Assembly: GCA_002862465.1 (NCBI GenBank)
Contig: PKDD01000120.1
Location: 1 to 64,000, forward strand
Direction: 5' to 3'
Source of the DNA: Haliea sp.
Lineage (GTDB): Bacteria > Pseudomonadota > Gammaproteobacteria > Pseudomonadales > Halieaceae
DNA length: 64,000 nucleotides
Of this stretch, positions 1 through 64,000 are shown in pieces. Below the pieces are notes generated by a model. The model did not search any database, was not told the origin of the DNA, and saw only the letters and a list, made by a program, of their open reading frames with translations. The number at the start of each line of letters is the position of its first letter. The stretch's first letter is position 1. A program made the position numbers and the translations under genes.

Positions 1-1629
1 TTGTCGATCTGCGTACTGCCTGGTGGCGCCAGTTGCCCAGACCAACTTTCAACTCAGGGTAAACTCCTGCGCGCAGACAAAGCTGGAAAAGTGGAAACAT
101 ATGCTTCAGGCTTCCGCACGCCCAACGGCATTGCGCTTGGGCCGAACGATGACATTTACGTCACCGACAATCAGGGTGATTGGTTGCCCTCAAGCAAAGT
201 CATTCAGGTCAATGAGGGCGGATTTTACGGTTCAAGGGCAGTGCCAGACACAGGCCCAAACGGTATAAAAGAAACTCCTCCAACTGCTTGGTTGCCGCAG
301 GATGAAGTCGGTAATTCACCGACACAACCGCTACTTTTGACAGAGGGGCCATATGCCGGACAAATGATCCACGGAGACGTATATAACGGGGGCATCAAGC
401 GACTGTTTTTAGAAACCGTAGCTGGGCGGCAGCAGGGTGCCGTCTTTCACTTCAGCGGAGGATTGCAAGGTGGCGTGAACCGGATGGCGCGCGGACCAGA
501 CGGCGCCATATACTTGGGTGAGGTTGGCAATCCACCCAACTGGAGCGAGCACGACAAGCTCTGGTTCGGCTTGGAACGAATGATTTGGGTTGACAATATT
601 GCTTTCGAAATAATAGCTATGAAGGCCAAGGAGGATGGGTTTCTTATTGAGCTAACACAACCGTTAGCAGCTAACCAGGAAATATCGCCTTCGGATGTAT
701 TAGTGAAGCAGTGGTTCTATCACCCTGACGAGCAGTATGGTGGGCCTAAGTACGATGAAACTGTCCTCACTGTCTCTGCCCTAGAAATCGCCAATGATCG
801 GCGCAGTATACGCTTGAAGATTCCCGGCCTAAAAGCAGGGTATGTTATCTACCTGCGACTCAATGATCGGCTCCGCTCGGACGCCGGCAAGCCTCTGTGG
901 ACTGCAGAAGCTTGGTACACACTGAATGCAATTCCTCAAAGAGTCTCCACAGCGCCGGTGAGCGCAATATCCGAAGACGGCTGGCGGGATATCTTTGATG
1001 GCGAAACCCTTGCAGGATGGCGTAACTATGGGGGCGACGCCAATGCTGTGCGCAAATGGGAAGCGGAGGATGGTGAACTGGCGCTGGTGCAGAGTGGGCT
1101 CTTCCCAATGTGGGATATGATCAAAAGCGCCGTCTTCGGCGGCCCTGGCGGCGACCTAATCTATTACCGTGAGACCTTCCAGAATTTCGAGCTCAGTCTG
1201 CAATGGAGGATCTCACCTGGGGGTAACAGCGGTATCTTTTACCTCGTGAAAGATGAAACGGAGAATGTCTCATGGCGGACCGGTATCGAAATGCAAGTAC
1301 TGGACAATGAGGGTCATCGCGATGGTCAGATCAAGACCCATAGAGCAGGCGCCCTCTACGGTATGGTAGCCGCAAATCCTGAGACTGTGCGAGCGCCGGG
1401 GGAATGGAATGACGTGCTACTCAGGGTGAATAATAATCACATCGAGCACTGGCTAAACGGGGTTAAGGTGGTCAGTATTGAGCGCGGTAGTGATCATTGG
1501 AACACGCTGGCTGCTGCCAGCAAATTCGCAGATATGTCAGAATATGGTCAGTCTGAGGAGGGCTACCTCGTACTGCAGGATCATGGCGACGCTGTGTGGT
1601 ACCGTAATATTCGTGTGCGTGAATTATAG
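1..1629 (+). CDS. PQQ/sorbosone-dehydrogenase-like beta-propeller protein with C-terminal DUF1080 (3-keto-disaccharide hydrolase-like) domain; probably 5'-truncated by window edge
   Basis: Propeller-like 'GFRTPNGIALGPNDDIYVTDNQGDW' and 'GGVNRMARGPDGAIYLGEVG'; C-terminal 'DIFDGETLAGWRNYGG...GNSGIFYLV...EMQVLDNEGH' typical of DUF1080; ORF open at base 1. Confidence 0.75.
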   Translation: MSICVLPGGASCPDQLSTQGKLLRADKAGKVETYASGFRTPNGIALGPNDDIYVTDNQGDWLPSSKVIQVNEGGFYGSRAVPDTGPNGIKETPPTAWLPQDEVGNSPTQPLLLTEGPYAGQMIHGDVYNGGIKRLFLETVAGRQQGAVFHFSGGLQGGVNRMARGPDGAIYLGEVGNPPNWSEHDKLWFGLERMIWVDNIAFEIIAMKAKEDGFLIELTQPLAANQEISPSDVLVKQWFYHPDEQYGGPKYDETVLTVSALEIANDRRSIRLKIPGLKAGYVIYLRLNDRLRSDAGKPLWTAEAWYTLNAIPQRVSTAPVSAISEDGWRDIFDGETLAGWRNYGGDANAVRKWEAEDGELALVQSGLFPMWDMIKSAVFGGPGGDLIYYRETFQNFELSLQWRISPGGNSGIFYLVKDETENVSWRTGIEMQVLDNEGHRDGQIKTHRAGALYGMVAANPETVRAPGEWNDVLLRVNNNHIEHWLNGVKVVSIERGSDHWNTLAAASKFADMSEYGQSEEGYLVLQDHGDAVWYRNIRVREL

Positions 1630-1689
1630 AGCGCCTGCATCATCATCGCTGCAGGAATAGTCGGATTAGATACACTGGTCACAACACTT

Positions 1690-2295
1690 TATTCTAGTGT
1701 CCGCGCGCTGGGCACCTCTCATCGTCTGCCCCTTCTCGAAATGTGTTTGCCGGCGTTGAAATCTATGTCTCTGATTTAATACCAGACCTTCAAAGATACG
1801 CTACCGCAACTCATCCGAGTCGACCATCAAACAGAATTGCATGAACGGTGCCTATTCCAATTAGTGCGGCACTACCTAGACCCTGAATGTATTCCTGTTA
1901 GGCCCAGCCGAGCGCGCTATCGCAGGCTGCAAAATGTAGCAACACATTTGCAAACAGTGCTGTCGATCCTTGCCTATGAGGGCAGCGGTGAATCGCAATC
2001 TCTATTTCGTCTAGGAGCGGATACTCTTGGTTTCACCGAGATGGCAATTCTGACCCAGAAACACGCAAACGTTGAAGCCTTCGGACTAGCCGTGCACGAA
2101 CTAGCAGACTGTTACCCTCTGCTAAAACCAAGCGTGCTGAAAGCAATGACGGTGGCCGCTCGCTCCGACGGTACACTGAGTCCAATGCAACGAGAAATTA
2201 TCGCCAGTGTGGCTGCGGTGATGGGCTGCCCCATGCCCCCACCGTTGAGCGAGTCACAGAGCAGGCATGAACGCCTTTTGTGCGGAGCTATCTGA
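1690..2295 (+). pseudogene. C-terminal remnant of an M48-family (Ste24-like) metallopeptidase, interrupted by in-frame TAA at 1777-1779
   Basis: Frame-1 translation 'ALGTSHRLPLLEMCLPALKSMSLI*YQTFKDTLPQLIRVDHQTELHERCLFQLVRHYLDPE...' continues into ORF 1837-2295; resembles the TerB-like C-terminal region of M48 peptidases; no catalytic HExxH part upstream. Confidence 0.6.
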
Positions 2296-2428
2296 AAGAC
2301 GGCCGCGTTAAAAATATTGTTGCCAGCAGCGCCTTCAGCACGGCAGCACCTAGGGTGCGCCATTTGACTACCAATGCCCCAGCGTTTTATTCTGCACCCC
2401 GTTAGCAATCTCATATCATAGGTAAGGA

Positions 2429-4114
2429 ATGTCCATGACGAACGAACGTCCCTACAGTTCGATAATTGTCGATGGTGTCGAGCAGGCACCGAGCCGAGCA
2501 ATGCTTTATCCCACCGGGTTTAAACGCGAGGATTTTGGCAAGCCGCAAATCGGCATCGCCTCCACTTGGAGCATGGTGACCCCCTGTAATATGCACATCA
2601 ATAAGCTGGCTGATGCGGCGGCGACAGGGGCTGATGAGGCGGGAGCCAAATCGGTAGTGTTTAACACTATCACGGTGTCAGACGGTATTTCCATGGGCAC
2701 ACCAGGCATGCGCTACTCATTGGTGTCGCGCGAGGTTATCGCAGACTCGATCGAGACAGTAGTCGGCGCTCAAGGATTTGACGGGTTTGTAACCATAGGT
2801 GGCTGCGACAAAAATATGCCTGCTTGCGGGATCGCTATGGCACGTATGGATCGGCCCAGTGTCTTCGTATACGGCGGTACAATCCTACCCGGTGCTGAAC
2901 GACGCGACATCGTCTCAGTGTTTGAAGCGGTCGGAGGGCACGCCGCTGGCAGGGTATCAGACGTTGAATTGACCGAAATTGAAACCACAGCTATCCCCGG
3001 TCCTGGTTCTTGCGGCGGGATGTACACCGCCAACACAATGGCCTCTGCAATGGAAGCACTCGGTCTATCTCTCCCGGGCAGTTCGGCGCAAAATGCTATC
3101 AGTCAGGACAAGACGCAGGACAGCTACAATGCCGGTGCCGCAGTTCGAAACCTTATTAAACTAGGTCTCAAGCCCAGCGACATGCTAAGCCGTGAAGCCT
3201 TTGAAAACGCCATTACGATCACCATAGCGCTAGAAGGGTCCACCAACGCAGTACTCCACCTCATCGCCATAGCTCATGCCGCGAATATTCCCCTATCACT
3301 GGACGACTTCAGTCGCGTTGGCAAGCGTGTCCCCGTATTAGCGGATATGCGCCCTGCGGGACAATACGCAATGAGTGAATTAATCGCCATCGGCGGCATT
3401 TTACCACTGATGAAACTACTGCTTCAGGAAGGCTTATTACACGGTGACTGCATGACCGTTACCGGCACAACACTAGCGGAAAACCTCGCTGCTGTAGAAG
3501 CCTATCCAGCAGAGCAAAAAATTATTCGCCCGATGTCAGATCCCATTAAGAAAGACAGCCATCTAGTAATACTGCGCGGTAATCTGGCACCAGAAGGTGC
3601 TGTCGCTAAAATCACAGGGCATGAAGGCCTAACTTTTACTGGGTTGGCGCGCTGCTTTCAAGGCGAGGAAGCTGCAATGGCTGCTATTATGGCGGGCAGC
3701 ATTGTCGCGGGTGACGTGGTGATCGTTCGTTACGAGGGGCCCAAAGGTGGACCAGGCATGCGCGAAATGCTCAGCCCCACCAGCGCCATCAACGGCCGTG
3801 GTCTTTCTCAGGAAGTAGCACTACTTACCGATGGACGATTTTCTGGCGGCTCAAGGGGCTTCGTCATCGGCCATGTAACACCAGAGGCTTACCTCGGTGG
3901 TCCTATTGCATTGGTGCAGGACGGCGACAAGATAACTGTTGACGCAGAGAATGCCGAGATTACCTTGCATGTTGACGCAGCAGAACTGGCGGCACGCCGC
4001 GCGACCTGGACTGCACCACTGCCCTATTCAACCCGCGGCACTCTGGCAAAGTACGCCAAGCTGGTCAGTTCCGCCAGTGAAGGAGCTGTGACCGACAAAT
4101 ATTTAGAGGTTTAA
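2429..4114 (+). CDS. ilvD: dihydroxy-acid dehydratase
   Basis: 561 aa; '[32 protein letters not shown]', '[30 protein letters not shown]', '[21 protein letters not shown]'. Confidence 0.95.
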
Positions 4115-4139
4115 TGGGAGAACGGGACCAATCGACAGA

Positions 4140-4173
4140 GTGACCCGCCACCCTATGCATGTCAGGCGGTCAC
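4140..4173 (+). terminator. hairpin downstream of ilvD (no strong T-run)
   Basis: GTGACCCGCC ... GGCGGTCAC, nine pairs with one bulge, 26 nt after ilvD stop. Confidence 0.4.
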
Positions 4174-4283
4174 TGCGGTACATTATTTGTAGGGTTGAGA
4201 ATCAGTTCAGCTCAAGCTGCATTCGCGACGACCGGACCGTGTAAAAAACATAAGTGTATTAGATGGAGGCAGACTATTAAATC

Positions 4284-5429
4284 ATGGATACGCTATTAGA
4301 TTTTTTTAAGGCATACGAGATTTCATTGTCGCAGCTGATAATTCTCGTGATTATTTTGTTCATGACCATAGCAACCTACTTTTCTATTCGCCTGTTTTTC
4401 CAACGCTATGAGAAAGCGACACAGCACCCAAAAGCCATCCTATTTTTATTTTATGTGTCTTTTGACAAGCCATTACGACTGGCGACTGTTGCCATTGGTT
4501 TTTACTTTATAGCTATGAATGTTTTGAGCTGGTTTAAGCTCACCAACTTCTTTGACCAGATAGTAGCACCCGGTGTGAAACTCATTTTTGCACTGTGTTT
4601 TTTAATACTAATGAATACATTCCTCTCACGACTGAAAACCTATTTAATTAACAAAAATACTCGAACAGACGGCGGCTACAACAATTTTTCAAAAGTTGAG
4701 CAACTGCACAAACTTGGGCAAGTGCTAACCGTTACAATTCTTGTTTTTTCCGTGGCCTCAATTTTTGGACTTAAAGTTGCGGCAGGCATTGCATACCTAG
4801 GTGGAGGGTTAGCAATTGTCGCTTTGGTCTTTAAAGATACGATTTCGAGTATTTTCGGCGGTCTTATTATTTACCTGGACAGCCCTTACGCGGTTGGCGA
4901 TTGGATTTATACGATAGATGGGAAGATTCAAGGCACAGTTGAAAAAATTAGTTGGCGCCTGACGCATATTAGAACGTTTGATAAAAGATTAGTCTTTACA
5001 CCCAATAACTTATTAATTACGCAGGCAGTGGTAAACGCCTCGAGAATGACAAATCGCAGGATATTGCAATACATAGGGTTGAGATATGACGATTTTGACA
5101 CCTTTGAAGTCATCCAAAAAGATATCTATACCTATCTTGAAGGCCACTCAGATATTGACCAAAGTTGCCTAACCTTAGTCAATGTGGTGAACGGCAGTAC
5201 CGACATGGGCTCTGTAACAGAAGGGTTCTTCGGAGGTTCGTCTCTTAACTTCCAAGTCTATACATTTACAAAAGTGACAAACTGGAAAAAATTTCAAGCC
5301 ATCCAAGACAAAATTATGATGGATATAGGGCGAATTATTTATCGACATGGCGCCGAAATCGCCTTCACCACGATGACGCTTGATATTCCAAAGGAAGAAG
5401 GAGCGCCGACCCCGGCAATAACGCAATAG
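4284..5429 (+). CDS. mechanosensitive ion channel family protein (MscS-like)
   Basis: N-terminal TM helices then 'AGIAYLGGGLAIVALVFKDTISSIFGGLIIYLDSPYAVGDWI...GTVEKISWRLTHIRTFDKRLVFTPNNLL' typical MscS beta domain. Confidence 0.9.
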   Translation: MDTLLDFFKAYEISLSQLIILVIILFMTIATYFSIRLFFQRYEKATQHPKAILFLFYVSFDKPLRLATVAIGFYFIAMNVLSWFKLTNFFDQIVAPGVKLIFALCFLILMNTFLSRLKTYLINKNTRTDGGYNNFSKVEQLHKLGQVLTVTILVFSVASIFGLKVAAGIAYLGGGLAIVALVFKDTISSIFGGLIIYLDSPYAVGDWIYTIDGKIQGTVEKISWRLTHIRTFDKRLVFTPNNLLITQAVVNASRMTNRRILQYIGLRYDDFDTFEVIQKDIYTYLEGHSDIDQSCLTLVNVVNGSTDMGSVTEGFFGGSSLNFQVYTFTKVTNWKKFQAIQDKIMMDIGRIIYRHGAEIAFTTMTLDIPKEEGAPTPAITQ

Positions 5430-5616
5430 CGTTATGCCGCACATTTAAGACAGCCTTAAAAAGCAACGTCCTAGAGGAATGGGTATTGCGTCAAGCTCGC
5501 ATATGTAACAAAAATTAGTCCCACAGTTGTAAGGCTTCGACAGGCCCGAAAAAATCGACACATAAAGGCGAATATACCCATGTGCCGGAGTGCGTGGCGT
5601 CCGCGCCCTGCGGCGT

Positions 5617-5901
5617 TTAGCCGCCGCTATCGTTCATAATCGCGTTAGTTTGCTGCTGATCGTCCTCGAGCTGTTGCTGATCTGCTTCCGCCTGACCTTG
5701 CAACTGCATCTCTTGCTGTTGGCGCTGTTGCTGAGACTCCCGCGCTTGCTGCTCTGCTTTGTCTTCGCTCCGCTGAATCCATTGCTCGTTGCGATTTACT
5801 TCCTCTGCTGTTTGCTGCGAAGATTCATCCACCTGAGCGCCTGCCTGTGTTGCCGACAGCGTTGCTGCGATTGCTGCCGCTACTGCGAATCTTTTAATCA
5901 T
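5617..5901 (-). CDS. small Gln/Glu-rich protein with predicted signal peptide
   Basis: MIKRFAVAAAIAATLSATQAGAQ signal-like N-terminus followed by Q/E/R-rich low-complexity sequence. Confidence 0.6.
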   Translation of the reverse strand: MIKRFAVAAAIAATLSATQAGAQVDESSQQTAEEVNRNEQWIQRSEDKAEQQARESQQQRQQQEMQLQGQAEADQQQLEDDQQQTNAIMNDSGG

Positions 5902-6775
5902 ATTAACATCCTATTTAATGGCCTTTTGCTGACACAAGTGTAGCCTACTTTCAGGCTGTTGCAAAAACACATGAATACAGCGCACCCGCATGCGGCGATA
6001 CCGACTCAACTGCGCCGTTAGCGACAACAAGACACACACCTATACCGCAGAGGCTTCTTGTAAAATCGACTTTTTGGCTATCCTCATGCCCGGACTTGAG
6101 GATACTGATATTTTGCGCTATGGATTTAGAATCCTGTCCCAGCATGTCATGTCAAAAATTGACTACATCTTTGCCCGAGACCCCTCGCTATTAAGTTTTT
6201 CGCTAGAGACACCAGTCGACCATGTGATCGGGTCATCCCTGACAACATCGTCACCAAGGAATCCACTATCATCGAGCGAGACGGCGTGTTGGTAAGAGCT
6301 ATAACCCCCGTGAGCACTGTTGCTATCTAAGGATTAACCATTTAAATGTCGGCAGACGAAAAGGCCTAGGAACGACGTAAACAGTGCAGGTATGACGCTA
6401 CGCGATGGTTATAATCTGAGTACCAAATCTACAACTAGTTTTTTAAAGCAGATTACTTCATGCCGCTCTACCCGCATTGAATGTTCTAGAACTCAAGCAA
6501 GTAATAAATCAAAGGATATTTTTAAGGGCAGTCCGGTCGCTGACTGTTTTTGCAAAGAGCTGAGCTCTCATAGCGCTGAAAAAATTATTTCAAAAAGAAT
6601 TAATTAGTTTTTTTGGGCACGTGTTGCAGTAAAGGCCAGTATTGACGAGTCGAAAATTCGCTTGTTAAACATCAGTACAGTATTCAGAAAATGTCAGGCA
6701 AAGCTCGCTTTGATTTTCAATTCGAAAAGGCGGCTCGATCACCATGTGCTGGCATTTCGTCTCTTCGTTATTATC

Positions 6776-6890
6776 AAGATGCATAAAATTCTCGCGGGGG
6801 ATGCGACATTTCTCACCGAGAATCGCGCGTGGTGCCGATTGACTCTCGATGTCCGCTTGGCGTATCTCAACCATTCGTTTAGCCTGCCTC
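6776..6890 (-). mobile_element. probable remnant of IS3-family transposase OrfA N-terminal HTH region
   Basis: minus-strand 'RQAKRMVEIRQADIESQSAPRAILGEKCRIPRENFMHL' resembles 'RxxRMVxxxxxxxxSQWAAIxSIAxKIGCxPETLRxWV' of IS3-group OrfA; degenerate. Confidence 0.4.
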
Positions 6891-7135
6891 TGGAGATGAT
6901 TGCTTGGCTGAATACCGGATATGCGAGCAGCGTTGAAGGTGTTCTGCATCAAAGAGGGGGGTTCTCTGACATAAAAGTAGTCTAAATGCACTACGCATAG
7001 CCGTTCTCGCATTATATATCGACTCGCACGAATAGCTTATCTTTGGGAAGGCCTGGGTTTTGCCATCCCCTTTGGGTTCTATATTCCGACCCATCAAGGT
7101 TACGCGGCTGCCCTTGCTGAACCAACTCATTGCTA

Positions 7136-7160
7136 ATTCAATTCAATTCAATTCAATTGA
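7136..7160. repeat. short tandem repeat (ATTCA)n, about 4.8 copies
   Basis: attca attca attca attca attga, 61 bp upstream of ORF 7221. Confidence 0.9.
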
Positions 7161-7220
7161 AGAATTATACGATACTGCGTTATCCTGCTGCTGCACAAAA
7201 CTAGGAAAAAGAAAAGTGCT

Positions 7221-8975
7221 ATGACAATATCAATCGAGGATATACGCAAGGCGAGAGAGGAAATCACCGGCAGCGGCGGATTTTTCGAGCTGGAAAACCG
7301 AGAGATCGATGGCCACATCTACAAGGTTTTCAAACATGCGCCTGCTTCTTCAGTCGATATTATCCAAAATTCTCGCGGGCATGGCGAGGCCGAATGCCTT
7401 ATCTATCAGGGTCGGCGTTACACTTTCAACAAGTTCTTCGGGGAGGTGGACGCTTGCGCTGCGACGCTGCAAAATTCGGGCATAGTCGCCGGTGACCGAA
7501 TTGCCATCGCTATGCGCAACAGCCCGGAATGGTCGATTGTTTTTTCTGCGGCGATGCTGGTAGGTGCGATAGTGGTGCCGGTTAATAGTTGGGGTAAGAC
7601 AGAAGAATTATTATATGCCATAACCGATTCGGGGAGCAGGATGTTGATTTGCGACGGCCCGCGCCTGCGCCTACTGGACGACGAACTGGGTGAACTAGAC
7701 ATCGATATTGTGGTGGTGCCTGGCGACCGCGAGTATCCAACCGGCGAGCGTGTTCGGGAGTGGGGAGGGTTTGTTGAAACCGGTCGTGGTCTAACATACC
7801 AAGTAGCCAAACCTGATCCGCTAGACCTATGCCTAATTCTCTACACGTCTGGCAGTACCGGTTCTCCCAAGGGCGTTGCGCACCGGCACATCGCCGTGAC
7901 ACAGTCGGTGTTCAACATGATGTACCTCGGCATGCTGGTCATATCTTTAGAGGGTGCCAGAGAGTTCAAGGGCGGCGCAACAGTGGAGACACCGTTACTG
8001 ACAGTGCCCTTGTTTCATGCCACCGGACTTCTTAGTGGCCTCCATCTGCCGATGATGACAGGTCAAAAAGTTGTCATGATGTACAAGTGGGATACGCTCA
8101 AGGCACTAGACTTAATCCAAACAGAAAAAGTCACGAGCCTGAGTAGCGTTCCAGCTATTGTGCAAGACCTGCTAGCGAACCCAGCATTTGATGACTACGA
8201 CACTCGGTCGCTAATTCGAGTCACAGGCGCTGGGGCTGCGACCCCTGATGGAATGCCCGCGCTAATTAAGGAAAAGTGCGGCAACCCGAGTCGTTCCGCC
8301 GGCTACGGCATGACTGAGACGCTTGCAGTGGGAGCCACCATGAGCGGCTGTATCTACGACTTAAAGCCTAACGCCTCCGGCCTAGTCACGCCCATCATGG
8401 AAATGCGTATGGTCGATGAAAACGGCGCCCCACTGCCCTCGGGTGTCCCGGGAGAAATTGAACTCTACGGGGTCACCTGCACCCCAGGTTATTGGGAACA
8501 GCCAGAAGCCAACGCGTCTACCTTTGTCGACGGCCGCTGGATGAAATCCGGTGATGTCGGCTATATCGACGGCGAGGGTTTTCTGAACATCACCGGGCGT
8601 ATCAAAGAAATCGTAATACGCGGCGGCGAGAACATCTACCCGGGAGAAATCGAGAGCACCGCTTATGGGATGAATCAAGTCCACGAGTGCGTGGTGTTCG
8701 GTGAGCCAGACACCGCCATGGGCGAGGAACTTGTTATGGTCATTTTCGCAACACCGGGACACCTTCCTGAGGAGCAGGCATTACGAGAATATCTCCACCA
8801 GCGTTTAGCAGGTTATAAAGTGCCACGTACCATTCGTTTTTCCGATAAGCCATTGCCGCGCAACGCCAGCGAGAAACTACATAAACTTAAGGTCAAAGAA
8901 GGATACTTATCAGGCGTTTATTCAGCGTCAACAGCCGAAACGTCCACGTTCTCTGAAGACCGATCTGGCTTTTAA
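7221..8975 (+). CDS. AMP-dependent acyl-CoA synthetase/ligase (adenylate-forming)
   Basis: 'LILYTSGSTGSPKGVAHRH', 'GYGMTE', 'GYIDGEGFLNITGRIKEIVIRGGENIYPGEIE', 'PRNASEKLHK'. Confidence 0.93.
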   Translation: MTISIEDIRKAREEITGSGGFFELENREIDGHIYKVFKHAPASSVDIIQNSRGHGEAECLIYQGRRYTFNKFFGEVDACAATLQNSGIVAGDRIAIAMRNSPEWSIVFSAAMLVGAIVVPVNSWGKTEELLYAITDSGSRMLICDGPRLRLLDDELGELDIDIVVVPGDREYPTGERVREWGGFVETGRGLTYQVAKPDPLDLCLILYTSGSTGSPKGVAHRHIAVTQSVFNMMYLGMLVISLEGAREFKGGATVETPLLTVPLFHATGLLSGLHLPMMTGQKVVMMYKWDTLKALDLIQTEKVTSLSSVPAIVQDLLANPAFDDYDTRSLIRVTGAGAATPDGMPALIKEKCGNPSRSAGYGMTETLAVGATMSGCIYDLKPNASGLVTPIMEMRMVDENGAPLPSGVPGEIELYGVTCTPGYWEQPEANASTFVDGRWMKSGDVGYIDGEGFLNITGRIKEIVIRGGENIYPGEIESTAYGMNQVHECVVFGEPDTAMGEELVMVIFATPGHLPEEQALREYLHQRLAGYKVPRTIRFSDKPLPRNASEKLHKLKVKEGYLSGVYSASTAETSTFSEDRSGF

Positions 8976-9001
8976 CGACAATAAGGCGGCAAGTGGTAAA
9001 C

Positions 9002-10456
9002 TTAAACTTCTTCGAAATCCTTTATAGAACAAGCTGCATGTAATTGCTTATAGCGTTTAATACCGCCGGGAAACAGAAACGGCGCATGTCCCGCTTCATT
9101 TCTATAGTAACTGTTGCAGCTGCTATGGCCCCAAGAATATTTTGCATAGTCATCTGCCAACGATTCATTGTAAGCCGTATTGATTTCTGGCTTTACGGTA
9201 ATCGCGTCAACAGAAAGCTCTCGCATCTGGGTCAGCAAATTAACAATGGAACCTACGTTGACTTCAATATTTGTAAAATAAGACGCATTGATTGCCAAGC
9301 CGTTAGGCCCAGCGGCGAAAAAGAAATTTGGAAAGCTCGGCACAGTAATGCCTTTATAAGCCATTGGAGCTTTCTCCATCTCTTCATCTAAGTGCTTCTG
9401 TTGCAAGCCCGTAACCGCAATGCGATCAAAATCAAGAATCCGGTAGCCCGTGCAGTAAATGATGATATCAGCCTCAATCTCCCGCCCGCTGCTCGTTGTG
9501 ATGCCGTGTGGGCGTACACTCTTTAAACCTTCCGCCACCAACTCCACATGCTCCAGATTAAGCGTAGGATAAAATTCGTCGGACATTAACCCACGTTTGC
9601 AGCCATACCGAGAGTTTGGCGTTACCGCTTTACGCAATTCAGGATCATTGATGCTCTCAGCAATAAACTTATGCACACGATCCTCAAACTGCTGCATCCG
9701 CTGATGACCCAGCGTCACGCCCTCCAGCACCACCCCTGCTAAAAGGCTTAGCGAAGCGCGATATAAACGCAGCAGAGGTGGACAATATTTGAATATCGCC
9801 AATACAAAGGGAGAGTATGGCTTGCGGTTACGCCGCATTATCCAGTTCGGAGTGCGCTGTAAGACTGTAAGCTGCCCCGCTAGCTTGGCTACCTGAGGAA
9901 CTATCTGCACCCCTGCAGCCGCCGAACCTACAACGACAACTTTTTTACCCGTGAGATCCACGTCATGTTTCCAGAACGTTGAATGCCATGAGTCGCCCGC
10001 AAAACTTTCGATACCCTCTACGTCAGGGTAAACAGCAGTGTGCTGATTACCCATCGCATTAATAACCGCATTAAAACGATGCTGCTCACCGTCTTGATCA
10101 GTTAGTAACCATGTTTTATCTGGCGAAAAATGCGCGCTCACAATATTAGTATTAAACCGAAAGTGCGAGTCTAAGCCAAATTCGGTCGCACACGATTGCA
10201 GATACGCTTCTATTTCTGATCTCGATGCAAAATTTGAACCCCAGTCTGCATTCGGTCGGTATGAAAACGTATAGGGGTGCGCCCACAAATCACAATCAAG
10301 CCCAGGATAGCTATGTATATGCCATGTTCCCCCAGCCGCATCTGACTTATCAAATATTGTGAAATTATCAAAGCCTTGCGCTATCAGTTCGTGGCCTGCT
10401 GCGATCCCTGCTGGACCGGCTCCGATGACTGCCACGTTAAAATCACTTTTCATCAC
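9002..10456 (-). CDS. flavin-containing / Baeyer-Villiger-type monooxygenase
   Basis: Rossmann GAGPAGIAAG; 'FAGDSWHSTFWK' close to BVMO fingerprint FxGxxxHxxxW(P/D); second GSAAAG nucleotide site. Confidence 0.88.
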   Translation of the reverse strand: MMKSDFNVAVIGAGPAGIAAGHELIAQGFDNFTIFDKSDAAGGTWHIHSYPGLDCDLWAHPYTFSYRPNADWGSNFASRSEIEAYLQSCATEFGLDSHFRFNTNIVSAHFSPDKTWLLTDQDGEQHRFNAVINAMGNQHTAVYPDVEGIESFAGDSWHSTFWKHDVDLTGKKVVVVGSAAAGVQIVPQVAKLAGQLTVLQRTPNWIMRRNRKPYSPFVLAIFKYCPPLLRLYRASLSLLAGVVLEGVTLGHQRMQQFEDRVHKFIAESINDPELRKAVTPNSRYGCKRGLMSDEFYPTLNLEHVELVAEGLKSVRPHGITTSSGREIEADIIIYCTGYRILDFDRIAVTGLQQKHLDEEMEKAPMAYKGITVPSFPNFFFAAGPNGLAINASYFTNIEVNVGSIVNLLTQMRELSVDAITVKPEINTAYNESLADDYAKYSWGHSSCNSYYRNEAGHAPFLFPGGIKRYKQLHAACSIKDFEEV

Positions 10457-12143
10457 TATTCACCTCAGCTGTATCTTGTAACGACTCTGCGTCATCCACT
10501 AGCTCAAAAACCATAAAAGCATTTCCACCAATTTGGCTGACTTGCCCGTAGCCAGAGTTGACAAATAGCTGGCGACCATCCAAAAACATACCGCCCATAT
10601 CAATAGCACCGCCCCGCGCATCGATTTCATTCACCGAGTCGTAGTCTCGTACCGAGTCGTATCGCCAGACTTCACTGCCGGTTTCAGCGGAAAATGCTCT
10701 TAAGTAGCCATCCAATGTAGGGGCAAATACCAAGTCTGGCGTTGCAGTAATAGCCGCTGAAAAGCCAACGTGACAGCTGTTAATCTTCTCACCGTCAGCC
10801 ATACAATCACCCGGTGCCGGCGTCACCCAACGCGGCTTGCCGGTGACGATATCCAGCGCCTGCAGTGACGGCATTGGCTTGCCTGAATGACTACTGCCCA
10901 ACACCGCTACGTCCCTATCGCTGATAGGTACATACAATGCCCCACGCGTTTCATCAGCAGCCAAACCAAAATGGACTCCACCTGCTTTTCCGCCCGCGCC
11001 CGCTCGATAGGCCCACACTGTCTCACCGCCAGCGTCTGGGTCAAGCGCAAAAATCCAGCCGCTCTTCTGTCCCGCCAATACATAATCTTTATCATCAACA
11101 CTCACTAAGACGGGTGGAGCGCCAAAATCTAAATCATCGCCTCGCTCGCTCGGGCAGTTGACGTGCCCGGGTATAACGCAGGCAACGTTCCAGGCATCGT
11201 TAGCAAGAAACTGTTGTTTCCACACCATTGCGCCGGTTTCTAGATCATAAGCGATGATGGCGTCACTAGTGTCTGTTGCAGGCGAGGAATAGTTCTCGCC
11301 CGTGCCGACATAGAGTCGTTTGCGTTTAGCATCAACAGTGGGCGCGGACCACACCGGTGCGCCAGAAGGTCCGACATGATCCGGCAGCAGAAATCGCGAT
11401 TCAAAAATCTGAGGTTCTTGTTCAATAGTGAATGCGCGCCAGCGTGGCTCCCAGTCTTCCACAGTAATTGCTAACACTGAGCTGCGAAATGTGCAGCAAG
11501 CGTAAAACGGGTTGACCGCCCAGAATAGTTCCCACGATGAAATCGGCTGATAAATAATGCCGTCGTACTCAGCCGCCGTCCCAGAAATCATAGCCTTTGG
11601 ATGCTCATCAGCTTTGATACGTTTTAGTTCAACACCCGTTTGCAGATCAAGCACTACCACCTCAGCGCTTATAGTTCCAAAATACAACTGCGGCCCATCT
11701 GGCGTCTGCGTAACACGAAAGCCGGTACGCGGCACTGATCCAGCATCATGACGCCATTTTTCACAGCCACTATCCCGACCTAACGCATAGACCGTACCTG
11801 CACCGTCTCCGATGATCACTGTATCACCAGTTACCAGCGGTAGTGTTCGTGGTGACTCTGTATCCGGTATACCAAACACCCATTTCACCCTCAAATTTTG
11901 AATGTTAGCGGCGGTTATGGACGTGTCGTTAGCATCGACAAAACGCTGGTTTTTCTCAGTCTTACTCCAGCCGTTTACTTTTGCATGGACATCGATAATT
12001 TTTTCTTCGCATGGGGCTGCATTTATAACATTGCTGAAAAATACGGCTAAACTCGCAAGCAGTGTCACTATCTTTAGAGGATACCGCGCAGCGCCACTGG
12101 CCATACTTCTCTGTTTTTTTAAAAACATACCTAGCATATTCAT
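10443..12143 (-). CDS. PQQ-binding-like beta-propeller dehydrogenase (polyvinyl-alcohol-dehydrogenase-like), secreted
   Basis: N-terminal hydrophobic signal; repeated blades 'GTVYALGRDSGCEKWRHDAG', 'AIIAYDLETGAMVWKQQF', 'GWIFALDPDAGGETVWAYRAG'; adjacent Cys-Cys in 'FYACCTF'. Confidence 0.8.
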   Translation of the reverse strand: MNMLGMFLKKQRSMASGAARYPLKIVTLLASLAVFFSNVINAAPCEEKIIDVHAKVNGWSKTEKNQRFVDANDTSITAANIQNLRVKWVFGIPDTESPRTLPLVTGDTVIIGDGAGTVYALGRDSGCEKWRHDAGSVPRTGFRVTQTPDGPQLYFGTISAEVVVLDLQTGVELKRIKADEHPKAMISGTAAEYDGIIYQPISSWELFWAVNPFYACCTFRSSVLAITVEDWEPRWRAFTIEQEPQIFESRFLLPDHVGPSGAPVWSAPTVDAKRKRLYVGTGENYSSPATDTSDAIIAYDLETGAMVWKQQFLANDAWNVACVIPGHVNCPSERGDDLDFGAPPVLVSVDDKDYVLAGQKSGWIFALDPDAGGETVWAYRAGAGGKAGGVHFGLAADETRGALYVPISDRDVAVLGSSHSGKPMPSLQALDIVTGKPRWVTPAPGDCMADGEKINSCHVGFSAAITATPDLVFAPTLDGYLRAFSAETGSEVWRYDSVRDYDSVNEIDARGGAIDMGGMFLDGRQLFVNSGYGQVSQIGGNAFMVFELVDDAESLQDTAEVNSDEK

Positions 12144-12925
12144 CCAACACCCAGCTTTTTAGGGCAGCTTAGCGCTGCCAATGATTCAATTCGAAAATCC
12201 GGCCGCCAGCTCGGCTGCTTAATTTCAGTATGTCGTTTTAATGGGTCGATCAACACAGCTGCCATGCCTGACGCCTTGGCGCCTGCCACATCATGCATGG
12301 GTGCATCACCCACGTAGATTGCGTCAGCAGCATCACATTCGGCTTTGTCCAACGCGATTTGAAAAATACCGATATCGGGCTTACAAGACCCAGCACTTTC
12401 TGAGCTGGTCCAACTATCAATTTCTGTTAGCAAACCGGAGTTTTCTAGGGCTGATACGAGCGGCGCCTCATCAAAATTTGATACAATTTGCACATGCTTA
12501 CCCAAGTCCCTCAGCCCTCTAAGCGTCTCGACACAGTCAGGCCGCAACCGCAATTTGGTTGCGGTGTTATAATTTTGCCTCGCGACGGCCTCGGCAACCA
12601 ACACTTCGTCGGCGTTTGAAGCTGCATCGAAGAAACCATAGCGGTAACAGGCAGCAAAAAACGCATCATGCCGATATGAGGCCTTTCCCATATACTCGAT
12701 ATAGGCTTCTCTGAGACCGCGTTTATACATCGCGCGCAGCGTTTTCTCATCAGCGGATAGCCCAAGCATTTCGGCTAACCACTGTAAATTTTCTAACATT
12801 GGTTGGCGCAGGGATCGCTCGTCGAATAGTGTCCCCGCAAAATCAAACAGTACGGCATGGCAATCAACCACACATTGCTGCACAGACTTGCTCACGGTCG
12901 AACGCCGCCATCGACGACGATGCAA
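12140..12925 (-). CDS. HAD-family hydrolase
   Basis: 'AVLFDFAGTLFDE' (DxxGT), 'VQIVSNFDEAPL', 'IYVGDAPMHDVAGAKASGMAAVLIDP'. Confidence 0.88.
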   Translation of the reverse strand: MHRRRWRRSTVSKSVQQCVVDCHAVLFDFAGTLFDERSLRQPMLENLQWLAEMLGLSADEKTLRAMYKRGLREAYIEYMGKASYRHDAFFAACYRYGFFDAASNADEVLVAEAVARQNYNTATKLRLRPDCVETLRGLRDLGKHVQIVSNFDEAPLVSALENSGLLTEIDSWTSSESAGSCKPDIGIFQIALDKAECDAADAIYVGDAPMHDVAGAKASGMAAVLIDPLKRHTEIKQPSWRPDFRIESLAALSCPKKLGVG

Positions 12926-13656
12926 GCGCCAGTGGTATAGCTAGAGGCATTCGATGCCAAGTACAACGCTGTACCTACAATTTCTTCGGGCTGGCCAACC
13001 CGCTTGAGCGCAATAGGCTCTTCTACATAAGGCAGCGTGTCGGCATTGCGGACAAAGCCTGCCGCCGCATCCGTGTCGAAGGTACCGCAAACAATACAAT
13101 TAACCTTCACGCCCTGGGCAGCATACTCTTGAGCGGCTGCAGCGGTTAGCGCATTGAGTCCAGATTTAGCGGCACTGTAAACGGACGTTAGTGGGGTCGG
13201 TTTCAATGATGCAATGGAGCTTATATTAATAATAGAGCCACCACCGGTTTTTGCCATTTCAGTGGCAGCAAGCGCGGTTAATCGAAACGGACCCTTTAGA
13301 TTAACATCAACAATTTTGTCAAACAGTGCTTCGCTGGTCTCCAGCAGACTCGGGGCTACCGGCGACATCCCTGCATTATTGATCAAGATATCGATCCGCC
13401 CGTAGTGTTCTTTCGCAGCCTGCACCAGCGCTTCCAGCCCACCCCATTCCCCGACATGACAAGCCACCGCAAGCGCATCGCCACCGGCAGCCCGAATCTC
13501 TGCTGCCAATTGATCACAGGCAGCTTGCTTTCGACTAGCAATAACGACCTTGGCGCCCGCTTTAGCAAACGCCATTGACATGGCCCGACCCAGTCCGCGA
13601 CTTCCTCCGGTTATAATCGTCACTTTGTTGTTTACATCGAAAACATTGGCCACCAT
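12892..13656 (-). CDS. SDR-family oxidoreductase
   Basis: 'VTIITGGSRGLGRAMSMAFAKAGAKV', 'NNAGMSP', 'YSAAKSGL'; start chosen at internal ATG 13656. Confidence 0.92.
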   Translation of the reverse strand: MVANVFDVNNKVTIITGGSRGLGRAMSMAFAKAGAKVVIASRKQAACDQLAAEIRAAGGDALAVACHVGEWGGLEALVQAAKEHYGRIDILINNAGMSPVAPSLLETSEALFDKIVDVNLKGPFRLTALAATEMAKTGGGSIINISSIASLKPTPLTSVYSAAKSGLNALTAAAAQEYAAQGVKVNCIVCGTFDTDAAAGFVRNADTLPYVEEPIALKRVGQPEEIVGTALYLASNASSYTTGACIVVDGGVRP

Positions 13657-13669
13657 TATTCCTCCTTTG

Positions 13670-14719
13670 TCAGCGTGCAAAGCGTTCTGCGCGTAATAAC
13701 AACTGATCTACAACAAATCCAAATATTTCGTGATTGGGGTTATTTGATTTTCCAGCAAGAAATGTGGCGTAGCTGGCTTCTAATATTATCGCTAGTTTCC
13801 ATGCTGCAAATACCTGATACCACTGTAAATCGTCTACATTCCGCCCAGTTAAATCAACGTATCGCTGTACTAACGTCTGCGGTCTCTGGCAATATTGCGC
13901 ATCCATTCCACCCTCTGTGCCAGGGGCGGCGATCGCGATTAAATTGCCTTCTTCAGGCCAAAAAGTGAGCGCCCACGCCAAATCAATTAAAGGATCACCT
14001 ACCGTAGTCATCTCAAAATCCATCAAGCTTAAGACCCGAATTGGAAAGTCTTTACTCAGCATCACGTTGTCGAGTTTATAGTCTCCATGCATCACGGTAA
14101 GTTCATGATCAGCGGGTCTGTTTCTCGCTAGCCATTGGGACACTGAATCTATCACCGGCAGCTCTCTGCAGGCATACGAACCATACTGCTGTAACCAACG
14201 ATCTACCTGCCTAGCTAGATAGTTTTCAGGCTTGGAAAGACTGGCTATCTCGCTATTGCGCCAATCGAAAGCATGAAGCTCCACCAGTGAGTCGATCAAG
14301 TCTGTGCCAATACTGCTTTGCTGCGCTGGCGCCAGCTGGTAATTCTGCGGGAGACGCCGACGCACAACCGTACCATCGATGAACGCCATGACATAAAACG
14401 GCGCGTCGGCAATCTCGCGATCATCACAGGCACCAAATACCTGCGGCACCCGCACCGCACTTGATTGCAACGCTGCGATTATTTGGAACTCACGCAACAC
14501 ATCGTGGGCAGAGTCCGAAACCAACACCTTCGGGGCTTTACGAATCACCAAACGCTGCTCACCGCGCAGGAGTTGGTAAATCTCGCAAGAACCGCCACCA
14601 CGAATAGGGGTCAAAGTTGGAGTTTGGTTGTCGCCGAACAGTGCATCCAGCCACGCACTCGCAGCCGACACATTGATACCAGCTGCCGTATCGGTGTGGG
14701 CATTGGCACCTGAACTCAC
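13670..14719 (-). CDS. phosphotransferase family protein (APH/ACAD10-11-like kinase)
   Basis: 'VMHGDYKLDNVMLS' (HGDxxxDN) and 'LMDFEMTTVGDPLIDLAWALTFW'. Confidence 0.9.
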   Translation of the reverse strand: MSSGANAHTDTAAGINVSAASAWLDALFGDNQTPTLTPIRGGGSCEIYQLLRGEQRLVIRKAPKVLVSDSAHDVLREFQIIAALQSSAVRVPQVFGACDDREIADAPFYVMAFIDGTVVRRRLPQNYQLAPAQQSSIGTDLIDSLVELHAFDWRNSEIASLSKPENYLARQVDRWLQQYGSYACRELPVIDSVSQWLARNRPADHELTVMHGDYKLDNVMLSKDFPIRVLSLMDFEMTTVGDPLIDLAWALTFWPEEGNLIAIAAPGTEGGMDAQYCQRPQTLVQRYVDLTGRNVDDLQWYQVFAAWKLAIILEASYATFLAGKSNNPNHEIFGFVVDQLLLRAERFAR

Positions 14720-16008
14720 GCCGAAGTATCCAGTAAATGTCCAAACCGCTTGAGTATAATCGCCTTTCGTGTAGGGATATGCTCACTGGGCCACCCTTCT
14801 ACAGCTTCCACATGTTTCAGTGCGGCTTTTGCAATTGCAACTTTATGCACTTCATTGGCGCCGTCTACAAGCGGTGTCATGCGGGCTGAGCGATACATCA
14901 TTTCAAGCGGCATATCGCAGCTATAGCCCAAAGAGCCATGAACCTGCAACGCCCTATCAACCACATTACACACGACTCTCGCGTTATAGACTTTAGCCAT
15001 GGCGATCTCAGTACGCGCTGCTGCGTTGCCTAACTGATCCATAGTCCAGGCCGCTTTTAACGTAAGCAGTTTGGCTGTTTCTATATCAATTCTAGATTCT
15101 GCAATATAGTCCTGCACCATCTGATGCTGGCTGTAAGACTTGCCAAAAGAAAACCGTGATTTTGTACGTTCACACATCATTTCAAACGCTCGGTCGGCCT
15201 CGCCTAGCCAGCGTGCCGCGTGATGAATTCGCCCGGGGCCCAGCCTGACCTGCGACAAAATAAAGCCGCCGCCAACCTCACCAATCAAGTTTTCTTTTGG
15301 CACCCTAACATTCTCTAGTAGCACTTCGGCATGGTTACCATTGCTGCCATATTCACTGTGCGGGTGGTGCATCGTTGGAATATCACGCAGTATTTCCAAT
15401 CCGGGCGTGCCTTTCTCTACCACTATCATCGAACAGCGACGATGCACTGGTGCCTCAGAATCTGTCACTAACATAAAAATAATGAAGTCAGCTCTGGACG
15501 CATTGGTAATCATCCATTTGCGGCCATTGATCACCCACTCATCACCTTCTAACACCGCGGTACTTTGAATTTGCGTGGGGTCAGTTCCCGCTACCCATGG
15601 CTCAGTAATCGCAAAGGAGCTGCGAATGTCACCGTTTAAATTAGGCCACAACCAGCGTTCCTTTTGCGCCTCTGTGCCTCCCTCAGCCAGCAACTCTGCA
15701 TTGCCTGAATCGGGGGCCATATTGCCAAACACTTCCTGAGCGAATGGCACTCTGCCAGTGATGAAATTCATCTGGGCCAGAGGCAATTGACCGAAACCTT
15801 GGCCGCCCAGCTCCTTCTCTAGGTGACAGGCCCATAAACCTTGATCACGCACTTTTTGCTTTAGCGGAGCGAGCACTTCTTGTTCCCATACTTTCTCGTC
15901 AAGACAGTCATATAAGGGCTCTAACGGCTCTAGTTCTTCCTGCACAAAGTCACTTATCCAGGTGAGCTTAGCTTGGAATTCCGGTTCGGGGGTAAAGTTT
16001 ATTGTCAT
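14716..16008 (-). CDS. acyl-CoA dehydrogenase family protein
   Basis: 'SSFAITEPWVAGTDPTQIQSTAV', 'HHAARWLGEADRAFEMM', 'LQVHGSLGYSCDMPLEMMYRSARMTPLVDGANEVHK'. Confidence 0.94.
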   Translation of the reverse strand: MTINFTPEPEFQAKLTWISDFVQEELEPLEPLYDCLDEKVWEQEVLAPLKQKVRDQGLWACHLEKELGGQGFGQLPLAQMNFITGRVPFAQEVFGNMAPDSGNAELLAEGGTEAQKERWLWPNLNGDIRSSFAITEPWVAGTDPTQIQSTAVLEGDEWVINGRKWMITNASRADFIIFMLVTDSEAPVHRRCSMIVVEKGTPGLEILRDIPTMHHPHSEYGSNGNHAEVLLENVRVPKENLIGEVGGGFILSQVRLGPGRIHHAARWLGEADRAFEMMCERTKSRFSFGKSYSQHQMVQDYIAESRIDIETAKLLTLKAAWTMDQLGNAAARTEIAMAKVYNARVVCNVVDRALQVHGSLGYSCDMPLEMMYRSARMTPLVDGANEVHKVAIAKAALKHVEAVEGWPSEHIPTRKAIILKRFGHLLDTSA

Positions 16009-16060
16009 AAATTTGACCTTTAACGATTTACATTAAAATAAAACATCATTAAGATAACAG

Positions 16061-16085
16061 CGTTACTTTAACAAGGCAAGTAACG
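16061..16085. promoter_or_regulatory. candidate TetR-type operator (8-bp inverted repeat, 9-nt spacer)
   Basis: CGTTACTT taacaaggc AAGTAACG between divergent acyl-CoA dehydrogenase and TetR genes. Confidence 0.55.
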
Positions 16086-16127
16086 TAAAAAGCAACCAAA
16101 AAATCATGCCTCAATGACAATTAGCTA

Positions 16128-16742
16128 ATGGCGAAACCGTTACTTTCTAAAGAGCAAATCCTCAACGGCGCACTTAGCTTGCTCGCCAGCGATGGCGAAG
16201 ATGCGCTTAGTGCCAGAAGGCTGGCGGCCTACATGAAATGCTCACCCAATACGCTTTATCAGCAAGTGGGCCCCCGGGATGCATTGATATGTGAATTGCT
16301 TGCGCGGCAGTTCGCCACAGCAGGGTGCAATTTTCATGCTGGCAAAACATGGCAAGACTCCGCTCACGCTTGGTGCATTGCTCTACGGAGGGCGCTCGTC
16401 GCCAATCCTGTATTAACACGCTTGATGACAGTAGAACATCGTGAACTTGTCGTCGAAGATGCCAATGCCCTATTAAAGTCGCTGACCCATCAGGGCTTAC
16501 AGAAAGAACTCGCGCTACGCGCTTGCAAAGCGCTGACGCACATAGTGCTGGGCCTGTGCTTTACCGAATTACAAATACCCAAAGACTACCAGCAGCAACG
16601 ACGCGGCAAGCCCAATCACATAGATGTGGATGATTTGCTAATGGCCAACAAAAGCGACGCATCCGCAGCGGTGCCGGAAACGTTTGATCAAACCATACGC
16701 TGGACAATTGCTGGCATTTCTAGTGAGGAGGCAGCACTATGA
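16128..16742 (+). CDS. TetR/AcrR-family transcriptional regulator
   Basis: N-terminal HTH 'SKEQILNGALSLLASDGEDALSARRLAAYMKCSPNTLYQQVGPRDALICELL'. Confidence 0.88.
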   Translation: MAKPLLSKEQILNGALSLLASDGEDALSARRLAAYMKCSPNTLYQQVGPRDALICELLARQFATAGCNFHAGKTWQDSAHAWCIALRRALVANPVLTRLMTVEHRELVVEDANALLKSLTHQGLQKELALRACKALTHIVLGLCFTELQIPKDYQQQRRGKPNHIDVDDLLMANKSDASAAVPETFDQTIRWTIAGISSEEAAL

Positions 16743-18043
16743 ATGAGACTTCGCCGTTGCTAATTTATGCGATGATTTGTAGCTTTTTCACGCTATTGGC
16801 GATAAAACCAATGCCGCGTTTACCCGGCGTGCTGTTAGTTCCAATATTTCTGTTAACCTTGCCGGTGACTGAATTAACCTTTTACGTTGCAGTGTTCGAA
16901 TCAATTGGCGCAATTTGGTTTATCGGGAAAGGGGCACTAAGTCAGCCCTATGGCCACTGGGCCTTTGCACTTTTTTGTCTAAACATTGGCGGTTTAGTTT
17001 GGTTATTGCGCTGCCAATGGGTCACCGGATCAATACTTGATCAAGCATTAGAACAAGCAGGCATCTCGCGGGACAACCAAGCCGATAGACCGCTTCGACT
17101 GCGCGACTGGTTACTGCCTAAATCCATTTGCCCAAAAACCGTAGAGACGTTGCAGGATATCGCCTATGCCGATAGCCACCCACTGCAAACACTGGACATA
17201 TACAGGGCCAATCAAGGCAGCAAAATCGCTCGTCCCGTTTTACTTTTTATCCATGGCGGGGGCTGGTACTTAGGTGACAAAAGCGATCAGGGCCTGCCGT
17301 TACTGCACTTTATGGCCGATCAGGGCTGGTTATGCGTCAGCATCAATTATCGCCTCGCGCCGGACAATCGCATGCCAGCTCATATTATTGACGTCAAACA
17401 CGCGATACAGTGGACCAAAAAGAATATAGCCACATACGGTGGCGACCCGAGCTTTATCGCCGCAGCGGGCGGCTCAGCCGGTGGCCACCTAAGCGCGCTG
17501 GCCGCCCTAACGGGGGGTAAAGATGGGCTTCGGGAACGCTTCCAACCACGCTTTGAAACCGAGGACACCGAAATACAGGCAGCGGTATCGTTGTATGGAA
17601 TGTATGACTTAGTAGACAGCAGCGGCCTCAATATTAACACCGTCATGCGTAAACTACTGGAAGATAAAATAATGCCCACACCACTGCACGATGACCTTGA
17701 ACTATGGCGTAATGTGTCGCCATTAAGCAATGTGCATAAAAATGCGCCACCCCATCTAATCATACATGGCAGCCATGACCCCATGATGTCTCCTGCCGAT
17801 GCAACCCATTTTGCGACGTCACTACAAGCGGTTTCGGCCTCTTATGTCGCCATGGCAATACTTCCTGGCGCACAACATGCTTTTGATTTACTACCAAGCT
17901 TACGCACCGCCATGACGATCAGAAAAATACTGCAATTTTTAAATACCGTCAGAGCAGCCGGCAATGAAAGCGCAACAATGCAAACAGGTACATCGACCAC
18001 TAGCGCTGAACGGGTCAACCCAGCAGACTCTAAAAACACTTAA
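16739..18043 (+). CDS. membrane-anchored alpha/beta hydrolase (esterase/lipase)
   Basis: 'LLFIHGGGWYLGDKSD' (HGGG), 'AAAGGSAGGHLSALAAL' (GxSxG-type nucleophile), N-terminal hydrophobic segments; ATGA overlap with TetR gene. Confidence 0.87.
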   Translation: MNETSPLLIYAMICSFFTLLAIKPMPRLPGVLLVPIFLLTLPVTELTFYVAVFESIGAIWFIGKGALSQPYGHWAFALFCLNIGGLVWLLRCQWVTGSILDQALEQAGISRDNQADRPLRLRDWLLPKSICPKTVETLQDIAYADSHPLQTLDIYRANQGSKIARPVLLFIHGGGWYLGDKSDQGLPLLHFMADQGWLCVSINYRLAPDNRMPAHIIDVKHAIQWTKKNIATYGGDPSFIAAAGGSAGGHLSALAALTGGKDGLRERFQPRFETEDTEIQAAVSLYGMYDLVDSSGLNINTVMRKLLEDKIMPTPLHDDLELWRNVSPLSNVHKNAPPHLIIHGSHDPMMSPADATHFATSLQAVSASYVAMAILPGAQHAFDLLPSLRTAMTIRKILQFLNTVRAAGNESATMQTGTSTTSAERVNPADSKNT

Positions 18044-18054
18044 GAGGTTTAGCC

Positions 18055-19251
18055 ATGTTAAAAAATAGTTTAATCGCCCTCGTTTTTCTCGCTATTGGTG
18101 TCGCAGTGGGCTTTCAGATGCCACGCGGCGCCAGTCTTATCGCTACGCTAACCGGTAGCGGTGATATAAACCCTAAATACGCTGCTCTCAAGTCAACTCA
18201 GGCCTTGATGAATTTTGAAGATATGCTCGCCAGTGGTCGCGAGATGGTGTTGAAAGAAGCACAAACCGAGCAAGAGGCAATAGAAGGCATGCGCTGGCTA
18301 TTGCGAGTGGCGGCTATGAGTACCGTTGTTGCAGCCGACGCTAACGCTATCTACCCGCATTTTCAGCGTATGGACACTGATGTGCGCAAAGTCGGCGGTG
18401 ACAACCCCGACGCAGAATATGCTCACGTAACCATCGATGGCCGATACGACTACATTATCACCGGCAACATTGGTGATATAAGTTATCTCGGTTTTACTTT
18501 TAATGCTGGTGTGGGTATGACACCCCGTCGAAATATAGGCTATGTCAGCGACAACATGTTGACCGTTGATGACAATGGTGACTTTACCTTAATACTGGCC
18601 AAGGAAAAGCCCTCTATTGCCGGTGACTGGTTTCAAATCACCGAAGACGCTTCTGGCATTCTGGTAAGACAATATTTTACCGACCGAGAAAATGCCGTGC
18701 TACCCAAGCTGAACATCGAAGTATTAGGCGGCGCACCCAGTTACGTTCCGCCCACAGACGAGCAAGTGGCCAGTGCTATTACGGGTACCACATTTGCCTT
18801 CCTTAAACTCAGTACGTTGCACCAATATATCCTCCCAGAGCTCATGGAGGAGCCTAATGGGTTTATAAAAGCGACATCGGAAAAATTTGGTGATGATATA
18901 GCGGGGACGGACAATCTATACATGCTGGGCAGCTATCAACTAGCCGATGACGAGGCCTTAGTCATTGAAGTAACCCCGCCCGACACACGCTACTGGAATA
19001 TCGCCATGGAAACACGCTGGCACGAAACGCTGGATTATCTCCACCGCGCCACATCACTGACCAAGGATACCGTCACCTACAACGCTGACGGGACCGTACA
19101 ATTCATCGTCGCCCATAAAAACCCGGGTGCACCCAATTGGCTAGACACCAGTGGTTACAACTTCGGTTTTATTACGTTTCGCTGGCTGGACGGGAAGTAT
19201 GAAGACGTGCCGATGCCCACTACTCGTATCGTGAAGTTTGCCGATTTATGA
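18055..19251 (+). CDS. DUF1214-like domain protein, N-terminal TM anchor
   Basis: 'GGDNPDAEYAHVTIDGRYDYIITGNIGDISYLGFTFNAG' and C-terminal 'IAMETRWHETLDY...NPGAPNWLDTSGYNFGFITFRW'. Confidence 0.65.
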   Translation: MLKNSLIALVFLAIGVAVGFQMPRGASLIATLTGSGDINPKYAALKSTQALMNFEDMLASGREMVLKEAQTEQEAIEGMRWLLRVAAMSTVVAADANAIYPHFQRMDTDVRKVGGDNPDAEYAHVTIDGRYDYIITGNIGDISYLGFTFNAGVGMTPRRNIGYVSDNMLTVDDNGDFTLILAKEKPSIAGDWFQITEDASGILVRQYFTDRENAVLPKLNIEVLGGAPSYVPPTDEQVASAITGTTFAFLKLSTLHQYILPELMEEPNGFIKATSEKFGDDIAGTDNLYMLGSYQLADDEALVIEVTPPDTRYWNIAMETRWHETLDYLHRATSLTKDTVTYNADGTVQFIVAHKNPGAPNWLDTSGYNFGFITFRWLDGKYEDVPMPTTRIVKFADL

Positions 19252-20474
19252 AAAAAATCATTGCTATCCTATTCGTTGCCATCATTATTGCTATCGGCGT
19301 ATACCAATATGCCAAGCGAGACCCGCTGTTATCAATGGCATTGGGCATTAACAACAGCGAGGAAAGCTCCGCTGCCTATCGAGAATTCGTTCAGGCGCTG
19401 ATTGATATGGAAGACTTAGTGGCCACCAACCCCGCCGCTAGCGCTGAGGGCTATCGCCACATCATGCACCTGTTAGAGTCTTCGTTAAGTCACACATTTG
19501 AAGAAATGCCGGCTTATCCAGAGTTTAAGCGCGTTGGTACCACTACGGTGAAAATGCTTGGCGATAACCCAGATGCGGTTTACTACCGCACTGCGATTGA
19601 TCCAAACTATCGCTACCGTATTTCAGGCCGCATGGCCGGTGCAAAGTATTTTTCTGTCTCGGTACACGACGGTCCGGGCAATGGCTATCAACCTGAAAAA
19701 ATTAGCCGTGTCATTTCAAGCGATGAACTCAATATCGACTCAGAAGGCAACTTCGCGTTTGACATAAGCACTGGCGCCGATAACGATGAGGTTAATACGG
19801 AAAATTTTCAGATTTCTACCGACGCGGTTGAATTACTCGTGCGGTTCTATTTCGAAGAACCCCATTATATTGCCAGTGACGTGTGGCGTCATGTTCCGCT
19901 AGACATCGAGAATTTAGATGGTATCGCTGCTCCGCCTGCACCAACTGACGCATCAATTGCTGAAGCGATTCGTCGCACCACGCGCTATTTTACTGGGCAT
20001 ATTCGCCTGCTGAATGGCCCCCGTGGCAACAACCCCCTGCCCGCTTTTGTATCCATCGAACCTAACACTCTGCCACTGCCAGTGAAACCGGGCAACATGG
20101 CATTAGCCAATGCCGACGCTGCCTATTCGCAAGCTCCATTTGTGTTGCAGGATCATCAAGCACTGATTATGCGTGGCAAAATGCCAGAAGCCAGAACAGT
20201 TAGTGTTGTGCTTTGGAATGCTTTCCTGCAATCGTTCGACTATCGGTATCGCCAGACATCGCTGAATAGAGAACAGTTACAGCTTGACGACGACGGCGGA
20301 TTTACTATCGTTATCGCGCATCAAGATCCAGGGTTTAAAAATTGGTTAGACACTGAGGGTCGAAATTTTGGATTTATATATTGGCGTTTCCTATTACCGC
20401 AAGATGCGGTTGACGAAATTAAAACTGAAGTCGTTGACTTCAACGACATAGATACATATTTGCCAGATCCTTAA
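19248..20474 (+). CDS. DUF1214-like domain protein, N-terminal TM anchor, paralog of preceding gene
   Basis: 'LGDNPDAVYYRTAIDPNYRYRISGRMAGAKYFSVSVHDGPG' and 'DPGFKNWLDTEGRNFGFIYWRF'. Confidence 0.65.
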   Translation: MKKIIAILFVAIIIAIGVYQYAKRDPLLSMALGINNSEESSAAYREFVQALIDMEDLVATNPAASAEGYRHIMHLLESSLSHTFEEMPAYPEFKRVGTTTVKMLGDNPDAVYYRTAIDPNYRYRISGRMAGAKYFSVSVHDGPGNGYQPEKISRVISSDELNIDSEGNFAFDISTGADNDEVNTENFQISTDAVELLVRFYFEEPHYIASDVWRHVPLDIENLDGIAAPPAPTDASIAEAIRRTTRYFTGHIRLLNGPRGNNPLPAFVSIEPNTLPLPVKPGNMALANADAAYSQAPFVLQDHQALIMRGKMPEARTVSVVLWNAFLQSFDYRYRQTSLNREQLQLDDDGGFTIVIAHQDPGFKNWLDTEGRNFGFIYWRFLLPQDAVDEIKTEVVDFNDIDTYLPDP

Positions 20475-20895
20475 ATACCGACGCTTAAAGTGGCTTATTA
20501 CTCGGACATCGCTATAGTGCTCTGTAAGATTGAAATAGCAGTTACAAAAAAAAGTATCGTGAGAATATATAGCCACGACTAACTTCGTTGCCGCCCTATA
20601 CGTCAGTTAGCCGCTGTGATGGGTGGGGCATATGAGGGGGAGTTCTGAACTCCATGCAATTACAAGAGGATGTCACCGACCATGACTTGAGGAGGAGAGT
20701 AACGTCAAGCTTAGGCAGCAATCAGGAGGCGAGTACATTAAGGATTAATTCCTCACTGCAAATTAGCCGTCAACACCATAGGCTTAACGGTAAAAGTCCT
20801 CCCAGCATCCGACTGTATTCCATCAAAAAAATAACTGCGCCGCAAGTTAAGGCTGAGAGCAGAAAGTGTCGATGCGTTTCGCCCTTTACGGTATT

Positions 20896-20922
20896 CAAAA
20901 AAGTCTGCCATTAGCAGACTTT
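20896..20922 (-). terminator. intrinsic terminator downstream of tRNA-Lys
   Basis: minus strand AAAGTCTGC TAATG GCAGACTTT followed by T-run. Confidence 0.8.
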
Positions 20923-20948
20923 AAAGTTACTGAGTGTATAAGGAAACA

Positions 20949-21024
20949 TGGTGGGCCGTGCGCGACTCGAACGCGCGACCAATTGGTTAAAAGCCAACTG
21001 CTCTACCAACTGAGCTAACGGCCC
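20949..21024 (-). tRNA. tRNA-Lys (anticodon TTT), CCA encoded
   Basis: GGGCCGT-TAGCTCAGTTGGTAGAGC-AGTTGGCTTTTAACCAAT-...GTTCGAGTC...-ACGGCCC-A-CCA; acceptor stem 7 bp; CTTTTAA anticodon loop. Confidence 0.95.
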
Positions 21025-21089
21025 CAGAAAGTGAAGGGCATACTACGGAAAAAGGATAAAAAATCAAGCGCTTTTGCGCAAAATCATGG

Positions 21090-21779
21090 CTATAGCGGCG
21101 CGTCAAGATAAGGTGTGGGGTCCTGAACGCCGGCATTGGCAAAACCTTGGCGACGCAATCGACAACTGTCACATTTGCCACAGGCACGCCCATCTTCGGT
21201 GGCCTGATAACACGAGACCGTCATTGCATAGTCCACATTTAACGCAATACCAGTTCGGATAATGTCATCCTTCCCCAGATTCATTAGGGGGGTGTGAATC
21301 GTCATTTTTTGTCCCTCGACACCTGCCCGCGTCGCGAGATTAGCCATCGTCTCAAATGCCGCAATGTATTGAGGGCGACAATCCGGATAACCGGAATAAT
21401 CCACGGCATTCACGCCGATAAAGATATCGTGAGCACCTAGCACCTCAGCCCAACCTAATGCAATTGACAGGAAGACCGTATTACGCGCGGGCACATAGGT
21501 TATAGGTATCCCTGTCGTCTCCTCCTCTGGCACGGCGATGGATAGATCAGTAAGTGCAGATCCACCGATACTGTCCAGATTGAGTTTAACCAACTTGTGT
21601 TCTACATCTCCAAAGGCGCGAGAAACTCTATCGGCGGCATACAACTCAGCGCGGTGTCGCTGTCCGTAATCAAAACTGAGGGTGTAGCAGGCATAGCCCT
21701 GCGACTGCGCCATAGCAAGCACCGTCGTGGAATCGAGTCCACCAGACACGAGAATAACAGCCCGCTTTTGTCCGCTCAT
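21090..21779 (-). CDS. queC: 7-cyano-7-deazaguanine synthase
   Basis: '[40 protein letters not shown]', '[24 protein letters not shown]'. Confidence 0.96.
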
Positions 21780-21784
21780 AACAA

Positions 21785-22426
21785 TTAATGGCCCGGCTCG
21801 TCATGCCACAGCAACTTGTGCAACTGCAACTGCATTCTAACCTGCAAATTATCCGCCAGAATCCACTCGGCCAGTTGTCGGCCTTCCAGTTGTCCAAAGC
21901 TTGGAGAAAACAGGACATCCGAGACACGTTCTAGCAAACTATACTCATCCAACTTAAACCGAGCCCATTCATAGTCCTGACGATCACAAATAACAAACTT
22001 AACCTGATGATGGGGGCGCAACAGCGCAATATTGTTATAGTCGTTTCGTCGCATTTCTCCAGAAGCGGGAGTTTTCAGGTCCAACACCGCCACAACGCGC
22101 GGGTCCACACCCTTTAAGCTCATAGCCCCGCTCGTTTCCAATGATACTTCATAACCTGCGTCGCACAGTCTGCTAAGCAGGCGCAGACAGTTAGGCTGAG
22201 CGAGTGGCTCACCACCCGTTACGGTGACATAGCGCGGTGCATGAGAAGCAACCTGTGTGACAATGCTTGCAACGCTAAGCAAGTAGCCGCCGCTAAACGC
22301 ATACTCGGTATCACAGTAAACACAGCGCAGCGGGCATCCGGTAAGACGTACAAAAACAGTGGGCAAACCCACCGTGCGCGCCTCCCCCTGAAGAGAGTAA
22401 AAGATTTCAGTGAGGCGCAAAGTCAT
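21785..22426 (-). CDS. queE: 7-carboxy-7-deazaguanine synthase
   Basis: '[42 protein letters not shown]' radical SAM CxxxCxxC; ORF track extends to a TTG at 22489 but ATG at 22426 fits the family start. Confidence 0.93.
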
Positions 22427-22502
22427 AGCCGCTTGCGCGGGTGTGCCATCGCGATACAAAACAGCATCATTGTCAATAGGGTTCGTCAACAGGTCGCGCC
22501 GA

Positions 22503-23453
22503 TCAGTAATTCTGGGCTATGAATTCCCTGGCCAGTTTTACAACAGCATTATTGGTGCTGCCATACTGACTGATCACGAGATCCATGTATTCTCTGGCTT
22601 TTTCCCGATTGCCTTTCATAAACTGCACCTTGCCCAACTTATATAAGGCGTCCGGCGCTTTGCTGTTGTCAGGGTACTCAGCAAGTAACAGTACAAACGA
22701 CTGTCTCGAGGCCTCTAGATCCGGCGGCTCCCTCACCAAATACAACTCACCGAGCCAATAATGCGCATTGGCTGCATAAAGGCCATCGGGAAAACGCTGC
22801 AAAAACTGCTGAAAGGCCGGTATCGCCTTATCAAACTGGCGCCCCTGAACCAGCGCATAGGCCGCACGATAGGCAGTCGCTTCGCCTGGCTGTTCAACGC
22901 CAGCGGCTAGGCTATTGGTTGCGACAGAAGGCGCCGGAGTCGGAGTTGCGGAAACACCCGCAGTATCAGGCTGTCCGTTAGCGGCATTAAACCGCTTATC
23001 TAGTTCCATATAGCGCTGCAGGCTCTGTTCCTTTAGAGAGCTTAACTCAAACGATTGCTCCTCTACCTTGCCGTTCAGACGTCTCACTTCCTGTTCCAAC
23101 TGCTGCATCTGCAAAAACAGATGACGCAGATCCGTGCCGGTCGACTGATTGCCAGTCGCTGCTGCTGGCGCGCTGCTGGCATACGTGACGGCGTTAGCCG
23201 CTGAAGGGGCTCTGCTCGCGCCGTAGCTCGCGGCAGGGTATGCCTGAGCAGGCCTGGCACCGTAGGGATCATTCAGCGCAGGTCCATTGCCGGCAGGTTG
23301 GCTTGAGCTACTACTTGTAATGCCTCCTGCTGCCTGCGCCGCCGCGCGCTCCGCCTCAAGATCCACATACTGTGCAGAGGCGACACAAGATAACGAGGCA
23401 GCCAGTACACCCAGCGCGCACGCAACAAACGCTTTACCTACAGATAAGCCCAT
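22503..23453 (-). CDS. ybgF: Tol-Pal system protein YbgF/CpoB
   Basis: signal peptide, coiled coil, C-terminal TPR 'AYRAAYALVQGRQFDKAIPAFQQFLQRFPDGLYAANAHYWLGELYLV'; position next to pal. Confidence 0.93.
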   Translation of the reverse strand: MGLSVGKAFVACALGVLAASLSCVASAQYVDLEAERAAAQAAGGITSSSSSQPAGNGPALNDPYGARPAQAYPAASYGASRAPSAANAVTYASSAPAAATGNQSTGTDLRHLFLQMQQLEQEVRRLNGKVEEQSFELSSLKEQSLQRYMELDKRFNAANGQPDTAGVSATPTPAPSVATNSLAAGVEQPGEATAYRAAYALVQGRQFDKAIPAFQQFLQRFPDGLYAANAHYWLGELYLVREPPDLEASRQSFVLLLAEYPDNSKAPDALYKLGKVQFMKGNREKAREYMDLVISQYGSTNNAVVKLAREFIAQNY

Positions 23454-23456
23454 CGA

Positions 23457-23996
23457 TTATTGCGGCTTGAGTTCAACACGGCGATTTTCAGACCAGTTGA
23501 CCTCACCCGTGCCGTAGGCCACGGGACGCTCCTCACCATAGCTGATAGTCTCAATACGAGAGCCCGAAATACCACTGGCAACCATATAATCACGAACGGA
23601 ATTCGCCCGACCCTCCCCAAGAGCAAGGTTATACTCTCGTGTGCCGCGCTCATCGGTATGGCCCTCTAGGCGGACATTGGCAGTGTTACGCAGCAATAAC
23701 GCAATATTGGCATTCAGTGCATCGAGGGCTTCAGGGGTTAAACTAGCACTGTCATATTCAAAGTAGAACACCGTCCCTGCAGAGGCTGCCGCTTCCTCCA
23801 ACGCTACCATTTCAGCAGAGACCGCTGCGCCCTGAGCGGCTTGCGCAGCTTGAGCGGCTGACGCTGAAGCCGCGGCTGCGGCGGCCGCCGCCGCGGCTTC
23901 ATCCTCTTCTTTTGTGTCACTACCGGCGCACGCGACCAACAACGCCGCCGAGAACAGCAGTGCCATGGCTTTGCTAGCAATAGTAAAATGCTTCAT
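23457..23996 (-). CDS. pal: peptidoglycan-associated lipoprotein Pal
   Basis: lipobox LLVACAG; OmpA-like 'VRLEGHTDERGTREYNLALGEGRANSVRDYMVASGI'; start chosen at internal ATG. Confidence 0.96.
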   Translation of the reverse strand: MKHFTIASKAMALLFSAALLVACAGSDTKEEDEAAAAAAAAAASASAAQAAQAAQGAAVSAEMVALEEAAASAGTVFYFEYDSASLTPEALDALNANIALLLRNTANVRLEGHTDERGTREYNLALGEGRANSVRDYMVASGISGSRIETISYGEERPVAYGTGEVNWSENRRVELKPQ

Positions 23997-24053
23997 AGTT
24001 CTGAATCCTTGCGTTGTTGTCATGATTAAATAGCCACGACCGTATGCTATCGT

Positions 24054-25352
24054 TCAGCGCGGCAAATAAGGCGACCATGCCGGTTCTCGCACATCTCCTT
24101 TGCTGGCAGGCAGCATGAATTTTGCCTCTCCATCCACAGCTACGGCAGCGAGAATACTGCGGTCTTGAAACTTAGTAGCATACAGTACCATAGAGCCATT
24201 TGGCGCGATACTGGGACTTTCATCCAAGTCGGTTGAGGTCAATACCTGCATACGGTTAGTCACCAAATCTAACACGGCGATATGAAAACGACCGTTTGCC
24301 TGATGCACCATTACAACACTTCGACCGTCCTCCGACACGCGCGCGCGGGCATTGTAAGTGCCTTCATAAGTAACGCGATCGGTCTTACCAGAACTTAAGT
24401 CGAAACGATAAATTTGCGGTTTGCCACCCCGGTCCGAGGTGAACAACAAAGATCGACCGTCCGGCATCCATGCAGGCTCGGTATCGATCGCATAGTGGCG
24501 CGTCAATTGCGTGAGCTTTTTGGTCGCCAAGTCCATTAAATAAATATCCGCGTTACCGTCTTTGGACAACACCATTGCCATAGTTTTACCATCGGGAGAC
24601 CAAGCTGGCGAGCTATTGAGACCAGAAAAATTAGTCAACTGCTCACGTCTTCCGCTGGCAATTTGTTGTCGGTAGATAGCGGGACGACCAGTCTCAAAAG
24701 ACACATAAGCGATGTCCTTACCGTCAGGGGACCAGGCTGGTGTCAACAATGGCTCGCGCGTGTCGAGCAGAACGACCGGTCGCGCGCCATCGGAGTCCGA
24801 CATAGTTAGGCGGGAGTGATCGCTGCTGCCGGGCACTCGGTCAACAGAGATATAGAGTAGCTTCGTAGCGAATGCCCCGCGCACTCCTGTGAGTTTTTCA
24901 TAGACCGCATCAGACACCCGGTGGGCCAGCATACGGGCATCACTGACAGGGCCAGACTCGGAGCCAGTCAGTACTTTCGTCTGACGCACTACGTCAAAAA
25001 GTTCATAATCTACTTGCAGTGTATCCGGTTCAGTTGAAACCTGACCAATAAGCAGATACTCAGCACTGAGGGCGCGCCAATCACGGTAAAAAACCTCAGC
25101 TTCTGTTGTGGGGTTGCCCAGCATGTTAGCCCGCGCTATGGGTGCAAACTGACCGCTGCGGGCCAAGTCGCCGTCGATTATGGCTGCGATCTCCGCCGGG
25201 ACAACTCCTGCTCCGTGCCATGCAAATGGCACCACCGCGATAGCGGCGGGGTTATCAGAGCCTTGAGAAATTTCAATGGTCAATTGCGCTTCTGCGCCTG
25301 CGGCACTTATCATCAGCACAAGAGTCAACAATGGGGCCAGTAATCGGTTCAT
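24054..25352 (-). CDS. tolB: Tol-Pal beta-propeller protein TolB
   Basis: repeated 'PAWSPDGK...IYLMDLATKKLTQLT' blades; operon context. Confidence 0.96.
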   Translation of the reverse strand: MNRLLAPLLTLVLMISAAGAEAQLTIEISQGSDNPAAIAVVPFAWHGAGVVPAEIAAIIDGDLARSGQFAPIARANMLGNPTTEAEVFYRDWRALSAEYLLIGQVSTEPDTLQVDYELFDVVRQTKVLTGSESGPVSDARMLAHRVSDAVYEKLTGVRGAFATKLLYISVDRVPGSSDHSRLTMSDSDGARPVVLLDTREPLLTPAWSPDGKDIAYVSFETGRPAIYRQQIASGRREQLTNFSGLNSSPAWSPDGKTMAMVLSKDGNADIYLMDLATKKLTQLTRHYAIDTEPAWMPDGRSLLFTSDRGGKPQIYRFDLSSGKTDRVTYEGTYNARARVSEDGRSVVMVHQANGRFHIAVLDLVTNRMQVLTSTDLDESPSIAPNGSMVLYATKFQDRSILAAVAVDGEAKFMLPASKGDVREPAWSPYLPR

Positions 25353-26125
25353 TAGTAACGCAAATCCTCTGGTTTGAATATTAATGTAAGCCGCCTGAAA
25401 TTTTTTTCAAATTCCCTGCTAGGCAGAGCTTGCAGTTCAGGAAAGGCACCCGCTTTTTGAACAGCATTGATGGCCGAACGATCGAAGGCGGAGTTACCGC
25501 TACTCTTAACCAATGTGACACTCACCACCTCCCCGGTGGGAATCAACTGTATCGTAAGCTCACATTCCATGCCATTACGCGCACTGGGCGGTCGACTCCA
25601 GTAGTTTACTACGGTCCGCTGGATTAGAGAGACGAAACTTGCGGACATTTGTTCTGCTGTTGCCGTCGCCTGCTGCTGCGCCTCAACGCTTGCGCGTTCA
25701 TCGCGAACGATTGCGGCTAGTATATCGCGACTACTTTGCTGACTCGGCGCGGGCTTTGCTGGCGACGGCTCGAGCTTTGGTTTGGGTTTAGGTTTAGGTT
25801 TAGGTTTAGGAAGCTTAGACGCTGGCTTTGGGTCAACCGCTCTGGGCTTAGATGGCGTCGGTTTAGGTTTAGATTTGGATTTTGGTTTCACAGTCACCGT
25901 TTTAGGCTTCGGTGCCGCCGGTTTAGACGTGGAGATTTCGCTGACGTCTATCAAACGCGCATTAATCACGTTAGGCGCAGATTTTACCCGGATAATGTCT
26001 CGATCACTAGTGTCCCAGTTGGCCATCAATGCATACAGGAGAGCAACGTGTATCAACAAGGTCACCAGTGCCGGCCGCAACATAATGCGTGGCATCACTG
26101 GCTTGGCGTAGAGTGAAGTCGTCAC
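25352..26125 (-). CDS. tolA: TolA (cell envelope integrity protein)
   Basis: N-terminal TM, Pro/Lys-rich middle, C-terminal TonB/TolA-type domain; between tolB and tolR. Confidence 0.92.
   Translation of the reverse strand: MTTSLYAKPVMPRIMLRPALVTLLIHVALLYALMANWDTSDRDIIRVKSAPNVINARLIDVSEISTSKPAAPKPKTVTVKPKSKSKPKPTPSKPRAVDPKPASKLPKPKPKPKPKPKLEPSPAKPAPSQQSSRDILAAIVRDERASVEAQQQATATAEQMSASFVSLIQRTVVNYWSRPPSARNGMECELTIQLIPTGEVVSVTLVKSSGNSAFDRSAINAVQKAGAFPELQALPSREFEKNFRRLTLIFKPEDLRY
25779..25810. repeat. hexanucleotide tandem repeat (GGTTTA)n inside tolA, encoding Pro-Lys repeats
   Basis: ggtttg ggttta ggttta ggttta ggttta gg. Confidence 0.9.
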
Positions 26126-26544
26126 CGGGGTGTTTCAGTGACCAAACCAACGCTCGGAGCACCGGCCTCCTGAAGTGCGACCATCACTGTCACTACCTCT
26201 CCATATGGAACGGCCTGATCACCCCAGACCATAACAGGCTTCTGTGGACTGCGACGCATCACAGCCGCCACACGATCTTTGATGGTCGCCAAAGACAGAA
26301 CCTGTTCTTCTTGTCCGAGATTAAGGAAAAGCTGACCTGCTGCATCAACTGACACAATTACCGGCTCACTGTCCTGATTTTCCACAGGATCGGCGTTGGC
26401 TTGGGGTAACTCAACCTTAACACCCTGCATCAGCATAGGCGCAGTCACCATAAAAATAATCAACAGCACCAGCATCACATCAATATATGGCACGACATTA
26501 ATCTCTGACATAGGTTTACGTTTTTTGCGAGTACGGGGCACCAC
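26122..26544 (-). CDS. tolR: TolR (ExbD family)
   Basis: 'KPMSEINVVPYIDVMLVLLIIFMVTAPML'; GTG start with GGAGGAG upstream. Confidence 0.94.
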   Translation of the reverse strand: MVPRTRKKRKPMSEINVVPYIDVMLVLLIIFMVTAPMLMQGVKVELPQANADPVENQDSEPVIVSVDAAGQLFLNLGQEEQVLSLATIKDRVAAVMRRSPQKPVMVWGDQAVPYGEVVTVMVALQEAGAPSVGLVTETPR

Positions 26545-26545
26545 G

Positions 26546-27256
26546 CTACTCCTCCTTCTTTTCTCGTGATCGCAAAGCAAAAGCCTGTCGATAGAGGATA
26601 CCGGAGAACTCGTCGACAAAAGTGTCGTAACGATTGCTGAGCACTTCGACCCTGGAAGCAAAACGGTTGTATGCTAATACGGCAGGAATTGCAGCAAACA
26701 ATCCCATTGCGGTCGCTATTAGCGCCTCAGATATACCAGGCGCCACAGTGGCTAACGTTGCCTGAGTAGAATTCGCGAGCCCGCGAAATGAGTGCATGAT
26801 TCCCCACACTGTACCAAACAGACCGATATAAGGGCTGGTGGAGCCCACCGACGCCAAAAATGCCAGATGGCGCTCAAGGCGCTCCTCCTCACGCATCACC
26901 GCAACCCTCATGGCCCTACGAGACCCTTCAATGACAGCCTCAGAATCCATTTCTGGCTGTTGCGCGAGGCGAGAAAACTCTTTAAAACCGGCACGAAAAA
27001 TACTTTCCATGCCCAGAATCACGCCGCCATCGGCGCCCTTTTCATTACCCTCCCGATAGAGTTGGGACAAGTCAATTCCCGACCAAAAGCGCTCTTCAAA
27101 TCGGTACATCTCATCATTAGCATTGCGAAAATAAAGATACCGATTAACGATCATGTACCATGAAAAAATAGATGCCAGCAGCAATATGACCATGACCAGT
27201 TGCACAGTGAAGCTTGCGTTCCACACCAACCCTAATAAACTCAATTGCTCTTCCAA
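26546..27256 (-). CDS. tolQ: TolQ (MotA/TolQ/ExbB family)
   Basis: 'ASVGSTSPYIGLFGTVWGIMHSFRGLANSTQATLATVAPGISEALIATAMGLFAAIPAVLAYN'. Confidence 0.96.
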   Translation of the reverse strand: MEEQLSLLGLVWNASFTVQLVMVILLLASIFSWYMIVNRYLYFRNANDEMYRFEERFWSGIDLSQLYREGNEKGADGGVILGMESIFRAGFKEFSRLAQQPEMDSEAVIEGSRRAMRVAVMREEERLERHLAFLASVGSTSPYIGLFGTVWGIMHSFRGLANSTQATLATVAPGISEALIATAMGLFAAIPAVLAYNRFASRVEVLSNRYDTFVDEFSGILYRQAFALRSREKKEE

Positions 27257-27267
27257 CGTATGCTCCC

Positions 27268-27693
27268 TTAAGGTGAGGCTTCTTGGTGTTCCATCACTCG
27301 TAGCCGCATTGCCATATCTGCGGGAAGTCGCCGCGGCTTTAAACTGGAACGATCCACACAGGCGAGACTCACATCGGCCTGCACCAGTAGCTCATCTCGG
27401 CAACGCACACACTGGCGAAACACCAAAACAGCTCCGCGCACCTGAAGGACGCTAGCAGTAACTTCCAATTCATCATCCAAACGTGCCGGCAAATTATAGG
27501 TAACAGCCACATCGCGCACGACAAACATTAAATCCGAGCTAAAAATATAATCCTTTCCAAAGCCGAGTGATCGCATAAACTCTGTGCGAGCTCGTTCCAT
27601 AAACTTGAGATAATTGACATAATATACGATGCCTCCTGCGTCTGTGTCCTCAATATAGACTCGCAACTGATGTGAAAATTCCGATGTGGCCAC
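27268..27693 (-). CDS. ybgC: Tol-Pal system-associated acyl-CoA thioesterase
   Basis: 'RVYIEDTDAGGIVYYVNYLKFMERARTEFMRSLG'. Confidence 0.95.
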   Translation of the reverse strand: MATSEFSHQLRVYIEDTDAGGIVYYVNYLKFMERARTEFMRSLGFGKDYIFSSDLMFVVRDVAVTYNLPARLDDELEVTASVLQVRGAVLVFRQCVRCRDELLVQADVSLACVDRSSLKPRRLPADMAMRLRVMEHQEASP

Positions 27694-28754
27694 TAGGACT
27701 CCTTACCCTGTCCCTCATCGAAGGGTAGATCATCAATCCCGGCGACGCCGGGCGAACCAGGTAAACCGAAATGCAGGTAGGCACTGCGCGTGGCCATGCG
27801 TCCACGGGGCGTGCGCAACATGAATCCCTGCTGGATGAGGTATGGCTCCAACACGTCCTCGATAGTGCCACGCTCCTCAGAAATTGCTGCCGCCAGGCTG
27901 TCTACGCCCACCGGACCACCGTCAAACTTTTCAATAAGCGCCAATAGCAGCCGACGGTCTAGGTGATCAAAGCCTTTCTGATCCACACTGAGCATGTCCA
28001 AGGCGCGGTCAGCAATCTCATTAGTGATGTGGCCACTCGCTTTTACCTCGGCATAATCCCGCACCCGGCGCAGCAACCTATTGGCAATACGCGGCGTACC
28101 ACGGGAACGGCAGGCTATCTCGGTCGCACCGGCCGCATCAATACCAATATCCAATATACGCGCAGAGCGCTCCACGATGAGCGCAAGGTCTGACACCTCG
28201 TAAAACTCTAAACGCTGAACAATACCGAATCGATCCCGCAGGGGAGACGTCAACAATCCTGCTCGCGTAGTAGCACCGACCAGGGTAAACGGGGGCAAAT
28301 CTAACTTAATCGAGCGGGCCGCCGGGCCTTCGCCTATCATGATATCCAGCTGATAATCTTCCATGGCGGGATACAGTATCTCTTCGACTACGGGACTAAG
28401 CCGGTGTATTTCATCTATAAACAGGACATCCCCAGGCTCAAGATTGGTCATCAGCGCGGCAATATCGCCCGCCTTTTCCAGCACCGGACCAGACGTGGTT
28501 TTCAGCGCAACCCCCATTTCCTGAGCGATAATGCTAGCAAGGGTCGTTTTACCAAGCCCGGGAGGACCGAATATCAAGGTGTGATCAAGTGGCTCTGCAC
28601 GACCCACGGCAGCCTGCAAAAAAATGGTCATTTGCTCCTTAACCACGCGCTGACCAACATACTCGTCGAAGGTTTTGGGACGAATCGCGCGGTCCACTAT
28701 CTCTTCGCGCGGGCCGTCAGCCTGAGCCGCAATAAGACGATCGGTTTCAATCAT
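27693..28754 (-). CDS. ruvB: Holliday junction branch migration helicase RuvB
   Basis: '[12 protein letters not shown]', '[22 protein letters not shown]', '[55 protein letters not shown]'. Confidence 0.98.
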
Positions 28755-28764
28755 AAACCTGCTC

Positions 28765-29379
28765 TCATGCTTTCACTGTGGATTTCAAAGCGCGACGTAT
28801 CAGCTCCTCGCTGGTATCTGCACCATCATCATTGATGGCGGCCACCATTCGACTGGCCTCCTGCGGCTTGTAACCAAGGGTAATTAGCGCATCCTCGGCA
28901 TCAGCGGCGATATCAGTGAACGGCGTTATAGAGGTGCCGCTAAACTGCTCGGTTTCGTCCTGCACGAAGCCCTGCCATGCCTTAAGCTTGTCACGCATTT
29001 CGATCAGTAGACGCTCTGCCGTTTTCTTCCCCACTCCCGGCAGCGCTGTCAGCGAAGAGATATCATCTCGCTGCACACAACGCGTAAAGCTTTGTGAATC
29101 CATTCCCGATAGGATTGTCAGCGCCAATTTTGGTCCTACGCCACTAACCTTAATCAACTCACGAAATAGACTGCGGTCTCTATCGTCAATGAAACCATAG
29201 AGCAATTGGGCATCTTCGCGAACCACAAAATGGGTCACCAACGACACCTCGGTATCCAGCTCTGGTAGTTGGAACAAAGTCGTCATAGGAACCTGTAGTT
29301 CATAACCGACACCTCCCACCTCTACCAGAATGACTGGGGCTTGCTTATGGACGAGACGCCCTCTTATTCTACCTATCAT
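28765..29379 (-). CDS. ruvA: Holliday junction branch migration protein RuvA
   Basis: '[31 protein letters not shown]', '[19 protein letters not shown]', '[20 protein letters not shown]'. Confidence 0.97.
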
Positions 29380-29394
29380 CCGATACCAGTCCTG

Positions 29395-29913
29395 TCAGCG
29401 TATTCGACGGCGGCGCACAGACTTAGCGCCAGCCATATTGATCATACTTTGTTGTGTATGCGCGTGACACAGTGCTGCGGCCAGCGCATCCGCAGCATCT
29501 TCCTGCGGTGCTGACGGCAATCTGAGCAAGATCTTGATCATGTGCTGCACCTGCTCTTTATCTGCCGCCCCGGTTCCCACTACCGACTGTTTGATTTGCC
29601 GAGCCGAGTATTCGGCAACTAGCATGTCCTGCAAGGCACAGGCCACAATGGCAGCGCCACGGGCCTGGCCTAGCTTAAGCGCAGAGCCGGCGTTTTTTGC
29701 CATAAATACCTGCTCGATCGCAAGTTCCTGTGGGCAATGCAACTCCACGAGTTCCGTCACACTGTCAAAAATAACCCGCAATCGCTCCGACAATTCGTCA
29801 CTAGACAAGCGAATCACTCCGCTGGTGATGTATTCGCTGCGGCCAGACACGTAACTAATGATGCCAAAGCCTGTTTTTCGTGAGCCTGGGTCGATCCCTA
29901 GAATGAGCGACAT
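29395..29913 (-). CDS. ruvC: crossover junction endodeoxyribonuclease RuvC
   Basis: '[17 protein letters not shown]', '[25 protein letters not shown]', 'ALCHAHT'. Confidence 0.97.
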
Positions 29914-30099
29914 GCTAATTTCCACTAGATGCTTCAGGACACCATTATGTACAAGTTTGCCGGGCTGGTCTGTAGCTGAGAGCTATGAATTTATATCGAA
30001 GTCTCACGCACTAGCGGTGGGCGCATTTTACTCCGACGTGGGCGCCAGGCCAGCTCGAGCCAGTATGCCTTTTATGCAGCGTGCAGTTCCTTAATCTTC

Positions 30100-31884
30100 C
30101 TAGTCGCTCTTCTCGATAGTTTCCCGACTCTGGCGTAAGCGGATATTCAACTCTTTCAACTGCTCAGCACTGACATCCCCCGGCGCGCGGGTCATCACGC
30201 AGGCCGCGCTCTGAGTCTTGGGAAAGGCAATGACATCACGAATAGAGTTGGCGCCCGTCATAAGCATTACCAGTCGGTCAAGACCAAATGCCAACCCCCC
30301 ATGTGGAGGAGCACCATACTGTAACGCGTTAAGCAGGAATCCAAACTTTTCCTCTGCCTCTGCCTCATCGATATTCAGGATACGAAATACCGCCTGCTGC
30401 ATCTCATGGTTATGAATACGGATACTACCCCCGCCGAGTTCACAGCCATTTAGCACCATATCATAGGCGCGGGACAGAGCATCTCCCGGGCTAGCCGCAA
30501 GCTGCTCCGCATCGCAGGCCGGCGCGGTAAAGGGGTGATGCAACGAAGTCCAAGCACCGGTGGAATCCCTATCAAACATCGGGAAGTCTACTACCCATAC
30601 TGGCGCCCACCCCTCAGCCACTAAGCCCTGATCTGCGCCCACTTTTATCCGCAATGCGCCCAAGGCTTCATTAACGACTCGCGCCCGATCCGCACCAAAG
30701 AAAATGATATCGCCGTTGCTGGCACCCAGTCGCTGCATCATCTGCGCGACGACTTCATCAGGCATGAATTTCAAAATAGGAGATTGCAGTCCCGCCACCC
30801 CCGCCTCAATATCATTGACCTTGATCCAAGCAAGCCCGCGGGCGCCGTAGATGGACACATATTGGGTGTACGCATCTATCTCTTTGCGACTGATAGACGC
30901 TCCACCAGGCACTTTCAACGCCGCAACCCGGCCCTCAGGATCATCTGCCGGCCCACGAAACACTTTAAACTCCACCTGCTGCATTAGGTCATCCACGCTG
31001 ACCAACTCCAAGGGAATACGCAGATCAGGCTTATCCGAACCATAGCGCTCCATCGCTTGAGCGTAAGCAATATGCGGGAACTCAGGCAAATCCACTTGCA
31101 GCACAGTTTGAAATAATTCGCGAATCATGCGCTCCGTGATCGCCATAATGCCCTGTTCGTCCAGAAAGGCCGTCTCGATATCAATCTGAGTAAACTCAGG
31201 CTGCCGATCGGCGCGCAAATCCTCGTCCCGAAAGCATTTTGCAATCTGATAGTACCGATCGAAACCCGCTACCATTAACAATTGTTTGAACAATTGAGGT
31301 GACTGCGGTAGCGCAAAGAACTGACCCGGATGCGTTCGGCTAGGCACCAAGTAATCACGGGCCCCCTCCGGTGTCGCACGCGTCAGAATAGGTGTTTCGA
31401 TATCCAGAAATCCCTCTGAGTCAAGGAAGTTTCGCGCAGCGCTAGTAATTTTAGACCGTAAAATCAAGCGGTCCTGCATTTGCTGCCGGCGGAGGTCCAT
31501 ATAGCGGTGCTGCAGACGCACGTCTTCACCAACATTCGTGTATTCATCAAGTTGGAAGGGCGGCGTTGCAGCGGTATTGAGGATTTCCAACTGTTTGCCC
31601 AGCACTTCTATCTCACCGGTGGACATTGCCGAATTTACGGTAGCATCAGAACGCGCACGCACCCTCCCAGTCACTTTAAGGACATATTCACTGCGAACAC
31701 GGTCGGCACGCTGAAAATGCTCATCGGTGTCAGGGTCGTACACGACCTGCACAATGCCCTGCTGGTCACGTAAATCAAGAAAGATGACACCGCCATGATC
31801 TCGACGACGATCGACCCAACCACACAACGTAATCGTTTCATCAATATTAGCTGTACTTAAGGCGCCACAATAATGACTGCGCAT
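30100..31884 (-). CDS. aspS: aspartyl-tRNA synthetase
   Basis: '[40 protein letters not shown]', 'GGGSIRIH', '[31 protein letters not shown]'. Confidence 0.97.
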
Positions 31885-31934
31885 AATCTGGGTTCCGTGT
31901 GGATTAGCTAGCCAGGCCCACGATGGACCTGGAA

Positions 31935-32246
31935 CTAGGCTGTCTTTTTACTGTCGCCTGACTTACTCTCACTAGGCTTTGGCGATTCAGAACCTGACGA
32001 GGAGGGCTTATCAGCAGCAGGAGCGCCGTTGCCATCATTTCCGCCGACTAAATTTTTCTTATTCCCTGTTTTGAAATCCGTTTCATACCAACCGCTGCCC
32101 TTGAGGCGAAAAGCGGCCGCGGAGACCTTTTTTTTCAAAGACAGCTCACCGCACTGTGGGCAACACAGCAAAGCCGCATCACTGATCTTCTGCAGGGCCT
32201 CTAGTTGATGCTGACAGGCCTGACATTGATACTCATAAATTGGCAT
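31935..32246 (-). CDS. FmdB-family zinc-ribbon regulatory protein
   Basis: '[59 protein letters not shown]'. Confidence 0.92.
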
Positions 32247-32396
32247 GCTGCACTACCACCAATGGTTAACCTTGGAAAAGACACAATAAATTCAGGCGGG
32301 ATGTTAACCCAAGAGAGCTTACAGTCCAAGCACACGGCGGGCAAAATAAAGAGTCAAGTGCCCTGACGTAAGGTAAATACGTGACAAGGGGCTATG

Positions 32397-32420
32397 GCCA
32401 GCTTGCCAAAGCAGGCTGGC
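32397..32420. other. hairpin downstream of HU-like gene (possible terminator, no T-run)
   Basis: GCCAGC T TGC caaa GCA G GCTGGC. Confidence 0.4.
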
Positions 32421-32433
32421 AATAAAATGTTAC

Positions 32434-32817
32434 CTAGGAGGCAGCGAATTCCTTCAGTTTCTTCAGTGGACGAATCTTCACCGCCATACTGGCAGGTTTG
32501 GCCTTGAACATCTGCTCTTCGCCAGTGAAAGGGTTTTTGCCTTTACGTGCTTTTGTCGCTGGTTTGCTCTTCGTGGTGATTTTCATCATGCCAGGGACAG
32601 TGAATTCACCAACTGAGCGCTTCTTAATGCTACGCTGTACCAGAACGTCGTACTCGTCCATCACTGAGCTAACCTGTTTCTTAGTTAAACCCGTGCTGTC
32701 AGCCAAGCTTGCAACGATTTGGCTTTTGGTCATTTTTGTTTGAATCGCGGGACCTACTTTTTTAACCGCGGGTGCTGCTTTTTTTGGAGCCTTTTTAACT
32801 GCTTTTTTAGTCGCCAT
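32434..32817 (-). CDS. HU/IHF-family DNA-binding protein with Lys/Ala-rich N-terminal tail
   Basis: 'MATKKAVKKAPKKAAPAVKKV' tail then 'MTKSQIVASLADSTGLTKKQVSSVMDEYDVLVQRSI...GEFTVPGMMKI...RKGKNPFTGEEQMFKAKPASMAVKIRPLKKLK'. Confidence 0.9.
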   Translation of the reverse strand: MATKKAVKKAPKKAAPAVKKVGPAIQTKMTKSQIVASLADSTGLTKKQVSSVMDEYDVLVQRSIKKRSVGEFTVPGMMKITTKSKPATKARKGKNPFTGEEQMFKAKPASMAVKIRPLKKLKEFAAS

Positions 32818-33160
32818 TTTATTCTCTACCTTCCCTAAAAGATGAAATGAAATTCGCCGAAAAACTTTGACGTTGCGTTTCCTAGTTTCACGAAAGCAGC
32901 GCCGTCATAAGCTTCATCCGAATATATAAAACATGAAACGCTGCAATACAAGTGTTTTCTTCGATTGCGCCAAAATAAGCTATGTTTTTAGCCCTTTAAG
33001 CCTTCAAGAGAGAAATACACATGGTAAAAGTAGTGACTAACTAGCGGAATAAATATCTCAATTCATAGAAACCAAAACACTATCGATGCAACGCTGTACG
33101 CCTATCTTATTCAGACGTAAACTAGGACCACTGCCAGAACCCTAATCACCGGATGTTTTC

Positions 33161-34870
33161 ATGCGTACCACTCAATTCTTGATAGCAACTCAAAAAGAAA
33201 CACCTACCGATGCTGAGGTTATCAGCCACCAACTGATGCTGCGCGCTGGGCTGATTCGTAAATTAGCCGCTGGGCTCTATACGTGGCTACCCCTGGGCCT
33301 ACGCGTTTTGCGCAAAGTCGAGCGCATTATTCGCGAGGAAATGGATGCCGCTGGGGCTCAAGAAATGAGCATGCCGGTGCTACAACCTGCCGAGTTATGG
33401 CAGGAATCAGGGCGCTGGGAAGAATATGGGCCAGAGCTTCTGCGCATTCAAGACCGCCATCATCGCCAGTTTTGCTTAGGCCCGACGCATGAAGAAGTCA
33501 TCACCCGCCTGGTAAGTGACGAAATCAAAAGCTATAAACAGCTACCGCTCAGCCTTTATCAGATACAGACTAAGGTTCGGGATGAGATCCGGCCCCGCTT
33601 CGGTATCATGCGCTCCCGCGAGTTTTTGATGAAGGATGCATACTCTTTCCATATTGACCATGAATCCCTAGAGCAGACTTATCTCGCGATGTTCGACGCT
33701 TACAGCACGATTTTCACTCGATTAGGACTGAAATTTCGTCCGGTAATCGCCGATAGCGGCAGTATTGGCGGCAGTACTTCGCACGAATTCCACGTGTTGG
33801 CAAGTTCTGGTGAGGACGCCATCGCGTTCAGCGACGCCAGTGACTATGCCGCTAATGTAGAAATGGCTGAAGCTATTCCTACTCCAGCGGAACAAGCGCC
33901 GTCGGCCGCTGCTCTGCAAAAAGTGGACACTCCCGATGTCAAAACGATAGAGGAGTTGGCGAGATGTCTGTCGATTGCGCCGGCCTCTAGCGTTAAAACA
34001 CTGATCGTTAAGGGTAAAGAAGACGGCTCTTTAGTCGCTCTAATCCTTCGCGGAGACCATCAGTTGAACACAGTTAAGGCTGAGAGGCTTGGCAACGTGG
34101 CTGTGCCACTGCAAATGGCAGACGAAGAACACGTGCGTGCAGCATGCGGCGCGGGCTTTGGCTCGCTGGGTCCTGCGGGGCTGCAGCTGCCAATGGTGGT
34201 CGATCTCAGCGCAGCACAACTGGCGAGCTTTACCTGTGGCGCCAACAGCGATGACGCGCACCTCACAGGCGTCAAATGGGATCGAGACTGCCCCCCGCAT
34301 GCGGTTGCAGACCTGCGCAATGTCGTGTCCGGCGATCCGAGTCCCGACGGAACAGGCCACCTAGAGATAATGCGCGGCATTGAGGTCGGCCATATATTCC
34401 AGCTAGGGACCAAGTACAGTGAGTCCATGAACGCACAGGTACTGAACGAGAACGGTAAGAGTGTTACGGTGTCCATGGGCTGCTATGGCATTGGTGTAAG
34501 CCGAATCGTGGCAGCCGCCATCGAGCAAAACCACGACGACAATGGCATCATTTGGCCTGACAGCATGGCGCCTTTCCAGTTGGCAATTGTGCCACTGAAT
34601 ATGCATAAATCAGAAGATGTCGCTCGGTGCGCGAACACCCTTTACCAGCAACTTCAAGCGGTCGGCATAGAGGTACTGCTGGATGATCGCAACGAGCGAC
34701 CGGGAGTCAAGTTCGCCGATATGGAACTCATCGGTATACCACATCGAATCGTGATCGCGGATCGCGCACTCGCGGATGGTAATATCGAATACAAAAGTCG
34801 GCGAGCGGCAGCGTCCGAGTTTGTTGCAAAGGATGACATTCTCAATGTCCTACGGGAACGCATACATTAG
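33161..34870 (+). CDS. proS: prolyl-tRNA synthetase
   Basis: '[54 protein letters not shown]', '[10 protein letters not shown]', insertion domain, '[14 protein letters not shown]'. Confidence 0.97.
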
Positions 34871-35913
34871 CGATAAGACCCAGGCGATTCACCTGTCCAT
34901 TTCTTAAACGAGCGATGGAACGCACTTGGATCCGAGAAGCCGACCTGCTCAGCCACTTCACTGACAGTAAGACGGTCACGACTTAACATCGAGATGGCCA
35001 CATCGCGCCGAGCGTTATCCTTGATGCGCTGGTAAGAGGTGCCCTCTTTATCCAAACGGCGGCGCAGCGTGCGCGCTGACATGTTCAGCAGCACTGTCAA
35101 ACCCTCAAAGCTAGGCATTTCCTGCCGAAAGTCGTCCCCAAGAATACTTCGAATGCGCTGCGTAATACTAAAAGTGCTCAGCAGAGGCTCGATAACCATA
35201 TAGTAAGGCGCAAGCTTCAAAAATTTTTCGAGGGCCTTCTCATCGCGCACCAATTCAGCATCCAAGTGTCGCGCGCTGAAGGTCACAGAATTGACAGTCT
35301 GGCCATATTGTACTGGGCAGGAAAAAAAATGGCGCATCCCTGCCAGCAATTTTGGCTTGGGACCGGCACAGGTAGCACTGGTCACATCTATGCGCTGATC
35401 GATCAACCACCCAGCAAATCGCAGCCAAATAGCCAGATTGCAAAGAACGCTATGCTGAAACTGATTCCTGTCATTTTGAGAAAGGTAGGTCAAGGTGGCT
35501 TCTTTACGCTCATCATCAACAGTCAGCCGATTGATCACGTCAGCCCCCTGACGCACCCGGCACGCACCATTAAATTCGATGCCACGGTACAGAGCGGATA
35601 ACAGCGTAGAACTATTAATCATACTGAGCGCAATCAGGCGCGTGGTCCCGATCGGGGTTTGCACGTCAGGCATTACACCACCCGATTCATCACCTAGCTC
35701 GCGAATCACAGCCAAACACAGTCTCGAATACTGCTCTCGCGACACGAGGACGGTCTGCACATCCTGACGCAGTGGATCAAATGGAAACCCTGCAGTCCGC
35801 AAAATACCCGCGACATCGCAGTTGTAGACGCGCGCCTGCTTAAGCAACGCCCTCGTGAACTCTATGGGCACTGCCTCTGCGTACAGCGCTGAATTAACCT
35901 TCTCTATGGACAT
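34867..35913 (-). CDS. AraC-family transcriptional regulator
   Basis: C-terminal AraC HTH '[73 protein letters not shown]'. Confidence 0.93.
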
Positions 35914-36112
35914 AACATAGGTAGCCTCTTGACCGGTTTACACAGCATACCTCAACATAACATCATAGGTGAACTCAGTAAGCTATGGCACCTGCGACAC
36001 AACCTCTCAGAAATTGCCCACAGAATAATTAGTTGACCCATTCGTTCGGTCAGCCCGCTGCTTCTGACAGATAAGTAGCAAAAATGTTGTTATGTCCGTA
36101 TTGTAAGGACGT

Positions 36113-36958
36113 ATGACAGACATAGCTCAACTGAGCAAATGGAATCGGGATATTTCCATCGCTATCGCTGCCCTCGGCACCGAGCGATTTTTTCCTGCGT
36201 TGATCGATGCCATCGACCGGCAGGTCAAAGTCGATTACCCCCAAATATGGCTATATCACAAGGACCTACCGCCTAGAGTACTTTTTCATGGCATACCGAA
36301 ACATGCGATTGACTCACAGATTGACCAGTATCTAGAGGGACCTTACCGCGAGGATCCATTCTATCGAACATCCATGAATCAGCCTCGCGCTAAGATTTAT
36401 CGCCTATCTCGGATTACCATGGGTAAATTGCAAGACTCTGATTACTATCTCAACTACTATTCTGACACCGGCACCTGCGACGAGGTGATATATCTCGCCA
36501 AATTGCAGGCGGGCAATGTTATCAATCTGAGCATTATGCGCCTGCCCGAGCGCGGTCCCTTTACCGACAAGGATTACGAATCCCTGTATCTACTGGCGGA
36601 ACCGGTATCAGAGCTGATCAAAAGTCATACTGAAAACAGCGAGTTCGCAGCAAGTAACCTAATCCAGCCAGGCATTGATCACCAGATTGATCTAGCTTTT
36701 CGCACGTTTGGAGCGTCGCTGCTGTCCCCTCGGGAAAAAGATGTACTGGAACTGATGCTGCGTGGCTACGGCACGGATATTTCTGCAGACCGACTGAAGA
36801 TTGCGGTCGAGACCGTGCGTCGGCACCGAAAGAGCATCTACCGCAAACTGGACGTGAGTTCCCAAACTGATCTTTTCTCATTGTTCCTGAACTCAATGTC
36901 CTGTTTAGGGCAAGCTGAGGGCAAAGACCCTCTCAGTATCTATATGTCTCCGCGCTAA
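36113..36958 (+). CDS. LuxR-family (HTH) transcriptional regulator
   Basis: 'LLSPREKDVLELMLRGYGTDISADRLKIAVETVRRHRKSIYRKLDVSSQTDLFSLFL'. Confidence 0.88.
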   Translation: MTDIAQLSKWNRDISIAIAALGTERFFPALIDAIDRQVKVDYPQIWLYHKDLPPRVLFHGIPKHAIDSQIDQYLEGPYREDPFYRTSMNQPRAKIYRLSRITMGKLQDSDYYLNYYSDTGTCDEVIYLAKLQAGNVINLSIMRLPERGPFTDKDYESLYLLAEPVSELIKSHTENSEFAASNLIQPGIDHQIDLAFRTFGASLLSPREKDVLELMLRGYGTDISADRLKIAVETVRRHRKSIYRKLDVSSQTDLFSLFLNSMSCLGQAEGKDPLSIYMSPR

Positions 36959-37101
36959 ATATCCTGTGCGCTAGGCCTAGTGTAAATGTGCAGCAGGACC
37001 CAGGTGACCGCCAGCGAGGATGCTTGCCCAAAGTAGGGTATTGAGTCTAGCGGCCGAACCCCCGATAGTAGAGACTTAGCGAACATATGGACTTTTAATA
37101 C

Positions 37102-38445
37102 ATGTCACTTGAAGCCGATTGGTTCCGGCGGGCTCACCCTGAAATCACAACCATCGAAGCGCTGCTTCCCGACTGCAATGGGATTATGCGAGGAAAATGG
37201 GTGCCTCGCCACAAACTAACAAAAATTTTCCAAGGCGAATTAAAACTGCCCAAAACTGCGCTTAGCCTCGATATATGGGGCCGCGACGTAGAACAGCTAG
37301 TCTTCGCAAGCGGCGACGCAGATGGCATCTGTCGTCCAGTAGAAGGGTCTCTGTTGCCAACACCTTGGGCCGCTGGAGAACAGCACGGACAGATTATGCT
37401 CTCTATGTTCAACGCTGATGGCACACCCTACAGCGGCGATCCGCGGCATGTGCTAAAAAAAGTCTTAGCGCGCTACCAGATGTTAGGCTGGCGACCCGTG
37501 GTTGCTGCCGAACTTGAGTTCAGCCTAGTCCGAGTCGACGACGCCTTGCCTCTTCACACCTGTCCCGCTCCCATCGGGGGGTCACCCGTCGGCGGCAATA
37601 CCTACGATCTGGATCTACTCAATCATCATCAAGCGATGCTAGAAGATCTGAGATTGGCATGCGAAGTACAAGATATCCCGTTCGATGGTGTCGCTAAAGA
37701 GTCGGCCCCATCGCAGTATGAAATCAACATGCAGCACGTTGATAATCCAGTGCTGGCGGCAAAACAGATCCTGATGATGAAACGCCTTATCAAAGGTGTA
37801 GCGGCCAAACACGACCTGATCGCCAGCTTTATGCCCAGGCCCTTTGAGAATGAAGCGGGGAACGGATTGCATGTACATTGCAGCGTGTTGGACGAGAACG
37901 GGGCCAATATTTTTGACGATGGCACCGAGAAGGGCTCGCCACTGCTGCACAGCGCCATTGCCGGTTGTTTAGCAAATATGGCAGATTCGGTCGCTATTTT
38001 TACCCCAAGCTTCAACGGCTACCGGCGTTTCCAGCCGGGATTCCATGCACCCACCTACCCCAGTTGGGGCTACGAAAATCGCACAGTGGCGATACGTGTG
38101 CCGGCCGGCAACCATGCCGCCAGAAGACTAGAACACCGGGTCGCAGGAGCAGATGCAAACCCGTACTTGTTGTTCTCAGTAATATTGTCCGCAATGCTTG
38201 ATGGCATTGAGCAAAACAGATCGCCCGGCGAGCCCACTCGCGGCGATGGCTACGCCCAGGAAGTTGGGAAGCTACCCGTTTACATGCCCGATGCAGTCAA
38301 CCTGTTCAGCGATTCAGCGTTTATTCGCGACAGTCTTGGCAGTGAACTGCAGCGTATTTACACCCTCACCAAACAGCAGGAAGTGGAAGAGTTCCGCAAG
38401 CGTATAACCCCCTTGGAGTATCAATCCTACCTTGAAAAACTGTAA
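37102..38445 (+). CDS. glutamine synthetase family protein (gamma-glutamylpolyamine synthetase-like)
   Basis: 'AELEFSLV', 'APSQYEINMQHVDNPVLAAKQILMMKRLIKGVAAKHDLIASFMPRPFENEAGNGLHVHCSV', 'WGYENRTVAIRVP...RLEHRVAGADANPYLLFS'. Confidence 0.92.
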   Translation: MSLEADWFRRAHPEITTIEALLPDCNGIMRGKWVPRHKLTKIFQGELKLPKTALSLDIWGRDVEQLVFASGDADGICRPVEGSLLPTPWAAGEQHGQIMLSMFNADGTPYSGDPRHVLKKVLARYQMLGWRPVVAAELEFSLVRVDDALPLHTCPAPIGGSPVGGNTYDLDLLNHHQAMLEDLRLACEVQDIPFDGVAKESAPSQYEINMQHVDNPVLAAKQILMMKRLIKGVAAKHDLIASFMPRPFENEAGNGLHVHCSVLDENGANIFDDGTEKGSPLLHSAIAGCLANMADSVAIFTPSFNGYRRFQPGFHAPTYPSWGYENRTVAIRVPAGNHAARRLEHRVAGADANPYLLFSVILSAMLDGIEQNRSPGEPTRGDGYAQEVGKLPVYMPDAVNLFSDSAFIRDSLGSELQRIYTLTKQQEVEEFRKRITPLEYQSYLEKL

Positions 38446-38822
38446 ATCAGGTACATCGGCAAGCACAAAAAGACAGGTCGTTTGCGGAACAAAAAGTCTC
38501 TTTCGCCCTCTAAACTCCTGCGCAGTCACTCAGTTCCAGCACCCGAGAGGGGTGCGCTGCAAGCGGTTCAGTGCGTCGCTGCAGCCTCTCTGACGCGCGG
38601 CTGGCGGTTTTTTAAGCCGCCAATTGACTGAACGCTGGAGGTAAAGAGTCTGTTGAATTATTACTCTCAAAAAATGCGCTGAGTCTGTTAATCCATATTG
38701 AACTGGCATGAAGGAAGCTGCGTGATACTGTAGACTTGTCTCGAGGGTGACCCAGGATAGGTCTACTACTAAAAATCAGCCTGTTTAAGACTTACAGGCC
38801 AAACTGAGATCCAATTACTCAC

Positions 38823-40004
38823 ATGATCAAACACACAACAAAACCACCGCTAAATCTGGTCAACGCGATTATTTTCCTCGGCTTTCCTATCGCGGCACTG
38901 ATTCTAGTTCCCCTTTGGGGATTTTATAATGGCTACGACGCTTTTCAGTGGTTATGGGCGCTTGCCTTCCTCTATTTAAACGGCCTATCTATTACCGGAG
39001 GCTATCACCGACTGTGGGCCCACAAAGCGTATGAAGCAAGTCCTGCGCTCAAGTGGTTCTTTGCGTTCTGGGGAGCAGGGGCACTGCAAAACAGTATCTT
39101 GGTCTGGGCTTCAGACCACCGTAGACACCATCGCCATGTCGACGAGAATGAGCGTGACCCTTACTCAGCGGGACGTGGTTTGTGGTATAGCCACATTGGC
39201 TGGATGCTGCGCGAGTACAGCGCCGATGCGCCGGACTTTAGCAATGCTAAGGACTTACTCCGTGACCCAGTCGTGAATTGGCAACAAAAGCACTATGTTC
39301 CGCTCGCCCTCTTCATGAATCTAGGTCTGCCATTAATGCTTGGCCTCTGGCACGGCGATGTGATTGGAACACTGTTGCTGGTCGGGCTACTGCGTCTGGT
39401 GGTAAACCATCACGTGACCTTTTTCATTAATTCTTTAGCTCATTATTGGGGAAGCCAGCCCTACACCGAAAGTAACAGCGCGAGGGACAACGGCCTTCTC
39501 GCATTCCTTACCTACGGTGAGGGTTACCACAACTATCATCATATGTTCCAGACTGACTATCGCAACGGCATCCGCTGGTGGCAGTGGGACCCAACCAAAT
39601 GGATGATTGCACTCTGCCAACATCTGGGACTAGCGAGCGACCTCAGTCGAGTTTCTGACTTCAAGATTCAGCGCGCCATTTTAGATACCGCCTTTGAAAG
39701 GGCCCGCCATAAACTGGATGCGTCGCAAGACAATGACTCCCTGCGAGACATGTTGGAACGCGAGTATCAATTATTTACTAATTCAATCAATGAATGGACC
39801 GCTTTGCAGGCGGAACGCTATGAGCGCACCAAGGAACAACTGAGTGATGCGCTGGAAGAGGGAAAGCAGCACCTGCAAGAGAAATGGGAAAACGCAGCGC
39901 TGCTGAGCAAGCTTAAAACCCTGGAATATTCACTCAAAATGCAACGCAAACGGATTAATCTGCTGATAGAACAGGTTAATTTTCATCACGCACAAATGGC
40001 CTGA
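38823..40004 (+). CDS. acyl-CoA (delta-9-type) fatty acid desaturase
   Basis: His boxes 'HRLWAH', 'HRRHHRHVD', 'HNYHH'; C-terminal coiled-coil-like extension. Confidence 0.93.
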   Translation: MIKHTTKPPLNLVNAIIFLGFPIAALILVPLWGFYNGYDAFQWLWALAFLYLNGLSITGGYHRLWAHKAYEASPALKWFFAFWGAGALQNSILVWASDHRRHHRHVDENERDPYSAGRGLWYSHIGWMLREYSADAPDFSNAKDLLRDPVVNWQQKHYVPLALFMNLGLPLMLGLWHGDVIGTLLLVGLLRLVVNHHVTFFINSLAHYWGSQPYTESNSARDNGLLAFLTYGEGYHNYHHMFQTDYRNGIRWWQWDPTKWMIALCQHLGLASDLSRVSDFKIQRAILDTAFERARHKLDASQDNDSLRDMLEREYQLFTNSINEWTALQAERYERTKEQLSDALEEGKQHLQEKWENAALLSKLKTLEYSLKMQRKRINLLIEQVNFHHAQMA

Positions 40005-40028
40005 TACTTTCACACAAGAGGAGCTACC

Positions 40029-40514
40029 ATGACCAATACCGTCCACGACTTCAGTTGCCAAACGCCACAGGGCAAAACCAAATCACTGGAAGATTACAAA
40101 GGCAAAGTGCTGCTGGTGGTCAATACCGCGTCCAAATGCGGCTTTACACCACAGTTTGCCGGTCTGGAAGAGATGTACGCAACCTACAGGGACAAAGGGC
40201 TGGAAATATTAGGGTTCCCGTGCAACCAATTTGGCAAACAAGACCCTGGCAGCAACGACGAGATTATGGAGTTCTGCCAACTCAACTACGGCGTGAGCTT
40301 TCCCATGTTTGGCAAAGTAGAGGTAAATGGGGCTGACGCTGACCCGCTGTTCAAGCACCTCAAAAAATCAGCTCCTGGGGTGCTAGGTAGCGAGGGCATC
40401 AAATGGAACTTCACCAAGTTTTTAATCGACGCCTCAGGTAACGTTGTAAAGCGTTATGCACCTAAAGATACACCTAAGGCTATTGCGAAAGACATCGAAA
40501 AGTTGCTCGCCTAA
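40029..40514 (+). CDS. glutathione peroxidase family protein (Cys type)
   Basis: '[53 protein letters not shown]', '[10 protein letters not shown]'. Confidence 0.95.
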
Positions 40515-40642
40515 GTGCCCACAAGCACTCTCGAGCTTCCCGAGGGCAGAGCAGTGCATTATTAGTCGCACTTAAATGGAGCGCCGAACATAGCGGGCAG
40601 ACCCCTTTAGGACGTGCCTAAGGTCAGCGGATTATCTGAACA

Positions 40643-42226
40643 TCAATGCTCTCGAGTGGCACTAAAAACAAGGTCGGGCCAGCGCTCTTCCATGAGAGAC
40701 AGATTGACTCGGCTAGGCGCGAGGTAGGTAAGGTAGCCTCCGGCGTCCATTGAAAGGTGCTCGGCAGCCTTCCTACGAAAATCTTCCAACTTGCGTGTGT
40801 CATCACAGGTAATCCAACGCGCCGTATACACCTGCACCGGTTCATAACGCGCCTCGACCTTATACTCATCCCGGAGCCGGTAGGCCACGACTTCAAACTG
40901 CAACTGGCCCACTGCACCCACAATCAAGTCGGTCGAGGTGATTGGTGAAAAGACCTGAGTAGAGCCCTCCTCAGACAACTGCTGCAACCCGCGCTGCAAT
41001 TGCTTGGATTTCATCGGATCGGTCAGACGAATACGGCGAAATAGCTCGGGTGCAAAATGAGGAATACCACTGAACTGAAGTGCCTCGCCGTCGGTAAAAG
41101 TATCGCCGATCTGAATTGTCCCATGGTTATGCAAACCAATAATGTCGCCCGACACCGCCTCCTCCACCAATACCCGCTCGCCCGCCTGAAACGTGACCGC
41201 GTCCGCGATCTTTACCTCCTTGCCAACGCGCACATGCTGCATTTTCATACCCTTGCGATAGCGACCAGAGCATACCCGCATAAAAGCAATGCGGTCACGA
41301 TGGCGCGGATCCATATTGGCCTGAATTTTAAAAACAAAGCCGCTGAATTGACTTTCAGTTGCCGACACTGTGCGATCTATGGCGTCGCGATCCAGTGGCG
41401 CAGGTGCCCACCGAACAAAATCGTCCAACATTTCTCGGACCCCGAAATTACCAAGGGCAGTGCCAAAGAACACCGGACTTAAACGACCCGCAAGAAAAGC
41501 GTCAACATCAAAGGCATGGCTAGCGCCGCGCACCAGTTCAATTTCTTCACAGAACCGCGGATAGTCGTCCCCCAGTAATGCGCGCGCTTCGTCACTGGCC
41601 AGTCCGGCAATGCGCCTATCGTCCGCTAACACACTGCCCTTCCCTGAGGTGTACTGATGAATCGTGTCACTGTACAAGTTGTAGACCCCCTTGAACTCTG
41701 CACCCATTCCAATAGGCCAATTGATAGGGGCGCCCTGTATTTTTAGAACCGCCTCTATTTCATCCAATAGGTCAATGGGGTCACGGATATCCCGATCCAT
41801 CTTATTCACAAAACTAAATATCGGGGTATCGCGTAATCGACAAACGCGCATCAATTTAATCGTTCTGCCCTCTACGCCCTTAGCACCGTCGATCACCATT
41901 AGAGCCGAGTCTACCGCCGTGAGCGTGCGGTAAGTATCCTCCGAGAAATCCTCATGCCCAGGTGTGTCTAAGAGATTAATCGTGCGTTCGCGGTAAGGAA
42001 ATTGCATCACTGAAGACGTTACAGAAATGCCACGCTCTTGCTCCATGCTCATCCAATCAGATGTAGCGTGCGGACCCTTTTTACCTTTTACGCTTCCTGC
42101 GATTTGAATGGCATTGCCCAGCAGGAGCAGCTTTTCCGTAATCGTGGTTTTACCTGCGTCCGGGTGTGAGATAATGGCAAAGGTTTTCCTTACCTTAATC
42201 TCAGAAGCTAATTTACTTTCAGACAC
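40643..42226 (-). CDS. prfC: peptide chain release factor 3
   Basis: '[35 protein letters not shown]', '[22 protein letters not shown]', '[35 protein letters not shown]'. Confidence 0.96.
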
Positions 42227-42343
42227 TGACCTGAATCTCCACGTAAATACAGACTTTTAGCGTCTCAATATGGACGCCATAATCAAAGGGACGCGAGTAT
42301 AACCTAAAGCGAGGCATGTTTTGGGAATGGAAGCATCAGTGCC

Positions 42344-42967
42344 TTAAACGCGCAACATGCTCGCTGCAATATCCATCAAATGTCTGCCAATCAATTCCAG
42401 GTTGAGCTCGACACCGGGCAACTGTTTTACCATAGACGTCACACGCAAACCCTGATGACCACAGGGATTAATACGTTCGAATGGCTCTAGATCCATATCC
42501 ACGTTAAGAGCCAGTCCATGATAGCTGCAGCCTCGGCGAACCCGCAGACCCAAGGAAGCGATTTTTTCATCCGCTACATAGACCCCGGGAGCACTAGGTT
42601 TTAGCACAGCGGAAATCGTATAGTCTTCTAGGAGTTGCAGCACACAGCGCTCTATCAAATTAACAAGGTCGCGCACGCCCATTGGACGGCGACGCATATC
42701 TATCATGAAATAGAGCACCCATTGCCCCGGACCATGATAGGTAACCTGCCCACCACGATCTGCCCAGACAATAGGAATGTCTCCTGGTGTCAATAGGTGC
42801 TCGGCCTTGCCGGCCTGCCCTTGCGTAAACACCGCTGAATGCTGCAATAGCCAGAGTTCATCGGGTGAATCGACGACACGTGAATCCGTAAATTGACGCA
42901 TTGCTGTCAATGTTGACTGGTAGTCCGTAAGGCCCAACTCACGGAGAATCAACTCTGGCGCGGCCAC
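42344..42967 (-). CDS. lipB: octanoyl-[ACP]:protein N-octanoyltransferase
   Basis: '[22 protein letters not shown]...[29 protein letters not shown]', '[25 protein letters not shown]'. Confidence 0.96.
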
Positions 42968-42970
42968 CGA

Positions 42971-43240
42971 TTAAATCACCATCTTTACAAGACCCGTCGC
43001 TAGCAGATCTTGATGCAAGGCTTCTAATTGGTCAGGACCCGTTGCGGTGATGGTAACAGTCAACGATGTAAAGGTGGCTTTACTACTGACTTTAGCAGTA
43101 ACATTATGCCGGTTGAAACCGGGGGCATGACGCTCAAATACTGACAATACAGAAGGTTCGAAGTCATCGCTGCTAACACCTAAGACCTTGATTGGATAAG
43201 CGCAGGGAAACTCTATTTTTGGTGCTTCAGGTTCTTGCAC
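42971..43240 (-). CDS. ybeD: DUF493/YbeD family protein
   Basis: 'IEFPCAYPIKVLGVSSDDFEPSVLSVFERHAPGFNRHNVTAKVSSKATFTSLTVTITA'; lipB-dacA context. Confidence 0.92.
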   Translation of the reverse strand: MQEPEAPKIEFPCAYPIKVLGVSSDDFEPSVLSVFERHAPGFNRHNVTAKVSSKATFTSLTVTITATGPDQLEALHQDLLATGLVKMVI

Positions 43241-43273
43241 AATAATGCACTCCAGAGCCTTTCTAGTGAGGAG

Positions 43274-44437
43274 TTATCCGCGGCCAAACAGGCCAGCGAA
43301 AAACATCAAGAGAGCATCCCACTGACGGGCAAAGAAACCGCTTGACTCAATCGACGCTAAAACGACTAGCGGTTCTCGCCACACCACCTCGTCGTTCAGA
43401 CTCACAGTCACAGTGCCTATCGGGTTGCCTATGGCAAGCGGCGCAACCAACTGCGAGTTTATCTCCACCCCAGTTACCAGGTTATCGTGCTTACCGCGTG
43501 GCAGCGTCAACACCGCTTCGCTCAATAAACCGGCTGCGACATAATCCTGCCGTCCTTTCCAGACACGCGGTTTTGCCAACTCCGTCATGGGCTCAAATAA
43601 AAGCTCGGTCTCGTAAAAACGGAACCCATAGTTCAGTAAAGCCGCAGTATCATTTTTGCGTGCCTTAGTGCTATCGGAACCCATCACCACCGAGATCAAC
43701 CGCATGCCTTTGCGTTCTGCCGATGCAACCAAGCAATATCCGGCCTCCTCCGTGTAGCCTGTCTTGAGGCCATCCACAGAAGCATCTACCAGCATCAACG
43801 TGTTTCGATTGTACTGTCGGATATCGTTATACGTAAACTCAGGTTCCTTGTAGATTTTATACTGCTCGGGGTGGTCGATGATCATCGCTTTAGCCAGAAT
43901 AGCCAAATCTCGCGCTGTCGTCATATGCGCCGGATCCGGTAAACCATGAGAATTCACGTATTGAGTGCTACCCATACCAAGTCTCTTGGCGTTTATGTTC
44001 ATCATCTCGGCAAAAACGGCTTCACTGCCGGCAATATGCTCTGCGACAGCCAAAGTGGCATCGTTACCCGAAGATATGATGATACCGCGCTGTAAATCGG
44101 CAATGGACACATCCATACCGGGCTGTATCCACATCAACGAAGAACCATTAAATATCGGATTTTGTGACCAGGCGTTCTCACTAATCCTCACCATATCGCT
44201 GTCACTAACGCGCCCCGCCTCGATTTCTTCAGCCAATACGTAGGCCGTCATCATTTTGGTGAGGCTTGCCGGAGGCAGAATTTCGTCCGCGTTGTGCTCG
44301 ACCAGTACAGCGCCACTGGCAGCATCAACCAAGAGATACGCCTTGGCCGCCAGTTGCGGGGGGGCAGGTACAGGATTTCCTGCCCGCGCACCAAATGAGC
44401 ATACTATCAGCAGCAATACCAAGATTAATCGAATCAT
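43274..44437 (-). CDS. dacA: D-alanyl-D-alanine carboxypeptidase (PBP5/6 family)
   Basis: 'ILPPASLTKMMTAYVLAEE' (SxxK), 'ISSGNDATLAVAEHIAG' (SGN), 'DGLKTGYTEEAGYCLVASA' (KTG). Confidence 0.95.
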   Translation of the reverse strand: MIRLILVLLLIVCSFGARAGNPVPAPPQLAAKAYLLVDAASGAVLVEHNADEILPPASLTKMMTAYVLAEEIEAGRVSDSDMVRISENAWSQNPIFNGSSLMWIQPGMDVSIADLQRGIIISSGNDATLAVAEHIAGSEAVFAEMMNINAKRLGMGSTQYVNSHGLPDPAHMTTARDLAILAKAMIIDHPEQYKIYKEPEFTYNDIRQYNRNTLMLVDASVDGLKTGYTEEAGYCLVASAERKGMRLISVVMGSDSTKARKNDTAALLNYGFRFYETELLFEPMTELAKPRVWKGRQDYVAAGLLSEAVLTLPRGKHDNLVTGVEINSQLVAPLAIGNPIGTVTVSLNDEVVWREPLVVLASIESSGFFARQWDALLMFFAGLFGRG

Positions 44438-44525
44438 GATGTCAGAAAACCGTCGGGGATTTGGTTAACGTTGATGGTAACTCATGGATGGCAGGAGAGA
44501 AAGATCATAAGACAATGAGGGCTAG

Positions 44526-45368
44526 CTATGGCAACGGCTGCCCGAGATCATACCCGCTATCCTGTAATTGTCGCTGCAACGCAAGCAGATGATTCTTATC
44601 ATTTACTGGACCCACCCGCACTCGGTACAGCGATGTGCCGTCCGACTCGACCACGCTGATAAATACCTCTGCCGTGAGTAGAGGCTTTAACGCTTGTACC
44701 AAAGTCTTTGCACTGGCCTCTTTGCCAAAGGCCCCCAGTTGAAGATAACGATAATCACCGTAGATAGGATCGCGACGATCCTCGACACCGCCAATTTCTA
44801 TCACCTCGACTTCTACGGTCGCAGTACCCTGCTCCATATAACCAAGCTTTACAGCAGCAGCGTAAGACAGATCTATAATGCGGTCGGGGTGGAAAGGTCC
44901 GCGGTCGTTAACCCGCACCACGATGCTTTTGCCATTATCCAAATTGGTCACACGCACGTAGGTGGGAATAGGAAGTGTCTTATGAGCGGCACTGGGCTTG
45001 TATAAGTCATACAGTTCACCGTTAGATGTTTTATGTCCACTAAATTTTGCTCCGTACCAAGAAGCGGTGCCCTGCTCCCGATAATCACGATAGTCCTCCA
45101 GCACATTGTAGGTAACACCGTCGATGACATAGGGACTGAGGTTGCCGACCGTCAGGATGGGGTCTGCTTGCGGTATCGCATCTAAAACTTCATCCTGCCT
45201 TATCGATCGAAGCGGAGCGGAGTCTTGATCGATGTGATAGCGTTTAGGTGCAGAACTATGCGGGCTATCTTGCTCAAGGGGCCGTGACTGAGAGGGCGGG
45301 CGCACAGAGCAAGCCGCGAGGAAAAAAGTGAGTCCAACGATGGCTGCGATAAACCGGCTAGGTGTCAC
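44526..45368 (-). CDS. rlpA: septal ring lytic transglycosylase RlpA family lipoprotein with SPOR-like C-terminus
   Basis: 'FFLAACSV' lipobox; 'QGTASWYGAKFSGHKTSNGELYDLYKPSAAHKTLPIPTYVRVTNLDNGKSIVVRVNDRGPFHPDRIIDLSYAAA'. Confidence 0.94.
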   Translation of the reverse strand: MTPSRFIAAIVGLTFFLAACSVRPPSQSRPLEQDSPHSSAPKRYHIDQDSAPLRSIRQDEVLDAIPQADPILTVGNLSPYVIDGVTYNVLEDYRDYREQGTASWYGAKFSGHKTSNGELYDLYKPSAAHKTLPIPTYVRVTNLDNGKSIVVRVNDRGPFHPDRIIDLSYAAAVKLGYMEQGTATVEVEVIEIGGVEDRRDPIYGDYRYLQLGAFGKEASAKTLVQALKPLLTAEVFISVVESDGTSLYRVRVGPVNDKNHLLALQRQLQDSGYDLGQPLP

Positions 45369-46360
45369 CGTACCACTCGAGCAGCCAGTGCCTGACTAAG
45401 CTGATACACACACATTGCATACATAGCACTGTGATTATAGCGCGTGATGACATAAAAATTGTGCAGACCTAGCCAATACTCATAACCGTCTCTCTGCTCA
45501 AACTTCATAGCTATTGCTAGCGCTTCAGGGTTCAGCTTTATTCTCGCTACCACACCTTCTGCCGCGAACTGCGCCACTGTGCGGGTCGGCTTTAAATCCT
45601 TGCGGTTTTTAACAAAAATTTCCTCTGGCGTGTTTTGGGCTGCAGTGGCCGCAGATACTACAACCTCACCCTGTCGCCATCCATGCTGCTTGAAATAATT
45701 GGCGACGCTGCCAATAGCATCCACGGGGTTGTTCCAAATGTCGACGATGTCATCATTATCAAAATCGATGGCGTAGTTGCGGTAACTACTCGGCATAAAC
45801 TGACCGTAGCCCATGGCTCCGGCGTATGACCCCATCAAGGTCATCGGATCGATACCCTGATCCCGCGAAAGAATCAAAACGTTTTTCAACTCGCTGGTAA
45901 AAAACGGCGAGCGGGGCGGATAGTCAAATGCCAGAGTTGAAAGCGCATCGATCACACGATAACTACCGGCCACCCGCCCGTAGGAAGTTTCTACACCGAT
46001 AATAGCCACGATAAGTTCCGCTGGCACACCAAACTCACGCTCAGCGCGGCCCAGATCTATACGGTATCGGTTAAAAAACTCAACCCCTTGGTCTTCGCGC
46101 TTGTCGTTGAGAAAGATAGCCCGATACTCGTACCAAGGCTTAGTCTTCTCCGCCGGGCGGGCAATAGCTTTCAATATAGAGTCCTTGCGTTCAGCCTGTG
46201 CAAAAACCGCCATGAGTTGCTCGCGGTTAAAGCCCTCCTCCGCAACCAACTCATCAACCAATAACTGAGCAGAGGAATTGACATCATAGTTGTCCGCCGC
46301 ACAAGACAAAGCCGTCCACAGGGAGGCCACTACAAGGATAACTTTCAGGCGTAAAGGCAT
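45365..46360 (-). CDS. mltB: lytic murein transglycosylase B
   Basis: 'ELIVAIIGVETSYGRVAGSYRVIDALSTLAFDYPPRSPFFTSELKNVLIL', 'GSYAGAMGYGQFMPSSYRNYAIDFD'. Confidence 0.95.
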   Translation of the reverse strand: MPLRLKVILVVASLWTALSCAADNYDVNSSAQLLVDELVAEEGFNREQLMAVFAQAERKDSILKAIARPAEKTKPWYEYRAIFLNDKREDQGVEFFNRYRIDLGRAEREFGVPAELIVAIIGVETSYGRVAGSYRVIDALSTLAFDYPPRSPFFTSELKNVLILSRDQGIDPMTLMGSYAGAMGYGQFMPSSYRNYAIDFDNDDIVDIWNNPVDAIGSVANYFKQHGWRQGEVVVSAATAAQNTPEEIFVKNRKDLKPTRTVAQFAAEGVVARIKLNPEALAIAMKFEQRDGYEYWLGLHNFYVITRYNHSAMYAMCVYQLSQALAARVVR

Positions 46361-46420
46361 AAGCTAAAACTCAATCTCTTGAAACGAAGGTGTCTAAAAT
46401 ATTGTCGCAGAGCACTGCAC

Positions 46421-47563
46421 TCACATAGCGCCACTGCGACTTTCCGTACTAATCGCCATCAAAATACCAAAACCGGCTAACAGCGTGACTACTGAGGTTC
46501 CACCGGCACTTACCAGCGGCAGTGGAACGCCTACCACCGGCAACAAACCAGCCACCATGCCCATGTTAACAAAGATATACACGAAAAACGTCAATGTCAG
46601 GCTTCCCGCCATCATACGACCAAAACTGGTTTGCGCGTGCACGCCAATCCAAAAGCCGCGCAACAAAATCAACAGATAAATTCCCATAAGTAGTATTATA
46701 CCCTGCAATCCCCGCTCCTCTGCCAGCACTGCGATGATGAAATCGGTATGGCTTTCAGGCAAGAAGTCCAGCCTTGATTGAGTACTTTGTAACCAACCCT
46801 TACCCTGCCAGCCACCTGAACCAATAGCGGTCTTAGATTGGATAATATTCCATCCAGCGCCCAACTTGTCGCTGTCAGGGTTAAACATGGTGAGGATGCG
46901 TTGTTTCTGATAATCCTTGAGCCCATAGATCCAAAGCGGCCACGCGGACGCGGCCGCGAGCACAACCGCACCCATGATATAACGCCAGCGAAGACCGGCC
47001 ATAAACAGGACAAACAAGCCACTGGCGGCGATCAGCAACGCCGTTCCCAAATCTGGCTGGATCACAATCAATATGGCAGGCAACCCCAGCAAAATCAGTG
47101 AACCGCCGACAGAGAGCAAGCCCGGAGGCAGAGTCCTTGCCGCTAAAAACCAAGCGACGACCAACGGCACCACGAGTTTCATAATCTCCGACGGCTGAAA
47201 CCGAAAACCTCCGATTTCGAGCCAACGCTGGGCGCCCTTTGCCCCTACCCCAACGAATACCACAGCTACCAGTGTTGTTAACCCTGCAACATACAGCCAA
47301 GGCGCCAAACGCACATAGCGCTGCAGACTGATTTGCGCTGCCAAAAACATAACCACATAGCCCAGCGACAGGTAACTCCCCTGACGGATAACCGCCGCCA
47401 TACTCTGGCCTGATGCACTATATAGCACCGCCAAACCGTAAAACGTTAACAGTAGAAGCAATAGCAGCAAGGGCACATCAATGTGAACACGACGGACCAC
47501 GCTGGGACGCCTTGCCATGTCATGGGAACCCTGATGCGGCAGTTGCCGAACATAATCACCCAT
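46421..47563 (-). CDS. rodA: rod-shape-determining peptidoglycan polymerase RodA
   Basis: SEDS family; 'QPSEIMKLVVPLVVAWFLA', 'LPESHTDFIIAVLAEERGLQG', 'LPVVGVPLPLVSAGGTSVVTLLAGFGILMAIS'. Confidence 0.96.
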   Translation of the reverse strand: MGDYVRQLPHQGSHDMARRPSVVRRVHIDVPLLLLLLLLTFYGLAVLYSASGQSMAAVIRQGSYLSLGYVVMFLAAQISLQRYVRLAPWLYVAGLTTLVAVVFVGVGAKGAQRWLEIGGFRFQPSEIMKLVVPLVVAWFLAARTLPPGLLSVGGSLILLGLPAILIVIQPDLGTALLIAASGLFVLFMAGLRWRYIMGAVVLAAASAWPLWIYGLKDYQKQRILTMFNPDSDKLGAGWNIIQSKTAIGSGGWQGKGWLQSTQSRLDFLPESHTDFIIAVLAEERGLQGIILLMGIYLLILLRGFWIGVHAQTSFGRMMAGSLTLTFFVYIFVNMGMVAGLLPVVGVPLPLVSAGGTSVVTLLAGFGILMAISTESRSGAM

Positions 47564-49404
47564 TAGCCAGGCTCGATCGATAGCCAGGTATCAATGACCT
47601 CGCGGGCGATGGGAGACGCTGCGGAACTTCCTCCACCGTTCTCTACGATAATACCCACGGCAATAGTTGGCGCCTCGATGGGCGCAAAGGCAACAAACAA
47701 TCCATGATGTCGATGTCGCTCCGAAACGTCCGCCTCGTTATACACCGCATTTTGCGCGATACCAATAACCTGAGCGGTACCGGTCTTTCCCGCCATTTCG
47801 TAGGTAATCCCCTGGGCCAACGCCTTCGCAGTGCCTTTACGACCATGCACAACTTCGCGCATGCCATCAAATATCGTTTCCCAGTGCTCAGCCGGCGCTA
47901 TCAGAGGGTCTAACGCAGACAGCGGCACAGGTTCGCCGTCTACCGCCATGACCAGATGCGGAACCCGCCGCTGTCCTTTGCTCGCCATGATCCCAGTCGC
48001 AACCGCCAATTGCAGAGGCGACGCTAGCATATAGCCCTGGCCAATACCCGCACTGATGGTTTCACCTGGATACCAAGGCTGATCCATTGCGCCCCGCTTC
48101 CAGCGCGTTGACGGCAATATGCCACCGCGCTCACTCGTGGTATCGATACCCGTTCGCTCTCCAAAACCAAAAGGCTGCAAATACTCTGCCATACGGTCTA
48201 TCGTCAGGCGTCGGGCGAGATCATAAAAGTACACATCGCAAGATTCAGCAATGGCCATTTTCATGTTGACCAAAGGGGCATGTCCCGTGCCTTTTATCCG
48301 TAAAATCCAATCCCGATAACGGTGCGAGTCGCCCGGCAGGCTGTACCAGCCCGGATCAGGCACGGTTGACTCGGGCGTCACCAGCCCTGACTGAAGTCCA
48401 GCCATCGCCATAAAAGGTTTAATGGTCGAACCGGGAGGATAGGAACCCTGAATAGCCCGATTAAACAGGGGAACATCTAGCGAATCGCGCAGCGCATTGT
48501 AGTCTTTGTAGCTGATGCCATTAACAAATAAGTTAGTATCAAACCCTGGGGTGGATACCAGCGCTAGGATCTCGCCGGACAGAGGGCTGAGTGCAACCAC
48601 TGCACCACGGCGATCACCGAGTGCGTCGAAAGCGGCACGCTGCACCCGGTAGTCAAGGGACAGCGTAAGATCTTTGCCTGTCACCGGAAGGAACCTCTCC
48701 AGCACACGTAGCACGCGACCGTGGGCGTTGCTTTCAACATTCTGGTAACCCACATCCCCGTGCAGGATGTCTTCATAGAACTTCTCGACGCCGACTTTGC
48801 CTACATAAAAGGTGCCGCGATAGTCTGTCTCATCTAGCGCCTGCACTTCACCTTCGCTGATACGTCCAACATAGCCAAGAGCATGAGAAAATAACTCTCC
48901 ATGAGGATAGTGGCGGAGTAACTGAGCTTCCACTGCAACGCCCGGCAGACGAAAGCGATTCACCGCCAGCAGAGCACGTTCATTTTCTGTCAAGCGAAAG
49001 CGCAAAGGCACAGCCTCGTATGGCCGCCTGCGGTTAACTTTCTTATGGAAATTTTCCAGGTCGCGCTCTGAAATCGGAAGCAGTGCCTGCAATTCCGACA
49101 AAGCAACGTCTAAATCTTCTACCCGCTCACGCACCAGCGAGAGAACGTAACTGGGCCGGTTGTCCGCCAGCAAAACACCATTGCGATCATAGATAAGACC
49201 GCGCTTGGGTGGCAATGGCTGCAACTGCACGCGATTGCGCTCCGACTGTGTGCGATAGACCTCATAGCCTGTAATCTGTAATGCGTAGTAACGCACAAGG
49301 ATAAGACCCAGCAGCACCGTCACTAGACAGATCGCGATAATGGTGCGGCTGCCAAAGATGCGGGACTCAAGCTGCGAATCTTTTAAATCAAATTGAGGTA
49401 ACAT
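47563..49404 (-). CDS. mrdA: penicillin-binding protein 2
   Basis: 'GSYPPGSTIKPFMAMAGL' (SxxK), 'MAGKTGTAQVIG' (KTG), 'LPPKRGLIYDRNGVLLADN'. Confidence 0.96.
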   Translation of the reverse strand: MLPQFDLKDSQLESRIFGSRTIIAICLVTVLLGLILVRYYALQITGYEVYRTQSERNRVQLQPLPPKRGLIYDRNGVLLADNRPSYVLSLVRERVEDLDVALSELQALLPISERDLENFHKKVNRRRPYEAVPLRFRLTENERALLAVNRFRLPGVAVEAQLLRHYPHGELFSHALGYVGRISEGEVQALDETDYRGTFYVGKVGVEKFYEDILHGDVGYQNVESNAHGRVLRVLERFLPVTGKDLTLSLDYRVQRAAFDALGDRRGAVVALSPLSGEILALVSTPGFDTNLFVNGISYKDYNALRDSLDVPLFNRAIQGSYPPGSTIKPFMAMAGLQSGLVTPESTVPDPGWYSLPGDSHRYRDWILRIKGTGHAPLVNMKMAIAESCDVYFYDLARRLTIDRMAEYLQPFGFGERTGIDTTSERGGILPSTRWKRGAMDQPWYPGETISAGIGQGYMLASPLQLAVATGIMASKGQRRVPHLVMAVDGEPVPLSALDPLIAPAEHWETIFDGMREVVHGRKGTAKALAQGITYEMAGKTGTAQVIGIAQNAVYNEADVSERHRHHGLFVAFAPIEAPTIAVGIIVENGGGSSAASPIAREVIDTWLSIEPG

Positions 49405-49447
49405 TCGAATGACTTAGCGAATCTACACTGTGTTAAAAAAGTTGTCA

Positions 49448-49918
49448 CTATGCGCGATGATACGGGTGCTGAACAGTGATTGTCCAAGCCCTATACAACT
49501 GCTCCGCCAACAGCACTCTCACCAGCGGATGCGGCAGCGTAAGCTCACTGAGCGACCAACATTGATCAGCACGCGCTAGACAGCTCGGTGAGAGCCCATC
49601 GGGGCCACCAATGACAACACTGTAATTGTCTCCCGACATTTGCCATACCGCCAACTGCTCTGCCAGTTGCGCGGTGGAGATACGCTTGCCTCCCACATCT
49701 AAAGCAATGACTCGCTCCGCTGAAGGAATAGCCTTCAATATTTTCGCTCCCTCCGATGCACATGCCTGACCTCCGGCAGTATCTTTAGCCCTGCGGGCCA
49801 GGGGAATTTCCCGCCACACCGGCTTTAACTCACGCGGCATGCGTTTGCTATATTCATCAACGCCCAGCGTGACCCAAGCTGGCATCCGAGTTCCGACCGC
49901 GACGACACTAATGCGCAT
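49448..49918 (-). CDS. rlmH: 23S rRNA (pseudouridine1915-N3)-methyltransferase RlmH
   Basis: '[20 protein letters not shown]', '[15 protein letters not shown]', '[28 protein letters not shown]'. Confidence 0.96.
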
Positions 49919-50253
49919 CAGTCGATGACTTCAGGGTTCGACCACAGGCGCTCCAAGTCATAAAAATCTCGCATCTCAGGCAGCATGACATGGACGACCA
50001 CATCACTGAAATCCACCAGCACCCAATCACCCGCATCATCACCTTCCATGCCCAAGGGGTGGATGTCGCGCTTTTTAGCTTCGACTGAAACATGACTTGC
50101 CAAGGACTTTACATGTCGACTCGAGGTGCCACTGGTGATGACCAGATAGTCCGTCACATCCGTCAGATCCCTGACATCCAGCATTACCGTATTGACCGAT
50201 TTTAGATCGTCCAGCGCATCGACGACAAACTGCGCAAACTTTTCAGGCTTCAT
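49918..50253 (-). CDS. rsfS: ribosome silencing factor RsfS
   Basis: '[43 protein letters not shown]', '[34 protein letters not shown]'. Confidence 0.96.
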
Positions 50254-50296
50254 GGAGCTGATTAATTGTGGCTTTCATATAAAACAATCCAGTGAC

Positions 50297-50965
50297 TTAA
50301 CAATAAAGCTTGTGCGTTTGAATATAATCCAACACCGGCTGCGGCAGTAGATAGCGGGCTGAACGACCGGAAGCCAACAAATCTCGTATCTCGGTGGAGG
50401 ATATCGCCAGAGGACGCAATTCCTCAACTATAATTCCGCCAAAAGGACGCTGCCGCAACAGCGCTGAACTCTCCAACTGATGAGTCTTGAGCCACTGCGC
50501 TACCTGCCCTGTGCGAGGCAACTGCCAACCCGGTCGCGTAATGATGACAATATGCGCCCAATCCAGCAACTCTTGCCAGCGGTGCCACATTGCAATGTCC
50601 TGCACCGCATCACAACCGAGCACCATACAAAGGCTTTGCTGCGCGCCCAATTCACCCCTTAGCTCAATCAGGCTATCTATCGTATAGGACTTCCCGGGGC
50701 GTTGCATTTCTCTAGCATCGCACACAAGACGAGACTCTCCACTCACGGCCAGATGCACCATCTCTGCGCGTCGCTCAGCACTACAGTTTGGAGCATCACG
50801 ATGAGGCGGCAACGCACTGGGCAGGAGGCTTAACTGCTCCAGTTTCAGCTTTTCCACGAGTTCCAGCGCTGAACGCAGATGGCCATAGTGTACTGGATTA
50901 AACGTGCCACCGAACACCCCGACCAACGACGCCACAGGAGGATAAGAGGGGGAAGACGCACTCAA
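50297..50965 (-). CDS. nadD: nicotinate-nucleotide adenylyltransferase
   Basis: '[22 protein letters not shown]', '[13 protein letters not shown]', '[28 protein letters not shown]'. Confidence 0.96.
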
Positions 50966-52221
50966 GTGCGAAGCTGCCCCTCACCGAACACTACGAACTT
51001 TTGCGTAGTGAGCCCATCCAAACCCACAGGTCCTCGGGCATGCAGTTTGTCAGTGGAGATACCGATCTCGGCGCCCAAGCCATACTCGAAGCCATCCGCT
51101 AAGCGCGTAGACGCGTTGACCATCACCGAACTCGAATCGACTTCCCGCAAAAAACGCATGGCTCGTCCGTGATCCCGCGTAACAATGCTATCGGTGTGCT
51201 GGGAGCTATAAGTATTGATATGCCTAATCGCCTGATCAAGCCCGTCGACCACGCGCAGCGCGAGAATCGGCGCCAAGTATTCTTCATGCCAGTCAAGTTC
51301 GCTGGCCACTTTGATATCTGGCAATACCTCTCGCACGATAGGGCAGCCGCGCAACTCTACTCCCGCCTCAGCATAGACTTGTGCAAGCAGCGGTAAAATC
51401 TCGGCCGCCTTAGACGCGGCAACTAGCAGTGTTTCCATGGTATTACAGGTACCATAGCGCTGGGTTTTAGCATTAAAAGCGATACTTACAGCCATATCGT
51501 TATCAGCGCCATCGTCAATGTAAACGTGACAAACGCCATCCAGATGCTTAATGACCGGTACTTTAGCGTCTCGACTGATACGCTCGATAAGACTCTTCCC
51601 GCCCCTGGGGATAATCACGTCCACATACTGGGGCATCGTAATTAACTGGCCTACCGCCGCTCGATCACCCGTGGCTACAACTTGGACCGCGGCGAGGGGT
51701 AATTCGGCATCGTGTAAACCCTGCTTCAGGCACTGGGCAATAGCCGCATTAGAGGCCAAACACTCGGAGCCCCCACGCAAGATAACAGCGTTGCCAGATT
51801 TAAGGCACAAACTCGCCGCCTCCACGGTCACATTGGGCCGCGATTCATAGATAATACCGATCACTCCTAGGGGCACGCGCATACGCCCCACCTGAATGCC
51901 ACTCTCCATGCCCCTCATTTCCGAAATACTACCCACCGGATCTGGCAGCGCAGCAACCTGACGCAAGCCCTCTAACATCGCATCTATGCGCGCCGGCGTA
52001 AGTTCCAAGCGATCCAGTAACGGCGCATCCAAAGCCTTTGCACGGCCGTTCTCTAGGTCCGCTGCATTGGCCTGCGCCAACGCCGCGCGCGCGCCGTCTA
52101 GAGCGTCATGCATAGCCAGCAACGCACCATTGCGCGCCGCGGGGGGCGCTGCGGCGACGACATGCGATGCCGCGCGCGCGGCGACACCGAGCTCCTGCAT
52201 ATACTGATCAACGTCCATCAC
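50962..52221 (-). CDS. proA: glutamate-5-semialdehyde dehydrogenase
   Basis: '[38 protein letters not shown]', '[12 protein letters not shown]', '[19 protein letters not shown]'. Confidence 0.97.
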
Positions 52222-52313
52222 AAATTAACCCACCCCAACCTGACGCTCTGATTATACCTGATCAGCGCTGAGTATGTGCTAGGCTGGCCGCTGAATTTCT
52301 AATAGGTAAAACT

Positions 52314-52952
52314 ATGACAGCAAAACCAACTTTAGAGTTCTTCTACGACTGCTCGAGTCCTTGGACCTACTTCGCATTCACGCGCATTATCCCAGTGATG
52401 GAACAGTTTGCGTTGCCCATACGCTGGCGCCCAATTCTAGTCGGCGGCGTTTTTAATGCCGTCAATCAGGAGGTCTACAAAGCGCGCGAAGCCATGTTCA
52501 GCAGTAGCGGCAGTCCGCGCTTAAATTATTATATAAAGGATATGCAAGACTGGGCGCGACTCTGCGGTGTGCGCGCAAACATGCCTGAGGGTCATCCCAT
52601 CAGCAGCGTGAAAGCTATGCGCGGCGCTTTCTATGCTGAACAACAAGACCTTCTGGTACCGTATTCTCGAGCTGTTTTTGAGGCTTACTGGGGGAGCGAA
52701 TCTCCCAATATCGCTGACGACAAAGTACTGAGTGCAATTTGCAGGCGCGTGGGCCTGAACTCTGAAGGCTTCTTCAACGCAATTTCTAGCCAGCAGTACA
52801 AAGACCTGCTGCGCCAGAATACCGACGAACTTATCGCTAGGGGCGGTTACGGCTCTCCGACCCTATTTATAGATGGCGATGACATGTATTTTGGGAATGA
52901 TCGCCTAGAGTTAGTTGAGTTTTGCCTGAAACACCGAGCGGCCGCACAATAA
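52314..52952 (+). CDS. DsbA-family / 2-hydroxychromene-2-carboxylate isomerase-like protein
   Basis: 'LEFFYDCSSPWTYFAFTRI', 'ELIARGGYGSPTLFIDGDDMYFGNDRLELVEF'. Confidence 0.88.
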   Translation: MTAKPTLEFFYDCSSPWTYFAFTRIIPVMEQFALPIRWRPILVGGVFNAVNQEVYKAREAMFSSSGSPRLNYYIKDMQDWARLCGVRANMPEGHPISSVKAMRGAFYAEQQDLLVPYSRAVFEAYWGSESPNIADDKVLSAICRRVGLNSEGFFNAISSQQYKDLLRQNTDELIARGGYGSPTLFIDGDDMYFGNDRLELVEFCLKHRAAAQ

Positions 52953-53004
52953 AGTTGGAGCCACCCGTTCGACGTTGCATGCAATCTTAGCAAATCAAGG
53001 GCAC

Positions 53005-53034
53005 AAAAAAGCGGGCACTCTGCCCGCTTCTTTT
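53005..53034. terminator. bidirectional intrinsic terminator between convergent genes
   Basis: AAAAAA GCGGGCA CTC TGCCCGC TTCTTTT. Confidence 0.88.
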
Positions 53035-53052
53035 CGAACGCAATCCAATCAT

Positions 53053-53655
53053 CTAGAGCGCTTGTGCGTTCTCCGCCAAATAGGCCGCAACTCCATCGGG
53101 TGAGGCATTCATGCCTTTGTCACCCTTGTTCCAACCCGCTGGACAGACTTCACCGTGTTCGTCAGTGAACTGTAATGCCTCCACCAAACGAATTAGCTCA
53201 TCGATGTTTCTGCCTAGAGGCAAATCATTCACCAACTGCGAGCGCACATTGCCCTCTCGATCAATGATAAAAGCCCCGCGGAAGGCCACGCCATCCGCCG
53301 CTTCCACATCGTATGCGCGGCAAATATCATGGTTAATATCAGCCGCCATGGTGTAAGTCACAGCACCAATACCGCCGTCGTTAACTGCCGTATTGCGCCA
53401 GGCGTTGTGCGTAAACTGAGAATCAATGGATACGGCCACGACCTCCACTCCGAGCTCGCGGAATTTATCCATACGATGATTCAATGCAATAAGCTCTGAC
53501 GGACAGACGAAAGTGAAATCTAACGGGTAAAAGAAAACGAGCCCGTATTTTCCCGCCATCGCCTCGGAACGTTTATAGGAATCGACAATTTCCCCCGTAC
53601 CAAGTACTGCCGCCACTTCAAAATCAGGTGCCAACTTACCAACTAAAACGCCCAT
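53053..53655 (-). CDS. 2-Cys peroxiredoxin (AhpC/TSA)
   Basis: 'VFFYPLDFTFVCPSELIALNHRMDKFRELGVEVVAVSIDSQFTHNAWRNT', 'EVCPAGW'. Confidence 0.96.
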   Translation of the reverse strand: MGVLVGKLAPDFEVAAVLGTGEIVDSYKRSEAMAGKYGLVFFYPLDFTFVCPSELIALNHRMDKFRELGVEVVAVSIDSQFTHNAWRNTAVNDGGIGAVTYTMAADINHDICRAYDVEAADGVAFRGAFIIDREGNVRSQLVNDLPLGRNIDELIRLVEALQFTDEHGEVCPAGWNKGDKGMNASPDGVAAYLAENAQAL

Positions 53656-53802
53656 GTAATGCTACTCCTTCACTTGTCTATTGAGTCACAGCACCTCCCC
53701 ATGAGGCGATGCGCTCAACAATGAATATTACACAGGCTCGTTTAAATCGCCTATTTAATTGTAGGTATAGTTTCGATAGCAAGGGGCTATCACTAAACAG
53801 CC

Positions 53803-54135
53803 CTATTTTGAACCCTTCACAGCGACTTGTTCTGCGATCAATGTCTGTAACTCTCCACTATTATGCATTTCAGTTACGATATCGCAGCCTCCAACTAGTT
53901 CACCATTCACCCACAATTGTGGAAACGTAGGCCAATTGGCATAACTTGGAAGAGCCGCACGAATGTCTGGATTAGTCAAAATGTCTACATAAGCGAAGCG
54001 CTCTCCGCAAGCCATCAAAGCCTCGACGGTGCGCGCCGAAAAGCCACATTGGGGCTGATTAGGAGAACCTTTCATGTAAAGCAAAATTTGGTTGTTCTGC
54101 AGTTGTTCTTTGATTGTCTCGATAATGTCCATCAA
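53803..54135 (-). CDS. grxD: monothiol glutaredoxin Grx4
   Basis: 'ILLYMKGSPNQPQCGFSARTVEALMACGERFAYVDILTNPDIRAALPSYANWPTFPQLWVNGELVGGCDI' (CGFS). Confidence 0.96.
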   Translation of the reverse strand: MMDIIETIKEQLQNNQILLYMKGSPNQPQCGFSARTVEALMACGERFAYVDILTNPDIRAALPSYANWPTFPQLWVNGELVGGCDIVTEMHNSGELQTLIAEQVAVKGSK

Positions 54136-54269
54136 CTGTCCCGCCTGATTGTAGCCGTAAAAGGAGTTATATTCGGGATGAATATTACCCTATTATCAGT
54201 CCAAATGGTGACTGTCTATCGAGGTGGATTGCCAATCCGCCGCCATATGTCTATAGTTACCGGTTTTGA

Positions 54270-54290
54270 GGCAGCTACCGCTGCCTTTTT
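54270..54290 (+). terminator. intrinsic terminator / candidate attenuator in the argD leader
   Basis: GGCAGC TACC GCTGCC TTTTT, ends 25 nt before argD ATG; U-run only on the + strand. Confidence 0.6.
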
Positions 54291-54315
54291 GCGTTTTGGG
54301 GGGAGAGCCCGAACC

Positions 54316-55482
54316 ATGTCGGCGCTGATGCAAACTTACGCTCGCTTGCCCGTGACATTCAGTCATGGGCAAGGGGTTTATATCTATGATACCGAGGGAC
54401 GACGTTATCTCGATGGGATTTCGGGTATCGCCGTAAATGGACTGGGACATTCGCACCCGGCGGTTACGGCCGCGATCAGAGAGCAAGCCGATAAACTGGT
54501 GCACACCTCGAATTTGTATCGCATTGAGGCACAAGAGGATTTGGGGACAGCTCTTGCGCAAGTAGCAGGCATGGACAGTTGCTTTTTTGGCAACTCCGGC
54601 GCAGAGGCCAATGAAGCGGCGATAAAAATCGCGCGCCTCTTCGGCCACAATCACGGGGTTAAAAAGCCCGCTATTGTGGTGCTAGAGGGAGCTTTTCATG
54701 GCCGCACACTGGCGACTCTCAGCGCCACTGGGAATCGTAAGATTCAGGCGGGCTTTGAGCCACTGGTAGCGGGGTTCATTCGTGCACCCTGCAATGATAT
54801 CGAGGCCCTGCAACAGATTGCTACAAACAACCCCGATGTCGTGGCATTCCTGGCAGAACCCATTCAGGGGGAAGGCGGTGTCAAGCCACTTAGTCGAGAG
54901 TACCTCCAAGCCGCTCGACAAATCTGTGATCACAGAAACTGGCTGCTGATGTTCGATGAAGTACAGACCGGCAACGGCCGCACGGGCACCTATTTTGCCT
55001 ATCAAGGCCTCGATGTGGCGCCTGATGTTGTTACCACTGCCAAGGGGCTGGGTAACGGAGTGCCCATTGGCGCCTGTCTCGCACGCGGGGCCGCGGCGCA
55101 GGTATTAGGCAATAGCCAGCACGGTTCTACTTTTGGCGGCAATCCGCTGGCATGCGCGGCCGGACTGGCTGTCGTTAAAGCCATCATGGATGGTGAACTA
55201 TGCACGAATGCAGTCGCCATGGGAGAACTGATCGTTAAAATTCTGCTTGAGCGGCTAGAAAACACCAAGCAGTTCAAAGAAATTCGCGGCCGAGGATTGA
55301 TGCTGGGCATCGAGTTGCATAAAAATTGTGGCGAATTGGTCAAACAAGGGCTAGACGCAGGATTGCTGATCAACGTCACCGACGGCAAAACAGTCCGGTT
55401 GTTACCGCCATTGGTGATCAATGAACAAGAGGCGGGCGAATTGGCCAATGGCCTCGCCGATCTCATTCTTGGCTTCGACTGA
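54316..55482 (+). CDS. argD: acetylornithine/succinyldiaminopimelate-type aminotransferase
   Basis: 'MQTYARLPVTFSHGQGVYIYDTEGRRYLDGISGIAVNGLGHSHPAV', 'LMFDEVQTGNGRTGTYFAYQ', 'TTAKGLGNGVPIGACLA'; ATG 54316 within longer ORF. Confidence 0.95.
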   Translation: MSALMQTYARLPVTFSHGQGVYIYDTEGRRYLDGISGIAVNGLGHSHPAVTAAIREQADKLVHTSNLYRIEAQEDLGTALAQVAGMDSCFFGNSGAEANEAAIKIARLFGHNHGVKKPAIVVLEGAFHGRTLATLSATGNRKIQAGFEPLVAGFIRAPCNDIEALQQIATNNPDVVAFLAEPIQGEGGVKPLSREYLQAARQICDHRNWLLMFDEVQTGNGRTGTYFAYQGLDVAPDVVTTAKGLGNGVPIGACLARGAAAQVLGNSQHGSTFGGNPLACAAGLAVVKAIMDGELCTNAVAMGELIVKILLERLENTKQFKEIRGRGLMLGIELHKNCGELVKQGLDAGLLINVTDGKTVRLLPPLVINEQEAGELANGLADLILGFD

Positions 55483-55519
55483 AATCACAACAACTTAAAG
55501 GTAAAAGGCCGCATTGATC

Positions 55520-56437
55520 ATGTCAGATACTCGACACTTTTTGACCCTGTTGGATTTTAGCCCGCAAGAGTTGCAGCAACTCCTGCGGCGCAGCATTGAA
55601 ATGAAGCGAGCATACCGCGCCGGAGAAGACCAGCGCGCGTTCCCAGGCCGCGTGTTGGCTATGTTTTTTGCCAAATCATCAACCCGCACTCGAATATCAT
55701 TTGAGGCGGGTATGGCGCAACTCGGGGGACATGCGATGTTCCTATCTGCTCAGGACACCCAATTGGGCCGGGGAGAGCCAATCGAAGACAGCGCCAAGGT
55801 GATCTCCTCAATGGCAGACCTCGTGATGATCCGCACATTCGGGCACGAGATCGTAGAGCGCTTTGCAGAGCACTCTTCGGTACCCGTCATCAACGCCCTG
55901 ACTGACGACTATCACCCCTGCCAACTGCTGGCGGATATGCAAACCTGGACTGAGCACCGCGGCAGCATCGCCGGCAAGCATGTATGCTGGGTCGGGGATG
56001 GCAACAATATGTGTCAGTCTTATATCAATGCCGCGCGACAGTTCGATTTTGAACTGAGCATTGCATGCCCCCCGGGGTTTGAGCCGGACAGCGCGTTGCT
56101 CCGGGCCAATAACGATCGGGTCTCCATTCAGCACGATCCGCTGACCGCGGCTCGCGGCGCTGATCTGGTAGTGACTGACGTCTGGGCTTCCATGGGCCAG
56201 GAAAAAGAGCAGCGCGAGCGCGCTGAATTATTCGCACGCTATCAAGTCAACGGCGAACTGATGAGTCTGGCTGCCAGTGACGCACTCTATATGCACTGTC
56301 TGCCCGCCCATCGCGGAGAAGAGATCAGCGCAGAATTGATGAATGCTGCCGACACTGTAATCTGGGATGAGGCGGAGAATCGCCTGCATGCCCAAAAAGC
56401 GCTGATGGAGATGCTGTTGTTAACCAATTGCGCCTAA
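55520..56437 (+). CDS. argF: ornithine carbamoyltransferase
   Basis: '[59 protein letters not shown]', '[12 protein letters not shown]', '[13 protein letters not shown]'. Confidence 0.97.
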
Positions 56438-56570
56438 CTTTTGTGCGCCTGAGTCTTTCTATGGCGCTACTCGGTCCAAAACAGCGACGAGTTGGGCCCT
56501 CCAATATCCGCAAAGAATATCGAATATGGTTTTAATACCAATTAATGCGATGGACACACAAAGTCGGCGA

Positions 56571-56592
56571 AAGCGCCCGCGCGCGGGCGCTT
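56571..56592. terminator. GC-rich perfect hairpin downstream of argF
   Basis: AAGCGCCCGC GC GCGGGCGCTT, 134 nt after argF stop; weak T tract. Confidence 0.5.
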
Positions 56593-56640
56593 CCTAGGTA
56601 GATTAAGGCCTCTACCGTTAGCAGTTACATACGCGCAGAA

Positions 56641-56660
56641 TTATCAACATCTTATCCACA
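56641..56660 (+). promoter_or_regulatory. two adjacent DnaA-box-like 9-mers upstream of nrdA
   Basis: TTATCAACA (56641-56649) and TTATCCACA (56652-56660), same orientation, 11-bp spacing. Confidence 0.55.
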
Positions 56661-56933
56661 AATTAAACCCAACCTAATTCACTTGCATTGCACCCAGAGG
56701 CGCATTATCTTGTATCTCAGCAAAGCATCTACCCCAACATATTGGGCATGGCAGCAAAAAAGCCAATAAAGAATGCAGAAGATACAATCCTAAAATAGGG
56801 TCAACTTTCTGCTGTTGCCAAAGGGAGTTTGTCTCGTTTTCGGCCGGGCTATGCGGTAATACATGTTTTGCCACGCAGGAACTTATAAAAAAAATCAGAC
56901 GTAGGCACTAAAGCCAGGAATTTCGGAGAGAAT

Positions 56934-59813
56934 ATGCAGACAGAGATCAACCAGGGCGGAACCGCCGCCGAAGTCATCACACCATCAAAGGAATCCTCTA
57001 CCGTTAGCGGCGCCATTGCCGCCACTGCGCCGGGTAAGTTGCGGGTCATTAAGCGCAACGGTACCGTTGTGCCCTTCGAGGCCAGTAAAATATCTGTCGC
57101 GATCACCAAAGCATTTCTCGCAGTAGAAGGAGGCACGGCAGCCGCATCCAGCCGCATCCATGAAACAGTCGCCAATTTAACCGACGTGGTAATGGCGACA
57201 TTTCAGCGCCGCATGCCGTCTGGCGGAACGATCCATATAGAAGATATACAAGATCAAGTAGAACTGTCCCTGATGCGGTCGGGAGAACATAAAATTGCTC
57301 GCGACTATGTCATATACCGAGAACAACAGGCGCAAAAACGAGCTGCCAAAATCGCTTTATCACCCGCAACCCAAGCCGCAGCCGGCAATATCACCGTGTT
57401 ACAGGCCGATGGCAGCCGCGCAGCCCTAGATATCGATCGCCTGCACACCATCGTCACCGAGGCATGCTTCGAACTCTCGGATGTTAGTGAGGCTGACATT
57501 CTCGATGAGGCCCTGAGGAATCTCTACGATGGCGTCAGCCAAGCTGAACTAAGCACGTCTCTTGTCATTACTGCTCGCACTATGATCGAACAAGAGCCCA
57601 ACTACTCTTTCGTCGCAGCCCGTCTGCTGTGTGATAATTTGCGATCTGAAGCTTTGACCTTCCTCGGGGTAGCTAGCAGCGCTACTCAACAAGATATGGA
57701 CGCTCTTTACTCCGTGGCACTATCGGCATATATCAAAGAGGGCATCAGGCTAGAGTTGTTGGCGCCCAATCTAGGAGAATACGACCTCGCAATACTCGGC
57801 GACGCGCTGCTGCCCGAGCGCGATCTACAGTTCACCTACCTTGGCTTACAAACTCTGTATGACCGCTACTTTATCCACAGCGATAACACCCGCATTGAGT
57901 TGCCACAGGTATTTTTCATGCGAGTAGCCATGGGGCTCGCGGTGGAAGAAGATGACCGCCACGCTAGAGCCATCGAGTTCTACCAATTACTGTCATCATT
58001 CGATTATATGAGTTCCACGCCAACGCTGTTCAATGCGGGCACATTACGGCCACAGTTGTCCTCCTGCTATCTCACAACGATACCGGACAATCTGTACGGC
58101 ATATATGGTGCGATTCAAGACAACGCTATGCTATCCAAATTTGCCGGTGGATTAGGCAATGATTGGACGCCAGTGCGCGCATTGGGTGCCTATATCAAAG
58201 GTACCAATGGGAAATCGCAGGGTGTGGTGCCTTTTCTCAAAGTCGTCAATGATACTGCGGTCGCAGTAAATCAAGGTGGCAAGCGTAAAGGGGCTGTATG
58301 TGCATATCTGGAGACCTGGCATCTGGACATCGAGGAGTTTATCGAACTGCGCAAAAATACGGGCGACGATCGCCGGCGCACGCACGACATGAACACCGCC
58401 AACTGGATACCTGATCTTTTCATGAAGCGGGTCTTCGACGGTGGTGACTGGACCCTGTTTTCCCCAAATGATGCGCCGGACCTCCATGATCTTTGCGGTA
58501 AAGCCTTCGAGGAGCGCTATGGCCAATATGAGGAAATGGCGCGCAAAGGTGAAATCAAGTTGCACAAGACCCTAAAAGCAGAAAATCTGTGGCGTAAGAT
58601 GCTGGGCATGCTGTTTGAGACTGGCCACCCTTGGATGACCTTCAAAGATCCTTGTAATCTGCGTTCACCACAACAACACGTCGGGGTTGTGCACTCTTCC
58701 AACCTCTGCACAGAGATCACCCTCAACACCAATAAAGATGAGATCGCAGTGTGTAACCTAGGCTCAGTTAACCTGCCTCAACATATTGATGAGAATGGAC
58801 TCAATCTGGAAAAACTGCAGCAAACCGTGCGCACGGCAGTCCGTATGCTAGACAACGTGATCAACATTAACTACTACTCGGTGCCCCAGGCCGAAGCATC
58901 TAACATGCGCCATCGCCCTATAGGCCTGGGCCTTATGGGTTTCCAAGATGCACTTTATAAGAAGCATCTTGCCTATGGCTCAGATGACGCAGTGGAATTC
59001 GCGGATCGCTCTATGGAAGCCATAAGCTATTACGCTATCGCAGCGTCTAGTGAATTAGCAGCGGAGCGTGGTTCTTACTCCAGTTATGAGGGTTCACTTT
59101 GGAGTCAGGGCGTCTTCCCACTTGATTCGCTTGATAAACTGATAGATGAGCGCGGCCAAGAGTATATTCAAGTTGACAAGAGCCAGACCCTAGACTGGGA
59201 CTCGCTGCGCGCGACCGTCAAAGTTCAAGGCATGCGCAACTCCAACGTAATGGCAATCGCTCCCACAGCGACTATCGCTAACATTACTGGCGTTTCTCAA
59301 TCGATCGAGCCGACCTACCAGAACTTATACGTCAAATCCAACCTGTCGGGCGAGTTTACTGTCGTAAACCCCTATTTAGTGCGCGACTTAAAGGGATGCG
59401 GGCTTTGGGATAAGGTCATGGTTAACGACCTGAAATACTACGATGGTAGCGTGCAGGCCATCGACCGCATACCATCAGACCTAAAGGCCATTTATTCGAC
59501 CGCGTTCGAAGTAGAGCCGCGTTGGCTGGTGGAGTCTGCTAGTCGCCGCCAGAAGTGGATAGACCAAGCGCAATCACTGAATCTGTATATCAATAACGCC
59601 AATGGTAAGAAGTTGGATGTCACTTACCGTATGGCTTGGTTCAGTGGACTGAAAACAACCTATTATCTTCGTTCACTAGCTGCGTCCGGCACAGAGAAGT
59701 CCACCATCGACACTGGCGCACTCAACTCAGTGTCGAACGAGTTTACAGGCGGACCTGCACCTGTTCCCGCGGCATGCTCGATAGACGAACCGGACTGCGA
59801 GGCTTGCCAGTAA
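56934..59813 (+). CDS. nrdA: class Ia ribonucleoside-diphosphate reductase alpha subunit (two ATP-cone-like N-terminal domains)
   Basis: 'LRVIKRNGTVVPFEASKISVAITKAFLA' plus second cone 'NITVLQADGSRAALDIDRLHTIVTEACFEL'; 'SSCYLTT', 'NLCTEITLNT', 'RNSNVMAIAPTATIANITG', C-terminal CxxC 'EPDCEACQ'. Confidence 0.97.
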   Translation: MQTEINQGGTAAEVITPSKESSTVSGAIAATAPGKLRVIKRNGTVVPFEASKISVAITKAFLAVEGGTAAASSRIHETVANLTDVVMATFQRRMPSGGTIHIEDIQDQVELSLMRSGEHKIARDYVIYREQQAQKRAAKIALSPATQAAAGNITVLQADGSRAALDIDRLHTIVTEACFELSDVSEADILDEALRNLYDGVSQAELSTSLVITARTMIEQEPNYSFVAARLLCDNLRSEALTFLGVASSATQQDMDALYSVALSAYIKEGIRLELLAPNLGEYDLAILGDALLPERDLQFTYLGLQTLYDRYFIHSDNTRIELPQVFFMRVAMGLAVEEDDRHARAIEFYQLLSSFDYMSSTPTLFNAGTLRPQLSSCYLTTIPDNLYGIYGAIQDNAMLSKFAGGLGNDWTPVRALGAYIKGTNGKSQGVVPFLKVVNDTAVAVNQGGKRKGAVCAYLETWHLDIEEFIELRKNTGDDRRRTHDMNTANWIPDLFMKRVFDGGDWTLFSPNDAPDLHDLCGKAFEERYGQYEEMARKGEIKLHKTLKAENLWRKMLGMLFETGHPWMTFKDPCNLRSPQQHVGVVHSSNLCTEITLNTNKDEIAVCNLGSVNLPQHIDENGLNLEKLQQTVRTAVRMLDNVININYYSVPQAEASNMRHRPIGLGLMGFQDALYKKHLAYGSDDAVEFADRSMEAISYYAIAASSELAAERGSYSSYEGSLWSQGVFPLDSLDKLIDERGQEYIQVDKSQTLDWDSLRATVKVQGMRNSNVMAIAPTATIANITGVSQSIEPTYQNLYVKSNLSGEFTVVNPYLVRDLKGCGLWDKVMVNDLKYYDGSVQAIDRIPSDLKAIYSTAFEVEPRWLVESASRRQKWIDQAQSLNLYINNANGKKLDVTYRMAWFSGLKTTYYLRSLAASGTEKSTIDTGALNSVSNEFTGGPAPVPAACSIDEPDCEACQ

Positions 59814-59868
59814 GTAAACGCTGGCAAACCATTAATTACATCAAACAAACAATTAGGAAGGTAAAGAA

Positions 59869-61113
59869 ATGTTAAGTTGGGAAGATTACTACAAAGAAGA
59901 AGCGTCGCCTGCGAACTCTCCGATGTTGAGTATGCCAGACGCATCCGAGCAACCCACAGCACCTGCTATTGCTTCTCTCGCGACTCCTGCGCCGAAGCAA
60001 GAAAACCCAGACAACATGGACCTTGTCGCCAAAGCAATAAAGGCGGTCGAGCATATTGATGCTGCAGCGGGTCTTGATGAACTTGAGATGGGCGCAGCCA
60101 GAGTTTCGGTGGATGAGAAGGCCATGATCAACTGCCGCGCAGACCTTAATCAGTTAGTACCATTCAAGTATGACTGGGCCTGGCAGAAGTACATTGACGG
60201 TTGCGCCAACCACTGGATGCCGCAAGAGGTTAATATGACCGCTGACGTGGCGACATGGAAGAACCCGGAAGGCCTGACCGACGACGAGCGCCGTATCGTT
60301 ATGCGCAATCTCGGGTATTTTTCCACGGCGGATTCATTAGTCGCAAATAATCTGGTGCTAGCAATTTACCGGCTCATCACCAACCCAGAGTGTCGTCAGT
60401 ATATATTGCGCCAAGCATTTGAGGAGGCTATACATACTCACGCATACCAGTACTGTATTGAGTCGTTGGGAATGGATGAGGCCGAAGTTTTTAATATGTA
60501 CCGTGAAGTGCCTTCTGTCGCTAAAAAAGCGGCCTGGAGCCTCAGCCATACGCATGAGTTGAGTGACCCCAACTTCAACACCGGCACTCCAGAAACAGAT
60601 CAAACTTTGCTACGTAACTTAATTGGATTCTATGCCGTCACTGAAGGAATTTTCTTCTACTGCGGTTTCACCCAGATCCTTTCCATGGGCCGCCGTAATA
60701 AAATGATGGGCGTAGCGGAACAGTTCCAGTACATCCTGCGTGATGAGTCTATGCATCTGAACTTTGGTATCGATGTGATCAACCAGATCAAGCTTGAAAA
60801 TCCGCAGTTGTGGACACCTGAATTTCAACAAGAGACCATTCAAATGATTCTGGAGGGCACTCAGTTAGAGATCGAATACGCCCGTGACACCATGCCACGA
60901 GGGGTGCTGGGTATGAACGCAGCGATGATGGAGGAATATCTACACTTCATCGCCAACCGGCGCCTGGCTCAGTTGGGTTTGCCGGAACAGTACCTAGGCG
61001 CACAAAATCCTTTCCCTTGGATGTCTGAAATTATGGATTTGCGCAAAGAGAAAAATTTCTTCGAGACACGGGTAATTGAATACCAGACAGGCGGAGCTCT
61101 GACCTGGGATTAA
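59869..61113 (+). CDS. nrdB: class Ia ribonucleoside-diphosphate reductase beta subunit
   Basis: '[19 protein letters not shown]', '[17 protein letters not shown]', '[20 protein letters not shown]'. Confidence 0.97.
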
Positions 61114-61198
61114 GATACGCAGGCGGTCAGTCTGACAGTCAGTTGATCGCCATATCGAAAGTAGATGCTGAGGAACAGCTCTCACCGAGGAATTTCGC

Positions 61199-61393
61199 AT
61201 GGCACATAATGATAAAAAATCTCCCGAAACAGAGGCTATCCTCATAGCACTAGACCAGCTCAGTCAGACTATTGATGTCATGACCAGCGTAGTCGGCCGT
61301 CTACGCAACCATATTCAACAGAAGGAGACAGCCGCTTCGGATCGAACCAAGGATTTACAGATCGAAATACAAGCCGATCGCATCTTACATTAG
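61199..61393 (+). CDS. small hypothetical protein, coiled-coil-like
   Basis: 64 aa 'MAHNDKKSPETEAILIALDQLSQTIDVMTSVVGRLRNHIQQKETAASDRTKDLQIEIQADRILH'; same strand as nrdAB; heptad-like pattern. Confidence 0.5.
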   Translation: MAHNDKKSPETEAILIALDQLSQTIDVMTSVVGRLRNHIQQKETAASDRTKDLQIEIQADRILH

Positions 61394-61430
61394 AGGCGGA
61401 GCGCTCTGGACGCACATAATCCGTTAAGTC

Positions 61431-62363
61431 TTACTCTCCGCTTACGTGCTGTGAAGCCATCAGACTACCATGACAGTTGAGATCCGCGTCTATCGCAAAC
61501 CACGGTAAACCCAAGTTATGCAGCCAATCCAACGCCTCGTCCGCAGGCTTTAACATGGCAATAGTTGCCGAACTGCCGGCTACAAGACACTGTTCCGCCA
61601 AGACACTAACAGCGACGAGACCCTGCACAGGCCAACCTGTGCGCGGATGCAAAATATGGCCGTAACGTTTTCCGTCCAAGTGCAAACAACGCTCGTAGTC
61701 ACCACTACTAGCCAACCCGCCTTCAGGTAGGTACACACCAGCCATCGCATGGTCTTTTTCTACCGGGTGCCGAATACCTATCGGCCAACCTGAAGTCTCA
61801 CGGGTGGCCCCTTGAGGACGGCCAAGAGCGACCATATCACCTGCTAGATCGATCAAAGCGGACGTAACCCCGTGACGTCGTAATTGCATCGCAGCACTGT
61901 CAGCAGCATACTCTTTCACGCAGCCGCCAAAATCCAGTTCCATGCCTACTTTGGGCAGATACACACTACCCTGATCCCGCTGCACCATATCCCACCCCAC
62001 TAACGGCAGCAAGGCCTCAATCTCTAACTCATCAGGGCAACGACCGGACTTGAAATCCCACGCCAAGCGAAGCACACCAGATGTCAGATCAAACAAACCA
62101 CCACTCTCACGCCATGCAGTATCGGCATAGCCCAGCAAGGCTGATGTTTCTGGATCAATCGATACCGGCACCCCAGCGCCAGCGGCGCTATTGATTCGGC
62201 TAGTCAAAGAGCCATCGAGGTAACGGCTGTATTTCATTTCGAGACGAGAAACCTCTGCGACAACCGCTTTAACCGCCGAGTCAGCCACTGCCTCATCACC
62301 TACATTTATACGCAGACAACAGGGGCCGCCCATTGCTTTAAAGCTATGTTCGATGCGCACCAT
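61431..62363 (-). CDS. apbE: FAD:protein FMN transferase (ApbE)
   Basis: 'FKAMGGPCCLRI', 'LEMKYSRYLDGSLTSRINSAAG', 'LDFGGCVKEYAADSAA', 'ALIDLAGDMVALG', 'HILHPRTGWPV'. Confidence 0.93.
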   Translation of the reverse strand: MVRIEHSFKAMGGPCCLRINVGDEAVADSAVKAVVAEVSRLEMKYSRYLDGSLTSRINSAAGAGVPVSIDPETSALLGYADTAWRESGGLFDLTSGVLRLAWDFKSGRCPDELEIEALLPLVGWDMVQRDQGSVYLPKVGMELDFGGCVKEYAADSAAMQLRRHGVTSALIDLAGDMVALGRPQGATRETSGWPIGIRHPVEKDHAMAGVYLPEGGLASSGDYERCLHLDGKRYGHILHPRTGWPVQGLVAVSVLAEQCLVAGSSATIAMLKPADEALDWLHNLGLPWFAIDADLNCHGSLMASQHVSGE

Positions 62364-62376
62364 CGACGCTCAGCCT

Positions 62377-63561
62377 TTATTTAAAGACGTAGCTCAGCCC
62401 AACGCCATAGCGCCAACTATCGACAAGTGCCGGAGATTCCTCGCCGCTGTATAGACCCCAACTCTCGTCTGTTTGATAACGCTCTGCATCTGCATTAATA
62501 GACCAGTTACCGATCTCGTAGTTAAGTCTCAAACCGTAAGAGAAAGCCCCAAACGCAGACAACCGATAATCGTCTGAAAAATAATTATTGTCGTCATCAT
62601 CGTTTACCACTACGGAAAAGAATTTTGCCCTGTCTTGGGTATAGTATCGGATGAACGGCGCAACGGTTATGTCTTGCCCAACATTCTGAATCCATGCGAC
62701 GTCAAGAGTCTGTGATGCGATGTCCCAGTCATCATCAAAATATCGATAATCCACATGCAGTGCAGCATTTTGCTCAACAAAAAACTGACGATATCCTACG
62801 CTTGCGGTCCACTCCTTGCGCTCATCCGGACGGTTATCCTTATACTTGTATGGGTCAGTGAGGTAACCGTCTCGGTAGGTATAACTAAGCCCAAAACGCA
62901 TAAGTGCCCGCTTACTAATAATACGTGATACGCCAATCCAAGCAGAACGTATGTCCTTAGTGGCTGCCAACGTATTAGTCGGATAGTTGCCCTGAGTCGG
63001 AGTAATATCATCATCGGATGCACTGACTGACGCGCTATAAGTCGTCAACCCATCGTCACTATTGAGCGAACCATCTAAACTCAGCGCATTAGATTCATAA
63101 TCGTCCTCATCGGAATATGTATAGTTAATTCCAGCAGTACCAGTGTCAAAATAGTAACGGGTAGTAACGCTTACTTCCGTCCGCGTATCCTCGATACTGG
63201 CTCCACTCATAGCAACCTTTGGATCGCCATCGTCCGCAAGACTTTCGCCAACGAACCATGGTGAGGCGCCGCTCAGGTCCTCCCAGCCGACGTCTACAGC
63301 GACGGACCAATCATCTGACACAGGGGCCAATAGATGGAACTGCGCGACATCAACATCCATTCTTTGGCTGCGACCCCCGAAGACCTTTTTAGCCGGTAGA
63401 TCATCTTCGGTATATTTACTGTAACGCATGCCTATTTCTGTAAAATCCGGAGGCGCATCTGCCACAGCGACGTTATAAGCCGGCAGCAACAGCGCACTTG
63501 AGGTTAGTGCGGCAAGTGTCTTGTTGCGCTCTTCGTGAGTCGATGATGCCATCAGTTGCAC
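62377..63561 (-). CDS. DUF3570-like outer-membrane-type beta-barrel protein
   Basis: N-terminal signal-like segment; 'WEDLSGASPWFVGES...KVAMSGASIEDTRTEVSVTTRYYFDTGTAGINYTYSDEDDYESN'; alternating strands, C-terminal 'GVGLSYVFK'. Confidence 0.8.
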   Translation of the reverse strand: MQLMASSTHEERNKTLAALTSSALLLPAYNVAVADAPPDFTEIGMRYSKYTEDDLPAKKVFGGRSQRMDVDVAQFHLLAPVSDDWSVAVDVGWEDLSGASPWFVGESLADDGDPKVAMSGASIEDTRTEVSVTTRYYFDTGTAGINYTYSDEDDYESNALSLDGSLNSDDGLTTYSASVSASDDDITPTQGNYPTNTLAATKDIRSAWIGVSRIISKRALMRFGLSYTYRDGYLTDPYKYKDNRPDERKEWTASVGYRQFFVEQNAALHVDYRYFDDDWDIASQTLDVAWIQNVGQDITVAPFIRYYTQDRAKFFSVVVNDDDDNNYFSDDYRLSAFGAFSYGLRLNYEIGNWSINADAERYQTDESWGLYSGEESPALVDSWRYGVGLSYVFK

Positions 63562-63758
63562 CCACAGCCACCGCCAGCGGCTCCGGTACCGCCTGACGAT
63601 GCTTCCTTGCTCGCATAAACCTGATTACGCAGGCGCGTCTCCATCACGTTGGGCTGCCACTGCATCTCGTCTTTAGAGAGAATACCACGCTCCCAAGGCT
63701 GCACTGTTTCGCAGCCGCACAACATCAAGGGAAGTAAAAGTCCGGTCAGATATTTCAA
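63552..63758 (-). CDS. DUF4266-like small lipoprotein with C-terminal GGGCGCN
   Basis: 'MKYLTGLLLPLMLCGCETVQPWERGILSKDEMQW...SSGGTGAAGGGCGCN'; lipobox-like LMLCGC. Confidence 0.85.
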   Translation of the reverse strand: MKYLTGLLLPLMLCGCETVQPWERGILSKDEMQWQPNVMETRLRNQVYASKEASSGGTGAAGGGCGCN

Positions 63759-63763
63759 ATTTT

Positions 63764-64000
63764 TTATTCCTTTAGCAGCATCACAATTTCGGCTCGCAAT
63801 TGCTCGCCGTCACTTTTTCGAAAACCCTGGTGAATCTCGCGCACCACGCCTTGTCGATCGATAAGATAACCTGTAGGCATCCCCATAATTCCATAGGCTT
63901 GCGGCGAAACGCCCTCACCGTCTCGGACCACAAGATAGCTCACTGGAATATCAGACAAAAATTGCTGAGCGTCCGCTTCTACTTCATCGACGTTGATAGC
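63764..64000 (-). CDS. TlpA/thioredoxin-like protein, C-terminal part (5' end beyond window)
   Basis: frame stays open to 64000: 'AINVDEVEADAQQFLSDIPVSYLVVRDGEGVSPQAYGIMGMPTGYLIDRQGVVREIHQGFRKSDGEQLRAEIVMLLKE' (GxMGMPTGYLIDRxG). Confidence 0.85.
   Translation of the reverse strand, partial: AINVDEVEADAQQFLSDIPVSYLVVRDGEGVSPQAYGIMGMPTGYLIDRQGVVREIHQGFRKSDGEQLRAEIVMLLKE

Follow-up and report, generated by a model that had tools for sequence, protein, structure and literature searches.

Which protein of a compact four-gene operon in a Haliea genome receives the flavin that the encoded ApbE transferase would attach, in which compartment does this happen, and what could the finished flavoprotein do? 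The operon lies at the end of the window, as we call the 64,000 nucleotides analysed here, which form the start of contig C6 (ending at 67224) of a 3.3-Mb draft genome. The original prediction described it as a candidate envelope redox system in which the ApbE target may be one of the neighbouring DUF proteins. The gene set of ApbE, DUF3570, thioredoxin and DUF4266 was already described by Méheust et al. (2021; PMC8238504), and the operon is a further copy of it, which makes the finding itself modestly new. Three aspects, which emerged from comparison with more than 100 relatives, go beyond the papers found: the predicted outer-face position of the FMN sites, a signal-less ApbE sub-family with a KE/Gly signature, and its candidate EF-hand partners. 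Besides the published status, the original prediction had missed the signal-less ApbE, the outer-membrane barrel with outer-face FMN sites that modelling predicts for DUF3570, and the FMN_bind proteins elsewhere in the genome.

Results

The four minus-strand genes, predicted to be packed end to end, were borne out by open reading frames and Pfam matches. They encode i) an ApbE FMN transferase of the KE/Gly sub-family without a signal peptide (61431..62363, -; PF02424, E=1e-64), which scores 219 bits against a cut-off of 25.6 and has the invariant H236 and D176, ii) the ApbE substrate DUF3570, a predicted 16-strand outer-membrane beta-barrel (62377..63561, -; PF12094, E=1e-59), iii) a small DUF4266 lipoprotein with a TTG start, a lipobox Cys and a Gly-rich tail ending in GGGCGCN (63552..63758, -; PF14086, E=6e-21) and iv) the C-terminal part of a TlpA/ResA-like thioredoxin (63764..64000, -), so classified by its Redoxin/AhpC-TSA matches. 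The full thioredoxin gene covers 63764-64322 on the contig, and the complete protein has 185 aa, a WCGPC motif and an N-terminal signal or anchor. Pfam scores of the first three proteins all exceed the curated cut-offs, and that of the thioredoxin stays below because the gene is cut by the window edge. The 10-bp overlap noted earlier between DUF4266 and DUF3570 holds for the GTG start of the window ORF, but relatives of DUF3570 begin at an ATG nine bases inside (M4 of the window ORF), which is likely the true start and gives a typical 1-base overlap.

Past position 64000, no canonical ApbE substrate was found up to the contig end at 67224, where only DUF446/YqcC and a molybdopterin oxidoreductase are encoded. 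A canonical substrate just past the window would have spoken against the original prediction, which this outcome therefore favours; the substrate missed in the earlier remark is DUF3570, a part of the operon itself. Elsewhere, the same genome encodes FMN_bind proteins of the NqrC/RnfG type, one of them beside another ApbE. A DsbD gene is absent from the cluster, and the single DsbD_TM protein of the genome is encoded on another contig, C53. Scanning for promoters and terminators returned no more sites than in shuffled sequences. The closest named relatives are Halieaceae (Halioglobus/Haliea), with a 92% identical DUF3570 in a Halioglobus MAG.

That the ApbE target is a DUF protein of an envelope redox operon, as had been proposed, agrees with published work: in Chlorobium luteolum, the one species for which covalent FMN on DUF3570 is published, the cognate ApbE flavinylates this protein at the serines of two [ST]GA[ST] motifs, and the modification requires both serines (PMC8238504). 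The window protein has both motifs as SGAS, at residues 97-100 (site 1; 63262..63273, -) and 119-122 (site 2; 63196..63207, -), with Ser100 and Ser122 as the residues predicted to be modified. A Ser/Thr-Gly-rich stretch in the tail of DUF4266 (SSGGTGAAGGG) could instead mark this lipoprotein as the FMN target, but the window protein lacks an [ST]GA[ST] motif, for which reason the candidate was rejected, and the published flavinylation is that of DUF3570 (PMC8238504); we give the lipoprotein next to no chance in this role. The C. luteolum assay used signal-truncated DUF3570 in the cytosol of E. coli, where the protein was mostly in the pellet (PMC8238504). A folded barrel is therefore unnecessary for flavinylation, and an unfolded chain can be modified.

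In the literature searched, DUF3570 and DUF4266 are mentioned only in Méheust et al. (2021). That study counted 227 clusters in which DUF3570 is linked to DsbD, besides 316 that combine ApbE, DUF3570, thioredoxin and DUF4266 without DsbD; the window operon falls in the latter sub-type. It also pointed out the CxC motif of DUF4266 and left the function of the gene set open. In its main text there is no barrel fold, outer-face FMN, signal-less ApbE or altered metal site (PMC8238504), and our search for flavinylated EF-hand or outer-membrane barrel proteins returned nothing relevant.

To follow the families across genomes, 80 loci were collected with the DUF3570 alignment. All four genes co-occur in 64 of them, in line with the idea of a conserved association; among the remaining 16 loci, many are truncated by the end of a contig. 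The order TlpA-DUF4266-DUF3570-ApbE is conserved far beyond chance, with operon-like spacing (median gaps of 0, -1 and 7 bases). At protein level, a WCxxC-type active site is kept in all 69 complete TlpA neighbours, and the DUF4266 tail reads G[GA]GCGC[NY] in 79 of 80 relatives. Both [ST]GA[ST] motifs of DUF3570 are intact in 70 of the 80 loci, eight have one, and the other two are truncated ORFs; Ser100 and Gly98 of site 1 are invariant in 50 homologues. A fifth shared gene was sought in the 8-kb flanks of the 80 loci, where we found only clade-specific synteny (desaturase, cold-shock, kinases), and no plasmid-borne relatives were found.

Several deviating loci were recorded as well. Three DUF4266-DUF3570 pairs (L107, L078, L075) have no TlpA or ApbE nearby and would need an ApbE in trans. 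A second DUF3570 lineage (L026-L030, L140, L141, L144-L147) mostly has SSAS in place of SGAS together with an ARGAEGG-type DUF4266 tail, and an ApbE near these low-scoring SSAS-type proteins, if there is any, is ordinary (KG/Asp) and signal-bearing. One 912-aa protein (L187:5266-8004, +) fuses DUF3570 via a His-rich linker to a further barrel-like C-terminal part of about 360 residues. In seven loci, DUF1588/FG-GAP and DUF1501 proteins are encoded close to the cluster, in most cases immediately upstream of it (for example L110:118-5238 and L116:5800-7179). Finally, the signal-peptide region of the window DUF3570 (residues 15-38, LxALTxxALxLPAYxxAxADAPP) is conserved beyond what is usual for signal peptides and might serve as a recognition signal for ApbE or for an export factor.

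As for the fold of DUF3570, a PDB sequence search gave no match. With 50 homologues, AlphaFold2 returned a 16-strand barrel after the signal segment (pLDDT 88, pTM 0.85). Using a Myxococcota member as target again gave 16 strands and the same placement of the FMN sites, this run being a repeat on another target and not fully independent, since the two alignments share many rows. The best Foldseek matches are outer-membrane barrels (PelB, FadL, OmpG, BcsC, CdiB, MtrB). Loops are mostly long after odd strands and short after even strands, and G388 and F393 of the C-terminal beta-signal are at least 90% conserved. Taken together, the even strand number, loop alternation, beta-signal and fold match predict that DUF3570 is a BAM-assembled outer-membrane beta-barrel. 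The long loops after odd strands would then be extracellular, an assignment that depends on the general rule by which BAM-assembled barrels keep their N- and C-termini in the periplasm.

The long loop 2, which joins strands 3 and 4, is flanked by the two SGAS motifs. All 17 invariant strand residues among the 50 homologues point into the lumen, judging by hydrophobic alternation, and by hand count 16 of them belong to the extracellular half. The 14 invariant loop residues are confined to extracellular loops, and the short periplasmic turns have none. The two FMN sites, together with almost every invariant residue, are thus predicted at the extracellular mouth. Since the outer loops usually vary more than any other part of ordinary porins, a conserved chamber in this position would most simply be a functional site around the FMNs.

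Cysteine is absent from the mature DUF3570 in 74 of 77 homologues. In consequence, any thiol chemistry must reach the flavin via DUF4266 or TlpA, and the thioredoxin and the CxC lipoprotein probably feed electrons to DUF3570; for the role of DUF4266 and the electron route, this is guilt by association. The same finding fits a different idea, namely that DUF3570 is an ordinary porin-like barrel and that the flavin and its CxC partners form its periplasmic repair or maturation pathway: any thiol client would then be DUF4266, and TlpA/ResA-like proteins are mostly maturation reductases. Since the published substrate is DUF3570 and conserved charged lumen residues encircle the FMN sites, we consider such a maturation role quite improbable.

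The second component that stands out is the ApbE itself. An in-frame TGA two codons upstream of its ATG leaves no room for a signal peptide, and a hydrophobic N-terminal stretch is missing in all 130 sub-family sequences inspected. Its signature consists of K150-E151 and G263, the latter replacing the aspartate that by alignment corresponds to D280 of E. coli Ftp, which coordinates metal 1 through its side chain and its backbone (PMC4767422). The gain of the neighbouring Glu suggests from the alignment a swapped metal ligand. In a set of 136 non-redundant ApbEs, all 96 sub-family members are KE/Gly and 37 ordinary ones KG/Asp, accompanied by two further variants, PG/D and KG/E, and one degenerate paralogue; a mixed type does not occur among these 136 sequences. 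As most of the sub-family forms a single clade, this covariation reflects few evolutionary events. Divergent members with a low profile score (L133, L135, L142) have the same signature, and KE/Gly offers a means of recognising such enzymes from sequence.

Searching 398 Pseudomonadota genomes with a sub-family profile gave scores of at least 278 bits in 23 genomes and of at most 249 bits for all other matches listed. DUF3570 is present in 18 of the 23 genomes with a sub-family ApbE and in 11 of the 375 others (Fisher p=1.5e-19). The Haliea genome also has a third ApbE (G000:C23:9836-10720; L038:9824-10726, -), a long-branch duplicate of the window ApbE lineage. It was rejected as a second enzyme of the system, since the Lys, the catalytic-type His and one of the GGD glycines are no longer present, and to judge from these losses it is probably an inactive pseudo-enzyme.

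Five of the 23 genomes lack DUF3570, and in three of them the ApbE adjoins a small signal-less EF-hand protein with an N-terminal MPQAx[ST]GAS or PQVMTGAS motif. An EF-hand profile matched with more than 70 bits in exactly four of the 398 genomes, all among the five without DUF3570 (p=5e-9, an optimistic value given that three of the four matched genomes supplied the profile). EF-hand proteins with the PQAx[ST]GAS motif are encoded at L185:4140-4541 (+), L181:6367-6780 (-), L184:4688-5023 (+) and L191:521-937 (+), beside KE/Gly ApbEs or in the same genomes, and in more distant EF-hand proteins elsewhere the motif is absent at the N-terminal position. Several copies occur in genome G139, among them a 713-aa multi-EF-hand protein with SGAR at the site. 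Since the EF-hand-linked ApbEs nest among the DUF3570-linked ones in the tree, the partner was switched at least twice. The sequences make these signal-less EF-hand proteins a candidate cytosolic flavinylated family, absent from the literature searched.

This second type of partner also bears on where the enzyme works: a partner that never leaves the cytosol makes the enzyme itself most simply cytosolic. All well-studied envelope ApbEs work outside the cytosol (review PMC12052999), and a signal-bearing ApbE adjoins DUF3570 in the other lineage (L026, L027, L029). The window enzyme could likewise enter the periplasm by an unrecognised route and flavinylate DUF3570 there before or during BAM assembly, like ordinary ApbEs. 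The C. luteolum construct, worded as 'signal peptide-truncated ... similar strategy' (PMC8238504), may mean that the ApbE of that lineage had a signal, which counts against a cytosolic reaction. However, a sub-family of about 100 members without signal, in the window even without space for one, and its pairing with signal-less EF-hand proteins speak against periplasmic action, which we regard as unlikely.

Discussion

Taken together, we lean slightly towards the operon making an outer-membrane flavoprotein by FMN attachment in the cytosol, export, BAM insertion with flavins at the surface, and electron supply by TlpA and DUF4266. In this scheme, the ApbE would take FMN from FAD and attach it to Ser100 and Ser122 while the DUF3570 precursor is still unfolded, presumably in the cytosol; Sec would export the chain and BAM would insert it as the predicted 16-strand barrel, whose extracellular mouth would hold both FMNs in a conserved and charged internal chamber. 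The TlpA-like protein would be reduced by the DsbD encoded elsewhere in the genome and, together with DUF4266 and its Gly-rich tail ending in Cys-Gly-Cys, would pass electrons to, or possibly from, the FMNs. Speculatively, the length and Gly content of this CxC tail would allow it to extend into the barrel. The barrel would then act as a flavin-based surface redox port that reduces, for example, Fe(III) or another extracellular acceptor.

The direction of the electron flow cannot be read from sequence, and a reversed flow was considered possible in PMC8238504. The barrel could accordingly oxidise thiols, sulfide or Fe(II) at the cell surface, with TlpA and DUF4266 bringing electrons or disulfides inwards, which would suit relatives that are mostly marine, largely aerobic bacteria. 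Since DsbD-linked versions of the cluster favour outward flow and some published clusters include a VIT1-type iron transporter (PMC8238504), an oxidase has a low probability in our estimate.

Several points speak against the proposed scheme: FMN-bearing chains would have to cross SecYEG, DsbD is encoded outside the cluster, and some loci have no TlpA or ApbE nearby (e.g. L107). The more specific proposal, that a cytosolic ApbE with an altered metal site flavinylates the barrel before export to give a haem-free surface electron port, and that on two or more occasions its sub-family took up cytosolic EF-hand proteins as a new substrate class, is put forward tentatively, as a possibility that falls a little short of probable.

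Should the barrel indeed hold its flavins on the outer face, the system may provide a simple and widespread outer-membrane electron transfer for bacteria without multihaem cytochromes. Were an ApbE without signal peptide to modify a substrate that is later exported, the covalent cofactor would be put in place ahead of export, a departure from the classical route of envelope ApbEs. The EF-hand partners would represent a new, possibly calcium-responsive flavoprotein class. These clues make the function of the published gene set directly testable.

In comparison with known systems, the operon shares with the clusters of PMC8238504 the four families, two [ST]GA[ST] motifs in DUF3570 and the CxC of DUF4266, but it has no adjacent DsbD and its thioredoxin is TlpA/ResA-like, whereas the paper quotes PF13899. 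With the canonical periplasmic ApbE/Ftp of E. coli, V. cholerae and T. pallidum, the window enzyme has the fold, the GD and HxxxP-TG motifs and, mostly, the metal-site Thr in common; it differs in lacking a lipoprotein signal, in the exchange of the metal-1 Asp for Gly and in the Glu that replaces Gly after the Lys. The cytosolic ApbE of Klebsiella pneumoniae, which acts on a soluble fumarate reductase (as cited in PMC12052999), likewise has no signal peptide and flavinylates in the cytosol, as we infer for the window operon; its substrate remains cytosolic, in contrast to the exported outer-membrane barrel predicted here. A functional analogy is offered by the MtrCAB porin-cytochrome conduits, in which an outer-membrane barrel (MtrB, 6r2q_B) also carries a redox cofactor towards the surface. 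The fold match is weak and we claim no homology: DUF3570 is predicted to have 16 strands where MtrB has 26, and would carry covalent FMN instead of haem.
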